A stretch of DNA of 64,000 nt from positions 1-64,000 of the forward strand of contig JADNRV010000214.1 of the NCBI GenBank assembly GCA_015499995.1, given 5' to 3'. This document shows, one piece after another, positions 1 through 64,000 of the stretch. The first letter of the stretch is position 1; each line of letters opens with the position of its first letter. The position numbers and the translations under genes are program-made. Origin of the DNA: Flammula alnicola (lineage: Eukaryota > Basidiomycota > Agaricomycetes > Agaricales > Strophariaceae). The notes beneath the pieces are model-generated. The model did no database searches. It was not told the origin of the DNA and was given only the letters and a program-made list of their open reading frames with translations.

Positions 1-172
1 ATCATCCCCTATCTATATCTACTTGAGTATGTATCTATATTTCTATGTTACTAGTACAGTTGCTTCACGGATTGTCTCCAGTTGTAGATAGTAGCCGACC
101 ATCATAGAGATTCCCAATAGTGACTACACTCCAGCTTCTAGCTCGAGTTTGCGCTTGTCGACCAGTACTGTA

Positions 173-1888
173 CTAAATCATCACCAGACAGCCCCAGTCA
201 AAGTTTGTCGAAACAGAATTTGGTCGTGGCGGAACGACCTTATGAACTAGAAACACTCTACGGCGAACCAACACACACTCGTCCGCAGCGAGTCGTGACA
301 TGGCTTTCACGAGCTTCCCGTTCTTTCGCCAACCGCAATCCCCATGCCCATACCACTGGATCCTCGAGCTGCCAGTAGCAGCACTTCTCCCCTCCTCTGT
401 TAACTCCAACTCCAACCCCAGCATAATCCCCAAATCCTTCATATCCTTCAAACATGTCATGTACACATCTCTTGCTCTATCCTCCTCGCGGTTGATATAC
501 TGCTTATGGTCCAGCACCGAACTCGGCGTCGCCACACGCTCCACCTGGCCTGGCCTGCCTGGCTGATCTTCCTTGTCATGGGCAACGACTACACCTGTCA
601 CGACCGTCAAGTTCTCGGGTATCCCAGCGACATGGAGCTCGGCACCTCGACGGGCAGGAAGCTCTGCTGCTTTGTTGTTCTCGGATGCTGCGCGATGGGC
701 GGCGACAGTAGTCCATGCACTGGTGGGTGGAGGTGCAAGGGTATTATTGTTGTTGGTATTGTTATGCCAATGCGCATTAGTGCCGAGCATGGCCTCGTTC
801 ACGAGCACTCGGGGTGGTCGTGGACTGAGTGACGGCGGCGAGGATAGAGTCGGCAAGCCGTCAAGCATGCCCGTCGTCGACAGCCAGAGGTCAATCTGCA
901 GCGTCTTGCCAATTCTATCCGCCTGCTGTGCAGCATTCGATATCCCAGCGGACGTATGTGGTCTATTGATATTGGCTACCCTACTCGAATTCAGAGATCC
1001 AGCCGGTGACGACGACGGTGCGAAGGTGCATTGGGCTTGATCTTCCCCCTGGACATCTTCAGGAAACCCCATCGGCCGCTCTTCTCTGTCGTCGGCCTGG
1101 CCCTGCGACTATTTGATGCCGCCTTCATAGATATCAGCCTTCCCCATTGGATTCTATGGGTGCTACGATGTGGATGTGTCTCCCAGCGATGTGCGTGTCT
1201 ATATCACTCAAAGGAGATGGCACTATGATATCACTTGAGTCATGTTGGACTTTAGTAGCCCCCTATATGAACCACGTACGAGGTAGGTCAACTTTCGGTC
1301 GTGGCCCTCTTATATACAACACTGCTTTTGTGATCCAGAAGAACGACGGTGGTGGAACTGCGCGAGGCGTCGATGGGGTCGTCTACCCTCACTCCTTCAG
1401 GTTGGATGTCAGAAGGTTTAGGGAGCTCAGAGCAACGATGTTGGATGACGCGGACGGATAACGGAGTGTGAAGCGACAAGAGTTCAGCCTCGATCTGGGG
1501 TTCCAGGTGAGTCCGCCGGCGACCGCGACGCTGAACAAAAGCAGTCTGCACTGACTGCGATGGCCAAGGAAGGACCGAGCTTGCCAGTGCAGACCTTATC
1601 GAATCCGCCGGTGGTCCAAGCTTTGGTATACCTCTGTTCACGAAGAACGATCATGCCTGGAGAAAATCACATCCGGCCGCAGGCATCGTCCTTTAATTTA
1701 TCGATCATCTCGACGGCGTCTTCACACATCATTTGAGTTTGTCCGAGGATGATGATGAGAAGGTGGTGGAGGGCTGGACGCAGAGCGTTTTGTTGGCGGC
1801 TGATGTGGATGGAAGTGGGCTGTTGAGGAGCCTGTGAGGGCTGCGACGAACTCGAACTCGAACTAGAAGGCATAGATGGATAAACCAT
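173..1888 (-). CDS. hypothetical protein, multi-exon model uncertain
   Basis: I do not recognise this gene. Three minus-strand open segments line up: a Ser-rich N-terminal piece starting near 1888 or 1873 (M-P-S followed by a serine run, then a hydrophobic helix-like stretch LLIIILGQ); a middle piece at about 1641-1288 containing GIPKLGPPADSIR; and a long C-terminal piece at 1072-173 with Asn-, Pro- and Ser-rich low complexity. An intron of about 38 nt near 1670-1634 would join the first two in frame, which is short for this genome. I could not place the junction between the second and third pieces. No catalytic motif is visible. The opposite strand also has open frames here, but they look like shadows because the Pro/Ser/Asn-rich composition reads naturally on the minus strand. 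One gene or two remains open. Confidence 0.35.
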
Positions 1889-2896
1889 CCCTCTGAGGAC
1901 CCCGATGCCTGGTGCACACGTGAGAAAGGAGGCGAGGAAGACAATAATGAAGGCTGCTAGCAGCGGGTTCTTCTACCTGGCGTTTCGTTTGTTTGTAAGT
2001 TGTTGAGTTTGTTTCGTTCTTTTGATTTATCTTTATCCGAGTCTCGTGCTGACATGTAGCTACCAAACTACTCCTACCACTGTGTATACAACAGCATTTA
2101 TCATCTTTAATCCCACTTGCTTGTTCCTGTTCGTATCTGTTTCTTGCCACTTTGTTTTTGGTTCTTGACCTTCGTTTGACCTACTGCACATCCATCATGA
2201 TCCATGCATCCCTATCCTCCATCTTCACTCACTGTCCCAGTCGCCTCTATTTTTTGACTAAAGTATAATCGTTTCGTGCAGATTTCTCGTGACCGGCCCC
2301 ACGTCTTGCTATGCACATACGTCCTCTGCAATTTTTTCTTCTTTTTCGTTTATGCAAGTCGCCGGTACTCCCGCTGAGCGCTCGACTATATATAGATTGA
2401 CCGTCATGAGACCAACCAACCCGTAAACTTGCCCTGGATAGTTACATACTTATATCAACACAGATCGATTGTCATCTGTTGTATATGGTCTGTCAGGAGA
2501 GACTACAATTTACCTGATTTCAGAGTCAACAGCCTCCCGCGGCATTCAAGCACTGAAAATCTCCATCAAACTGCAGAGAAGGATATATTTCTGTCGTCCA
2601 TCACCGGCACCGTAAGCTTCTCCGAGACTTCCGCGAAGAGCATGCTGTGCAACATCGCCTTCTTGCTAAAGCTCCCATTTCATCTCAGCCCAGATTTCTT
2701 GAATGGGACAGTTACCACACCAGAAAACCAATTTTGGTACATCTTCACGCCCCCACAGGACAGCCCTTTCGGGTCCGTTATTCAGATTCCATGAATGCCG
2801 CACTCAAATGAAGATGTCAACCCAACCCTGACCAGAAAGGCAAGCCAGGTGAATGGAAAAGTGCGCTGAGCGCCACTAACAACGCATCCCTTCACT
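1889..2896. other. intergenic region, divergent promoters
   Basis: About 1 kb separates the minus-strand hypothetical gene from the plus-strand membrane protein. The open frames inside it are short, cross-strand and show no recognisable protein. There is a TATATATAG run near 2389 and C/T-rich stretches typical of fungal promoters. I see no RNA gene or mobile element. Confidence 0.4.
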
Positions 2897-4874
2897 ATGC
2901 CTACACTCAGCACAACAATCGAGGACACGTCGCCTGTGATCATCTACTCTGGCAATGGGGGCGGGGATTGGACTGCGGGGACCTCCAGGCAGGATCCATT
3001 CGCTGACCAGTGAGTCTCAGTCCACGTCGCGCTTTCGCCCCGTCTGATGAGGTGTGCAGGTACTCTCAGAGCAGCTTTATGGTGACGCAGGTTGATAGAG
3101 CCGACGTCTCCTTCACTTTCTACGGCACTGGGGTGCAGTTATACGGCGCTAAACGCCCAAACCATGGCCCGTACCAGATCAGCATTGATTCTTTCGTGTA
3201 TCCTCAAGTAAATGGCTCTGACCCCGACGATCCGGGAACCTTCCAGACAGCTTTGTTTTCGACTGTGGCATTGAACAATGGCTATCACACAGTCAGAATG
3301 ACGAATTTGGGAACAGCTTTCTTGGACATTGATTTCGTGCGTCCTTCCTTGCTCCAATACGTGCGAATACTTCCCAACCGCACAACGAAATATTCTTAGA
3401 TTACGTGGCAAACTCCAGTTGGACTAGCCAATGAATCTCTTATGGCGGTGACTGTTCAAGACTCGGACCCATCATTCAAGTACACGCCAGCATCGGTATG
3501 GAATGCAAATCCATCTAATCTGGGGATGTTTTCCGGGGGTTCGGGGCAGTGCGTCTATATTTCTACTTGTGGAGTGAAAACGCCGTTGAACTGATCTTCT
3601 TAGCGTAACATCAACTGCTGGAGCATGGGTTGAATATACATTCGAAGTGAGCATCATCTGACCTAAACAGTTTGCGACCTCCTGATGGTTCCATAGGGTG
3701 GGCCTTTTTCGGTAGTAAATCTTTTTCTATCTGCTAACCTATGTGGTCAGGCGATTCGGTTGCTTTGTTCGGCCCTGTGGGTCCAAGCTGTGCACCATAT
3801 TCCGTGCAATTAGACAGTGGGACACCTGCGAATTACTCTGCGAATAAGCAGTTCTACCGACCGCAAATGATGCTGTATCAGGCCAGCGACCTTGGAGGTG
3901 GACAGCATACAATTAAGCTGGAATCTCAGGCATGGAACAACTCTGGATTGACGTTCGCTATTGACTACGCGCAAGTGTTTACCACTGCATCGCTCCAACA
4001 CATGTGAGATCACTTCCTTCCCATTTTTCGATATAATTTTGATAATCTACCGAAATGCAGGAATTCTGGGTGAGAAATGATCCTGCTCCTGCTCCTGCCA
4101 TTTCACCTACTTCTTTTCGTCAGATTGTCGGCCGGCGCCATCGTGGGCATCTCGATCGGGGCAATTGTGGCCTTGATCGCCCTTATAGTTTCCTTCTTCG
4201 CCTTCCGCCAGCGAAAGCCTTTGACATACCGGAAAATTTTCCGCCTAAAAGGCAAATCAGAAACCTCTACTCATGCAGCTGAAACCTTTGAATATAGGCC
4301 CATCAGCGTCATCGAGTCGATTTCGAGCCATGGCCCACCTTCGAGTTCGCATGGGCTCCTTCGCTCACAGGTTTCGCATTCCTCGTTGCAAGCGACGCCG
4401 CCGTCTACTGGTCTCTGGCCCTCTTCTGGAGGGACCTATGGAGGGACCTATGCTTCGTCTACCGCCGACCTGTCACCTGGAGGGCGATATGGACCAAATG
4501 TACGGTTTTCTGTCCTCGTTCATCTTTCTTATACATGTAGCCTGACGGTCACATTTCCGATTATATAGACGCAAGTGATTACGATACCCTTCACACCAGA
4601 TGGGAAATACCGGCCTGATATCATGCCCGCGCCTCAGCTCATGCCTCCGCCTCAAGGCGCGCGACGGACGCCATCCTTCGTCCAGAACCAGACGTTGCAT
4701 GCAGTAATGGACGGAGGACTATCAGACGCTGGCGCCAACCGGGAGTCGAGAGTAGAAGATCGACGGCCTTCTCAGCCTCCTGCTGTGCTCGCTCCTGTGC
4801 GGCGGCCTGTGAATGTCGTGAGGGATTTAACGCCGCCGCCGCCGGAATATCGACGCGATCCTTTATGGTTATGA
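2897..4874 (+). CDS. single-pass membrane protein with two beta-rich ectodomain modules (paralogue 1)
   Basis: Exons: 2897-3009, 3060-3336, 3400-3548, 3604-3646, 3697 (one nucleotide), 3751-4003, 4061-4069, 4124-4499, 4569-4874. They sum to 1527 nt, 508 aa. Two repeated modules of about 120 aa (YSQSSFMVTQ..VSFTFYGTGVQLYGAKR; VEYTFEGDSVALFGPVGP) resemble jelly-roll or carbohydrate-binding folds. One transmembrane helix follows (about residues 284-304, SAGAIVGISIGAIVALIALI), then a basic RQRK stop-transfer and a Pro/Ser-rich tail ending PPPPEYRRDP. There is no cleavable signal peptide at the chosen ATG, so the topology is inferred. This architecture is common in Agaricomycetes but its function is unknown; a surface-sensor role is a guess. 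The exon pattern matches the two paralogues at 9.5-11.3 and 12.5-13.9 kb, including the one-nucleotide exon. The 9-nt exon at 4061-4069 is also unusual. Confidence 0.85.
3697..3697 (+). other. one-nucleotide exon (G) in paralogue 1
   Basis: Intron 3647-3696 (donor gtgagc, acceptor catag) is followed by one G and then intron 3698-3750 (donor gtgggc, acceptor ggtcag, 53 nt). Only this splicing joins TTC GAA to G|GC GAT TCG and gives the conserved F-E-G-D-S-V-A-L reading. Removing 3647-3750 as one intron shifts the frame. Confidence 0.8.
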
Positions 4875-6104
4875 TAACGGACGTGAAGTTTGGGTGACTG
4901 GTGTGATTTTCTTCATTTTTCTACGAACAATCCCTAAAAGTGAATGTGTAAAAATAATGACGGACCTTCTGGACCTTTTCTGCTTTTCATTTATTCAAGT
5001 TATTGGTTTCATTTGCCTTACGCCTTACGCTCTTTTTGAAGTCTTCCTTTATCGTATTGTGTTTTCAGAGGACTGTCTATGTGAATGGACTCGGACACGT
5101 TGATATTAATTCTACATTATCTTGCCAATCCCTCTTGCTTGTATTCTTATATTAACTTGCCTGTCTGTACATTTGACTTTCTTGGCGTTCTCAGTCTGCA
5201 GAGCGAACCAAGATTGGGCTTGTGAGCCTATAATGTGCATTATCGATATCGGTTCCGACGTCTTTCCTCCTTTTCTCCGCTCTTTATTTAAGATTGTGAT
5301 AACATTAGATTTGGAGTAGATGGCATTTCCCTCTTCACTATACTCTGTACATTCGCAAAGTTCTCAGAAGATCGGGATCCTAGACCCCGCATGATAAGAA
5401 CTGCTCTTTACGATGGCATCTTTTGTGAGGGCTTTCCTTTCTCTTATGTCTGGGGTACTGACGATGAACACCAACCTTAATTCATGCTCAAAAGTGATAA
5501 ATGCTTGCAGCAGACTGATGTCATAGATACTTCGACGGTGATACTTGGGTTCCGGATCCGGATACCACGGTGTCGTACAAGGGAGCGAGGACTGGAAGTA
5601 ATTGGCGCATATGCTCATTCTCCAATATTACCGATGTCCGACGGAGAAAAGGACGTCCGCACGAGTTCTGGTCCACGGGATGAGCAAGCGTTATCTTCAG
5701 CAGCTGGTGATAACGAACTTTCAGATACGGATGGATAAATCGGGTAAAGAGTAGGGCAATGGGTGAACTGCGCCGCCATACCTCTTCATCGCCTTGAACA
5801 GCATCCAGAAAGTCTGTGGGCTTGGAGCACCAATGGATAAAACGTGGACATGAAACTAGCAAACAGGAAGGCGAAGTTTAAGGTGCCGCTTTTCCGAGCA
5901 TGTGTCACGTGATGTGTCAAGCACCGCGCGGAACTAAAACTTTACAGTTCGCCTCCTCTTCTCCCCTACTAGCACAGTACTTTCTCGTGTTTGCGGCGCT
6001 GCCCCCTCTCTTCTGCCCCCTCCTCTTAGATCCATAAAAGGGTTGCAAAGGACAACTCTTATAGACAATCGTTTAATGCTCGGTTCACGGCCTACTAGAT
6101 CATC
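4875..6104. other. intergenic region
   Basis: This 1.2 kb separates the membrane-protein gene from the carrier gene. The open frames are short and antisense to each other, with no recognisable product. The last 150 nt before 6105 are C/T-rich and probably hold the carrier promoter and 5' UTR. Confidence 0.4.
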
Positions 6105-7820
6105 ATGACCAGTATAGCGGCTAGCAGCTCGCCCTCGACTGCATCACAAACACCACAAAGCACCACATCTGCGGTGCTCATATCCCCTACTCCTAATAAA
6201 TCACTAGTATGGATCAGTCCAGAGGTTGCGTCTTATTTTGTCGGTGAGTACTCGATCTGACCTCCCTCGGTTCTCCGAGAAAGTACAAGGAGGAACTAAA
6301 TCATAATAAATTATGCAGCTGGAGGATGTGCGGGAGCTGCTTCGCGGACAGTTGTAAGCCCTCTGGAAAGGCTGAAGATTATCCAGTTAGTTTATCTCTT
6401 TGATTTAATATTTTACGTTTGAACTGACATAATCATGCACGGTCCAGGCAAGTACAACCGCGCGGGAGTGATGCACAATACAAGGGTGTATGGAGTAGTC
6501 TCCTTAGAATGTGGAGGGAAGAAGGATTTCAAGGATTCATGAGAGGGAATGGGATTAATTGTCTGCGAATTGTGCCTTACAGGTGAGCATCATTATTTGT
6601 GGCGCTGCAGCCCTCATGACCGTCTGCGGTCCGTCCATCTGGGATTGTATTTACCCAAATGTCTTCCAGCGCTGTCCAATTCACCACGTATGAACAGTTG
6701 AAGAAGGTTAGTTCCTCGTCCCCAGTCCCCATGAGTCTGACGTCATTGTGCTTATATTTTCCCAGTTCTTCACGAAACATGGGTCGAAAGAACTCGATAC
6801 CCCAAAACGACTCGCTGCCGGTGCGCTCGCTGGTATTACTTCTGTCTGTGAGTACTCGGACCTCCACAAAGACATGATATCCACCTATTTAATCACGCAA
6901 TTATCCCTGACCATGTTGTGAAATTTACAGGCTCGACATACCCTTTAGATCTTGTTCGGTCCCGCCTTTCGATTGCTACAGCTTCTGTTCCTCTCACCGC
7001 TGTAGCCCATGCACATAAAGTTGCACCAGCCACAGTATCAACGATACCCGTCCAAGCGAAGCATGCGTTAGCATCTGCTTATCATACATCGTCGGCCGTT
7101 GCCTCGAATTTGGCAACGGCCGCTGGAGCTACCGCACCCGCATACACCAAGGCGGATCTGACTATCTGGGGCATGACTCTGAAGATCATGCGTGAAGAGG
7201 GAGGTGTGCGCGCACTCTATCGCGGGTTGGTGACGACGGCTGTGGGCGTGGCACCGTACGTTGGGATTAACTTTGCCGCGTACGAGTTTCTTAGAGGAGT
7301 CATCACACCTCCTGGGAAGAGCAGCGTGTGGCGGAAGTTGAGTTGTGGAGCGTTGGCTGGTGAGTGTCACTGGCTCTGCTCTTATCAATGAGCTTACTTT
7401 GCCTTTTTGATCCCACGCTGACTGTGTATTCGATATGATGCAGGCTCAATCTCTCAAACGTTGACCTATCCATTCGACGTGCTGCGGCGCAAGATGCAGG
7501 TGACCGGCATGCAAAATGGCTCGATCAAGTACAATGGCGCAATTGACGCATTGACGAGCATCGTTCGCGTGGAAGGTGTCGCAGGGCTGTATCGAGGCCT
7601 CTGGCCAAATTTGCGCAAGTGTCCCATTTCTCTTTCATGCCTGTGTCCATCTTGAACTTACCTTGTTCATTTGGCAGTCAAAGTCGCCCCGAGCATTGCC
7701 ACATCGTTCTTCACGTATGAGCTGGTACGTTCACTCTTTCCTCCCTTTCCACCCCCATTTGGTTAATGTTGGTGGTGTTGTTTCTCTTTTCAGGTGAAAG
7801 AGTTCTTGATTCCCCCATGA
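6105..7820 (+). CDS. mitochondrial carrier protein, APS/PAPS-carrier-like (YPR011C/SLC25A42 group)
   Basis: Exons: 6105-6243, 6319-6385, 6448-6582, 6670-6706, 6766-6847, 6931-7359, 7444-7614, 7678-7724, 7794-7820; 1134 nt, 377 aa. The three tandem carrier repeats are visible through their P-x-[D/E]-x-x-[K/R] motifs: SPLERLK, YPLDLVRSR and YPFDVLRRK. Each is followed by the second-helix signature (GFMRGNG, ALYRGL, GLYRGL). The first repeat (AGGCAGAASRTVVSPLERLKI) most resembles the yeast YPR011C group, which carries adenosine phosphosulfates across the inner mitochondrial membrane; exact substrate assignment is inference. The N-terminal 45 residues are Ser/Thr-rich. A long insertion (about residues 165-215) sits in repeat two. 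Intron 7615-7677 starts with GC (gcaagt) instead of GT; only this donor keeps the conserved WPNLLKVAPS reading. Confidence 0.9.
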
Positions 7821-9511
7821 TTGCGATGGAATACTATGGAATGGACGGATGCCTGTGGATTCTGCTTCAAATTAGATTTGTGGATCTTTAACTTAATGCT
7901 CATCTACATCTGAATTTCCGATATATTGGACAGTGCAGAAAGAGATGGGGGGAGATTTTACTTGTACATTCCTGCGTAGTTTGAGATGATAGACGGAGGG
8001 GTGGTGTATATAAATCTGTCAATGTAAACTTACAATATTGAGTAGCGATAAATTGAGCAGGAAGAACAACAGATTATGTCATGGCTATACGGCCCGATCT
8101 GGCCCAATGTTGGCAGTACGTAGTTATCACGTGAATGTATAAAACCCTTCAATGAAGTTCAAGTTGCGGTGGTACTGGCATTTTACTTGCTCTGTCAACA
8201 TTACTATGCTCTGGCAAGCCTGCTCGTGTTGATGGGCGAATATCCTTTCCCAGAACAGCTGGAAGAAACTTTGGGGACCCATATTGAAATATTCAAGTCC
8301 CAAGTTCTAACCAACTGGAATTCATTGGTTAAATACTCCATGTTGACCTTGACGATCCCGACAGTCTGAACCCTCTGTATTCCATAAGTATCCTTCTGCA
8401 ACAGAAATCTGACCAGTCTAGTTTTGAAATACAGATCCTGGGATGGGGCCGATCGTTACAAAGACAAGCATACAGTACTGTGCGTGGGGCTACTTGCATC
8501 ATGATATCTGATTCCCTTCCGAGCGCTACCTCTTCAATCGCAATGCCACCGATCACCTACCCAATGCTTCTCGCTCCTCGTATCATAACGGATAGAATGA
8601 CCCATCCTCGTTTCTCATTGGCGCGTGGCAGAAATAGAGGTTGGCGCTATTATGTTCTCCTGTTAATCGTCAAGGTGGTCTTTTCGGCAGATGGCCAAGA
8701 CTTTATCAATACCTTGTTTCAGTTGACAGGCGGAAAAAAATCGCCCCTATTTACAGCCTCTTTGAAGATATGGAAACGGATGCACCCGTCTCTATTTAGA
8801 CGAACGCCCATGTTTAAAGCGACCGTACCAAGAGCTCACAGGCGATTCGCATTTCAGAAATGTGAGCCGTATAGGGCGGTATGAAATTCTCTTTTTGGTA
8901 TGTTCCATCCACAGACATTTCAATACCTCGATTTGGGTGTTACATAGAATTCATCAGAATCCTTCGAGCCCGCGTCAGTCACAAAGATCATTTTCCACAC
9001 GTTGTACATCGGAACGCCCTGGATTGCCAGCTTTGCATAAAGCACATCGTCAATGCCAAGAGCAAGTCGATCATTCTTATTCTATTTACAGGTAGCTGAT
9101 CGCAATGGAAAGTATCTACACAGTATCTTCTAGTCATCCATTCGATTCATACTGCGATCGGAAAGTAAGCGGCCACAACACTTGTCTACACTGGAAATAG
9201 ACTGAAGGCACCTCTATGGTTATCTTAAGAAAAATCACTCGTCTGGTTGCCAAGTGATCATGAAACATTATTGTATCCCCAGAATCGTTTGATTCACTCA
9301 ACGCCCAATTGGCTGGGATAGTCGGATAACTATTGAAGTCATACTCACATGTAGTATCCTACTCTTCTTCCCATTTTGCGATACCGCTGTTAACCATCCT
9401 CTCAAAAGACGGATTTATGTATACAACATTAAAACCAGCGATACAGATATTCGGACTTCTACAGCTATTTGAACAATCAAGTACATCTGCGCTCTGCGCC
9501 ATTAAGTACCT
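7821..9511. other. intergenic region with possible decayed coding sequence
   Basis: No intact gene is visible. The first 250 nt are probably the 3' UTR of the carrier. Open frames on both strands are short and unrecognisable. A minus-strand stretch near 9080-8930 reads like protein and is listed separately. Confidence 0.4.
8930..9082 (-). pseudogene. possible gene remnant
   Basis: Reading the minus strand after an acceptor-like aaatag gives an uninterrupted peptide with protein-like composition (LALGIDDVLYAKLAIQG..YNVWKMIFVTDAGSKD), ending at a gag|gtattg donor-like site. Neighbouring stretches on the same strand near 8600-8650 also look coding (ANLYFCHAPMRNEDGSF) but are separated by stops. 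I do not recognise the family. It may be a decayed gene or a gene whose other exons I cannot place. Confidence 0.2.
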
Positions 9512-11330
9512 TCAAGCTATATGCACGCCTGGGTCTCGACTGTACTCTGGGGGGGATGTGTCGAAAGCAGACACCTGCGAAACTTGGATTCCGTCACTCT
9601 GAATTTCACCCTCCATAATGGGACCGCGAAGTCGGTTGGAGTTTCTGCTGAATCGAAGCACCCTCGGTGGCTTCTCAACCTCAGAGCTTGTAGATCGAGG
9701 GGCCTATGAAAGTTTCAGCTCTTGTTCGGTAGCAGATGCAAAGACCTACAATAGAACCTGAGGACGACCCGACGTATGAAAGACTTTCCGTCAGTGGAGT
9801 GACTATATCTCCCTGAGACTCTCGGGGCGGAGAAGAGAACGACGACCGAGCCTGAGAAGGGAAAGATTGTGAACGTTCCACAGTCGCGCCCATTTCAGCA
9901 AAGGGTGATAGGCGATATGGTTCCACGAAACCAGTGTCCAGCCCGGGCTTCTCGGTCATGACAGGATAACGCATTCCGAGAAGTTCACGTCGCTGGCGCC
10001 AGACGAGATAGATACACGCGATGGTGGCAATAATTGCAATAGTTGATGTCATGGAGAGAGCTGCGATCACACCTGCTGGAATTCGCCTGAACCGAAATCA
10101 TCAGTTACATGAAAGCAAAAGATTTGATGACCCGTTACCCAATCGTAGCAGGGGCGATAGATGGCGCGCTATCATTTCTATCAGCGCCCAAGGCATCGGA
10201 GCCAAGAGCAATTTTAATCGACTCACCTTCCTCCCAAAGACGGTGTTGTGTATACATTCGCAAAATCAATCGCTAATTCTCCAGTACCTGACGACCCAGT
10301 CTGAATTTGGAGTGAATGCTGTCCAGCACCAAGGTTCCCAGCATAGAACAACAATTGCTGAGGTAGGTGGACCTGCTTTTCCGCAGAGAAGACGGACGGA
10401 CTGCCACCATCTACCTGAACGGAATAAGACAGGCTGTTATTAGGACCGACAGGACCGTATAGCGCCACGGCATCGCCTGTCATGTAGCGAAATTAACCCT
10501 GATTCTGCTCGAAAAGCGGTACGACTTGCCCTAACATGAGAGACATGGATCAAAAGGGAAGCTCTGGCAGAGATAACAGTTAACTGACTTGAAATGTAAA
10601 TTTCGCCGAAGCAGATGGATCCCGTGTTGCACTAGATGGCAGGAGAGATCAGTGTCGAACTTGTTGAGCGAGACAAGACTCACTGTCCTGAACTTCCGGA
10701 AAATGCTCCCACCGAATCCGGAATCACATTCCAAGAAGATGAAGGGGTATAGATAAATGAAGGATGCGTATCTTGGAAGGTGTTGACAATTAAGTTTTCG
10801 TCATCCTTCCCAACGCTGGTTTGAAAAGCTACCTGGTGGGGGTATAAGTATGCAAATAGACTCATTAGAGGAGCTTACGCACGTAGTCTAAATCAAGGAA
10901 AGAATTGGCAGTAGAAGAGCCACCAGCATTTGTTACTGTCAATTGATGGGATCCTAGCGTTACACTGCTACTGTACAACGTCTGGTTGAATACAGCAGTA
11001 TCCGATTCTCCGTTGAATGTGGAGACACTCCCGCCATCTAGCTGAATTTGGTAGTTCCCGTGATTGCTACGCTTCGCGCCAGCTATCTGGATAGAGGTGC
11101 CGTAGAATTTAAACGACAGCGTTGCTCCGACGGTTTGTGTCAATATAAAGCTGCTCTGCGTATACCTAAAGCCACAGTTGTGTCAGAAACTTCACTTGAG
11201 CCTTGCACTGTCCGAACCAAACTTACTGATCAAGGCTGGAATCGGTTTCTGAAGTACCAGCTCGCCAATTCTCAGCAGAATAGACAAGCATAGGGGAAGT
11301 GTCTTCGACAATGAAAGTGAAAGATGGCAT
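9512..11330 (-). CDS. single-pass membrane protein with two beta-rich ectodomain modules (paralogue 2)
   Basis: Exons (5' to 3'): 11330-11227, 11165-10883, 10832-10684, 10631-10589, 10530 (one nucleotide), 10476-10227, 10177-10139, 10086-9750, 9703-9512; 1398 nt, 465 aa. Exons 3 and 4 have exactly the same lengths (149 and 43 nt) as in paralogue 1, which supports the models. Both modules are present (YTQSSFILTQTVGATLSFKF; TFQGDAVALYGPVGP). The helix lies around residues 293-315 (IPAGVIAALSMTSTIAIIAT..), followed by WRQRR and a tail ending DTSPPEYSRDP. That tail motif matches PPPPEYRRDP of paralogue 1 and may be a conserved cytoplasmic docking site (inference). The intron after the one-nucleotide exon is of GC-AG type (gcaagt). 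It is co-oriented with paralogue 3. Confidence 0.83.
10530..10530 (-). other. one-nucleotide exon (G) in paralogue 2
   Basis: Minus strand: intron 10588-10531 (gtcagt...gttag), a single G, then a GC-AG intron 10529-10477 (gcaagt...gacag, 53 nt). Only this splicing gives TTT CAA G|GC GAT and the conserved F-Q-G-D-A-V-A-L reading. Confidence 0.78.
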
Positions 11331-12493
11331 GTCCAGCAGTGTGAAGGTAATTGAAGAGGTTGACGAGAGGGAGAAAATTAGTGAGAAGAAAATTGAGGCC
11401 AGCTCCTGGCAACATTTCGAACAGAACCTGTCCTGCTGACTTATATAGCGTGGAATCCAACAGAATCAAACTTGGACTCTGCATCAAAGAGTCAATGACA
11501 CAACAGAAACGAACTTGTCAATTCTCCATCGGATATAGCGTACATGGCAACACGATATTAAGTACCTTAGTCTGTTCATCAACTTGCACACTACTGCCGC
11601 AAGTACTGTAGTATACTCCCGGGTCGTTGATTATGCATTTTCTGTCAAAGCTTGACTAAAGGATTATATCGTCGAATTGGGCCTCGAATTTCGAAAGTCC
11701 GAGTCTTGGGCAAGGTCCTGGAAGTTCAAGTTGGTCCTGGGTATGAAAAATTTTCCGGGGAAATTTGACCAATTCTTGTCTGTCACCGGCAGTGACCCAC
11801 ATTTATTCGTCGAGGTGAATTGAAGGAAACGGTTTGAGTAATAGGAAGTCAGGAGAAATCGTGCTTACTAGTCTCCGAATACCAAGATCATCTACGGTAG
11901 TCGTCTAGCCGGTCACGCAGTCACGTAGCTGTCGTACGTCACAATCATTAGATGAGGATATTTCTGAGAGAGGTTGAAATTAGTTGAAACACCTATCTGG
12001 CGGCTGTCTTTCAACTTCGGGAGACTATGTTTACCCTTTAATAAATTGTGTCCACAATGCTGTCCAGAGTTTCAATACAAAGGACCCTAAAATTTCAAAT
12101 AAAAAGATTCCAATCATCTTGCCAGTGTTTTATTTTTCCTTATGTAATGTACATAGTCAGCCAAATTTTATTCTCAATTCTCAGTCCTTGAACTACAAAT
12201 TTAAAGGAACCTCAAGCTTCTGACACTCGAGTCAAAAAAACTCCTCGACGTTGCCTTAAATGACTATCGTGTTGTTAGTACTGGACTCACACCACGACAA
12301 GGAGGGGAAAAAGTGCTCCTCGACGTTGCTTTACAAATTACTTAGTCTTAGTTACCGGACTCACGTCAATGGCATGTCAAGGACGTTTTAAGGTTTGTCT
12401 CGAGCACGCACAAGTCATGCAGAACGACAGTGCGAATACAGTCGATAAAAATATCCCTAGTTCTCCCCGATGTGGGGGGATCAATTTATTTAA
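11331..12493. other. intergenic region with an imperfect direct repeat
   Basis: About 1.16 kb, AT-rich in the middle (11,950-12,240), with no supported gene. Two imperfect copies of a roughly 75-bp unit lie near 12233-12300 and 12308-12375; shared cores are ctcctcgacgttgc and ggactcac. The rest shows only short unconvincing open frames. The right edge is the 3' flank of paralogue 3. Confidence 0.45.
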
Positions 12494-13908
12494 TCACTCA
12501 TCGATATATTTTTGGCGTGCAGAAAACTGCTTCTGTGAGCTCTGGCGGCGCAAACACCACAAGAGGTACAGGGAGCTCAGCAAACCCAGGAATGCAAGAA
12601 CCGAGGAAATGGTCAAGCCTGCAATGAAAGCGGGCGGAATGGTCCTGCATGGAAAACTTTAACGGACGCCGACCCTAGAATTAATCGACTTACTGCGAAG
12701 GCGATCCAATAGTTAGAGGAGCCTGAACGTCGAATGATTTTGGACTTCATTCCTTGACGTGAGTCCGTGTCCGATTTTTAGAAGGCAGAGATTGAGCTGA
12801 CCTTTCAGCTCCTAAAGAAGGAACGGAGTACAAATTGGCGAAATCGACGGCGAACTGTCCCATGGTTCCATTTGTGGGAAGAAATTTGATTCGCAGCGTA
12901 TGAGTTCCACGCCCAAGATTCGATGCGTAGTACAAGACTTGATGAGGTCTCGAACTAGCCTTTTGGGCAGAAAACTGACGAAAAGGACCACCGTCCACAG
13001 ATGCCAAATAGGCGGGAGTGCTAGCAGGAGTGACGAGGCCGTACAACAGGATGAGGTCGCCTGCGATGTTCACGTTTGAGTGTGTGTGTTTAAGCCATTA
13101 AAGAAACTTATACCCTGTCGGCACAGACAAAAAATGGTCATTAATAGCATCGCAGAATGGAAATGAAAATCTTACTTGGAATTTGTACTCTACGGTGGCA
13201 GATGGATCGGTTGTGACACTGAAGTATATCGATTGAGAGATCAGACAAGGGAGAAACAAGACCAATAACTCACGTTCCAGTGCTCCCAGAGAACGTCCCC
13301 GGCCTCGATGTCTGCTGCCAGGATGAACGAGGAAAATAAGTAAATGCTGGGTCGTTGTCCTGGAAAGTGGTAATAACAAGGGGCTCGCTCTGTTTCCCGA
13401 TGTTTCCCTCGAAAGAGATCTGTCAAATGCATCGATACCATTATTTTCTTGAGCTGAAGACAGCCAGCAGAAATCACCTACATAATCGACATCGAGCGTT
13501 GTGTTACCAACGTTTGTCAGAGTAACTTTGTGGAAGCCGTCTTGTAAAGTTGCGTTGAACAATGTCTGATTGAAGAGCGCGACATTGGAGTTCGCATTGA
13601 AGGTCGGGAAAATATGCCCGTCGACCGTGACCTTGTAAAGTCCATGGTCAGGACGTTTGGCTCCGTATATGCCGATGTATGTCCCGTTGAACTGGAAATC
13701 CATCGTCGCACCCGGCGTCTGGGTGACGGTGTAAGTCGCCTGCGAGTACCTAAAAGCAGTGGGTAAGTAAGCTTATGGACTTGAAATCATCGTCATCACA
13801 GACATACTGGTCGAGAGCCGCATCAGTCTCAGAAAACCCACCATTCCAACCGGTGGAGAAGACAAGAGGAGGGCAGGTATCTTTGAGAACTTGGACGAAT
13901 CTGGGCAT
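12494..13908 (-). CDS. single-pass membrane protein with two beta-rich ectodomain modules, short tail (paralogue 3)
   Basis: Exons (5' to 3'): 13908-13808, 13749-13482, 13419-13274, 13218-13176, 13114 (one nucleotide), 13060-12802, 12744-12694, 12644-12494; 1020 nt, 339 aa. Module one carries YSQATYTVTQTPGATMDFQF and GIYGAKRPDHG. Module two carries VEYKFQGDLILLYG. The transmembrane helix lies around residues 293-316 (AFIAGLTISSVLAFLGLLSS), followed by CLRRQ and only about 17 residues of cytoplasm. It therefore lacks the PPEY-RDP tail of the other two paralogues and may have lost signalling while keeping ligand binding (inference). The 43-nt exon 4 is the same size as in both paralogues. Confidence 0.83.
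13114..13114 (-). other. one-nucleotide exon (G) in paralogue 3
   Basis: Minus strand: intron 13175-13115 (gtaaga...cgacag), a single G, then intron 13113-13061 (gtataag...cgcag, 53 nt). This joins TTC CAA to G|GC GAC CTC (F-Q-G-D-L). Any other use of these splice sites breaks the frame. Confidence 0.78.
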
Positions 13909-14349
13909 TGCTGGTAGGCTGTAGGGTAGATACCACTTGAATCGTGCAGGAATTTATCGACGAGTGCCTTTTAATTATCGAGGTAGCCCTGAGTTCGATA
14001 GATATCCGACATCGCGTCAGCGAAACATATCAGTCATACTATAGGCGCACGAATAGCATGATCGCCATAGGATTATGATGAAATCCTCTGGAGCAGGTGT
14101 GTATCCGCGGTCATCATGGACCAGCACCATCGCGGACCCAATGTCAAGGGCTGTCCTTTGAGTGATTTAGATGTTTACTCACTAGCAACCGGACGTCTTG
14201 CCTGTTTTGATTATAAATGCTGAATACGAGGCATGGATATCAGCCAGAGCGGGGTTAAAACGTTACAGGCTCGAATGCAATCACTCGGAAAACGAAATTT
14301 GCAAGGAGTGAATGGTTACTCAGTTCTAAGACACGTGCATTGCTGAAGC
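13909..14349. other. intergenic region
   Basis: 440 nt between the start of paralogue 3 and the stop of THI6, both on the minus strand. It must hold the promoter of paralogue 3 and the 3' end of THI6. I see no other feature. Confidence 0.4.
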
Positions 14350-16511
14350 CTACTTGACGGTAATTCTGGATAGCTGCTGAACCTGTTCAGGCGCGAGTTC
14401 CCAGAGGACGTCGATTAACCCCGGCAGGAATGTGCCAGGTCCCCTCACGTCATCCCTTTTGACTGCCAGCTCCGTGCCGACAGTCAGTGCAAGTACCCTG
14501 GGAAATCAAGGAGTTGCATGTTCATTTCAGGTGATACAGACTCGTTGATGCGCCGCGAAGAACCACTTACCCTGCGATGGCAGCAGTGAACATGTCACCT
14601 CGGAACAAACTTCCGTTATCTTTCAGCTGGCCAGCTTGCGCCACCTGCGACGCCGTAGCGCAGAAACTAGCGATAATACTGCCTAGCATACACCCAGAGC
14701 CAGTGATACGGCCCAGAACTTCGTCGCCGTTCTGGAGCGCCACCACACAGACTCCGTCGGAGATGTAGTCAGTTGGACCTGTGAGGACAATAACGCATCC
14801 TAAAGGGTGTGTTAGCCACTATATGAGGGTTAGAAATAAAGCCACGGAATTACTTTCTCGTCTGGCGAGGTTTCTCACAAAACTCTCTGGATCTTTGAAT
14901 CCTGAGCCCACGCTATCGACGCCCTTGGATTCAACCTGCCGATCCATGGTATATAAACGTCTGCATAATGAAAGAACTCTGGAAATTTTACCTCGGTCGT
15001 GCCTGCGAGCGTTGCGAGTTCTCCGGCATTGCCTTTTATAACACTTGCCTGCCATGTGTCAAGGAGCGCTGTAAAGTGATCGTCAACGTCGGGATAAGCG
15101 AGATATATTTTCGTGCTTACTTCTCACGCTTTCCTTTCTGAATGTACTTGCGCCCATTCCAACAGGATCAAAGACCACGGGTTTCCGGAATTTATTTGCA
15201 AAAGCCCCTATCAGGTTCTCCTTTGAAAAGAGAGGTAGGACCAATATTGGATATGCGCACCTGCCGTCACCATTCCCTCGAAGTTCTCTGCCCTCATAGT
15301 ACCGATATTAACCAAGAGCGCGCCCGCAATGCGCGTCATATCCTCCATTTCTACAAGCTCAGTAGCCATGATCGGGCTCGCTCCCACTGCCAGAGTGACA
15401 TTGGCAGACTGAGTTGCGACCACTGTATTCGTGATCTATCGTCTAGTAAATGAGGGTTCGCTGTTTCGAGGAGTGCCCAGCGTCGTAGACGTACCTGGTG
15501 AACAAGAGGATTGCGGTTTCTTATCTCTTTCATCAGCTGAATCACACCATCCATAATCGAATCAGAGGTAAGTGGAGCCGGGGTAGAATGCCCAAGGTGG
15601 ACATCGAGGCCTAAAGGATGAACAGAATAGTTCTGCCGGAACTGCGACAGAATTGTCTGAAGTTTTTCAGCGGCGATTCGGGGCTCAGGCGACGCGACAA
15701 TGTCTGATACAACGGCAATACCGTCCAGTACACGATTCGATGTTGATGTTGTTCCATGATAAGTGCGAAGAAGATTCGTAGACTTGATGCCACCTAACGT
15801 TGCGACATTAATAAGAAAAATTGCTTCGTGAAGTATGCAGACTGGCACGTACCGATGGCAACAGCTTTAATATCCGTACCAACCAATTCCTCGAGCATAG
15901 GTCCAACGCCTCTAATGCCAATGATTGGGTTGGTTAACTTCTTCGTCTGAGTGCCCCATACTGCGCCTATACCAACATAGTCAACCCCAAGACGAACCGC
16001 TTCTTTGACGTGGGCCACGGTATTGCAGCTCAACCCGATGATCGATCCTGGAGGAAGCAGTTTACGAGCCTGCTCGACAGACATGTCTGTTTGTCCAAGA
16101 TGGACGCCATCAGCGTTGATGGCAAGAGCGACATCGATACGGTCATTGATGAGGAGTGGAATATTATATTTGTCGCATATGGCTTTGGATAGTTTTGCCA
16201 AGTGAATGAACTAGACATATCTCGTCAGCGTTAAAAGACAAAGATGGTTGAGAACTTACCTCTTGCGTCTCCAGTTCCTTCTCTCGTATTTGCACAAGTG
16301 TGACTCCACCTTGAATCGACTGCGAAAAAGTCAAGATTGGGTAATATTCAGGGCAGCAAGAAGGGCCTTACCTCTTCCAAAGAAGCTAAATATTCCTGAA
16401 TATCCGAAATCAGGTATGGAAGTGGCGCGTTGAATCGTTATCAAGTACTTTGTTAGGGGGCAGTAAATTTCGTCCTGTAACGAGGTACAAGGAATAATCG
16501 ATGGTTCGCAT
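14350..16511 (-). CDS. THI6: thiamine biosynthetic bifunctional enzyme: thiamine-phosphate synthase + hydroxyethylthiazole kinase
   Basis: Exons (5' to 3'): 16511-16449, 16395-16372, 16319-16260, 16210-15853, 15793-15495, 15435-15261, 15207-15121, 15068-14992, 14935-14854, 14799-14571, 14497-14350; 1602 nt, 533 aa, the usual size for fungal THI6. Residues 1-170 are the thiamine-phosphate synthase barrel: DYSLYLVTGRNLLPP, GGVTLVQIREK, LLINDRIDVALA, GADGVHLGQ-like NADGVHLGQ, DYVGIGAVWGT-QTKK. After a linker, the C-terminal half is hydroxyethylthiazole kinase: NPLVHQITNTVVATQSAN, ALLVNIGT, KPVVFDPVGMGAS, VIKGNAGELATLAG, and the catalytic GSGCMLGS. The enzyme joins the pyrimidine and thiazole phosphates into thiamine phosphate and salvages thiazole. 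All splice phases agree and there is no lesion. Confidence 0.95.
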
Positions 16512-16799
16512 TTAGGGTTCTAGCTTCAAGCAGTCGATATAGCAGTTGTAGTTGTTCTGTATATGAATCTCCGGTTTAGTTTCGATATCAGAAACTCGGA
16601 GGGTAAGCCAACGACACTTACTGACTTCGAGGAAGGAAAGGAAAGAAGGAACGATTCGGATATTCAGGTCGGGTGACTCGGGCCGGCCGGCAATCCGCAA
16701 ACCGGAAATATTAACGACTCATGTCATCATGTCATCACGACCACCTACTACTACTAGTAGTAGTACTAGTACATACATATGCAACTACATACAACACTT
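16512..16799. other. divergent promoter of THI6 and the relic kinase
   Basis: A short spacer upstream of THI6. A tandem ctactactagtagtagtact microsatellite lies at about 16745-16765. I could not identify a thiamine riboswitch core here; fungal THI6 is usually not riboswitch-controlled. Confidence 0.35.
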
Positions 16800-17640
16800 C
16801 TCTGGTATACCTTCAAGCTGCGCAGGACGACCTCGAGGAAGAGTGTGCGACACTCAGTCCATGGGAGAAAATCTGGGTAGATAATCAGCCATTTCTCTTG
16901 TCCTGTGTTGGTCCTGTGGGTATCGTCTGGGACCAATATATCATGGTGCAGCCTGCCAGTGTTATTCTAAAGAAATTTGATATCAGGTCGGCTGAGATAG
17001 CCATAGCGTCCCAATTCTCGAGTGATTATGTTTCCAGATAACAAATATATGGCCATCCTGTTGATGCTAGCTCTTCTTGAATTTAATTTGCTACCATTCC
17101 GCCGCGTTGCAGAAGGATTCTTGTTAACGCAAACTTGAAAGACGATGACAATCAGCGCACCTCCAGAAACTGCTCTATCGCTTCACTGACTTCAATAGGG
17201 ACGCGTCCTCCCGAACTGTTTGCAACTGTTCCTTATAACCCTTTCAAAGTAGATATTCATCAGCTTGGGACCGCTATGTTACAACTGAGGTGAGATGATA
17301 CACTTGTGAACTGTCTTTATATTTACAAATCTTTTCAGGATTATGAAGGTTTAGATCTGTTTCGGCCACTGGGTAACTTCATGGCGACTGCAGACCCTAA
17401 TCTACGTCTAATTGCGGCAGACGCTTTGTATAAATTCAAGGAGATAATGTCTGCGTTGTCTAAATCGGATCTGAGATCTGAAGGCTCGCGTATGGAAGCA
17501 TCACTTTCCTCCACTCCGCTGGGAACAACATTTTGCCACCGCGTTTTGTGGTTGGAATCCGACACGCTGATGAATGGCATTTGCTTTCCGGCTGCTTACA
17601 TTTTATACATCCCCGATTCCCCGTAAATTAAAATTAAAAT
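16800..17640 (+). pseudogene. relic protein kinase, cassette copy 1
   Basis: Broken pieces of an Agaricomycete-type protein kinase gene can be read in order: an N-terminal segment (TLSPWEKIWVDNQPFLLSC then GYRLGPIYHGAACQC), a middle segment at about 17050-17110 (MAILLMLALLEFNLLPFR), and the C-lobe at about 17205-17630 (VPYNPFKVDIHQLGT; YEGLDLFRPLGNF; PNLRLIAADALYKFKEIM). Frameshifts and stops separate them. The HRD and DFG regions are missing altogether: the sequence jumps from an inverted 74-nt segment (17116-17189) to the region after DFG. Copy 2 at 23.7-24.9 kb still contains the missing part. It lies tail to tail with the live kinase-like gene on the other strand. Confidence 0.75.
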
Positions 17641-17793
17641 CAACTCCGACAGCCGTTGGAACCTCAAATATTAATGACAATGTCTGGATCCCCAGGTAGA
17701 ATAGGATAAATATAAATAGCTAATGAATGAAGCCTAAGTAGGATGTACTGTATGTACAGGATATAAACAAAATATTATACGAACTTAAGTACT

Positions 17794-20003
17794 TTAAGTT
17801 GAATAGTAACTGTCGGTGTCGCCCTTGGCATCGAGGATGTGTTTCATACAAAGAAGTTCGCGGCCTAGGGCATTTGGAGAAGCTCCCAATTCTGCCCGGT
17901 CGAAATCAATGATGAAAACTTCGTTGTCGGCATTCACTAGAATGTTGTCCGAGCGTATATCTTTGTGGCGGACGCCAGCGCCATGAATGCTTTTCATAGC
18001 CCGTGCCAAGGCTTTGCTAGACGATAACAAAGATTGTCAGAATGGAATACACCGACAAAACATTTTCCTACCGTTCTGTTTCAGAAGTGTGGACCACCTC
18101 TGAATTTCCTGTGCGCGCGAATTCACGGCGTGTAAGCGTCACGCCTCCATCGTCCATGATGAGCGCGAGAGCACCCGATTCTATATCTTCGAAAAGGCCG
18201 TAGACGCAAAGGATTCCTTCCACGCAGCCAGCTGACGCTAGATGCTGGTATATGGAGAATTCGTGGCGCAACTTGTTTCGTGCATCTTCATCCATCGAAA
18301 AGACGAACTTCACGACTAGTGTATGAGAAAATGTCCTGCCAGATTCGAGTTCAATGACTGCTGAGCCCCGGTGAGCGACACCGATCGCACCATATCCCAT
18401 CGGTTCCGAAAGAGTGAGCGAAATGTATTGAGACGGAGAATAAGTCATTTTTCGATTGGGGATTTCGAACGGCAGATCATTGAATCCTGGAGCGCATGAA
18501 GGTTCCAGTCGAATGAACGATGAAGGAGCTGGAGATTGATAGGCCCCATAACGAAGATTCATTAACGCTAAGTTGCGGGTGCTCAACGCAGCTCGGACCT
18601 TTCAACAACAAAAATGAGTGATTTTAGAATTGCTGAGGACAAGTGGCCCTACCTTATTAAGATTCGCGAGAGTGTTCTGGTTGCCTTGAGCCTTAGGGTT
18701 TGTAAGTGGCTTCGGAGGAATCCCAGAGATGCCACCGTCCAGTCTTGGTCGTTTGGACCTCGTTTCTTCCGAGTTCTCCAGGACTTCCGTTGATCGCTTA
18801 GTACCGGTAGCCGTGTCTTGTGATTTGCTCTGTGTAGCTTGAAATTGTTTCTGTCGTTCCAAAACATCCGCGATAACGGCAGCGTGAAGACCAATATGAA
18901 GTTTACCGTAGGCTGGATTTTGGCAGGTTGTAGGGTTTATGAGATCAGAAAGGAAGAGGGTCTGCGATCTGCGATGGCGGATACCAATCCTTTCGTAGTT
19001 CCCGCAATTGAAGACGATGAAGGTGGCGTCGTTGACCGCAGCTTGAGTCCAGGCCTTTGATTACAAAGAGTTAGAAGAAAGAAGCCAGTAGACGAACATT
19101 GCTCACATGTTGCAGATAATGAGCGGAGTCGATGCGATATGGCCTTTTGTTTTTGGTATACTGTGAAGGTCTGGAAGGAATAACTCCAGCCGAGCTAGTT
19201 CGCGCAGAATGCTTATCCTGTGCTATGCGCGTTCTTGGATGTTTTTTCAGCAACTTTGCTAGAAATCCACTTTTGGCATCCACCGGATGGGACAGAGGAA
19301 CGACCTTCGGGTGTCCTACAGTCCGAGACTTTTCCCATTTAAAATTCCCAGCATTCCGCATGGTCTTCAGCACATTCTGCCCTGATGATGTCATGACGTA
19401 AAATTCCCAAGTCGCGAGTTCGGGAGATCGCATTGCCAGGTCGCGTAGCCTGTCTACGTCTGCATCAGTGAGATGCTCCTGGAGTTCATCCATAGCAAGG
19501 TCATACGGCCTGTAGTGTCTACGACGTACGCACAGGGATGCTTCTGTCATAAACAGCTGGGTTCGATCGCGAACGACGTTGAAGTCAAAAAGGGAATCCC
19601 ATTCTCGATAATAAGGATGGAAGTAGAGTTTGGAGACAATGCTATGCAGATATTCCCCAGCATTCTCTTTGTAGCGGTTAGCCACGTCCCAGGAATCGCG
19701 AAAAAGGTGAATGGTGTCGTTATTAGGAGGAAGACATCCTTCTTGAGGGTTGAAAGTACCACCACCTGCCACAAATGATGTGATTTCTTCTTCGCAAACC
19801 TCGGATAACAGTTGAACAATGCAAGGCATATATTCAACACGCTTCAAGATCAAATTAGAGTCTAGGTGCCGGTCGTAGAAGGAGATGGGATATGTAGGAT
19901 CCAGGTATTGCAGGAAACCCGGCCTGAGGTCGAGTGATCGGCTCATATTGAAGCCCAAGATGTCTTCCAACACATCTTCGGAATGGTCACTGTTTTCCGA
20001 CAT
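17794..20003 (-). CDS. kinase-like protein with degenerate nuclease-like N-terminal domain (gene A, copy 1)
   Basis: Exons (5' to 3'): 20003-19107, 19054-18653, 18598-18072, 18016-17794; 2049 nt, 682 aa. I chose the start M-S-E-N because copy 2 begins at the matching M-S-E. Residues 1-300 match in order the nuclease-like domain of gene B (SFYDRHLDSNLILK aligns with FYDLHLHESLQLKK), but the E-x-K position reads WEFY, so the lysine is gone. A conserved linker (DATFIVFNCGNYERIG-RHR-SQTL) follows. Residues about 455-682 form a kinase fold: glycine loop MGYGAIG, VVK lysine, HEFSIY glutamate, catalytic HKD-IRSDN (626-633) and DFD (646-648) in place of DFG. It therefore looks catalytically competent. 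Basic stretches (KNKRP; RSKRPR) suggest nuclear entry. It lies about 300 nt downstream of gene B on the same strand. Confidence 0.85.
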
Positions 20004-20318
20004 GATAGTGGGGTGGAAAGAACGTAGTCGCGTCGAGGGGGAAAGTAAACCTCGATAGATGATGCAAACATTGAAGAGACGCACACAGACCTTGGTTCAA
20101 TGGTTGAACGAAAATAAAATTATAAAAGGAACAAACCAGCGTTCTATCACGTGATTTATAAGTATAGCCGGGCCGACCGGCGTAACTTCAATGTAACGGC
20201 CAGAAGCTGCAGTACATTTTGAAGGATAAGTATATCAGTTTACATGCTACGTATACCTCAGTTGACCCCCCGTATTATTTAAATGGGATGGAATTTGTAA
20301 AACAGCCGCTAGGCAAAT

Positions 20319-22779
20319 TCAAAGACGGTCAGAAAGCACAAATCTTAACGCATTCATATCCCTTTCCTGCCGTCTCTCAATTGCATGTCTATCCTGTTCT
20401 TCGTCCTGTAGGCTCTCCAGGTCTGCCAGACTAATGAAGGTGACTTTGTCCTTTTTCTTGTTGAAAAGGACATGTTCCAAGTCAAGACCGTTGTGCAAGT
20501 AGTTGCCACCGTGAATCGAACTTGATAAGCTGCGTTTTATGATATCCCTATAGGCATTGGACGTAAGAATTCCATAGCACATTCGAGAACATTGGGATAA
20601 CATACCAATATTGTCTTTTCACTATCTCAAACTTCTTGTCGGCCACTAATTTGGAAAGCGGAACGCCTCCATCTCCCATGAGGAGCACCTCAAAGCCAAT
20701 GGCAGGATCCTCATGCGCGAATAAACCGTAAACGGGAACAAGACTTGGAAGTTCCTCTTCCCAGAGTTGAGAATACACCCCGTATTCCTTTTGCAAGCGT
20801 TCTTTTCTGCTTTTATTTCTAGCAAGCTTAAGAACTAGACCACGAGAATGCACTGTCTTTATTGGCCCATTGATTCTCGTCAGCGATGCACGGTAGGCGG
20901 CTCCAGACAAATGTTCCAGGTTGCCTATCTGCAGTTGTATTCCTGTAGCGAGCTTTTCCTCGAGTTTGACGTCCGAACTGCCTCCGACAAGTGGCTGTAT
21001 TGGATAACTTGAAGGGGGAACTTTACGACGGAACGAATGCGCAATGTCGCCAGATAAAATATAGTGAGGAAGAAGTACGGCGAGATGGCTAGCAGAGCGT
21101 AATTGATCGATAAGTTCCTTATTAATTTCGTTTACGCCGTTAGCAAGTAAGTTTCGCAGGAAAGGCTGTGAACTGACCTCATTCGAGTTGATCAATTGTT
21201 GCTTTCTCAAGACCCTAGCGGAGTCTGCCCCTTCTGCCTCCCTTTCGTTATTGGAGTCTTCTTTACCTTTAACACGGTTTGGGTATTTGAGAGAGTCGTA
21301 ATCATAGGATGTTTTGTAAGTGAGGAGCCAGTCGCCTTCAGGCTTTAGCAACATCTGCTTCAGTTGCCTTGCTCTATCCCGAGTATCATGGTAGGCGGCA
21401 ATTCCAAGCCCAGCGTGAATCTTGTAATGTGTAGGGTTGCTCTGCATTGAAACGTGAATCACGGGAGATATATAGAGCGTCTGGGATTCTCTATGTCGTC
21501 TTCCAATAATTTCGTAATTTCCCGCGTTTATAACGATGAAGGTGGCATCCACGCGCACAAGCTCGACCCAAACCTAAGATGCGTCTTCAGTCCACTTGAA
21601 TCAAACAGATGGAGAACATTCACTCACTTGCTGAGTAATGAAGTCTGGCTTAATTAAATCCGACAAGGCGGCCGCGAGACGAACATGCACAGTTTGGTAA
21701 TTTTGGACACCAGGGTCAGTCGGCTCGGAATCTTCCTCCAAGATATGCTCTTGATGTTCGCTCGAGGGGCCAACAGACTCTGCAATACTTTCCGTTTCTA
21801 CCGAAGAGTGGCAAGAAAGCAGAGAGAAATCAGTTACTGAAGACGTGCCAGAAACCGACGGGGCCGAATATTCAGAGTCTGCCTGTTTGCGTTTCTCTCC
21901 GATGTGCGATAAACCGTCGCTCGTCGACCACCATAGCTGCTGCGCATCGGGCCCGGTCTTCCTTCCCGTGACTGACCAAATGTGATTTGTCAAATGTTTA
22001 TCGCAAAAAAGCGAGTCTGAGCTATTTCCGCATGTCAATCGGAGACCAGTAGAGCCATGAACGGATCCACAAGTCATCCAGGTGAGCTCTCGGGTAGTAA
22101 GCCGCACGATTCCTTCCATCACTTTCAAGTCAGCCGCCTGTAGACTTTTGAATTCCCAGACAGTCAAAGTATCTAATAGATGTCCTTTAATGGCTTTGAT
22201 GTCGGCTTGTTGCTCCTCAGTCAAGGTGGGGACAATCACGTTGGGTATGAACAGGTGACCGTCCGCTAGTCCATGAGCATTCCGCATAGAGGTCGGTTCC
22301 CACTCCAAAACATTGTCCCAGTCATCCAACTCGAAAAGTAAGGTAGATGCAACGAGGTGGCAGGGATTCCCAGTACGGCGAAGAAAATCGTCGGTGATAC
22401 ATTGCTCGTTTTTGATAGGAGGACGATTCTTCGGATTCATGGCACGTCGTAGGAGAACCTGGAGTCGATTACGGCCTGAATTTCTTCGTAAAACACGTCC
22501 TTGGTTGAGCGTCATGTGCTGGTCACAAAGAGTTGACAGCGTCGGGAGGAGATCCTCGGATAACACGATTTTTTTCAGCTGCAGTGATTCGTGCAAGTGC
22601 AAATCGTAGAACTTTGGTGGCCTGGTACCCTTGGACGCGGTGTGTTCCGGGTCTTTGACATAAATGTGGGGTTTGGATTCAAGTAGCGTGTTTAAGAGAG
22701 CTTGCTGTTTCGGTAAAGAAGGCGGAAGAATGGACGATTGGCTCTTCCTGCTCCTGTCGGTGGAAGCGGGTTGAGACAT
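20319..22779 (-). CDS. nuclease-like/pseudokinase protein (gene B, copy 1)
   Basis: Exons (5' to 3'): 22779-21628, 21573-21178, 21117-20606, 20547-20319; 2289 nt, 762 aa. The start M-S-Q is shared with copy 2. Residues about 50-280 carry a putative PD-(D/E)XK nuclease pattern: WDNVLEWEPTSMRNAHGLADG, then TVWEFKSLQAADLKVM, giving an acidic D and an E-F-K triad. The linker DATFIVINAGNYEIIGRRHR-SQTL follows. The C-terminal kinase fold keeps the VLK lysine and KEYGVY glutamate, but the catalytic loop reads LHNGLDLEHVLFN where gene A has RHKDIRSDNILVN, and the DFG site reads SLA. Catalytic Asp, Asn and DFG Asp are all lost, so it is a pseudokinase. Nuclease assignment is by pattern only. Acidic, Ser-rich low complexity lies around residues 290-370. 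Confidence 0.85.
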
Positions 22780-23699
22780 TTTGCCTTCACTCTTTCCCAA
22801 TGAACTGCCAGAGAAAGAATGTAAGCCAGATAGGGAATCGACGTCGAGAAATGAGGCGCCTATGACAGATATTTATAATGCCGAACGGAATTGGCGTGGT
22901 CCATCTGAGGAACCCAGTTGCAAATTCATGCTGTCCGTCTGCGCAATGCCCAACAATAACAACAATAACAGCGAATTCCCAAATGGTTCCTGCACGACGA
23001 ATCTTCATAATAAACATACTTAGTGTAAGTAATTGACAATAGTGCGCACCAGTGTTGTTTGCTCTGAGCGTTTGCCGCTTGCGTCCGACTGATTTCGGTG
23101 TCGTTAACGTTGATCAGGTTTTTTGTTCACGCCCGTGTCGAACCTTAAAAAGGCGGATTTGGAGTGGTAGCCGTTTACATGTTGTTGTGACCCTTGACAT
23201 TAACGATGCAGATACCCAATTGCAACAGATATCCCGCCAAAGGATACAGAAAATGTCAAATAACGAAGAATTAGTTATAGGCTTTTGTTCGGTCAAGTTT
23301 CAAGTTGTTGTCACCGTCAGATTTGGCAAAACTGGTTGCCGTCGCCGCGTCGGGTGGCCAGGGTTTTCCGTCCCAGCCGCTGTCACAACCATCTGTCACG
23401 TCCGAGTCGTCGTTTCTCAAGTTCTTCATCCATATTGACGTTCAACAACGTCGCCTGACGATACGTTCCGCCGTTGTTCAAGGTAAGTCATATCATTTAT
23501 TTTTCTTTTGTTATTGCCGCTAACGATTGTTCAAAAGCTCGAACCAACACTCACGCTCCATTAATAACATAAACATTTCTATCGCTACCCGCCCCTCAAT
23601 GATTGTTTCTAAATCTTATAGCAGTGTAGGCCTTTACATTTTAAAGATTAATAGAAACTGTCTCTTCGGAAAATTTATTACAGGCTTGACCAACCGTGA
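22780..23699. other. upstream region of gene B copy 1 and junction between cassettes
   Basis: About 0.9 kb. The first 400 nt resemble the region upstream of gene B copy 2 (30175-30550) and probably contain its promoter. The part from about 23200 to 23700 has no counterpart that I can see and marks the junction of the tandem duplication. The open frames here are unrecognisable. Confidence 0.45.
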
Positions 23700-24912
23700 A
23701 AAATCAATATGTTATCGATCACCACAGCCATCCTGGTGATGCCAGCTCTTCTTGAATTTAATTTGCTACCATTCCGCCACATTGCAGAAGTCGGTGAAGC
23801 GATAGAGCAGTTTCCGGAGGTGCGCTGATTGTCATCGTCTTTCAAGGTTGTATTAACAAGAATCCTTCAATAGGGCCTGGTGTTCATGCATAAGCATAAT
23901 GTTGCTCACAGGTACGTGATTAACTCGATGCAATATAAGGCCCCGGGAAGCTCCCTATATTTGGTGTCCGCGAAAATCCCAAAATCCGGCCTCAAATCCG
24001 CAATTTCAGGCGCCTCAAATCCGCAAATTCGGACAGAGGTCATCACGTGAAATCCAAAAAAGGAAATATTTCGGTGTTCAGCTTCTTTCACGTTCGTCTC
24101 GTTTTCTACATTTTCTGGCAACATGAATCGTGAGAAATGTATTCACAAAGGACAATGACGAATTTTTTCGATGGCAATAATTGATTTTGAAATCGCAATT
24201 GCTAAAAGTGGGTACCGGCTGACCATCGGCCCTCAAATCCGCAAAAAGTGGACAGACTAAGCAATTTCAAGCCCTCAAATCCGCAAAAAATGGACAGAGA
24301 TTTGACGATTTTTGGGCCTCAAATCCGCAAAATCGCGGACACCAAATATAGGGAGCTTCCCGGGGCCTGCAATATAGCATGTCTGACTTTTTTCAGAGAT
24401 GCTTGCACGCGCAATCTTGTTATGGATGTTTCAAGAGCAGTTCCGAAGGGCTCTCATTCTATTGAATGGAACACGCATGATGGGGTCAGTAAGAGATCGT
24501 TTCGCTGGCGTAACCGGACGTCCGTGAAGCCACTGAAATAATACATCCACTTCGGCATCTCCACACGGTTCTCTGGGAATGCCTCGCTCGCAGATATGAT
24601 AGTTCTTGGGATGTCTGGCCAGACGCGTCCTCCCGAACTGTCTGCAACTGTTCCTTATAACCCTTTCAAAGTATATATTCACCAGCTTGGGACCGTTATC
24701 TTACAACTAACTGATGATGCACCTGTGAACTGTCTTTATATTTACAAATTATTTCGCATTTTGCAGGAGTATGAAGGATTGGAGATCGCAGGCCCCAATC
24801 TACGTCCAACTGCGGCAGATACTTTGTATAAATTCAAGGAGATAATGTCTGTCGTCTATAAATCGGATCTGAAGGCTCGCGTCTGGAAACGTCACTTTCC
24901 TCCACTCAGCTG
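23700..24912 (+). pseudogene. relic protein kinase, cassette copy 2
   Basis: Better preserved than copy 1. Exon-like segments read MPALLEFNLLPFRHIAEVGE, then (after a gtgcgc...atag intron) GLVFMHKHNVAHR, then (after an intron now holding a MITE) DACTRNLVMD, giving an intact H-R-D-x4-N loop. Then come VPKGSHSIEWNTHDG, an in-frame TAA at about 24540, YIHFGIST (DFG changed to HFG), MSGQTRPPELSATVPYNPF and the C-lobe to 24912. The nonsense codon and the DFG change mark it as dead. Upstream N-terminal exons seen in copy 1 are missing here. The orientation of the 74-nt segment 23791-23864 is the original one because it encodes the expected peptide. Confidence 0.75.
23938..24368. mobile_element. non-autonomous hAT-like MITE with 8-bp target duplication
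   Basis: 431 bp flanked by the direct repeat GCAATATA (23930-23937 and 24369-24376). The ends are near-perfect inverted repeats of about 35 bp, beginning AGGCCCCGGGAAGCTCCC and continuing through TATATTTGGTGTCCGCGA. The interior has no coding sequence but repeats a motif cctcaaatccgcaaaa..tggacaga several times in the right half, with related copies on the left. Such subterminal arrays are typical transposase-binding sites of hAT elements; the 8-bp duplication also fits hAT. It sits inside the intron between the H-R and D codons of the relic kinase. Confidence 0.88.
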
Positions 24913-25099
24913 AGAACAACGTTTCGCCATCGCGTTGTGGTTGGAATCCCACTCTATGATGAATCACTTGCTTTCCAAGTGTGTACTTTTATGCATTCCC
25001 CATAAATCAAGTGTTTCAACTCTTACAGCCGCTCGAACCTCAAACGTCGATGGCTAGAATCGTCAGGTAGAACAGGATAAATATTATATAAAATTTACA

Positions 25100-27298
25100 T
25101 TAAGTTGAATAGTAACTGTCGGTGTCGCCCTTTGCATCGACGATGTGTTTCATGCAAAGAAGTTCGCGGCTTAGGGCATCTGGAGACGCTCCCAACTCTG
25201 CCTGGTCGAAATCAATGATGAAAACTTCATTGTCGGCATTCACTAGAATGTTGTCTGAGCGTATATCTTTATGGCGGACGCCAGCGCGATGAATGCTTTT
25301 CAGGGCCCGTGCTAAAGCTTTGCTAGACAATATCAAAGAATGTCAGGACGGAATGTACCAAAAAAAAAAAATCCTACCGTTCTGTTTCAGAAGTGTGGAC
25401 CACCTCTGAGCTCCCTGTACGCGCAACTTCACGACGTGTAAGCGTTGTGCCGCCTTCATCCATGATAAGAGCAAGAGCACCCGACTCTATATCTTCAAAA
25501 AGGCCATAGACGCAAAGTATTCCTTCCACGCCGCCAGCTGAGGCCAGATGCTGGTATATCGAATATTCGTGGCGCAACTTATTTCGCGCTTCTTCATCCA
25601 TCGAAAAAACGAACTTAACGGTTAAGGAGTGAGACAGTTTTCTGCCAGGTTCGAGTCGAATATCTGCTGAACCCCGGTGGATGACACCTATCGCACCCCA
25701 TCCCATCGGTTCCGAAAGCGTGAGTGAAAAGTATTGAGCGGAAGAATAAGTCATTTTTCGATTGGGTGCTTCGAAGGGCATATCATTAAATCCTGCAGCG
25801 CATGAAGGCCCCAATCGGATGAATGATGAAGGAACCGGAGATCGATAAGCCCCATAACGGAGATTCATTAATGCTAAATTTCGGGTGCTCAAAGCAGCTC
25901 GAATCTTTTTTTAAAAAAATATCAGTGATTTCAAAATCGCCAACGACAACCGGGCTTACCGTATTAAGATCCTCGACACTGTTTTGACTAGCCTTGGTGT
26001 CTGTAAATGGTTCTGGAACAGAGATGCTATCGTCGAGTTTTGGTCGTTTGGACCTTGTTTCTTCTGAGTTTTCGAGGTCTTCCGATGATCGTTTATTACC
26101 GACAATCGGGTCGTGGGCTATTCTCTCCGTAGATTGAAACCGTTTCTGCCTTTCCAAAGCATCCATGATGATGGCAGCGTGAAGACCAATATGAAGTTTA
26201 CCGTAAGCTGGATTTTGGCAGCTTGTGGGGTTTATAATATCGGAGAGGAAGAGGGTCTGTGATGTGCGATGGCGGACACCAATTCTTTCAAATTTCCCGC
26301 AATTGAAGACAATGAAGGTGGCGTCGTTCACCGCAGCCCGAGTCCAAGCCTTTGGTTAATAACAGTTAGACGAGCGAAACTGAAAGATGATCATCACTCA
26401 CGTGCTGTAGATAATGAGCGAAGTCGACGCGATATGGCCTTTTGTTTTTGGTATACTGTGAAGGTCTGGAAGGTATAACTCCAGCTGAATTACTTCGCGT
26501 GTTATATTTATCTTGTGTTCTGCGCGTTTTGGGACGTTTTTTCAACAACTTTTCCAGAAGTCCATTGTTCGCATCCATGGGACGGGACAGAGGAATGATC
26601 TTTGGGTGACCTACAGTCCGAGATGTTTCCCATTTGAAATTTCCAGTGTTCCGTAGTGTCTTCAGCACCTTCTCTCCTGACGACGTCGGAACATAAAATT
26701 CCCAAGTCGCAAGTTCGGGAGATCGCGCTGCCAAGTCGCGCAGTCTGTCTGCATCCGCATCAGCGATGTGCTCCAGAACTTCGCCCACAGCAAGGTCATA
26801 GGGCTTGTAGTGTGTACGACGCACGCGGAGTTGTGCGTCTGTCATAAACAGCTGGGTTCGATCGCGAACGACATTAAAGTCAAAGACGGAACCCCGTTTT
26901 TGATAGTCGGGATGGAAGTAGAGTTTGGAGACGATGCTGTGCAAGAATTTTCCAGCATTCTCTTTGTAACGGTTAGCCACGTCCCATGAATCGCGAAAAA
27001 GGTGAATGGCGTGGTTATTAGGGGGAAGATATCCTTCTTGAGGGTTGAAAGGACGACCACCGGCCACAAGCGATGTAATTTCTTCTTCACAAACCTCGGA
27101 TAACAGTTGGACAATGCAAGGCATATATTCAACGTGTTTCAAGATCAAATTAGAGTCCAAGTGCCGGTCGTAGAAAGAGATGGGACATGTGGGGTCCAGG
27201 AATTCCAGATAATCCGGCCTAAGGTCGAGTAACCGGCTCATATTGAAGTCCAAGGTCTGTTCCAACGCATCTTCGAAAGGGTCGCGGTCTTCCGACAT
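25100..27298 (-). CDS. kinase-like protein with degenerate nuclease-like N-terminal domain (gene A, copy 2)
   Basis: Exons (5' to 3'): 27298-26402, 26349-25960, 25904-25378, 25322-25100; 2037 nt, 678 aa. Three of the four exon lengths equal those of copy 1 (897, 527, 223 nt). The nuclease-like domain again has WEFY where gene B has WEFK. Kinase elements are intact: MGWGAIG loop, TVKF lysine, HEYSIY glutamate, HKD-IRSDN (about 622-629) and DFD. Differences from copy 1 are scattered substitutions and small in-frame gaps in the linker. Full open frames in both copies suggest selection to keep the protein (inference). Confidence 0.85.
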
Positions 27299-27668
27299 GA
27301 TTGCGGAATGGAAAGAAAGTAGCCACGTCGAGAAGGCAAGTAAGCCTCGACCGGTGATGCAACATTGAACAGCAGTACACTGTCCGAAAATTTTTAAACA
27401 AAGTAAGAAAACCAGGGTTTATCACGTGATTTGCACATCTGCCACCGGGCCGACTACGCCCACTTCTGATTGAACCAATAGCCAACACAACCATATTTTA
27501 TTTCTCCGTTATACCCTCACACATTCTACTTAGCACCCTCCTGGGATATAAATTACGCTCCAAGGAGCTGGGTTCGAGTCTAGGAATAAGTAACATTGCA
27601 GGTTTGGTTTGGGTTGGGTGCTATCTTCCGTATTGAATTTGCTCAAAATCGTAACATACGTACTAAGG

Positions 27669-30174
27669 TCAAGTCAGAGCGTCATGAAGCACAAATCTTA
27701 ACGCATTCATATCCCTGTCCTGCTGTCTCACAACTCCATGTTCATCATGTTCTTCGCCGTGTAGTTTCTCCAGGTCTGCAAGACTAATGAAAACGATCCT
27801 ATCCTTTTTCTTATTGAAAAGGATATGTTCCAAGTCTAAACCATTGTGCAGGAAATTGCTACCATGGATCGAACTTGATAGGCTGTGTTTTATAGTATCC
27901 CTATGGGTATTGAAAGCATTGAATGTAAGTGTTAGAAAGGTGTTCGAGAAAAAGGAGGCAACACACCAATAATGTCTTTTTAATATCTCGAACTTCTTGT
28001 CAGACACTAATTTTGAAAGCGGAACGCCTCCATGGCCCATTAGGAGCACCTCAAAGCCAATTTCCGGATCCTCGTGCATGAATAAGCCATACGTGGGAAC
28101 AAGACATGGACGTTTCTCTTTTGAGAGTTGATCGTACATCGAATACTCCTTCTCCAGGCGCTCTTTTCTGCTTTTATTTCTAGCAAATTTAAGAACGAGG
28201 TCGTGAGAGTAAACGGTTTTTATTGGCCCGTCGATTCTGGTTAGAGATGCACTGTAGGCGGCGCCAGACAAGGGTTCCAGATTGCCTATCTGGAACTGGA
28301 TGTCTGTATCGAATTTCCCGTCGATTTGGGCTTCAGACTTTCCTTCAATCACTAACTCGATTGAATGACTCGAAGGAAGAACTTTGCGACGAAATGAATG
28401 CAAAACGTCACCAGACAAAATGTAGCGAGGAAGAACCATTGCAAGGTGGCTAGCGGTGCGTAGTTGTTTGATAAGTTCCTGAACAACATCAATCACGTCG
28501 TTAGCAAGTAATTTTCAACAGAAACACCATCAACTGACTTCATTCAAGATATCCAAGCGGATCGACTGTTTCTTTCTCAGGACCCTAGCAGATTCTGCCC
28601 TTTCCGTGTTTACGGCTTCACTTTCGTAATTCGAGTCCTCTTCTTTAGTCGAGTTGGGATATTTGAGAGAATCATAATCATAACAGGTCCTATAGGTTGG
28701 TAGCCACTCGTCTTGGGGCTTCAACAACATCTGCTTCAGTTGCCTTACTCTATCCCGAGTATCATGGTAAGCCGCGATACCAAGTCCAATGTGAATCTTG
28801 TAATGACTAGGGTTGCTCTGCGTTGAAACGTGAATCACCGGAGATAAATAGAGCGTTCGAGACTCTCTATGTCGTCTTCCAATGATTTCATAATTTCCTG
28901 CGTTAATAACGATGAAGGTGGCGTCTTCGTGCACAAGCGAGGCCCAAACCTAAGTAGTTCTCAGTCCGCTTGAGTCAAACAGATTGGAAACGTTCACTTA
29001 CTTGCTGGGTGATGAAGCCAGGCTTCAGTGAATCCGACGAAGTCGCAGCGAAGTTTCGAACGTGATGCGGTACTCCGAAATCTTCGTCGTCCGTGTCAGT
29101 TGGTTCAGAATCTTCGTCCAAGGAATATTGGTCATCTTCGCTCGATGGCTTAACAGACTTCGCAATAGTCTCCGTCGTCGCTGAAGAGTGCTGAGGAAGT
29201 GAGGAGGGAGTGGTTGACGAAGACATGGTCCCAGAATCCGACGGGGCCAAATATTCAGAGTCTGAATTTTTGCGTTTCTCTCCAATCTGGATCACGCCGG
29301 GGTGCGATGAACCGTCATTCGTCGACCACCATAGCTGGCGCGCATCGGGTCCAGTCTTCCTTCCCGTAACAGACCAAATATTGTTCGTCGAATGTTTATC
29401 AGAAAAAGGCGAGTCTGAGCTATTTCCGCAAGTCAGCCGGAGGCCGGCAGAGCCATGTATAGATCCGCATGTCATCCAGGTGAACTCTCGTTCAGTAAGG
29501 CGCACGATCCCTTCCATTACTTTCAAGTCTGCCGCTTGTAGACTTTTGAACTCGTAGACAGCCAAATTATCCAACAAGTGACTTTTAATGGCCTCGAGAT
29601 CGGCTTGTTGCTCCTCAGTCAAGGTGGGGATAATCACTTTGGGTATAACCAGGTAGCCATCCGCTAGTCCATGAGTATTTCGCATCGAAGTTGATTCCCA
29701 TTCTAGAACACTGTCCCAGGCAGCCAATCCGAAAAGTAGAGTGGATACAACGAGGTTGCACGGATTCCCAGTGCGGCGAAGAAAATCGTCAGTGATACAT
29801 TGTTCGTTTTTAATGGGAGGACAAATATTGGCATCGAGGGCATCCTGTAGGAGAACCTGGAGTTTGTTGCTGTCTGAATGTCTTCGTAGAACGCGCTTTT
29901 GGTTGAGCGTCATGTACTGATCGCACAAAGTCGACAGCGCCGGAAGGAGATCCTCGGATAAGACGATGTTTTTCAGACGCAGGGATTCGTGCAAGTGCAA
30001 ATCGTAGAACTTTGGTGGCCTGGTGCCTTTGGATGCGGTATGGTCTTGGTCTTTGACGTAGATGTGGGGTTTGGATTCAAGTAGTGTATTTACGAGAAGT
30101 TGGTTCGGCAGAGAAGGCGGAAGTGTGGAGCGTCGGCCCTTCCTGGTCCTGTTGGTGGAAGCGTGTTGGGACAT
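27669..30174 (-). CDS. nuclease-like/pseudokinase protein (gene B, copy 2)
   Basis: Exons (5' to 3'): 30174-29002, 28949-28539, 28478-27967, 27900-27669; 2328 nt, 775 aa. As in copy 1, the N-terminal half keeps LEWESTSMRNTHGLADG and VYEFKSLQAADLKVM (E-F-K), and the C-terminal kinase fold has LHNGLDLEHILFN and SLADLE in place of the catalytic loop and DFG. The exon 3 length (512 nt) equals that of copy 1. The acidic Ser-rich region around residues 300-380 is the most diverged part. Its stop lies about 370 nt upstream of gene A copy 2 on the same strand; this spacer is the only candidate promoter for gene A. A GGTTCGAGTC tRNA B-box-like string near 27572 has no supporting cloverleaf. Confidence 0.85.
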
Positions 30175-31034
30175 TGGCCTTCACCCTTTCCTAGAGAATT
30201 GCCCAAGGACTGTAAGCCAGGGAGGGATCGACGTCGGAAAATGAGGGGCTTGTGGTAGACATTTATAAAGGCGAACAGAATAAGCTTGGGCCCATCTGAG
30301 GAACTTAGTTGCCAATTCAAATGGTCCGTCTGCGCAACGCCCAAGTGGTTCCATAATAATAATGAGATGGTTCCCTGCACGACGAATCTTTATAATAAGA
30401 CGTAGTACAGATAATTTCACAATAGCGCTCACTCTGATTTGTTTGCAAGCATTTCTCGCTTCCGTCGTTGGTCTTTTGTTTCGCCTGTACGACGTACGTC
30501 GAAATGGTAGATTTGGAATAAGGTACTACCTTAGGCGCTGTCGTTGTCGCCCGGGATACGAAAAGTGTCAAACTTTTCGGACTCGGAATTAGTTAGAGCT
30601 AGTTAGAGGCTTTCGTACGTACGTAGTACGCGTAACGGCCAAAAAAAAGGTTTTTAAAATTCGCCTTACATAAGTAAATAGTACAACCCTTGATGCATCC
30701 AACGTTGCTGGCCTGCACCTGAAAAGTTCTGTAGCTGTCAATTCAGTTGGTTCAAGTGTACATCTGAGGAACCTTCAACCTTGTAGTTTCCGCCAAAACA
30801 AGGACGACAAGATATCGTTAGACATGTCCGACAAAAAAGCGAACAAAAGAAAACAACAATAGGTATTTCAGTGTAATACCTAAAGGATACACAGTACATA
30901 ATAGATCATTAGTACTTACAGCAAGGATGAAGAACAAATAGCTAGAGTAACTAAGAGATTGATGGAGTGTCGTTCATATAGCATAAGGGCATGAACGTTG
31001 TGATTTCATCTCATAGATCAGAGCAAGATGTCAG
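30175..31034. other. upstream region of gene B copy 2 and 3' flank of the RGG gene
   Basis: The first roughly 370 nt match the region upstream of gene B copy 1 and close the duplication. A palindromic acgtacgtacgt-like run lies near 30615. From 30650 to 31034 I see only AT-rich sequence and the 3' flank of the RGG-box gene. Confidence 0.4.
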
Positions 31035-33044
31035 TTATGCCGGGGGTGGAGTAGCATGGGCACCTATTAAGACCAGAGTGAGCAGAAATGAATATAGAGT
31101 TAGAAAGGACTCGCCTCCTCGATCACCCCGTCCGCGGCCCCTGCCGCCCCTTCCACGCTCTCCATCACCTCGCCATTCACCGCTGCCACGACCAGCATAA
31201 CCTGAATGAAAAGCATCAATACCATGACGTGTTTCCTCTTAAAAATAAGTACTTACCACCACGTTCGCCGCCCCTGAAGCCACGGAATTCTCTACGGTCA
31301 CCTCTGAATCCACCGCGTTCGCCACCACGTTCGCCTCCACGGAATCCGCCGCGCTCGCCTCCTCTGCCGCCTCGGAATCCACCACGTTCGCCACCACGGA
31401 ATCCACCACGTTGACCGCCGCGTTCTCCCCTGAAGGAGCCACGGCCACCACGGCCACGTCCTCTGGCTTGGGTGAAACCATCGTCTTCAGTGTGGTTCTC
31501 CTCGCCATCAACGTGTCCGTTGACGGCAGGAGTGGCAGCCTCTTCCTGGGATTGCTCTACTGCTTCCGCAGGCGTGGCAGACCCGGATGTTCCAAATTCT
31601 GCGTGAAGACCGGCGATAGAAGGTAGACCGCCTTCGTCATCAGCAGCCCAATCGATGGGGGCGTTTGTTGTCTGTTAAGATGACAAAAAATGAGCTAGGA
31701 TTAAATTGTTGATGGAAAGCCTCGTACATCTGCAGGAGCTGAAGGTGCGGCTTCTTCTGCGACGTGGCCGTTCACAGCATGCTCTTCTTCGTGGCCAGCA
31801 GCATCCGATTTTTCGACCCATTCAACGCCCTCCTCGAAGGAAGATATCTCGATTTCGCTCGCTTGGATGAAGCGGAAGCCACTAGATATTGTCGCAGTAG
31901 GAATATCAGCAACAGAAACCTCTGGCTCGATATCTTCGGTAGAGTCAGCGAGTGTTTGTTGCTGCTCTTCCTCCTCCTCGACTTGCTCTTCCTGTGGAGT
32001 TGGAGCGCGAGGGGGGTTGAATGCCAGTTGAGTAATTTCCAGCAACCGCGAAGCTTTTGCGAAAATGAAGATTTAGTATGCCAATGCTTTGCATTTGGGA
32101 ACTTTGAACGTACATGATACGCCGTCCACGTCAGTTCCAAACAATAGGTCATTGAGGACAGCTTGTTTTCGTTCGTCGACTTCGCCCAAAAGAGCATCGG
32201 CAACGGAGTCGAAGGCAGCATTCTCAGCAGCATCAGCGATGTTAGAGATATCCACAGCACCAGAAGCCAATAATGAACGAAGACGGAGGAGGTCGAGAAT
32301 GCCATTTGTTTTGGTCACAAGAGCAGCCTGAAAAAAATGGGCGAGATGTCCGGTCTGTCAAGCATTTCTAGTCTCATGACACAAGTACATACCTGAGCAG
32401 CAGAAACCGCACCATGAATTCGCGCCTTTTCAGCCTTTTCAGCCTCAAGGCGCTTAATGGCCAATTCTTGAACCAGTTCCGATTCGTGGACCTGGAGACT
32501 AATCAACACGGTGGAGCAGGATATAAATGATCGAAACTTACCTCAATGGCCTTTTTCACTTCGCCCAATTCCTTCTGGACGGCCTCCAGTGTTGGCAGGG
32601 TCTTGAGTGTTCGTTGTTGGTCGATGTTCAGTTTCTCAGGATCCGTGGCAGCGTAAATCGTTATCCGTGACTAAGAAACATCGAAGCTTAGTACTTGGTG
32701 ATAAAAGTGTTTTAGTAAAAACGCACAATTTTCTTTGTTGTTGCCTTCAGGCGTTTGTGAACGAGATCAACGATTGGGCTGGGCTTCAACAAAACATCTT
32801 CCTCAGGAAGGATAGTTCCCTGAGACTCCGTTTGAACGACCGTGTCCGGCGCTGGGGTTCCCTCTTCAGCCTCAGGTTGTTCAGGAGCTTTTTCACTTGG
32901 AGGGGCAGAAGTAGCCTCGGGGACAGCAGGAGTATCGTCGTGCTCCGACTTGCCCTTGGCCTTTCTCTTCTTTTTCTGGGTTTTAGATAGAGGAGCCGGA
33001 GGAGGGGCTCCCGGAACGATGCGTTGGACTACTGCTTCGGGCAT
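31035..33044 (-). CDS. caprin-like RGG-box RNA-binding protein
   Basis: Exons (5' to 3'): 33044-32727, 32670-32542, 32491-32393, 32327-32114, 32053-31728, 31671-31257, 31201-31127, 31063-31035; 1605 nt, 534 aa. The N-terminus is Pro/Ala-rich with a KKKRKAKGK nuclear-signal-like patch. The middle is helical and charged ([55 protein letters not shown]) and resembles the caprin homology region. An acidic, Glu/Gln-rich part follows. The C-terminus is a long RGG/RGGF box (GERGGFRGG repeated, [21 protein letters not shown]), the hallmark of RNA-binding proteins of mRNP granules. A role in mRNA translation or storage is inferred from composition. The last intron, with a ctaac branch, removes a spurious hydrophobic tail. 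Confidence 0.8.
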
Positions 33045-33624
33045 TTTTTTTTGGTAAAAGTAGAGGGGTTATGAGTTTTTGCAAGCTGGGGTTGTGAGCT
33101 GGTGGGGATGGTTGAGAGCAAAAAAAGCGACGCGTTATTTCTCACGATGCGGCCAAGATCACCGTCAAGAGCCGCAACAACCTCGACCTCCGACCGCCAA
33201 CTTCTCCCGTATCCCATAAAACAAGCAAACATTAATTCAAGAATGTTCTATCAAGAAATCCACAGACAGGTCCAGAAAATTTCACACCTGTCGCGAAAAC
33301 TAATATTGCGGGGCCGCTAAGCTGCATTTCAGCACTGGACCAAGTGGGAGGCGGTGAGCTTGCTCAGGGCACCAGGATTTCGTGGTCTCCAGCCTGGCGG
33401 CAAGAGGTACTGAGTGCGTAGTCTTAGTATCTCAAAGTTTGAGCTCTAACCCTTTCCTATGTTGAACCAGGCGTTTAACAAATCTCGCTGTAAAATTAAA
33501 AACATGACTGGAATTTCACGTCAGCCACTGCGCTGCCAATACCTACGACTTCTAAAGCATCTAGGAACCCCATAACACCTCCTGCCTCCTACTTGTCAAA
33601 AATTTCTTCCACTTTTCGGCATAG
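33045..33624. promoter_or_regulatory. divergent promoter region
   Basis: 580 nt between the divergently transcribed RGG-box gene (start 33044) and BTB gene (start 33625). It must hold both promoters. I see no strong TATA box and no other gene. Confidence 0.45.
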
Positions 33625-34824
33625 ATGGATGACTTCAGTACCAACCGACATGCTGAAAGCCCCATCAAGTGCGAAGTTGTAACCCCTTTGCCCTCTCGCC
33701 ATCCAGACCTTTGGTTTAGCGACGGTAACATTGCTCTGGTCGCTGGTGACTTCTACTTCAATGTTCATAGCGGCCTTGTTTGCCGTCACTCTGCCCCATT
33801 GTCCGAATCTATCAAGGCGTTGGAGGCTGAAGATAGACAAGCTGGCTTGATCGAGGGGAGCATTGTTCTGGAACTCGACGACAATCCCAAGGACCTTTGT
33901 AGGTTCCTCCTTGCTTTATATGATGGAGTGTACGTATTCTATTTTTCATCCATCTCATACGAGGAGCACTAACTAGAATTGGACCCTATTAGATCTGGAA
34001 TAAAGCACGACAATCACGATTTTGACCAGGTTTCAGCATTGCTCAGGCTATCAACCAAGTACTGCGTGGAACATATCCGAACAGATGTCCTTCGTGGCAT
34101 GGCGCCAATCTGGCCCAAAACACTCTCGGCTTGGGAATTTAGGGAGGCTGATGCTACCGATGCTACTGGAGTTTATAAACCACGTTCTATCTATCCGCAT
34201 CCGATGTAAGCTCATCCTATCTACCACTATCATAATTTGTTGACAAAGCTTTTATATCACAGACTCGTTATTAATTTAGCAAGGGAGACAGGCACGACGG
34301 AACTTCTTCCATCAGCATTCTACGACCTCTCGCGCTGCGCTGCAAGCGAAATAGCCACCGGTTACCTATCACCTGGACTCTCTGACCGGTCTGACGTGCA
34401 CATGCTTTCCGATGAGGACCTAATGAACACCCTGAGAGGAAGGGAGCACGCATCTCGATTCTTATCAACATTCGTCGTCAATGAGCTCGAAGGTCGAGAT
34501 GCTTCCGTCAACTGTGTACACCGAAACGACCCAGATCCATTCCGCAAGCGCATTTGCCAGGCAACATTTGAGGCCACCACTTTCGAGATTTTACGCGATG
34601 TCAATGGGGTTGTATTCCACCGCAGCTCAGATCCACTCTTCGCCATCATGGACGCGGACCTGATGCAAACTAGGAGTGATTCGCCGAATGGAAGGCTGAG
34701 CCTCCTTCATAGGGCATGTGAACCTTGTCGAATGGATTTTACAACCTCGGTAGACACTACTCGAGAAGACATGTGGCACAAGTTACCAGCGTGGTTTGGC
34801 ATTAGTTTATCTTCCTGGCCATAA
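33625..34824 (+). CDS. BTB/POZ domain protein
   Basis: Exons: 33625-33929, 33993-34205, 34263-34824; 1080 nt, 359 aa. Residues about 25-140 form a BTB fold: DLWFSDGNIALVAGDFYFNVHSGLVCRHSAPLSESI, then LELDDNPKDLCRFLLALYDGV and LLRLSTKYCVEHIRTDVL. The remainder matches the usual Agaricomycete extension with LVINLARETGTTELLPSAFY and a Cys-containing C-terminus. No Kelch, MATH or ankyrin domain follows. Such proteins form large families in mushrooms and may act as adaptors for Cullin-3 ligases, but no partner is known. All splice phases are consistent. Confidence 0.85.
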
Positions 34825-35083
34825 TGTAATGTTCCGTTTGTCCGACTTTGCTACGTTTCTGGATGTACGATTAGAGTACAACTTCGTTGTAGCCCATAAG
34901 TCTTTCACCCCTATGTTGGCAGAACTGAAATTCGGATTGGAATTTGAGATCTGAGCTTGGTATCGTTATCTTATCTGATAGGGAGCATGGAGTACTTACC
35001 TACTTGGCCAATTGGCAGTTCACATGCACAGCTACCTTTCATTTACCTTTCCTTGCCGTCGAAGCCAGTCACTACGAAGAACA

Positions 35084-36588
35084 ATGGGTTTCTTGACCGA
35101 GGATCAGATCACCAAGGTGAGCAATTCAGGAATTACATTCACATCCCCATCCTCAAGACATTGTTTCGAACTTTCCTTTAGTTCCATGCGGACGGGTAGG
35201 AAGACAATCATTATAACGCTTTCCCTCTCAACTCACCATGACCCTTTGAAAGATATCTGGTCATCCCGAACTTTCTGCCATCCCAAGAGACGGCAGCTCT
35301 CTTGACACGCTCCAAGGAACTGCTGGACGAGTTCAATGTCGAGGATCACCCTCTCGTGAGTGTTCTCTTTCTCTCGAACTGCGCATTCTATAGCAATGAA
35401 TGTATCGCAAATTTTAACTACAGACCAAGTTTACGACGAGCGATGATAATCATATTGGAGACGAATACTTCTTGACCTCTGGAGATAAGATGTATGCATT
35501 GATGACTTACTCACCCCAGATCGATGTTGACGCCCATCCATCGCGACCAGTCGATATTTCTTAGAAGAGGATGCAGTGAATTCCCAAGGAAAGCTCACGA
35601 GGGAGAAGCAGAAATCCGTTAACAAGATTGGACACGGCACGTACTACCCTGCTTATTGTCCCAGGCTTATCGTGGAGTTGACATGATAATTGACAGCATT
35701 GCACGAATTGGATCCTACCTTTCGAAAGGTGACTTTAGAAAACGAACGACTGAGAGACCTCGTTAGAGACCTGAAGTTCCACAAGGACCCGGTAGGTATG
35801 GCAGTCTCTCCTTCACTTGATTAGGTTTGAAGCCTTGGTAACAGGGCTGTTCCAGCACTTCAATCCATGGTCATCACGAAGCAAACACACATCGGAGGAG
35901 AAGGTATGTCTTAGAACAAAAGTTCAAAGACTATGCAGCGTTGACTCGTATTGCCGATAGTTCCTGAGCATAACGACTCGTACGTCCCTTTTGCCTGTGT
36001 CATCATGCCTATATTGAATTCGGCCTGTTGAATGAAGCACTTTCCTAGTAAGCACCTGATATCCTTGACGCCTTTACTTTTAATCACCTCTTGATTAGTA
36101 TACCGATCCTCCATCGGCTCTAGGGTTTTGGATTGCGCTAGAGCGTTGTACGGCCACGAACGGAGCTCTGTCGTTTCTCCCTGGCTCTCATCTCACATCT
36201 CCTATTACCAAACGTTTTGTGCGACTTGGAGAGAACAAAGGAACGGGATTCGAGCCACTGGTTCCAGGTGCAGCAGAGAAGGAAGTAGCGAAACAGCCGA
36301 AGGGAGGATACATCCTTGAAACCTGCAACCCAGGTCTGCCATTCTCATCCAATAAGTTATTGAGATCATGATTAACCAGTTTCATTTCCTTGAGCAGGCG
36401 ATCTCGTTCTAATTCATGGATCGGTTCTGCACAAATCAGAGCGCAATACAAGCCCCCACACTCGATTCGCGTATACTTTCCACATGATTGAATCACCCCC
36501 ATACGCAAAATATGACGAAAAGAATTGGCTGCAGCCGACGAAAGAGATGCCATTCTCTCGCATTTTGCCGCCAGGAGAAGTCAACTAG
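35084..36588 (+). CDS. phytanoyl-CoA dioxygenase family protein
   Basis: Exons: 35084-35116, 35182-35195 (14 nt), 35253-35355, 35424-35491, 35551-35636, 35697-35795, 35856-35903, 35961-35979, 36038-36047 (10 nt), 36099-36333, 36398-36588; 906 nt, 301 aa. The Fe(II)/2-oxoglutarate facial triad is visible: PEHNDSTFLYTDPPSALGF gives H-x-D near residues 154-156, and LIHGSVLHKSERN gives the distal His near 250; the Arg in TRFAYTFHM binds 2-oxoglutarate. Other family marks are DDNHIGDEYFLTSGDK and FLPGSHLTSPI. It hydroxylates an acyl-CoA or similar substrate, unknown here. Intron 35637-35696 uses a GC donor (gcacgt); a GT donor three bases later breaks the frame. Two exons are very short, so automatic annotation may miss them. 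Confidence 0.9.
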
Positions 36589-36729
36589 AACACGACGAAA
36601 TTTTCTGCAGGAATGTCCGGAATATAAAGATTAGGTTTTTTATCAGCTATATGGAAATAATTGTTGGATTCATGTATGCACAGCCTCTCTCCTTCTCAGT
36701 ATCGAATTATATCAAAATTCCCCCACAAT

Positions 36730-37709
36730 TCAGAATATAGCTAAAGCACTATGATGTCAAGTATGAGTATTTGCATTTTGTTTCCTTGAATGTAGACTCA
36801 CTTAGGTGGACTTGCGATGCCATTCACGATGTTCAACGGGCTAGACGTCACGAAGAACGAATAGCGACCCAACTCCTTACATACCCTGCTCAATTCCTCG
36901 AGATCGAATAGTTCGCCCATGGGCGTCTACAAGGTAAACAATTCATCACCGTATATGTGACCGAAACCTTGGATCTACTTACTCCCCATAATGCGAGCAG
37001 ATAGTCGTGAAGGTTCCACTTGTTGAGCTTATTAGGCCGGGCCTCAAAGGCTGGAGAATCCGAAGCAACCGCAGCAAAGTGGTGATCCCTTGGGAATTTT
37101 GGGTTCAACAAAGGCGGCGAACAATGTTCAATCAACTCACCATAACCACTCCACTTCCTCCATACCCTGTCGAATCCCCACCGCTTGGGGTGGTTTTGCA
37201 AATTCCTCTTTCTCTTCCTTCGTAGCGGTTTCGTACCAATTCACGAATCCCATGCGGACGAAGAGGATATCACCCTGCTCAAAGGTCACACCTTGAGCTT
37301 TGGCGCAATTCTCCAAATCCTTTTCCGTAACAAGGTGGCAGTCATTTGGAGCATAATGGACGCCATTTTCTTGAGAGTACGAAAAATAGTCGAGGAGAAT
37401 GCCTCGACCCGCTATTTTGCCTTGAAGCACTATGTATTTCATCGGCAACAACATGTCAGTAAGCATCTGGAAGTCCTTGCTCCAAAGTAAAGGGTAAGGC
37501 GCTTACCATGAATACCGTTTCTCGCCGGCCCATCGAAAGCGCATGCCTTTCCCTTTCCATTACCGGCCTGCAGATCCAGAACTTCGCTAACTGGAAGGTC
37601 GTTGTAGAATTGTCCTAAAAAAATCACCGTCGCTTTTTTCAAATCTTCCTCCTCTTAGTCAAGGTGTGCGCCACATACCAGTTTCATAATAACTCCAATG
37701 TCTAAGCCC
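36730..37709 (-). pseudogene. putative cyclase gene, 3' part (split by the KDZ transposon)
   Basis: Exons (5' to 3'): 37709-37679 (truncated by the insertion), 37614-37507, 37420-37141, 37088-36983, 36926-36802, 36748-36730. It encodes RHWSYYETG, QFYNDLPVSEVLD, IAGRGILLDYFSYSQENG, GDILFVRMGFVNWYE, WDHHFAAVASDSPAFEARP, LHDYLLALWGTPMGELFDLEELS and the family-typical ending SPPNALAIF. This is the C-terminal two thirds of a fungal cyclase-family protein (Cyclase fold, kynurenine-formamidase-like). The start and the WDGL metal-site segment lie 12.5 kb away at 50197-50627. The coding frame is otherwise undamaged, so the insertion looks recent. Confidence 0.88.
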
Positions 37710-37872
37710 CACATACCTTTGTTACAGTGTACCATATAATATGGTACACCGAACGTGTACAATGTGCCGTGTGATATGGGTTCAGCGAATTCGCTGAACC
37801 AGTGAATAATGTACCATGTATAATTAGGTAGCATACGTACTACATAATATGATACACCGAATTCGCTGGAGC
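37710..37872. repeat. left terminal inverted repeat of the KDZ element
   Basis: It matches the right end in reverse complement. It is built of palindromes: 37728-37748 (centre CCATATAATATGG), 37779-37800 (core TTCAGCGAATTCGCTGAA), and a third, weaker one around 37858-37872 (aattcgctgg). Modular palindromes in the ends suggest several transposase contact sites. Confidence 0.85.
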
Positions 37873-38225
37873 CCCCACGCATTCAGCATGCCTAATGGGC
37901 CCCCCATCCCCATTGCTGATTGCCATAGATCGGGGCACTCGGCACCCAAAATCTGGGCTGCCGTATATAATGGCTCAAGAATATCTCGCAGGGAGTCGGG
38001 AGATCGAAGGGTCACAGTCGGCGTTGCCAATTTGCATGAATCGGGAACAGTCGGCACTTGAGATCAGGGTCGGCACTTGAGATCGGGGCTGCATCCCCCG
38101 AGTCGGCTTTGCTCAGTGCTTGAATCGAGGGCCTCAGCACTGAAAATCGGACTGCAACATCTTCCAAGATATGACCAATTAAAAAAGTAAAATACATGAA
38201 GGTACATAAAATGTTCTGATCAAGA

Positions 38226-40469
38226 CTACTCCTGGGGGATGCCGTCGTCGCCAAACCACTCAACTGGGAGGAAGGCGAAGTCAACTGGGGCATATTGAGG
38301 CCGGAGAGTGAATCGCGATGGAGTGACTGGGCTGAAAGCGGGGTGTGTGCCACCCGATGCATCAGAGCTGTCGGGATTGGGTGTGCTCGGGGGATTGGCA
38401 GCGCAGTCGGGATTGGCAGTGTGGTCGGATTCGGCACTATCATCATCGTCAGCCTCGTTAGCCTCGTCATCCTCATCATCCTCATCCTCATCCTCATCCT
38501 CAGTCTCATCCTCAGTATCATCCTCGTCCTCATCACTGTCATCCTCTTCCTCATCGCTATCATCCTCCTGTGAATCGGCATTGTCGTCGCTCCGATCGGG
38601 ATCGGCACATGGGGAGTCGGGTACGGCGGCTCTGTCAAGCCAGGCATTGTCAGTATTGGGCATCCCGTGATTACCTCCGTCGTCCGAATGTGTGGCATAC
38701 CAGTTATCGACTGTAAGTTCTGTGATAGGTTGGGAGGATGGGTTTGGCGCTGAAGGATGACCGGTATCCTCACGCGCAAGCCACCGTGAGGCTACAGTCT
38801 CAGCATCAACAAGATTGTCATCTGTTGATGAGGTGTCGGAATCGGCAGTCGTATCTGCCAGCCACCGTGAGGCGAGAGCATCAGCATCAATCACCTCCTC
38901 TGTTGAGGCGTCGGAATCGGCAGTCGTATCTGCAAGCCACCGGGAGGCGAGAGCATCAGCATCAATCACATCCACGTCTGGTGACTCCCCTGCATCGTCG
39001 TCGCCGTGTTGCAACAACCATGCAGCGCCAACAGCAGCAGGGGACGTTGAGGTTGGAGCGGCATCGGCATCGGCAAGCCAGCGTGAGGCGACAGCCTGAG
39101 CCGAGATGGAAGATTGGGAGGGTGCTGCATGCGAGATGCCGGCAGGTCCATGTGAAAACAACCATGCAGCGGCAACAGTAGCAGCGTCAACAGCAGCAGG
39201 CAATGGTGAGGGTTGATCGGCACCAGCAGCGGCAGCCTTATCGGCAATCCAGCGTGAGGCGATAGCAGAGATGGAGAGTTGGGATGTGGTTGTCTTCGTG
39301 TGACGTGATGTGAAGTGCACGGGAAATTGCAGAGTGGTGGCTGGAGGCGGGGCGTGGGCATCGGCAGACACCAAGCTGTATCGGGCAGTGCCGTTTGGCG
39401 TAGTGGGGTTGGCCACTGACCATTCCCCATGCAATATCCCGTCCCTGAGGTCGGTATCATACCCAGATCGAACACGTTCCTTGGAGAAATGCCGAAGGGC
39501 GAGAACGTCTGCTTTCGTGAGGCGCTCCCCCCAGGTCCACTTGAATGACGTGGGTGGCATGGCCTGAAGACGTCTGAGGTCTGCCCCTGCAGCCTCGGCG
39601 ACCTGCCGACTCAACTCACTCGTTTCGGCATCAGCAATATCGGCCGATTCCGATCCTGATCCAAATGCCTCCGTCTCCTTCAGAACAACTGTCTCATGCA
39701 GTAAGTAAAAGCCCGCTGCCCGACGCGTGCTGATAGCGACTTCGGTGCGCGATAATTCCGCCATGCTGGATGCGAAGTTTTTGAGACTCCTGAGTTCACC
39801 CAGGAGATCAGCAGCAATGGCCTGGTAATCGGCATCGGCAGCGGGAACGGCATCGGGCGAAGATGGTTGGAAGGGAGGAAGGGGGACGATTTTCTTTTCA
39901 GCGATCGAAACACCTTTCGCGTTCGTTTGTAGTTGCAGCCGGTAGTGCGTGAGGCAAGCTTCGAGTGTATTGGCCGTAAGAGTCTGACGTTCGGCAGGTT
40001 GGCGAGTCGCCGTCCACCAGCTGAGGTAATACTCATTCACGACTCTCCCAAACTGTTCGTCGGTTGTGCCGACATCCAGTGTAGCAATGAATGCCGAATC
40101 AAACTCGACTGGCAGATCGGCATCAGAGACCATCGCCAAGCTGTCGGCAAGTGAGCGCAGGACGATCGGCACTTCGACGATCTGCCCGACTCCGGTCGCT
40201 ATTCCAATGTATGACATAATAAACATCTTGAAGAGGTTCAGAACTGGACATTTAGGTCAATTCAACGCGAAACTACGCACTAGTTCACGTTGCAGGCAAC
40301 GCTGCATCCACTCTTGGTGCCGACCGTCGGACACGGTTATGACGGCGAGGGCTTGCCGAAATCTTGACTCGCCATAATATATGACTTCCTGCACCTTGAT
40401 GTGCCAGTTTTTATTTGATCCATGCTGTAGATTGAAGGGGTTGAATGTGCGGATAGACGGGGAGGACAT
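38226..40469 (-). CDS. KDZ passenger protein with ASRWLA repeats and acidic tract
   Basis: Exons (5' to 3'): 40469-40281 and 40226-38226; 729 aa. The family is not recognised. The N-terminal 60 residues (SPSIRTFNPFNLQHGSNKNW, VQEVIYYGESRFR) look globular. Residues about 90-330 are helical. Then follow about seven degenerate copies of a unit D-A-x-A-[VL]-A-S-R-W-L-A-D (ASRWIADK, VASRWLADADAA, two ALASRWLADTTADSD, VASRWLARED, and AAAWLFSHG/GAAWLLQHG variants), then a Glu/Asp-only tract (about 590-640) and a short conserved-looking end (FAFLPVEWFGDDG). The acidic tract and repeats suggest a chromatin or scaffold role, which is a guess. It lies tail-first next to the left inverted repeat. Confidence 0.7.
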
Positions 40470-40556
40470 TTTCACAGTGATAGTAAGAGTGATAGATGGA
40501 TAAGATAAAGGGTTGTGCAAAATTTGTGATAGTAGGGTTAACAAATTGATATATAA

Positions 40557-43500
40557 TTATAATGGTGATTCATAATGTACATTTGTATTTTTAAATGATT
40601 TGTCAGATATAAGTGCCAATTGACGCCACATGACAACTTTCCGATCGGCATATGCAGCAGCACCGGCAGTGAGAGGCCGATCACTGGTGAATGCCGATTG
40701 CCAAGTCCTGCTCTTGTGCATGAAATAACGCACGGTCCATTGCATCTCATACCTGACCAATATACACTCTTCACGCCATCTTTGAGTTTGCGCTCGGGCA
40801 CGCAGCCAGTGCACACGTTTGACTGAAAATGTTTCAGGCAGGAATTGTTGATAATGTTGAGGATAACTTACACTCTAGAATCATTGCTGGGTCGGCATCG
40901 GCCAGGTCGGCATCGGCATTGGGTAAGATATGCCGTCTCACGGAATGCCAAATCCAGGAGAGCTGCAGTGTTGTTGACCCGGGGGTGTTTGGCCGTAGAA
41001 CGGCGGTGCTGGCTTTAATGTCTTCCTTCTTTAATAATCGGAATTTTTGCAAGGTTGCTTCATCGGCATGTAGGAGAACCAGATGGGCTCGGCATCGGCT
41101 GTAGACCTGGCAATGAAATGATATCCGCATGTTGAGGTCCTTGACGGCGGCTCGACCCCGGGTACAGACACCTTTTCGAGGTGCTGCCGAATGACATCGG
41201 AGTATTGAAAGGATTTCTCGGCAATGAGTTCCCGTAACTGATGGAGGTGGGCCTTTGCCTGAGTTTTTCTGAGCGCCAACTCAATTTCATCGTACATGGG
41301 CCCGACATTTCCATTTGAAGGAAGGCAAAGTGTCTGGCGTTCGACAGGAATATTGTCATCAGCCGATGCCGCCTGTTCCTCCGCTGCCGATGCTGAGTCG
41401 GGGTCGGGCGTAGCATCGCCATCATTGATACCCTCAGCTACGTTGTCCCAATCCTCCATTGTCTCATCTTGCTCTGGCGTATCTGACCTTGTGGACTGGA
41501 ATGCACCTGCTGCAGCCTGAAGGCAGGCCAGCTCTGTCAGTAGGGGTGCCAAAGCCTTTCGGAGCTTTTCCATTTGCTGCCGATCGGGATCCCGAGGTTC
41601 ACGTCTGAGTTGGCGTACACGTTGCCGAATATCCATTCTGAAGTAGTAAGCACAAAGCAATGCAAAGCGAACGAAACTTACTGTTTTTCCTCAATCATGA
41701 GTGCAAACTCCAGCCAGATTTCAATTGCTGATCGGGGCCGATTAGCTGCCGATGCCGATTGGTCATCCGTCCCATCAGCCACTTGCGCCGCGTATATATC
41801 CATAGCCTTGGGATCGGTCAGTCTTCTTGCCTCGGCATCCTCGATGTCAGTTTTCCAGCATTCCACTGCTTGGGGACCAGCAGCTTCAGAGAGTTCAGTG
41901 AAATACTGTTGAAGATTGGCAAGGTTTTCGGATGCCTCTATGTGCCGTCGGCATAAAACTTTGGTTATGCGAAGCATCTTTTTATGGTTAGAATCACAAG
42001 CAGAATCATCTATCACTTCCACACGATGCGCCAAGGTTGCCGTGCGTACGGTGGGAGAGATCGCATTCAATTCAGACCACAAAGGTTCCAGAATCTCGCC
42101 GATGGTCACAGCGGCGTCGGGAATAAATGAGGTAGCGTAGCGGAAGAAACATTCATCTTTGTGGGCATGGACATGGAAGAGGCCGATCGCACGGTCGACC
42201 TTGAGGCCGGTCGGCAGCCGATTGCCGATTCGCTCATGCAGGTGAACAAAGTACTGGCAGGCGATGTCGTAGATGATCATCACGCCCTGGTCGGGATCCA
42301 CCCGAGTCGTTTCGAGTGCTTTAAGCAATGCAAAGTCCACATTCTTCTGCTGTTCACCCTTGAACAAATCCACAAGTGCGTTCGGCGCATAGCATCCATG
42401 CCGAGCGCATGCAATGCCGACTAGGCCAGTGATATCACAGGCCGATGAGGCGAGTAGGGCATTCATGATGGCCCTGAATGTGTTTTCACAAGGCGCTTTC
42501 TAAAATGCTGTCAGTGAACTGAATCGGCATCGGCAGTGAGCCGACCTACCGTCAGTCTCTCAATTGCGATCTTAAGGAAGGCGAAATATTCTTCACGTGT
42601 CGGTGCCATTCCACCACCTTCCGAAAGCCAAATATCCTTGGATGGCTTTGCCTGCCGAACATGGTCGGCCTTGAAATTGCCATCGGCAACAAAGACCCGT
42701 TGATATACGGCTCTGCAACTCACATGAGGTGATGCATAACATTGATACAATATCTTACCTGTTTAAATCGTCTTTCCAATTGTCCGGCAGGTTTATCCCG
42801 GGTTGAGGACATGCCGGACAGTAATTCGCCAACTCCCCGGGGCCGACGTTCATTGGATCTTTTCCATTGTGACCGTAGCCAGCCCACTTCAATTTCTTCA
42901 TCCATCTCCACAAACGGCTCATCCTTCGAAACTCGTTGTATAAATCCACGACGTCGGCCAGTGCCATCGGCATTGTCAATCGGCGCAGTAGCTGATAGAA
43001 CTGATATGCCGATGCCTTCAGTTCCAGATTGCATAGTCGGAAGTAGTCGAGTGCCTGTGCTGAAAACAATATGCGAATCCTGTGAAAACTGGCTGGCAGC
43101 AGTCGGCATGCCACAAGGTCGACCGGCAGTTGATCGGGCCCGCGGCATCGGCATGATACCATCGCTAAATGATGGATGCCATTGGTATGCACTACCTGGA
43201 CATAGGAATTGTTGAATGCATCGGCTGTAGGAATGTGTCCGGAGGTGCCACCTGACTGATCACCTGCGAACAAGTCCGCAGTGGGAGCGGCATCGGCATC
43301 GTCATCGGCGTTGGGCGGTGGAGGCAGGTAGGAAGGCAAGGCAGCTACATCGGCATCGGCATCACCAACAACCGTACTGTCATCGGCCTCAGTGAAAAAT
43401 ACCGACTCCTCAATCGGCTCATCATCGAGGCGAGTTTCCTGTTGTTGATGCAAGTCATCTAGGTATTGTTGAAAGGTTTCATCCTCCATTGCCTCTGCGG

Positions 43501-44316
43501 CCTGATCTGGAACACCGAATCCATCGTCTGCATCACGCATCTCAAAATCGACATTGAGGTCCTGCCGATCGCCTCCCCCCTGCGATGCCGATGCCGATCG
43601 CCTCAGAGCCATCTGCTCGGTAGCGTCCTTTTGAACCTCGAACTCTTCAAGATAGTGTTTGTAAAACTTCAAAGTATCGCACAGAGGCTCGCCATCGTAG
43701 TGTCGCACAAGAATGTAAGTGCCGACCTCCCATAACTCCGCCGATCGGAAATGTGTGCCGGTCCATCGTTGTATTTTATGCATCAGATTGTCTTGATGTG
43801 TGTGGCGCATGCATTTTCGACACAGTGGGCTCGCCAGACTACAGTCCTGGCATCTCCAGACTGCGTGAAGATTCTCATTACAGTGTGAACATCTCGAATG
43901 TTCAATTGGCAATGCTTCCCGGCTCAGTAGGGCTTCCAACAAATCGTCGATGCGTTCCACAAATTGTATTATGTAGTCCTTTTGGGTCTGATTAAAGACA
44001 TTAATAACATTTGTAGTATGAGATCGATCCATACCCTCACCTTGCGCTGCTTTGGATCGGCAATCGGCTCGGCATCGGGCATGTCGACATCGTTTAGCGT
44101 ATAATCTACCTCATGGTGCGATGGTCCGGGAGGGGGTGTTTGTGCAGGTTGAGACTCCTCTGGAAGGAGAGCTACTTTCACCGTTGTTGTTTTTTGTTTT
44201 CCTGATCGTGTGGTAGTCGTCACTTTCTTAAATGTAACGGCGTCAGCTGCATCGACATCACCCTCCACCAAAATATTTCTTCGTCTCCTCGGACGCTTGC
44301 CTGCTTGAGAGCTCAT
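40557..44316 (-). CDS. KDZ transposase, one apparent frameshift
   Basis: Exons (5' to 3'): 44316-44041, 43987-42759, 42712-42550, 42499-41682, 41637-40872, 40822-40557; about 1172 aa if one missing base is restored. A CxC2-type cysteine cluster lies near the N-terminus (C-SHC..CQDC..CRKC-RHTH). The RNase-H-like core shows VFVADGNFKADHVRQ, APCENTFRA, IIYDIACQY and LFHVHAHKDECFFRYATSFIP-x-GEILEPLW, all KDZ signatures. The C-terminus has STAVLRPNTPGSTTLQLSWIW and EFKRVHWLRARAQ. Near 41185 the frame shifts by one base: the frame ending SDVIRQ must pass to PRKGVCTRGRAAVKDLN. Exon 5 length (766 nt) is also one short for the downstream splice phase, so one G is missing from the sequence or the gene. 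Confidence 0.9.
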
Positions 44317-44509
44317 GGTACCGGAGGAAAGAAGATTTCGGAAAAGATAACCGTCAGAATGTTTTTTTGTTATCGCCAGATGATCGGAATTTTTCTTTTG
44401 TTATGGACAGATGATCGGTCCTCGTGTTTTTATTTTCCATGTGATGATATATAAAGATAGTTTACATTTGGCCGATTGCTTCTTGTCAAAAAAAGACCTC
44501 TTTCTTCCC

Positions 44510-46535
44510 ATGTCAACACCAGCTTTCGATATCCCAGACCGCCCGGATCGCCGCAAAACATTTTACAGCAGTGAAGAGCGGGCAGTGATTGATGTATATA
44601 AAAAGGAGTACCTTGAAGCCACATCGGCCGCTGCACGCAAACACATTGCGCAAACCCAGATCTTCCCAGATCTATTCAATTATTGGGCTCAGAAAGAGAT
44701 GGTCGACCCGGATGATACTCAGACCCGGGCAAAGGTATTCATATTCAGCATCGACATATAATATATACAGCTCCACTGACAAAAACTGAAAAGGATCTGT
44801 CGCGTTGGCTACACAATAATTGGCGTTCTCCTCATTCGTCTGAGACACAATCCAGCTTCACAATTAAGCGAACAGAGGTGGTGTGGAAGACAAGGCAGGA
44901 AGAGGTGTGGACAGAGATTGCAAAGCTACTCGGGGTTGAGTCGGCAAACACAAGGACCACGGGGTGGTTTGAGACACGTATGGTAGCTGTGCATAACATT
45001 ATCGCGCGCATGACAGCCGAGGAGAATGCAGAACTTGATGAAGAGGTGGCGAGAATGTCCAAGGAGGGCCATTCCGAGGAGCACAAGCGACAGTAGGTGC
45101 CGAGCCGATGCCGATGCCGAGTGACTGACGAACCATCGGGATCCCAGGATTGCTGAAAAACGCTGGACACGCCGTTTCGATAAAGACGCGAAGAACCATT
45201 ATCTAGAGATGGGGTTGCTTACCATCTCATTCGTATCACGCATGACTCCTGATGGTCAATTGGCAGTTGAAGTGTGAGCCGCCCACCCAATGCCGATGCC
45301 GCTGCCGATGCACACTAACTAAACATTCAAAAGACATGATCAGATAGCCGATCTCTTAGGCGCCCCGAGCACCTCCTTTGAGAAGCAGCATGAGTGGCAG
45401 GTACTGGAGATGAAACGCCTGCTCATGACATATGTGCGGACAGTCCAAGCTACCTTAAATGGCCCCGGCACCGTTGGTGGAATTGGAGCGGCACAGCCGA
45501 CCGCAACACCACAGCTGAAAGTCAATGCCGATGGCTTTCCTGAACTACCAGCACCATTCAAAGGTGACTCATACTCTAAAACACAACTGGAGGAGTTGTT
45601 CAGAAATTATCTGTCACAATACTATCGTGCGTGTTCATTTCCGATGTGCCGGGTGCCGATTGCCGATTGCTGCATTAGATATCGCAACCAACGGCCGAAG
45701 TCGGCATGTGCCGTACAAATCGCTGGCCAGCGATCTATACACGTATATTAAGCCAGAGTACTTGCCGAACAACTGCAAGATACTCGAGCCGCGCAACATG
45801 AAGTGCAAAGAAATCATAGCATTTTTTGAACACATCGCGTCCAGAGAGCTGACTTATAATATCAGCGAAGTCTTTGCTTTTCACAGTGTTAATAGTGGAC
45901 GGAAAGGGAATCAGGTAGTACGTAGGGTCGATGCCGATGCCGATGCTGAACCCACCCCTCCACGCGCAAAGCGCAAGAGGAAAGCAAAGAAGGCTGCACC
46001 AGCGGATGATCCCATCGACTCCAGTGCCCCACAGAATGAGGACCCTGCAGCCAATGCTGACAGTGAACCCCAGCGACCAAAGCGAAAGCTGAAGAAGAAA
46101 AAGAAAGGCGTATCACAGGGTGCCGATGAGCAGCGAGCCGATGAGCCAGCCACTGCCGATGCCGACTTACACCGCACTGATGCTGACTTACCACAAATTC
46201 GACCGCGACCGAAGCCGAAGCCGAGGATGAAGAGCAAAATCACAACAGACATGGACCCAGCAGCCGATAACACTGCCTCACAGGGTGCCGAGGAAGCAGC
46301 TACTGCCGATGTGGACACGGTACCCCGTCCACGACTGAAGCCGAAACCGAAAAAGAAATCAAATATGGTCAACTCCAATAATGCGGGTGTATTGGAACAC
46401 GATGTCAGTCACCTTACTGTGTATGTAATTCATAGTATAATTGACTCAGCATGCCGAATGCGAAATGTTGCAGGTGCCGATAGTGAGCGCCAATGTACCA
46501 CAAATGCCGATGAATCAGCCACTGGAAGACCATAA
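44510..46535 (+). CDS. KDZ passenger protein, basic repetitive C-terminus
   Basis: Multi-exon gene starting ATGTCAACACC at 44510. Coding blocks: 44510-44734, about 44794-45092, about 45149-45275, about 45334-45629, and 45683-46535. The N-terminal half is a conserved-looking helical domain (FYSSEERAVIDVYKKEYLE, LSRWLHNNWRSPHSSE, VVWKTRQEEVWTEIAKLLG, RIAEKRWTRRFDKDAKNHY, MTPDGQLAVEV). The C-terminal half alternates Lys/Arg-rich blocks (KRKRKAKKA, KRKLKKKKKG, RPKPKPRMKSK) with Ala-Asp runs. I do not recognise the family; a DNA-binding helper for transposition is plausible. Its stop lies 7 nt from that of the convergent minus-strand gene. Introns carry the TGCCGA motif too. Confidence 0.65.
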
Positions 46536-46541
46536 TCCAAA

Positions 46542-48239
46542 TCATACGCATATAGCTCGCAATGAAATCCCAGATGAACTAATTGATCCCGTGCTGCGCA
46601 CAGCATCGGCATTGGCAATTGTTTGCGTGGTTGTCTTGGAAGCCTGGTTCTTCATCCTTCTGAGCGCCTTCTCCATCCTCGCCAACCTCGCCTCGATTTC
46701 CTGCATCCTTTCCTCCATGGCGCGCGTCGGCATCGGCATCGGCTCTCGAGCCTCGCGTGTGGCATCGGCCTTCCAACCTGCATAGTCGGCCTCCGTTGCT
46801 ATCATGTAGAGGTTTGTTAATATCCACTATTGATAGAAAAAGACTCACCTTTGTTTTTACCCTTATCCTTGTGTGGGGCAGTTGGTTTCGGCCGACTGCC
46901 GATCGTCGCCTTGGCTGCTGGTGCCGCCGGTGCTGCCGATTGCGTGGGTGCACTGACTGCACCTGGTCGGCCGCCCTCTTCGTCGGTGTCGGTGACTACC
47001 TCCTTGCTCTTCGGTTCTTTTGCCCGCTTCGTCGTGCGTGGTTTCTTCTTCGACGGCCCTGCCGACTTGGAGGTCACTGCCGACTTCGATGGCCCTGCCG
47101 ACTTCGATGGCCCTGCCGACTTCGATGGCCCTGCCGACTTCGATGGCCCTGCCGACTTCGACGTAGGTGCCGGCTTCTTCACCTCTCCACCCCACGCACA
47201 CTTTACCTTGTCCCACCCGCAGTTCCGGCACGAGGTGATACCTCGCACCTGCTTCTCGCATACCTTGTCCAGACGCGTGCAGCGGTCACAGCGTGGGAGG
47301 TGGTAGGTGCCGGTGCCGGCTGGCTTCGCTCTCTTCTTCCCTCCACTCGCCACGTCCTTCGTGACTTCCTCATTCGAACCTCCTGCCTCCTCCTCATCCT
47401 CCTCATCCTCCGGCTCCCCCTCATCCTCCTGATACTCATCCTCACTCTCCTCCCGTTTGCGCTTGGGCACTTCCGGCCGCATGACCCGCGATGGCAGTTG
47501 AGCCTTGATCACCCGCGTCTGCCGAGTGGGTCCTGGCTTGGGTGCCGGTGCAGGTACGGGTGCCGGTGCCGATCGATCGTCATCGACATCCATGTCCTCC
47601 AAAGAGCCAAGACGCCGTGTGGGTCGAGGAGCCATGGCGGGCTGTTGGTGACAGCTAACAGTCATCTTTGCCATCTCCTCTGTTGGCACTCGCACCCGAC
47701 TTCCAGACGGCACCGCGTTCCTCGCAGCCGATCGAGCGGCCGATGGTGCAATCGGCACTTCGTTCCTGGAGGCCGATCGAACGGCCGATGGTGCGATCGG
47801 CACGTCGTTCTTCCGAGCCGATCGAACAGCCGATGCTGCAATCGGCACTTTCTTGGCCGTGGCAGACCCCGATGCCGCCCCCGATGCCGCCGTCTCTGTC
47901 GCCGCCTGGTCATACGCTGCGAGTGCCGCCAGTTGCTTTGCCCGGAATTTTTCATCCACCCCTTGCACATCTCTGGCCGTCATGTACTGACCCACAAATT
48001 GGTAAAAGAACCGCGGGAGGTCGAACTCGGCCTTGAACTGGCCCGCCTTCAGTGTTTTGAAAATGGTACTCTTTTTTTTTGTTTGTTAGCATGCATATTC
48101 CATGTACTAGCACACTCACTATGTCATCCTCGAGTCCGTGCATCACTTGCTGGATGTTGTCATCCTCAATGGACTGCCGAATGGCAGCATCGGCGGCGTT
48201 GAGGGCATCGCGGAGTGATTCCAGGTTGTCGAAAGGCAT
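46542..48239 (-). CDS. KDZ passenger protein with cysteine cluster and KSAGPS repeats
   Basis: Exons (5' to 3'): 48239-48120, 48070-46849, 46798-46542; 1599 nt, 532 aa. The N-terminal 90 residues are helical (FDNLESLRDALNAADAAIR; FDLPRFFYQFVGQYMTARDV). A disordered region contains three VPIA.SAVRSA units and proline-rich stretches. A cysteine cluster follows: RCDRC-x6-C-x8-C-x2-C-x6-C (CDRCTRLDKVC, SCRNCGWDKVKC), resembling fungal zinc clusters. Then come six SKSAGP-type repeats and a C-terminal coiled coil (MEERMQEIEARLARMEKALR). This looks like a DNA-binding accessory factor, a common companion type in large Agaricomycete transposons; function is inferred. A large plus-strand open frame opposite it is a shadow. 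Confidence 0.7.
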
Positions 48240-48454
48240 TTTGATGGTGTCAAAGGTGCGGTGCGTTGGGTGCAACTGGTTGTAGAGAGAGATCGGCGTC
48301 GGCAGGTGTAGTAGGGAGGAAGAAGATGTGTATCGATCAACGATGAAAATCAACAATCACGTGACTTTGTACACAGTCCCAAACATCCATTTTTGTCAAT
48401 GTACTGATGAGATAATAGAGATATCGTAGATCTTACCCTTTCCTCAGTACGACT

Positions 48455-49637
48455 ATGACTACCACTATGCGGAACCAGAGCAATCAGCGGGAATTGGCAA
48501 CAACAATCAGCAATATTCCCGATGGCTTTACGATCGGCACCGGGCCCGATGGCCAACAATACCTTGTACCGCAATACATGGTGCTGGCGTTGGACCACGC
48601 CTTTGCATCGTACCAAAGTAAAGCAGATTTGGGGGTTTCGAATGCACCCAGGGGGGTAAGTGATCAATTTTGTGGTTACTCTGTCGATCGCCCATGGACC
48701 AACCAAAGTGCCGATCAGCAATCGACAGCGTGATCGGCAGTCCGACCGATCGGCACATGGATCTATGTGCCGATCAGGCAATGTTTTTATCCTTTCGCAC
48801 AGTTTCTTACCATTCATTTTAGTCACAACAGGCGCAAAATCGGCCTTTTGATGTTCTAGCTGAAGGGAAGCTCATGTTTCCACCAGACCCAGTAAGACCG
48901 GCCATCACTGCTTTGACTGCGCGTATCAGCTGATTCCCCAACAGCAATTAAGTGACCATGACCGCCTTACCCTACACGCAGAGGTCCTCGCGCTGCAAGA
49001 AAAATTAGGGATTTCCTACAAAGATGCCTCGCATAGGCTGTATATTGCAGAGCTCGAGAAGCTCAAGGTTGCCGATCAAACATATAAGGCCTTCAAGAAC
49101 CTTGACAGTAGTGATGGGCACGGGTAACCCGCGGGCGAATTTTTGTCGACCCGCACCCGTACCCGCCAAAACCCGCACCCGTGGCCACGGGTATGGGATC
49201 CCGTGCTTGCAGGTGCGGGTTTGCACGGGACCCGTGGGTACAGAAACCCGTGCGGGTTTGATGGGGGCATCGTGAGAATTTGTGCAATGTTGAATTAGAA
49301 TTAGAATAAATTTGGGCAACTACATTACATAATTATTTATTCAAGTAACTAAAGAATATATTTGACACATTTCGGAGTTTCCCGTGTGCCGGCCGAAAAC
49401 CCGTGACCCAGGCGCACGGGTGCGGGTTGGCTGAGGGTCACTCAAAGTGCACCCGCACCCGCACCCGCCACACCCGTACCCGCAAACCCGCACGGGTGTC
49501 GGCACCCGTGCCCAACACTACTTGACAGTCGCATCGAGACCTCTCTCAAAACCCTCGAGGCACGTTTCGGAGATCCCAAAGCAAACACGGAGCCTGATGC
49601 TGGTGTCGTTCCTGATGCCGATGCCGATGCCGAGTAG
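48455..49637 (+). pseudogene. KDZ passenger gene interrupted by a nested MITE
   Basis: Exons: 48455-48655, about 48824-48890, and a third exon from about 48930 to 49637 that is split by the MITE at 49109-49520. The reading is SQQAQNRPFDVLAEGKLMFP, LSDHDRLTLHAEVLALQEKLG, YKDASHRLYIAELEKLKVAD, FKNLD|SRIETSLKTLEARFGDP, ending in an Ala-Asp run. Removing the MITE and one target-site copy restores an open frame of about 190 aa. The central part is a coiled-coil helix. Family not recognised. With the MITE in place the protein would be truncated unless the insert is spliced out. Confidence 0.65.
49109..49520. mobile_element. nested hAT-like MITE
   Basis: 412 bp flanked by the 8-bp direct repeat CTTGACAG (49101-49108 and 49521-49528). 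The ends are inverted repeats beginning TAGTG[A/T]TGGGCACGGGT, the typical hAT terminus. The interior is full of cccgcacccg/acgggtgcgggt repeats near both ends and AT-rich in the centre, and does not code. It is inserted in an exon of a KDZ passenger gene, so it arrived after the KDZ element acquired that gene. Confidence 0.88.
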
Positions 49638-50029
49638 TCATTGTTTTGTACATTGTCTCCATAGTACAAAGATGTTTTATGCTTCCATTTGTGCACCTAA
49701 GCTCCTTCAATAAGGCTAGAAGCTCTGATGATACCATTGAGCTCGCATCGGCATTGCTGACTGAGATTTAGCGCTCATCGGGTGCTGCCATTTTAGCCAG
49801 TATTGGCAAGGCTGAGGAAACAGCCAACATTCAGCAATGCCAATCCAACGCAACTACATTGCAATACCGATCTAATTCCAAGCATCCTGAACTGTATCGA
49901 CCACATTTAGTGGTCATTTTGACTGCCAATCTCATTTTGAGTGTGTCGGCATTGCCGACCAAACATTGAGCAGACATCGGCATTGCTGATGTACGTGTAT
50001 CGGGCCCATCAGACGTATATGTAAATATA
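49638..50029. other. KDZ element, non-coding right flank
   Basis: About 390 nt between the last passenger gene and the right inverted repeat. No open frame is convincing. Several tcggcatt/attgccga motif copies occur. Confidence 0.4.
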
Positions 50030-50196
50030 TAGGGTTCCAGCGAACTCGCTGGATCACATTATACGGTACACTGTACTACCTATTATAGACAGTACATTAT
50101 TCACTGGTTCAGCGAATTCGCTGAACCCATATCACTCGGCACACTGTACACGTTCGCTGTACCATATTATACGGTACAATGTAACATGCCTACCTG
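50030..50196. repeat. right terminal inverted repeat of the KDZ element
   Basis: Reverse complement of the left repeat with scattered mismatches. It contains the same palindromes, including the core TTCAGCGAATTCGCTGAA (around 50109-50126) and tccagcgaactcgctgga near its inner edge. The outermost bases (CAGGTAGGCATGTTACA, read inward) differ slightly from the left end. Confidence 0.85.
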
Positions 50197-50627
50197 TAAG
50201 CCCATCCCACTGCGATCCGCACTGGGTATTCATGTTCACTTCATCGTCCACGGTATACGTCGCCTTTACTGCCGTCATTTGGAATACTCTATGTTCCAAC
50301 CCCTTCCTTTGATACCCTGCTGGAAAGGGTTTATGCAATTCCCAATTCAAACTGCATAACCTCCCATGTTTGATTTCTATCTGGGATGCACGTAGGATAC
50401 GAGACGGGGTGAGGAGGTTGATGGATCCTAATTCATCCTTGGCGGTGGATTGGGAGATGCGCTCATAGAATCCCCATATTGCTCCTTTAATCAGTTTAAT
50501 ACAGGATAAGTTAACTTCAAGTTCGAAGGACAATTAGTACCGACATACCTTTCGGATCGCCTTCGCGGAAGGGTAATGAGGATAGAAGAGGAAATTGGAC
50601 GTCGTCAAATGGAGACGGAACTGCCAT
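50197..50627 (-). pseudogene. putative cyclase gene, 5' part (split by the KDZ transposon)
   Basis: Exon 1 is 50627-50549 (MAVPSPFDDVQFPLLSSLPF..). Exon 2 runs from 50484 to the insertion, with GAIWGFYERISQSTAKDELG, LNWELHKPF and, at the insertion point, TQCGSQWDGL. The motif x-x-W-D-G-L (HxDxP-like metal site region of this family) is cut directly after Leu. Joined to 37709-36730 it would give a normal cyclase-family protein. The promoter stays with this part, so a truncated transcript reading into the transposon is likely. Confidence 0.88.
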
Positions 50628-50756
50628 GTTCCAGAAGGGTGGAAATGTTCAGTTTCTCACTATCTTTCTCAAATGCTTTTCTATCCAAATGCAAAAGTAT
50701 TTTTATATCTTGACATTCGGCCAAAACAATTTTACCAGAAACCGTCGATGCATCTA

Positions 50757-52159
50757 TTATTTCTGGTTCATAGTTTCCACATCAGGTTCAACACCTCCTA
50801 GCCTATTTTTATGCATGAGCCCATCATAGACCAATACACAAAATTATGAATGCAAAGAAACGTACCATCTATATACCACCCTCGAATCCCGGTCGCGACA
50901 TCTTGGATCTTCTGAGGCGGCAACGTAAGCGGAGAGACCAGCATCGCCCAGTACGATTTTGGCCCCGACTTGCTTAGCCGCGGCGACGGCTAGGCCATAT
51001 CCTTCTTCATGAGTTGAAACCTATATATTTTTCGTGAGCATCAAGTTGACCATCCAGTTAACAAAGTTGCTTTTCTTCTCGACGCCAAGCCAAGCCTCGT
51101 GGACCCACAACAACCCACGTCCAAACAAGAAGCACTGCCATCACCAGGCCGGCCCAATCAAACGTGAATTCAGTGTCCAGTGACTAACCTTGAAGCCCCC
51201 CTCATACCCTCTACTCGTCACCGCATCCGGACAAACGCCGGGGACAGGGTTAACCGTATCATTCACCCAACTGCCACCCGAGCTCGTGCTAAAGCACTTC
51301 TGCAGCACCTTGGGATCCAAGCCGAGCCGCATGCCCAGATTCATTGCCTCGCTCGTCGCGAGTGCGATCATGCCACTGAGGTAATTGTTGCTGAGCTTAG
51401 CGGCTAAGCCAAGAGAAGGGCCGCCGAGCGCGTATACGTTTGTCCCCATCGTGCGGAGGATGCGCGTGAGGAGGGGAAGCTGTGGGGAGGAGGGAGAGCA
51501 TCCGAGCATAATTGTTAGGGTCCCCTTGGAGGCGCCGGCGGTTCCTCCTGATACGGGGGCATCGTAGAAGTGGGGCGGATTGTCATTTAAGTTGTGTGAT
51601 ACAGAGTAGGCAGAGATTACGGCTTCGTTAATGGAAAGGGAGGTAGCGATGTCAATTGTTGAGCTTTTCCACAGGGTCAAAAGCCCATTTCATGAGTTTA
51701 GAGGGGATCATCCTACCAGTCGATGAATAGCTTTCCTGAGATATCTTCTGCTGCCAGAATACCGACTTCTGGAGTAAGAAATACAGCTCGGACGTGTGAT
51801 CCTATCAGATGAGATATTTTGATGAACCATTTAATCTAGCATTGTTGCTTTCAACGTACCTTCAGGTACAATTGTAATCACACATTCCTAACCCAAAGAC
51901 ATTCAGCGTTTAATCCAAACACATCTCTGTTCAACATAATTACGTACTGATCTTTCGGTCACCTCTCTCGCGTTACTCACAACCATGACTTTACTGTTAC
52001 CCTCCTTGGTCGCTTCTATGAATCTATCCATAGCGCTCCCATCGACGTCATAGACGTACAACACGCTCTCCGGCGGAACCTTCGCGCGTAGCTGCAGGGC
52101 CATCGGGAACCCCATCGCGCCGAGACCTATCCAGCCGAATGTTTTGGGAAGCACGACAT
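50757..52159 (-). pseudogene. 3-hydroxyisobutyrate dehydrogenase-like (beta-hydroxyacid dehydrogenase), damaged or misassembled
   Basis: The NAD-binding start is clear (FGWIGLGAMGFPMALQL), followed by YVYDVD, ECVITIVPEGSHVRAVF, LFIDCSTIDIATS, DAPVSGGTAGASKGTLTIMLG, the catalytic-lysine motif AAKLSNNYLSG, and the end SRVVYRW|LGGVEPD. Two problems exist. No ATG is in frame with LPKTFGW: an in-frame TAA lies just upstream, and the nearby ATG (52159) is one base out of frame. And near 51010-51040 an extra T followed by a missing G replaces the family-typical QLMKKDMG by STHEEGYG, then returns to frame (LAVAAAKQVGAK). Both may be sequence errors, as RPC40 has similar ones. Otherwise the gene is complete, divergent from the decarboxylase and upstream of the cyclase. 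Confidence 0.75.
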
Positions 52160-52750
52160 GTTATTTCTAGGCTCCTGTGAATGGTCCATATTCTGTTAAG
52201 TATTCTGTCGTGATTTGAGCTAGGGCGCTTTGCGGTTTGTGTCAAGGATTGAGCTCGAAAGCTCGATCTCCTGCCAATTAATCCTGAAGTCAGAGCCGAG
52301 GCGCGTGCGATAAGCTCACTATGTATTCCACATGACTTCCTGGTCCCGATTTACCTTGTCCGTTTCTTCCCAAGCCTTCCTGCGAATCTCGAGGGCATGA
52401 GAGAAATCATCGCCAGCCTGCCTACCTGTAAGTTGGTTCGCCAGTGCATGCCGTCATTTGCCTCCGTCTTTTCTATTTTTGGGCTTGGTGGGATTGTCGG
52501 CCCGACGCTATGTGCCCTGTGATATACGCCGACTCGGAGACATCGCACACACGGAATCTGTCGTCCGAAATTGTGGTGAGCGGCACTCAACGGCTTCCGG
52601 TGTTTGAGAGGAGTCTTGTGTGCGAGAGTTGGAGGAGCTTATACACTTTCTCACAGGACATCGTCTTCCAGCCTTGCTTCCTGCTTTACCACAACTTGAA
52701 ACTCAGTCCTGAGAGGCCTTGCTGCAAAATCGCGCTCGAATTTTTGAAGA
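52160..52750. promoter_or_regulatory. divergent promoter, dehydrogenase / decarboxylase
   Basis: 590 nt between divergent gene starts, probably shared by the dehydrogenase-like gene and the decarboxylase. The open frames inside do not resemble proteins. Confidence 0.4.
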
Positions 52751-53508
52751 ATGTCCAACCCAATTGAAGCAGCGCATAAGGAGCTGTACGAGGCTGGGAT
52801 TGTCATGAGGCGACAAGTGGTGGTGAGCTCCGTTTGCTCGTCTCCAATATCTAAACAGATATCTAAAATGGATGGAACGCCGGTCCAGGGCGACGCATAT
52901 GTCGACAAACAGCTGAAGCAGGTATACTTTGCGTCATCCTTCCAATTGTCCGTTACCTTTATCTGAGACCGCAAATTCAAATGGCAGGGTGTGTCCGATT
53001 TTATGAAACCAATGCAAGATCTCGCCACAGAGGTATTCTCTGTGCATTCTTGATCAAACACAAAGTTAGCTAACCCAAAGTATCGTGAAACAGGCGGCCT
53101 GGGGAACGATATGGACACGGCCAGGACTGGAGCGAAAACAGCGAAGCTTGATAGTAATAGCTCTTCTCGCATCCCAAGGAAAGGAAGCTGAGGTTAGTTA
53201 ACCCATACACAAGATTGATAGCATTTCGCTGACGGCTTCGCGGTCATCGCACTCGTACGTGCGCAGCTCACAGCCCATATCAGGTACGCAGCACCTACTT
53301 TCAAACTTTTACTGGGACATTGCCTAAAGGAAAAACGTGTACGCTCATGAAAAACAGTGGCGCGGTGAATAATGGCGCTACAGAAATAGAGATTCGGGAG
53401 ACGCTATTGCAGACTGCAACGTTACTGCGGCATGCCAACTGGATATCAAGTTTTAGGGTGGCCGATGCTGTTATCAAGAAATTGAAAGAAGAGGGGGTGA
53501 TTCCTTGA
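52751..53508 (+). CDS. carboxymuconolactone decarboxylase family protein
   Basis: Exons: 52751-52822, 52889-52921, 52988-53032, 53094-53192, 53267-53283 (17 nt), 53358-53508; 417 nt, 138 aa, the standard length. The family fold is visible: HKELYEAGIVMRRQVVGDAYVD, GVSDFMKPMQDLATEAAWGTIWTRPGL, KQRSLIVIALLAS, TAHIRGAVNNGATEIEIRETLLQTATL, and a C-terminal helix. The classical AhpD-type CxxC is absent, so it belongs to the decarboxylase-like rather than peroxidase-like branch. Neighbours suggest a small catabolic cluster for aromatic or branched compounds (inference). Confidence 0.9.
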
Positions 53509-54112
53509 GTACTCTTCTAAAGTTTGTTCGCCCCATGGAATTTTCTTATCAGATGATCGCAGCTGACTGCGCGATTACGAAGAACCGTGTAAAGCATTAA
53601 TATTATAGGGTGCACGATAAATTTGGTCACCGTGTCTCCGAGTTTCTGGGCATACATCGGATATCGGGCAAGCCCTAAATAAATCCTATAGTTTCCTCTA
53701 CACTGCGCTATCGTTCCCTACGAACCATGGTCTCCGCCAATTCCAATGCCCAACCCGGCCCGGTGAGACCGAGCGAGGGTGGTCATTGAGTGATCGTCGC
53801 AAGTTCTAATGATCCACTGCCTTAGAATCTTGGTTATTGCGCGTAAAAATCAAGTAACGGAACGACAGTGAGAGGATGGCTCAGCTCCAAGACGCGCCAC
53901 ACCTTTCGCCAAGTGAGGCTATACAGCATTTCCTAATACGTCACATTCCCACGGTTTATAAGAATAAATCTTTGTCTATGACGCGCTAGACCTTTGTTTC
54001 TTGCGCCAGACTTTATAAAGGTCGCATTCCACGGCGTCTCCATTCTTCTCCTATCCCACTTCTCCTCTCCCACAATAACACACCACCACTCCGACCCAAT
54101 CCCCGATTCACC
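53509..54112. other. intergenic region
   Basis: 600 nt upstream of the SUR7-like gene. The last 100 nt are a pyrimidine-rich leader (ctcctatcccacttctcctctcc), typical of a highly expressed fungal gene. No other feature is seen. Confidence 0.4.
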
Positions 54113-54877
54113 ATGGCAGCATCAGCAGCGATTCCAGGGCTGTTCTTCTGCTTTTCAGCGATGGTCTTGCTCCTCTTCGTATGTCGCTCAGTCGTGCGAA
54201 GCTACCAGGCATACTGAAACCATTCTTGCACTCTCCTAGGTCTCCATTTCGGTACCGACCTGGTCAAAAGTCTCTCTCCTGAACGTCGGCCATTCAGGTC
54301 CAATCAACTCAAGTATGGTGTCTTTGGATTCACTGGAAGTTCACCAAGTGTTGGTTACTTCTTCACGTACGTTTCTTCCCTTCTCAAATCTTTTTGGCGT
54401 CGTTGGTGTACTGACATTGTCGACTGTCTCATGCCTTGAAACAGGAACCCCCACGTGAACTCCACAATCCTACACAACCTCACAAAAACCCTCATCCTGC
54501 ATCCCATCGGTGCGTATGCAGGGCCTTGTTCCAATCTGTTGGGCATCAGCTCACACTCTGTCTTTCGGTAAACAGCCGCGGGTCTTTCAGGTTTTGCCTT
54601 CTTCTTCGGTATCTTTGGACTGTTTCGCCGCTTCGGCACAGTCATGATGACCCTCCTGGCCGGTCTGGCCATGCTCACAACCTTCGTTGTGTGGGTTATC
54701 GATATGATCCTTTTTGGTATCGCCCGCCAACGATACCGTGATGATGGTCAACGTGCCCAGTACGGAAACGCCAACTGGCTCACTCTTGGTGCCCTCGTTG
54801 CTCTCCTCCTCGGTTTCTGTACCTCGGCCTGTGGTATATTTGGACACTACAGGCGAAGGAGAGATGTCTCATACTAA
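54113..54877 (+). CDS. SUR7/PalI family four-helix membrane protein, one apparent missing base
   Basis: Exons: 54113-54178, 54240-54366, 54445-54509, 54576-54877; about 186 aa after allowing one missing base. Helix one (IPGLFFCFSAMVLLLFVSIS) is followed by the family PTW motif, an extracellular part with YGVFGFTGSSPSVGY, then LILHPIAAGLSGFAFFFGIFG, helix three (TLLAGLAMLTTFVVWVIDM..) and helix four (WLTLGALVALLLGFCTSACG). This family includes eisosome proteins and the PalI pH-response regulator at the plasma membrane. Between NVGHSGPINS and YGVFGF the frame slips by one: exon 2 has 127 nt but its splice phases need 128. An AA that should be AAA near 54312 would fix it (N-S-K-Y-G). Confidence 0.82.
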
Positions 54878-55583
54878 ATGCGACTTTAGTATGCCGACAT
54901 TTCATCAGAACATTCTCAGGACCCTTCATCCCACCAGCCATTAGGAACGCTTCTTTTCCCGTTCTTGTGCTTTCGTTATTTGCCCTGCTTTCGCTCTGCT
55001 TTTCGCCATTGATTGTGGGAAGGAACTTTATCCTTAATTCCCCACCTTCTTTTGTCTTTATTTGCTTTTCACGCCGACCCACACGAGCATTAATGCCATA
55101 CTGAATTAAGCGTCATGCCATCACACGATTTTCCACGCTTACGCATTCATCTCCACCCCAAGCCCAACCTCCTTCATGCCCTTCACGTCCATCCAACGGA
55201 ATCCATTCAATTGTATGTATAATAATTTAGAATTTGTTTATTTGTTTTTCTTGTTAATGGACACTTACTTTTCACCAAAATTATTCAGTACTGTACGATT
55301 GAACTGCATGTATCAACACATCCAACTTTTCCGGTTCTACTTTATTTTTTTTGCGTCGTGTGTACCGCTCCTTCTAGTACTCTACACAAAATCCTCAATA
55401 CCCGATTGCGACTCTTGTCGTGCGTGCCTTCTCCACTAAGTTTCGCGGTTGTCATTGAAGTTGAGAATCAAATTCGAGTGACCGGGGTCCTTAGTAAGGA
55501 AAGCCGGGCCGGGCACTGAGAAATTTAGATCCCATTGACATTTCAAAAATTCACGATTACATACCACCAGCCGCGCATAGAAA
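54878..55583. other. intergenic region
   Basis: 700 nt, T-rich. It holds the 3' UTR of the SUR7-like gene and the promoter of RPC40. No additional gene is supported. Confidence 0.4.
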
Positions 55584-57079
55584 ATGCCCTCCCAGACGTT
55601 TGACGAGCGTAGACTAGTGGGCGTCCACGCGGAACGAGTAACGAATGTGTCAAGCAGGGACTTTCCAGGCCATTACCCTGGTGAAGACCACTCGTGGAAC
55701 CTGGCCAAATTCAAAAAGGTGCGTGAACAAAGTTTATGTTGTTTTTGTTTCGAATGACATTGAAACTTTTTTGGTTGTTGTGTGGGATTTGCAAAGTGCA
55801 GAACTTGAAAGTCAAGGTGCAGAGGTTGTCGCAGCATTCTGTGGACTTTGATATCGTTGGCGTGGATGCGTCGATTGCGAACGCGTTTCGGAGGATTATG
55901 ATTGCTGAGGTGTGTTGTGTTCGAAGTTTTGGTTTGCGCTTTTAAATTCTGACCTGGACCTTTTTCCGTTGTAGGTTCCGACGGTATGTATAGAGCAGGT
56001 CTACGTGTGGAACAACACAACAGTCATCGTAGACGAGATTCTGGCACATCGGCTGGGTCTCGTCCCGCTGAACATAGATCCGTCGCTGTTGGAGATGAAG
56101 AAAGGTGAGTTTTCCTTCTTTTTCTCTCCTTCTTGACGTATGCCGATCCCAGATTATTAACTACTCTCCGCCGACTACACTAGACATCAACGATACCTCC
56201 ACGGACCGCGACACCGTTGTGTTCAAGGTCGACATGACATGCGAGCGGAACCCCAAGGCGCCGAAGGGGTCCATAAAGCCGGAGGAACTGTACATCAACC
56301 ACGAGCTGCTGGCGTCGCACCTGACCTGGTCCCCGTGGGCGAGCAGCAGGACGTGTTCGAGGGCGCGACGCCGGGACCGACAAGGCCGAATATCGTGCTG
56401 GCAAAGCTGAGGCCGGGGCAGTCAGTGAATCTGGAGCTGCATGCGGTGAAAGGTGTAGGCAAGGATCACGCGAAATTTAGTCCTGTCGGTGCGTCTCTAC
56501 ATTTTTATGTTCCTTCCTCCTCTGGCTGACATTGGCTGACGCGTTCTTTGTCCGGTTCAACCCAGCCACCGCCTCCTACCGTCTCCTCCCCCAAATCAAA
56601 ATTACGAAACCGATCCCCCACATCTCGCGGAGAAGTTCCAGAAGTGCTTCTCGCCGGGCGTCATCAAGATCGACCAGCAGACGAACGAAGTCAGCGTCGA
56701 TGAGCGCAATCTGCGGAACGACACGGTTAGTCGCGAAGTTTTGCGGTGGCCAGAGTTCGCGGACTCGGTTGAGCTGAGTCGGGTGCGGGATTATTTTTTG
56801 TGTACGTCTTTTGCCTGTCTTTTGCCCTTCCCTTTTTTTGTTGCTTTTTTTTTTCTTCCACTTCCACTTCACTCCTTGTGAATTTGGAGGCGCTGACGCT
56901 TATTCTTTTCCCCGTTTATAGTTAACGTACAGTCAGAGGGTCCGTATGCTCCCGAGAGGCTGCTACCGGAGTCGATAAAGGTCATGCGGGAAAAATTGGC
57001 TGTGATACGGCAAGCAGCTGAGGCGCTGCGGGAAAAATCTGCGAGAGTGGATAGTGATGTTGTGATGGGAGATGCATGA
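55584..57079 (+). CDS. RPC40: DNA-directed RNA polymerases I and III subunit RPAC1 (AC40), two apparent missing bases
   Basis: Exons: 55584-55718, 55802-55909, 55975-56104, 56184-56488, 56566-56801, 56922-57079; about 357 aa after allowing two missing bases. The alpha-like dimerisation motif is clear ([57 protein letters not shown]), as are [47 protein letters not shown] and the C-terminal helix. The subunit is shared by polymerases I and III and is essential. Exon 4 slips one base at about 56330 (ACCTGGTCCCC, needs GGG) and exon 5 at about 56625 (CACATCTCGCGG, needs one more C). In both exons the splice phase also demands one extra base. An essential single gene with two frameshifts points to sequencing or assembly error. 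Confidence 0.92.
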
Positions 57080-57369
57080 AATTTTAATTTCACCTTCATT
57101 TTTTGAGGTCTACCTTGTTTTTTTTGCCCAAGTCTGAGGGCTATCGAGATTTAAATGGATCCGTTTGAAGGTGTGGGTATGGGATGTGTAATGTCCTGGT
57201 TTACATTCAGAATCATTAGATGATGCTGCCTCGGTTGTACTACACAATATTTGTATTGTACATAGGCTGGGATCTTGCATAACCGCGCAGTCTGCTAGAA
57301 GATACCTTGAACGACGAGTCCATATAGCATATGTACAGGAGGAAGGGGAAAAAAGGTAGATCTGCAAAA

Positions 57370-59405
57370 TTATGTCTGGGATTGCGCGTCTGTGTGATCG
57401 TTGTCGTTGTGCTGGACCGTCGTCGCTTGGTGTTCCGTTGGAGGTATCTGGTTGGTCTTTTCTTCCAGATTCATTGACACTTCTGAAGACCGGTTCTGCG
57501 CCTCCTTAGCCTCCACAATGGGCTCCTCGGTCTTTCCAGCAGGGTCGTCAACCTTTCCGTCAGTCTCGTCGGTCCGTCTAGCACTGTCCTCAGTCGTTTC
57601 ACTAGGCTCGCCGACTTTTCCAACAGCGTCCTCTGTTTTTCCCTGGGCATCTTCCGCCTTACCATCTTGCATATCCTCCAGCTCACTTTCCACACCCTCC
57701 TCTCCGTCCTCTCCTTCCACTTCGCCAATCGCCGCATCCCCAAAAACCTCCCTGAAGACCTTCACAGTCGGCCCGCCCAGAATGGCAAACACCACGCTCT
57801 CGAACACGCCGTGAAACTTGCCACCTGGTTTGGCCAGTAGGTCGAGGAAGATCTGCGCGACGAGCTCGACGTGATTCTGGAATACGCCTGTCCCGAAGGA
57901 TCCCAGCACGAGATGCTGGGCTCCGCGTTTGTGGAAGAGGAAGAGCAGGCGCGCGATGCGCTCGTACATCTCGGCGGAGATCTTCTCTTCGGCGCGGGTC
58001 AGAGGGTAGGGTTCAGAGGGCTGCTCAAGTTCTGCGATGGGTTGTTGGTCGGGTGATGAGATTGCGGGGTGAGGTTCTTCGGGCTGCGTTGATGCAGGCT
58101 CAGAGGCAGGGGTCTCGGACGAGTTGTCGATGAGGTTGGCGTTTTGACTCTCCATGGCATTAGCAGCAGCAGCCGGTTCTGAGCTGTCGTCTTTCGCGTC
58201 CTCTGTCTTTGTAGCTTTCTCTGGCTCGTCTTCAGCTTGTTTCGCCTCTTCATCCGGTACTGACATCTCCACATCCGTGTCCTTGTCGTCTGCAGCGGTA
58301 TCCATATTCTCCGTATCGTGATCCTTACTCTCCTCTTGAGCCTTCTTCCTTTCCTTCGCCTCTTCCTCCTCGAATCTCTTTTTCTCTTCTTCGGCCCTTT
58401 TCTTCCTCCTTTCTGCTTCCTTCGCTCGCGCAGCTTCCGCCGCCTTCACTCTCGCTTTCAACAAGCGCATATCCTCTTGCCATTGAACTTGCTGCCGCAC
58501 TTCTCCAGCATTTACGGCCGCCGACGTCAGGACGTCAACTTCTACTGGCTTCTTCCAATCGCCTTTGTCGTTCCGTATCAGGACGATATTGGGAGAGTAG
58601 ACCATTGCATGGGTGTAAAACGCGTTATCAGGATCCTCAGCATAATGGGCATAGAATTGGGTTGCGATAGGGGTGATTAGAGAGGGGTAGAGTGTCGAGG
58701 AACGGGCGATGGATTCTTCCTGTAGATTTCGAGCAGGTAATTCTGTAAATAAGGATCTCAATGCAAAATAAATTAAAATAAACGAACCTGAGCTTGAGCA
58801 CCGTTGATGAACCCTCCGCCTGGCTTTTTGGCCGAAGCGAAGTTCAGCACCCCGATAGTCTTGTTCTCCACCTCTGGATGGTCATTAATCATCCCGTGCA
58901 GCTTCCTCGCGCCCACTAACGTCGAATATTCCTTTATGAGAATCTTCGTCCGGCGTTCGGCCAACTCGCCAAAGTCGGCCGTGGCCCAGCTCGCGGTCTC
59001 AGCATCGTCAGGCGGGTAATACCCCGTGTTCTCGTTCGTGTAGAAGATCTTCGCCGCGAGGTCGTAGGAGTCCTTAGTACCTGGGGGCACGTAGATTCCC
59101 TGGTCAAGCGTGTCGAGGGTTAGGGCGGCGAAATCGCGCAGCTCGTCGCGCGAGAGCCGGTAGGAAGGATTATGCGGCTGGTACCGTCCCCGTGGGCGGT
59201 AGGTGCCCCGTCTGCGCGATTGGGCAGCATGCGAGCTGTACCGCGATTGTGACTCTGAGTGGTTTGACCCTTGCCAGCTGCCTGGCAGTTGTGGTTCGAG
59301 AGTGTTATCCAAGTCGGGTCTCGATGAGCTATTTGTCAGGGTAGTTGTATCAGAAACGAAGAATTCGTGGATGCGAGAGAGAAAAGCAGGGACACACAGA
59401 AACAT
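57370..59405 (-). CDS. microbial-type poly(ADP-ribose) glycohydrolase, long form
   Basis: Exons (5' to 3'): 59405-58788 and 58719-57370; 1968 nt, 655 aa. The start ATG has a good context (cccaccATG). Residues about 90-340 carry the macrodomain-like catalytic core: TGYYPPDDAE, IGVLNFASAKKPGGGFINGAQAQ joined across the intron to EESIARSSTLYP. This is the GGG-x(n)-QEE signature of microbial-type PARG (TIGR02452/DUF2263), which cleaves poly- or mono-ADP-ribose. YTHAMVYSPNIVLIR and VDVLTSAAVNAG follow. A Lys/Glu coiled coil and acidic Ser/Pro region (about 370-500) interrupts the fold before HLVLGSFGTGVFQN. The C-terminal 110 residues are acidic repeats (GK.ED.. type). The insert and tail are absent from its two neighbours. 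Convergent with RPC40, 290 nt apart. Confidence 0.88.
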
Positions 59406-59694
59406 GGTGGGCGTCGATTCAGACACAGGCTGTTCCGCTACTATCTGTAAGTCGAAAGAATGGTCTATACAGCAGGCCGAGTAGAACACGAATAGCAATC
59501 GATATCGTACTGGTAAATAAGAAAAGAGCTTTCAGACAGGGGAAATAGGCGAGAGGATGCGATTAGATCGATGAGATAAGGACCGGGAATAGAGCAGGTG
59601 GTAGCCGCTGGAAACCGTTTATACGAATTAGGCGCTGGCCTTATGACTCCTTTATTATACATGGAATTGTCAGGCACTGTCAATGAATACTAGT

Positions 59695-61205
59695 ACTACT
59701 TCCCTAGGGTTGGAGACCTTTGGAAATGTTGGTACCTATGTTACAATAATAAGTTACTGGTAAAATACAGGCATATGGAAGAGGGTATAAATAATTGTAC
59801 AGTATTTACTAACTGTGTCCTAGATACTACATAATACAGTGCATCAGAAATAGAAGAAATTGGTATACACTATTAGGGAGTCAGGCAAGGTCTGAAGAGA
59901 CGAAGGAAAAAAGGAAACCCAGATGCAAACCCCCGCAAAGAGTCATACAACTCTACCACGAAAAATGCCTCGAGGGGAAGAATCCCGAGGCAAACTTCTC
60001 GCGTGTATAGTGACCCGGGATAGCAAAGGCCACATAATCGAATGACGAGGCGAATCGAGCACCATGCGCATTGAGGAGCTCGTGCCAAACCTCTGCCATC
60101 GCCCGGATATCGTTCTCAAAAACCCCAGTGCCAAAGCTCCCAAGGACGAGTTGTCGTGCGCCTTGCCGCTCGAAGAGCGCCAGGATCCTGCCCATCCTCT
60201 CTTTCATGACCGCCCGGATTTTAGACTCCACTTCTCCACGAGGACGACGATGGCTGAGCTTGCGCACTTCTCCTGCATTGACAGCGGCGCTGGTGAGGAC
60301 GTCGACCTTGAGAGGGGTCAGCCATGAGCCGTCGTCGTCGTCCCGCAGGAGATGCACGCTGGGAGAATAAATCATGGAGTGTGTGTAGTATCCCCCTTTC
60401 TCGTCGTGTGCGTGGAGCGCGTAGAACGGATGCGCGGCGGGTGTCATAAGAGAGACGTAAAGTGTTGAAGATCGAGCGATGGATTCCTCTTGGGCGTCGG
60501 CACCTGACAGAAACCCTCCGCCTGGTTTGGTGGCAGATGCAAAGTTCAGAATGCCGATCTTTTTGGTTGGATCGATGGAGTGAAGATATCGTGTTCCTTT
60601 CAGCGTAGACATTGGGAGAATGTTTATCTCTGTAGTCCGCCCACTAGAGTGACCATGCCATCCGTGTGGAGCGAGACGCCAATCCACGAGCTCCGGGGCA
60701 TCGCTGGAGTAGAGTCGGGTGTGACGCTGGGTGGGTCTAACATCCACGATGCCCCCGTTGATGGCAGCTATGGTAGAATCGGCAATCTCTCTGAGGCGTG
60801 AGCGCGGCATATAATATTGGGTGTAGGGATATGGGGGTGGCCGGGCAATGCCAAGTTGAGTTATTTTTGGAGTTTGAAGGTGAATGCTCGATTACTTTCA
60901 ACCGAGGAAGTGAATTTGAGCTGATAGAAGTTAGAATAGAAGAGTGACATGTTGGGGTGAGCAAGGCTGGCTGTACATATATACCTTGAGGTTGTAGCCT
61001 GCCTCGGCCAAACGGTGTGCTCTTCCAGGCTCTTCCAGATTTCTAAATTATCTCCGGATCCTAGATTGACTGGCACACGGATTGGACCTTTGGCGAAGTC
61101 GGTATCGGCCCGACAATAAGTAGACTGAGACGACGATGGACTCAGGACCGAGATATCAAGTATTCGTTTCCGACAACCGTGAAGTGGCGTCTTGCACTGA
61201 TTTTT
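59695..61205. repeat. segmental duplication, copy 1 (with the short PARG gene)
   Basis: Matches about 61700-63330 over gene and both flanks, for example actagtactac..ttggagaccttt near 59697 and 61702, and gattggacctttggc near 61082 and 63234. About 174 nt of 5' coding sequence present in copy 2 is missing here. Confidence 0.82.
59953..60810 (-). CDS. microbial-type poly(ADP-ribose) glycohydrolase, N-terminally shortened
   Basis: Single exon, 285 aa. The catalytic signature is intact (IGILNFASATKPGGGFLSG-DAQEESIARSS), with YYTHSMIYSPSVHLLR, VDVLTSAAVNAGEV and LVLGSFGTGVFEN. Compared with the copy at 61951-63015 it lacks a 5' segment, and the former start codon reads ATT (I-A-R-P-P-P-Y-P). Translation probably begins at M-P-R-S-R-L, the next ATG in frame. 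The core domain is complete, so it may still be active. Its upstream region keeps the flank of the duplicated unit. Confidence 0.85.
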   Translation of the reverse strand: MPRSRLREIADSTIAAINGGIVDVRPTQRHTRLYSSDAPELVDWRLAPHGWHGHSSGRTTEINILPMSTLKGTRYLHSIDPTKKIGILNFASATKPGGGFLSGADAQEESIARSSTLYVSLMTPAAHPFYALHAHDEKGGYYTHSMIYSPSVHLLRDDDDGSWLTPLKVDVLTSAAVNAGEVRKLSHRRPRGEVESKIRAVMKERMGRILALFERQGARQLVLGSFGTGVFENDIRAMAEVWHELLNAHGARFASSFDYVAFAIPGHYTREKFASGFFPSRHFSW

Positions 61206-61950
61206 GGGTGGTTAGACACAAGAACCCTCGTGAGGACTGGAAAACCGGAACTTCCCGGCTCCTGTCGCCCGCTATGACAGCTTGAATGTCAGTAAGGCGA
61301 GTCTTTTCGAATGGGACCTCAACGTGTCCAGTGCTGGCCATCTGCTAGCTCAAAGCTCGATGTCGTTACAGTCCTTTGTACTTAATTGCATATGGCTTGC
61401 AGCTGCCGCGTGCCAACCCTGCAAACATGCTGGACATTGGGATGGACTTGAAAACTGGGGTGTATAACAACGTGGTGGGTAGCTATATAGATAGGCTGGA
61501 CTACTTTCCATTGTAATTATACATACCATGACCAATCTACTTATTATTTGACTACTCATCCTCTTGTCCCATGTGTGATCAGGTATTGAAGGGGAAGAGT
61601 CAAGACGATCTTGAGGAATTTGCATTGATACCAGATGTGAAATCTCTGCAGGAGAACAAGTACGAAGACACTGAAGCCTTCCATCGACTCTTTCAAAGAA
61701 TACTAGTACTACTCCCAAGGATTGGAGACCTTTGGCAAATGTTGGTACCTATTTCGCAATAATAAGTATGTAAAATACAGGCATATGGAAGAGGGTATAG
61801 ATAATTGTACAATATTTACTAATTATGTCATAGAGTCTAATACAGTGCATCAGAAACAGAAGAAATTGGTATACTACTAGTAGGGAGTCAGGCAAGCTCT
61901 GAAGAGATGAGGGAAGAAAGGAAAAACCACATGCAAACGGCAGCAAAGAG
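60811..61950. other. duplicated flanks between the two short PARG genes
   Basis: About 1.1 kb made of the 5' flank of copy 1, a roughly 490-nt segment (61205-61700) with no clear partner, and the 3' flank of copy 2. No supported gene. Confidence 0.45.
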
Positions 61951-63330
61951 TCATACAACTCCCGGTGTACCACCACCAAAAACGCCTCTGGGGAAGAATC
62001 CCGAGGCAAACTTCTGGCGTGTATAGCTATCCGGGATAGCAAAGGCTACATTATCGAATGACGAGGCGAATCGAGCACCAGGCGCATGAAGGAGCTCGTG
62101 CCAAATCTCCGCCATCGCCCGGACATCGTTCTGGAAAACCCCAGTGCCAAAGCTCCCAAGGACGAGTTGTCGTGCACCTTGCCGCTCGAAGAGCGCCAGG
62201 ATCCTGCCCATCCTCTCTTTCATGACCGCCCGGATTTTAGACTCCACTTCTCCACGAGGACGACGACGGTTGAGCTTGCGCACTTGGCCTGCATTGACGG
62301 CGGGGCTGGTGAGGACGTCGACCTTGAGAGGGGTCAGCCATGAGCCATCGTCGTCCCGCAGGAGATGCACGCTGGGAGAATAAATCATGGAGTGTGTGTA
62401 GTATCCCCCTTTCTCGTCGTGTGCGTGGAGCGCGTAGAACGGACGCGCGGCGGTTGTCGTAAGAGAGACATAGAGTGTTGAAGACCGAGCGATGGATTCC
62501 TCTTGGGCGCTGGCACCTGATAGAAATCCTCCGCCTGGTTTGGTGGCAGATGCAAAGTTCAGAATCCCGATCTTTTTGGTTGGATCGATGGAGTGAAGAT
62601 ATCGTGCTCCTTTCAGCGTAGACATTGGGAGGATGTTTATCTCTGTAGTCCGCCCACTAGCGTGACCATGCCATCCTTGTGGTGCGAGACGCCAATTCAC
62701 GAGCTCCAGAGCATCGCTGGAGTAGAGTCGGGTGTGACGCTGGGCGGGGCTGACATCTACGATGCCCCCGTTGATGGCAGCTATGGTAGAATCGGCAATC
62801 TCTCTGAGGCGTGAGCGTCTCCCTTCGTCGCCGCGAGGTTGGCGATTTCTTTCATAGGGTTGTCGGCGAGGGCGTTCAGAAGGCAGCTCGTAAGGTTGTT
62901 GATGAGGTTCTGGACGAGTTTCGTGGCGTGGCTGTCGGGAAATTTGTGGATTCGATGGATGATCAGTTGGCGGCATATAATATTGGGTGTAGGGGTATGG
63001 AAGTGGCCAGGCCATGCCAAGTTGTATTTATTTTTGGGGTGATACGGTGAGCGTCCAACCACTTTCACTAAAACTGAGGAACCTGTGAAATGCACTTGAG
63101 CTAGTGGTAGAAGTTAGAATAGAAGAGTGAGTGACACGTTGGAGTGAGCAAGGCTGTACATACAGTATGTACCTTAGCCTCAGCCTGCCCTCTTCTAGAT
63201 TTCTAAATTATCTCGTAGATTGCCTGGTACCCAGATTGGACCTTTGGCAAAGTCGGTGAGCTCTCTGATCGGCCCGATATATCAGGTATTCAGTTCTGCC
63301 AACCGTGAACTTGTGGCATCTTGCAAGGAG
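61700..63330. repeat. segmental duplication, copy 2 (with the complete PARG gene)
   Basis: Partner of 59695-61205. It preserves the full 5' coding region and the ATG of the gene, so it is closer to the ancestral state. Confidence 0.82.
61951..63015 (-). CDS. microbial-type poly(ADP-ribose) glycohydrolase
   Basis: Single exon, 354 aa. The N-terminal 70 residues are Pro/Gln/Arg-rich and disordered (YPYTQYYMPPTDHPSNPQ). The catalytic domain follows: SRLREIADSTIAAINGG, IGILNFASATKPGGGFLSG-SAQEESIARSS, YYTHSMIYSPSVHLLRD, VDVLTSPAVNAGQV and LVLGSFGTGVFQND. It is nearly identical to the gene at 59953-60810 and more distant from that at 57370-59405. The enzyme family removes ADP-ribose from proteins or nucleic acids; no partner ADP-ribosyltransferase is visible in the window. 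Confidence 0.88.
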   Translation of the reverse strand: MAWPLPYPYTQYYMPPTDHPSNPQISRQPRHETRPEPHQQPYELPSERPRRQPYERNRQPRGDEGRRSRLREIADSTIAAINGGIVDVSPAQRHTRLYSSDALELVNWRLAPQGWHGHASGRTTEINILPMSTLKGARYLHSIDPTKKIGILNFASATKPGGGFLSGASAQEESIARSSTLYVSLTTTAARPFYALHAHDEKGGYYTHSMIYSPSVHLLRDDDGSWLTPLKVDVLTSPAVNAGQVRKLNRRRPRGEVESKIRAVMKERMGRILALFERQGARQLVLGSFGTGVFQNDVRAMAEIWHELLHAPGARFASSFDNVAFAIPDSYTRQKFASGFFPRGVFGGGTPGVV

Positions 63331-64000
63331 ACGCTGTGCCGCAGTGCGGTGCAGTCAAGTGCAGTCAGTGTCACCAATATTGTCAGTGTCCACGTGATCT
63401 GTTGACCTTTTCGGAAATTTCGAGGTCCTGACTCTTGAGGCCTGACCTGACATTGACAAGTTACAACCATCGTCGACGCGGGCAGCAGTTGCAGTACTGT
63501 GTGCAGACTCCCATCTGTGCCGAATGTCAAGCTTCAAGTGAGAAGTTACAAAACTCACGCTACCAACCGCTCAAGATCCTATCAGAACAGCTTTCATTTT
63601 CGAACGGTCGTTTCTCAAGCTGTCCGACCAATAGAAGTATGATGTCGACGCAACCATACTGCTACTTGGGTCTCGAATCTTGAAGATCACTTTCATTTCG
63701 ATTTGCTGAAAGTGAACTAAATTTGAGTACCCAATTGATAGATCAGATTCTGCGGACACATCGCTCACAGAGCTCGAGGCTGAGTATGGTTACTTGTGAG
63801 TACAAGGCGGTCTATAATTACCATTGGCTGTACTTACACTTACACAACAGTTTGACCAGATGGCACTCTGATAAATTAACCGATTCCGGCTCCCTCAGGC
63901 AGTGCAGACCTTGAAAGCTTTTTTATTATAATCGTCTCGAATCCCGGGTAGTTCTTTAATAAACTACCTTCTTGGCCTCGCAAGCCCTCTCAGGCATTGC
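63016..64000. other. right end of window, no supported gene
   Basis: The first 300 nt belong to the duplicated 5' flank. The remainder has short open frames on both strands with no recognisable product. A TTTTATTATAA run near 63920 could be a terminator or promoter of a gene beyond the edge. Confidence 0.4.

Follow-up and report, generated by a model that had tools for sequence, protein, structure and literature searches.

A one-nucleotide exon is the limit case of exon size, and such exons have been reported in three nuclear genes: APC11 and VPS55 (PMC4674806, PMC8831610) and CYP621A (PMC12940212). In the published account of Arabidopsis APC11, a single A lies between an AG and a GT in a single-copy gene. 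The base is essential for the reading frame, was missed by annotation and was established with cDNA and base-change tests, and the authors suggest that both introns leave one after another (PMC4674806). The 1-nt microexons of APC11 and VPS55 are described as deeply conserved across land plants and absent from reference annotations, and were shown by reads and RT-PCR; VPS55 of flowering plants is reported to form one clade with the 1-nt exon and another without it (PMC8831610). In Fusarium CYP621A, reported in February 2026, a G in the context AG/G/GT (slashes mark exon borders) completes a Gly codon as its middle base. According to that report, all copies read AGGGT, belong to orthologues of one ascomycete genus and are documented by reads (PMC12940212).

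Here, we analysed a window of 64,000 nucleotides from the basidiomycete Flammula alnicola (contig JADNRV010000214.1), which contains three paralogues, A, B and C, encoding predicted cell-surface proteins with a lone G between adjacent introns. As with CYP621A, the family is fungal, its public gene models are wrong and an uninterrupted relative serves as reference (PMC12940212). In contrast to CYP621A, the lone G is base 1 of its codon, occurs in basidiomycete paralogues and stands in AGGGC as well as AGGGT. Unlike APC11, the Flammula family has G as the base, comprises several paralogues, uses a GC donor at three of five loci and is known from sequence only. Unlike plant VPS55, several diverged Flammula paralogues all carry the putative exon, and the protein comparisons below suggest its conservation in other species. 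The gene models comprise the following features.

2897..4874, + strand, coding region of gene A, 9 exons, 508 aa
3604..3646, + strand, 43-nt exon of gene A, ending F-E, phase-0 donor
3647..3696, + strand, intron 1 of the pair in gene A, 50 nt, GTGAGC..CATAG
3697..3697, + strand, putative one-nucleotide exon G of gene A, first base of the Gly195 codon
3698..3750, + strand, intron 2 of the pair in gene A, 53 nt, GTGGGC..GTCAG
3751..4003, + strand, exon of gene A after the pair, second beta-sandwich domain, phase-1 acceptor
9512..11330, - strand, coding region of gene B, 9 exons, 465 aa
10589..10631, - strand, 43-nt exon of gene B, ending F-Q
10531..10588, - strand, intron 1 of the pair in gene B, 58 nt, GTCAGT..GTTAG
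10530..10530, - strand, putative one-nucleotide exon G of gene B, first base of the Gly194 codon
10477..10529, - strand, intron 2 of the pair in gene B, 53 nt, GC donor, GCAAGT..GACAG
10227..10476, - strand, exon of gene B after the pair
12494..13908, - strand, coding region of gene C, 8 exons, 339 aa
13176..13218, - strand, 43-nt exon of gene C, ending F-Q
13115..13175, - strand, intron 1 of the pair in gene C, 61 nt, GTAAGA..GACAG
13114..13114, - strand, putative one-nucleotide exon G of gene C, first base of the Gly187 codon
13061..13113, - strand, intron 2 of the pair in gene C, 53 nt, GTATAA..CGCAG
12802..13060, - strand, exon of gene C after the pair

The first-pass annotation had placed a lone G at 3697 (+), 10530 (-) and 13114 (-) as the first base of a Gly codon, and this held in all three gene models, which translate without an inner stop. 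Its observations of a conserved 43-nt flanking exon and of differing intron 2 donors (GTGGGC in A, GCAAGT in B, GTATAA in C) were likewise borne out. The length of exactly 53 nt that it gave for intron 2 is correct for A, B and C but is not a constraint, as the range across loci is 53-62 nt (55 nt in the second copies of B and C, 62 nt at locus D). Reading the pair as a single intron does break the frame, as proposed, with one base lost in A, B and C; when the first donor is joined to the last acceptor, the open frames shrink to 214 (A), 214 (B) and 268 aa (C). Skipping the base shifts the frame, and the protein would end short of its predicted membrane helix. The intron 1 acceptor, exactly at AG/G, is also implied by three of the five public Flammula models, P0072 and P0073 for gene A and P0109 for gene C (decoded by hand), and none of the five reads F-x-G-D.

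The survey of the double intron covered the eight F. alnicola loci that matched the second domain at E <= 0.001, leaving out the weaker matches C46, C121 and C13. Five of the eight are distinct loci (A, A2, B, C and D), and the other three are second copies of A, B and C. All eight have the layout intron, G, intron between an exon that ends in phase 0 (F-x) and one that starts in phase 1, with an AG acceptor before the isolated base and a GT or GC donor after it, which upholds the claim of conservation across the gene family. The second donor is GC at three of the five distinct loci. The lone G is the first base of the Gly codon in F-x-G-D; its omission breaks the frame and its inclusion restores the motif. 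A distant paralogue at C223 and C575 reads F-S-G-E within one uninterrupted exon, with the Gly codon whole. Between copies, the length of the intron pair differs by 2 nt in B and by 1 and 2 nt in C, and the exon after the pair is open in frame in both copies of B and C despite these changes. The first-pass annotation had also called the lone G needed. It is the sole in-frame splice common to A, B, C and D, but each copy has other in-frame splices, such as a donor lying 4 nt further downstream (GC in A and D, GT in B) or a 7-nt exon in C, none of them common to all copies.

The downstream donor gives the first alternative, one intron per gene with the product F-x-V-S-D or F-x-V-R-D and no tiny exon; the expected join in B would be CAAGTCAGCGA. 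In all, 13 models from 9 genera, among them the public Flammula model of B, follow this pattern with F-x-V-[S/R/C/G], which corresponds to the donor 4 nt downstream with the phase-1 acceptor. In a quick tree (no mixture model, 186 columns, 30 weakly supported forks, a long-branch warning, 15 of 85 genome models and 12 of 32 transcript-like rows excluded), these 13 rows need 13 changes and do not cluster, a pattern that fits scattered annotation artefacts. The orthologue proteins that we class as transcript-like, from their source and short contigs although no record states RNA, are probably RNA-derived. The join is spanned by 31 of these 32 rows, and all 31 read F-x-G, where eight rows are near-identical Laccaria sequences and at most 24 are distinct. 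The shifted-donor product occurs in none of the 31. It is also not available in C, it loses the Gly that the uninterrupted paralogue retains, and its intron of ~100-114 nt would be longer than any of the 17 other introns in these three genes (46-69 nt, all GT..AG). Taken together, we regard a shifted donor as very unlikely.

Many public genome models break down at the same join. Among 85 of them, counted with a profile built from the transcript-like rows and A, B and C, 27 read a clean F-x-G and 5 show no gap but lack the Gly; another 40 carry indels, and 13 fail to span the join. Indels at the three joins upstream affect 10, 1 and 4 of the 85. In some of the species with clean models, one intron of the pair or both may be missing. 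The counts leave out the sixth join, which varies in every class: 57 of 85 models and 25 of 32 transcript-like rows have indels there. In Laccaria bicolor, the sequence of model P0020 is garbled between the join that precedes the 43-nt exon and the Gly. The eight transcript-like Laccaria rows match P0020 on both sides of this block in the aligned part, four of them with one substitution, and read F-A-G-D. Row and model come from one species only for Laccaria and a Galerina-like pair; the other comparisons are between different species. The comparison with other species used proteins, which collectively suggest that the exon is conserved there. In a 36-row alignment Gly186 is invariant, but because the rows were picked partly for a clean join, this does not count as independent support. 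Its counterpart in the first domain (Gly55) sits outside the join. The matches of the protein searches, two of three of which scored the best nearly 8,000 candidates, included no Flammula RNA. A scan of viral contigs for the pattern gave 6 matches and no relative, and a search of solved structures by sequence gave a best E of 0.56 (P0002), again no relative.

The exon after the pair is under purifying selection in the frame set by the lone G (pN/pS of 0.16 and 0.24 in A, 0.18 in B and 0.00 in C), and purifying selection was absent in the two shifted frames tried with two sequence pairs. This bears on the idea that each copy has a splice of its own and no tiny exon is common to them, with a 7-nt exon in C, intron 2 retained in A and both introns retained in D. 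These forms are the ones taken by public models P0109, P0072, P0073 and P0033, and the 7-nt exon of C is in frame; P0072 and P0073 retain intron 2 of gene A, which could reflect real retention. However, such retention puts a selectively constrained exon out of frame, a separate event is required per copy, and the products do not fit the 31 spanning transcript-like rows. We therefore consider copy-specific splicing highly improbable.

The fused intron would be 104 (A), 112 (B) or 115 nt (C) long, beyond the 46-69 nt range of the other introns. It could be one long intron with a non-canonical end, in which the extra G comes from an outer splice site, as the final base of the second acceptor (GT..CA) or the opening base of the first donor, and the inner sites are unused. 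Judged from the sequences, such an intron would yield the same mRNA and is compatible with the transcript-like rows, since both flanking bases are G and a splice displaced by one base at either end would look just like the lone G in the mRNA. However, a non-canonical splice end would be required in every copy, whereas each of the 17 other introns in these genes is GT..AG. It also leaves unexplained the inner YAG/G/GY (Y, T or C) present at 8/8 loci. With 5000 dinucleotide shuffles per copy and both halves at least 45 nt, a central YAG/G/GY arose by chance in 1.4% (A), 2.3% (B), 0.6% (C) and 2.8% (D) of shuffles, percentages that are not independent, as the copies share ancestry. A single long intron is thus very unlikely. 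The best-supported reading, to which we assign a probability of roughly 85% from the sequence comparisons, is that the lone G is a one-nucleotide exon common to the gene family. We infer that it is spliced in this way in Flammula itself, and the exon was probably already present in the ancestor of the paralogues.

Each copy has a phase-0 donor after F-x, the element YAG/G/GY and a phase-1 acceptor, and the lone G restores the frame. With a one-nucleotide exon, cDNA should contain the joins CAAGGCGA or GAAGGCGA. Both introns are of usual size for A, B and C and would be ordinary spliceosomal introns, removed successively by intron definition, which we propose because a single base is hardly recognisable as an exon. 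Intron 1 may leave first: the G would then join the preceding codon and the second donor would become AAG/GT or AAG/GC, a slightly better U1 match. The loss of intron 1 improves U1 pairing by 0.6 kcal/mol in A, B, C and D, whereas in A2 it worsens the pairing. A strong ordering of the introns by U1 pairing was rejected, given a gain of only 0.6 kcal/mol and the opposite sign in A2.

Recursive splicing takes place at zero-length exons, where the juncture is AG/GT. The likeness, as far as published descriptions go, is that the juncture would act as the next donor after removal of the first intron. Recursively spliced introns are described as very long, whereas those of the Flammula pair measure 50-62 nt and one base stays. 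A zero-length exon was rejected, as acceptor and donor do not abut but have one base between them. We tentatively suggest, as a possibility, that the exon is ancient, predates the paralogues, has been held through much of Agaricales and forms a one-base recursive juncture. Intron 1 would leave first, the lone G would be the last exon base of the second donor (AAG/GY), and this context would permit the repeated change from GT to GC. In this way, a base too small to be recognised as an exon would persist in many mushroom genera.

The first-pass annotation had also raised a stwintron-like pair removed in two successive steps. In a stwintron, a splice signal of the outer intron is interrupted by an inner one. 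The stwintrons of ascomycetes are, like the Flammula pair, neighbouring introns with likely sequential removal (PMC5639578, PMC9024468), and the two adjacent Flammula introns are probably removed sequentially and may follow the order suggested above. As described there, however, a stwintron keeps nothing and its inner intron splits a splice signal (PMC5639578, PMC9024468), whereas Flammula keeps one base with donor and acceptor unsplit. Taking out the entire block, lone G included, puts A, B and C out of frame. The second donor is already complete while intron 1 is still present, and no parse with a split donor or acceptor yields F-x-G-D in A, B, C or D; the in-frame parses number 0 (A), 0 (B), 1 (C) and 2 (D), all with long inserts. 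The suggestion is thus not supported, and we give a stwintron almost no credence.

As far as literature searches show, a basidiomycete one-nucleotide exon, common to several diverged paralogues of one genome and with a GC second donor at three of five loci, is new. The gene family bears on the age of one-nucleotide exons outside plants, and its diverged copies, with different flanking introns and donors, are natural replicates for how the spliceosome handles an unrecognisably small exon. A clean F-x-G read-through at the join is missing from 58 of 85 public gene models, suggesting that the second domain and membrane anchor of this mushroom protein family are probably often misannotated.

Three membrane-protein paralogues were spliced by hand in the window, part of a 74.4-Mb assembly (861 contigs):

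2897-4874, + strand, gene A, open frame of 508 aa, lone G at 3697
9512-11330, - strand, gene B, open frame of 465 aa, lone G at 10530
12494-13908, - strand, gene C, open frame of 339 aa, lone G at 13114

All three have a 43-nt exon with a phase-0 end after F-E or F-Q; next come intron 1 (50 nt in A, 58 nt in B, 61 nt in C), the lone G as a probable one-nucleotide exon, and intron 2, which is 53 nt in A, B and C alike. The exon 3' of intron 2 begins at the second base of the Gly codon in F-x-G-D. The intron/G/intron arrangement was observed at all eight Flammula loci matching the second domain of B (E <= 0.001), namely A, B and C, a further copy of each on contig C778, which seems to be the other haplotype, A2 (resembling A, on C523) and D (on C445).

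Length of intron 2 at the eight loci
A, 53 nt; A on C778, 53 nt; A2, 53 nt
B, 53 nt; B on C778, 55 nt
C, 53 nt; C on C778, 55 nt
D, 62 nt

The first-pass annotation had noted an intron 2 of exactly 53 nt in all three genes; this length is not a constraint, since intron 2 ranges from 53 to 62 nt over these loci. A ninth locus, on C709, is cut off by the contig edge inside intron 2, but its first intron, lone G and GC donor are visible. A more distant family member (C223 and C575) is without introns at this position, and at both of its loci F-S-G-E lies in a single unbroken exon. The reading of D (L050) ends at a frame break in the second exon, and the frame changes at the same place in the C709 locus (L036); D may be a decaying copy, or the assembly may be at fault. 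Both introns of the pair in D are together open in frame by chance between the 43-nt exon and the next exon.

Reading the pair as one intron without the G breaks the frame in A, B and C, as first proposed, leaving open frames of 214, 214 and 268 aa, respectively. Enumeration of GT/GC..AG splices between the two exons (introns of at least 40 nt) gave two stop-free in-frame solutions for A, four for B, three for C and eight for D, and the one-nucleotide exon was the only one common to all four. In the leading alternative, a donor 4 nt downstream is spliced to the last acceptor and V-S or V-R replaces Gly; this is in frame in A, B and D but is not the rival in C, where a 7-nt exon takes that role. 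With the reading frame fixed by the G, pN/pS was 0.16, 0.24, 0.18 and 0.00 (four comparisons, 81 codons), compared to at least 1.4, or zero synonymous changes, in shifted frames (two pairs tried). A central YAG^G^G[T/C] (^, splice boundary) with both halves at least 45 nt arose in 1.44% (A), 2.34% (B), 0.56% (C) and 2.78% (D) of 5000 dinucleotide shuffles per copy, values that are not independent given the copies' common ancestry. Elsewhere in A, B and C, the 17 remaining introns measure 46-69 nt and are GT..AG without exception, and the pair fused into one intron would span 104-118 nt.

The three protein searches together retrieved 117 proteins, comprising 85 genome models (public gene predictions) and 32 transcript-like rows, classed as such from metagenome or read-archive sources and contigs <5 kb. 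The F-x-G join was spanned by 31 of the 32 transcript-like rows, all 31 clean with Gly. Among the genome models, 27 were clean with Gly, 5 gap-free without Gly, 40 carried indels and 13 were non-spanning. At the earlier joins, models with indels numbered 10 (join 1), 1 (join 2) and 4 (join 3), and non-spanning ones 5, 1 and 5, respectively. Fisher tests of indel versus gap-free models gave 3e-16 against join 2 and 2e-12 against join 3, and 6e-9 for models against transcript-like rows, although the relatedness of rows overstates the certainty of all three. In Laccaria bicolor, model P0020 is garbled over a block that runs from join 3 across the 43-nt exon to the Gly; eight transcript-like rows agree with it on both flanks of the block as far as the alignment goes, four of them with one substitution, and read F-A-G-D. 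The Galerina model P0004 is also broken from join 3 onward, and the transcript-like P0060, close to it (87.6% over 242 columns), reads F-E-G-D. These are same-gene or near-same-gene comparisons and help the case for the lone G. The genome models with a clean F-x-G include those of Mycena, Armillaria, Serpula, Leucogyrophana and Psilocybe (P0044, P0052-P0054, P0061, P0103, P0110, P0111), in which one or both introns may be absent.

In 13 of the 85 models, from nine genera, the join reads F-x-V with S, R, C or G as the next residue.

Genome models reading F-x-V
Flammula 1, Gymnopilus 2, Agrocybe 3, Galerina 2
Lyophyllum, Coprinopsis, Phlegmacium, Panaeolus and Collybia, one each

This is what results when a predictor pairs a phase-1 acceptor with the GT found at bases 5-6 of the true donor; the fourth intron base sets the residue after V (A gives S, C gives R, T gives C, G gives G). 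The signature implies that these species have a phase-0 donor and a phase-1 acceptor, but does not imply the G. Decoded by hand, the five public Flammula models all fail to read F-x-G-D, and three of them imply an intron-1 acceptor exactly at AG^G.

Public Flammula models at the join
P0001, V-S inserted
P0033 (model of D), both introns retained as protein
P0072 and P0073, intron 2 retained
P0109, 7-nt exon used

In a quick tree of 93 rows over the region before the join, with many weak forks, A fell in a starred group of 24 rows; a second starred group, of 41 rows, contained B, C and the D model. Both groups span several genera. If of single origin, the arrangement would predate the split of A from B/C/D. 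It would be older still given that the V-signature models of Lyophyllum and Collybia fall outside both groups.

Splicing most likely removes the two introns in succession, by intron definition. Removal of intron 1 would change the second donor from AGG^G[T/C] to AAG^G[T/C], with predicted U1 pairing 0.6 kcal/mol better in A, B, C and D. Since the gain is of this size and absent in A2, removal of intron 1 before intron 2 is weakly suggested. The second donor is GC at three of five loci (A2 on C523; B, window 10477-10529, - strand; D on C445), compared to none of 20 other modelled introns (17 in A, B and C, 3 in D; Fisher 0.004).

Published work describes one-nucleotide exons in the nuclear genes APC11 (PMC4674806, PMC8831610), VPS55 of land plants (PMC8831610) and CYP621A of Fusarium (PMC12940212), and a mitochondrial one in a placozoan. 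Among the listed matches for basidiomycete or mushroom microexons in open-licence literature, no title or abstract opening reports a mushroom exon of one nucleotide.

The predicted structure of orthologue P0002 (mean pLDDT 76.4) has strands up to residue 263, mostly >90, followed by a helix (285-318) and a tail of low confidence. Among its Foldseek matches are carbohydrate-binding modules of families 35 and 36 and a CE2 esterase; scores across the full query are low. For Pfam CE2_N, B was slightly under the cut-off, P0011 over it and P0040 without a match. Based on these results, the A/B/C family is predicted to encode surface proteins whose domains resemble sugar-binding ones. In gene A, a 9-nt exon, GAATTCTGG, also lies between two introns (window 4061-4069, +), upstream of the membrane helix; matching residues are present in P0072 and P0073. 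In the gene C model, the reading frame after the second domain is maintained by an AAG acceptor in the intron at 12745-12801 (-).
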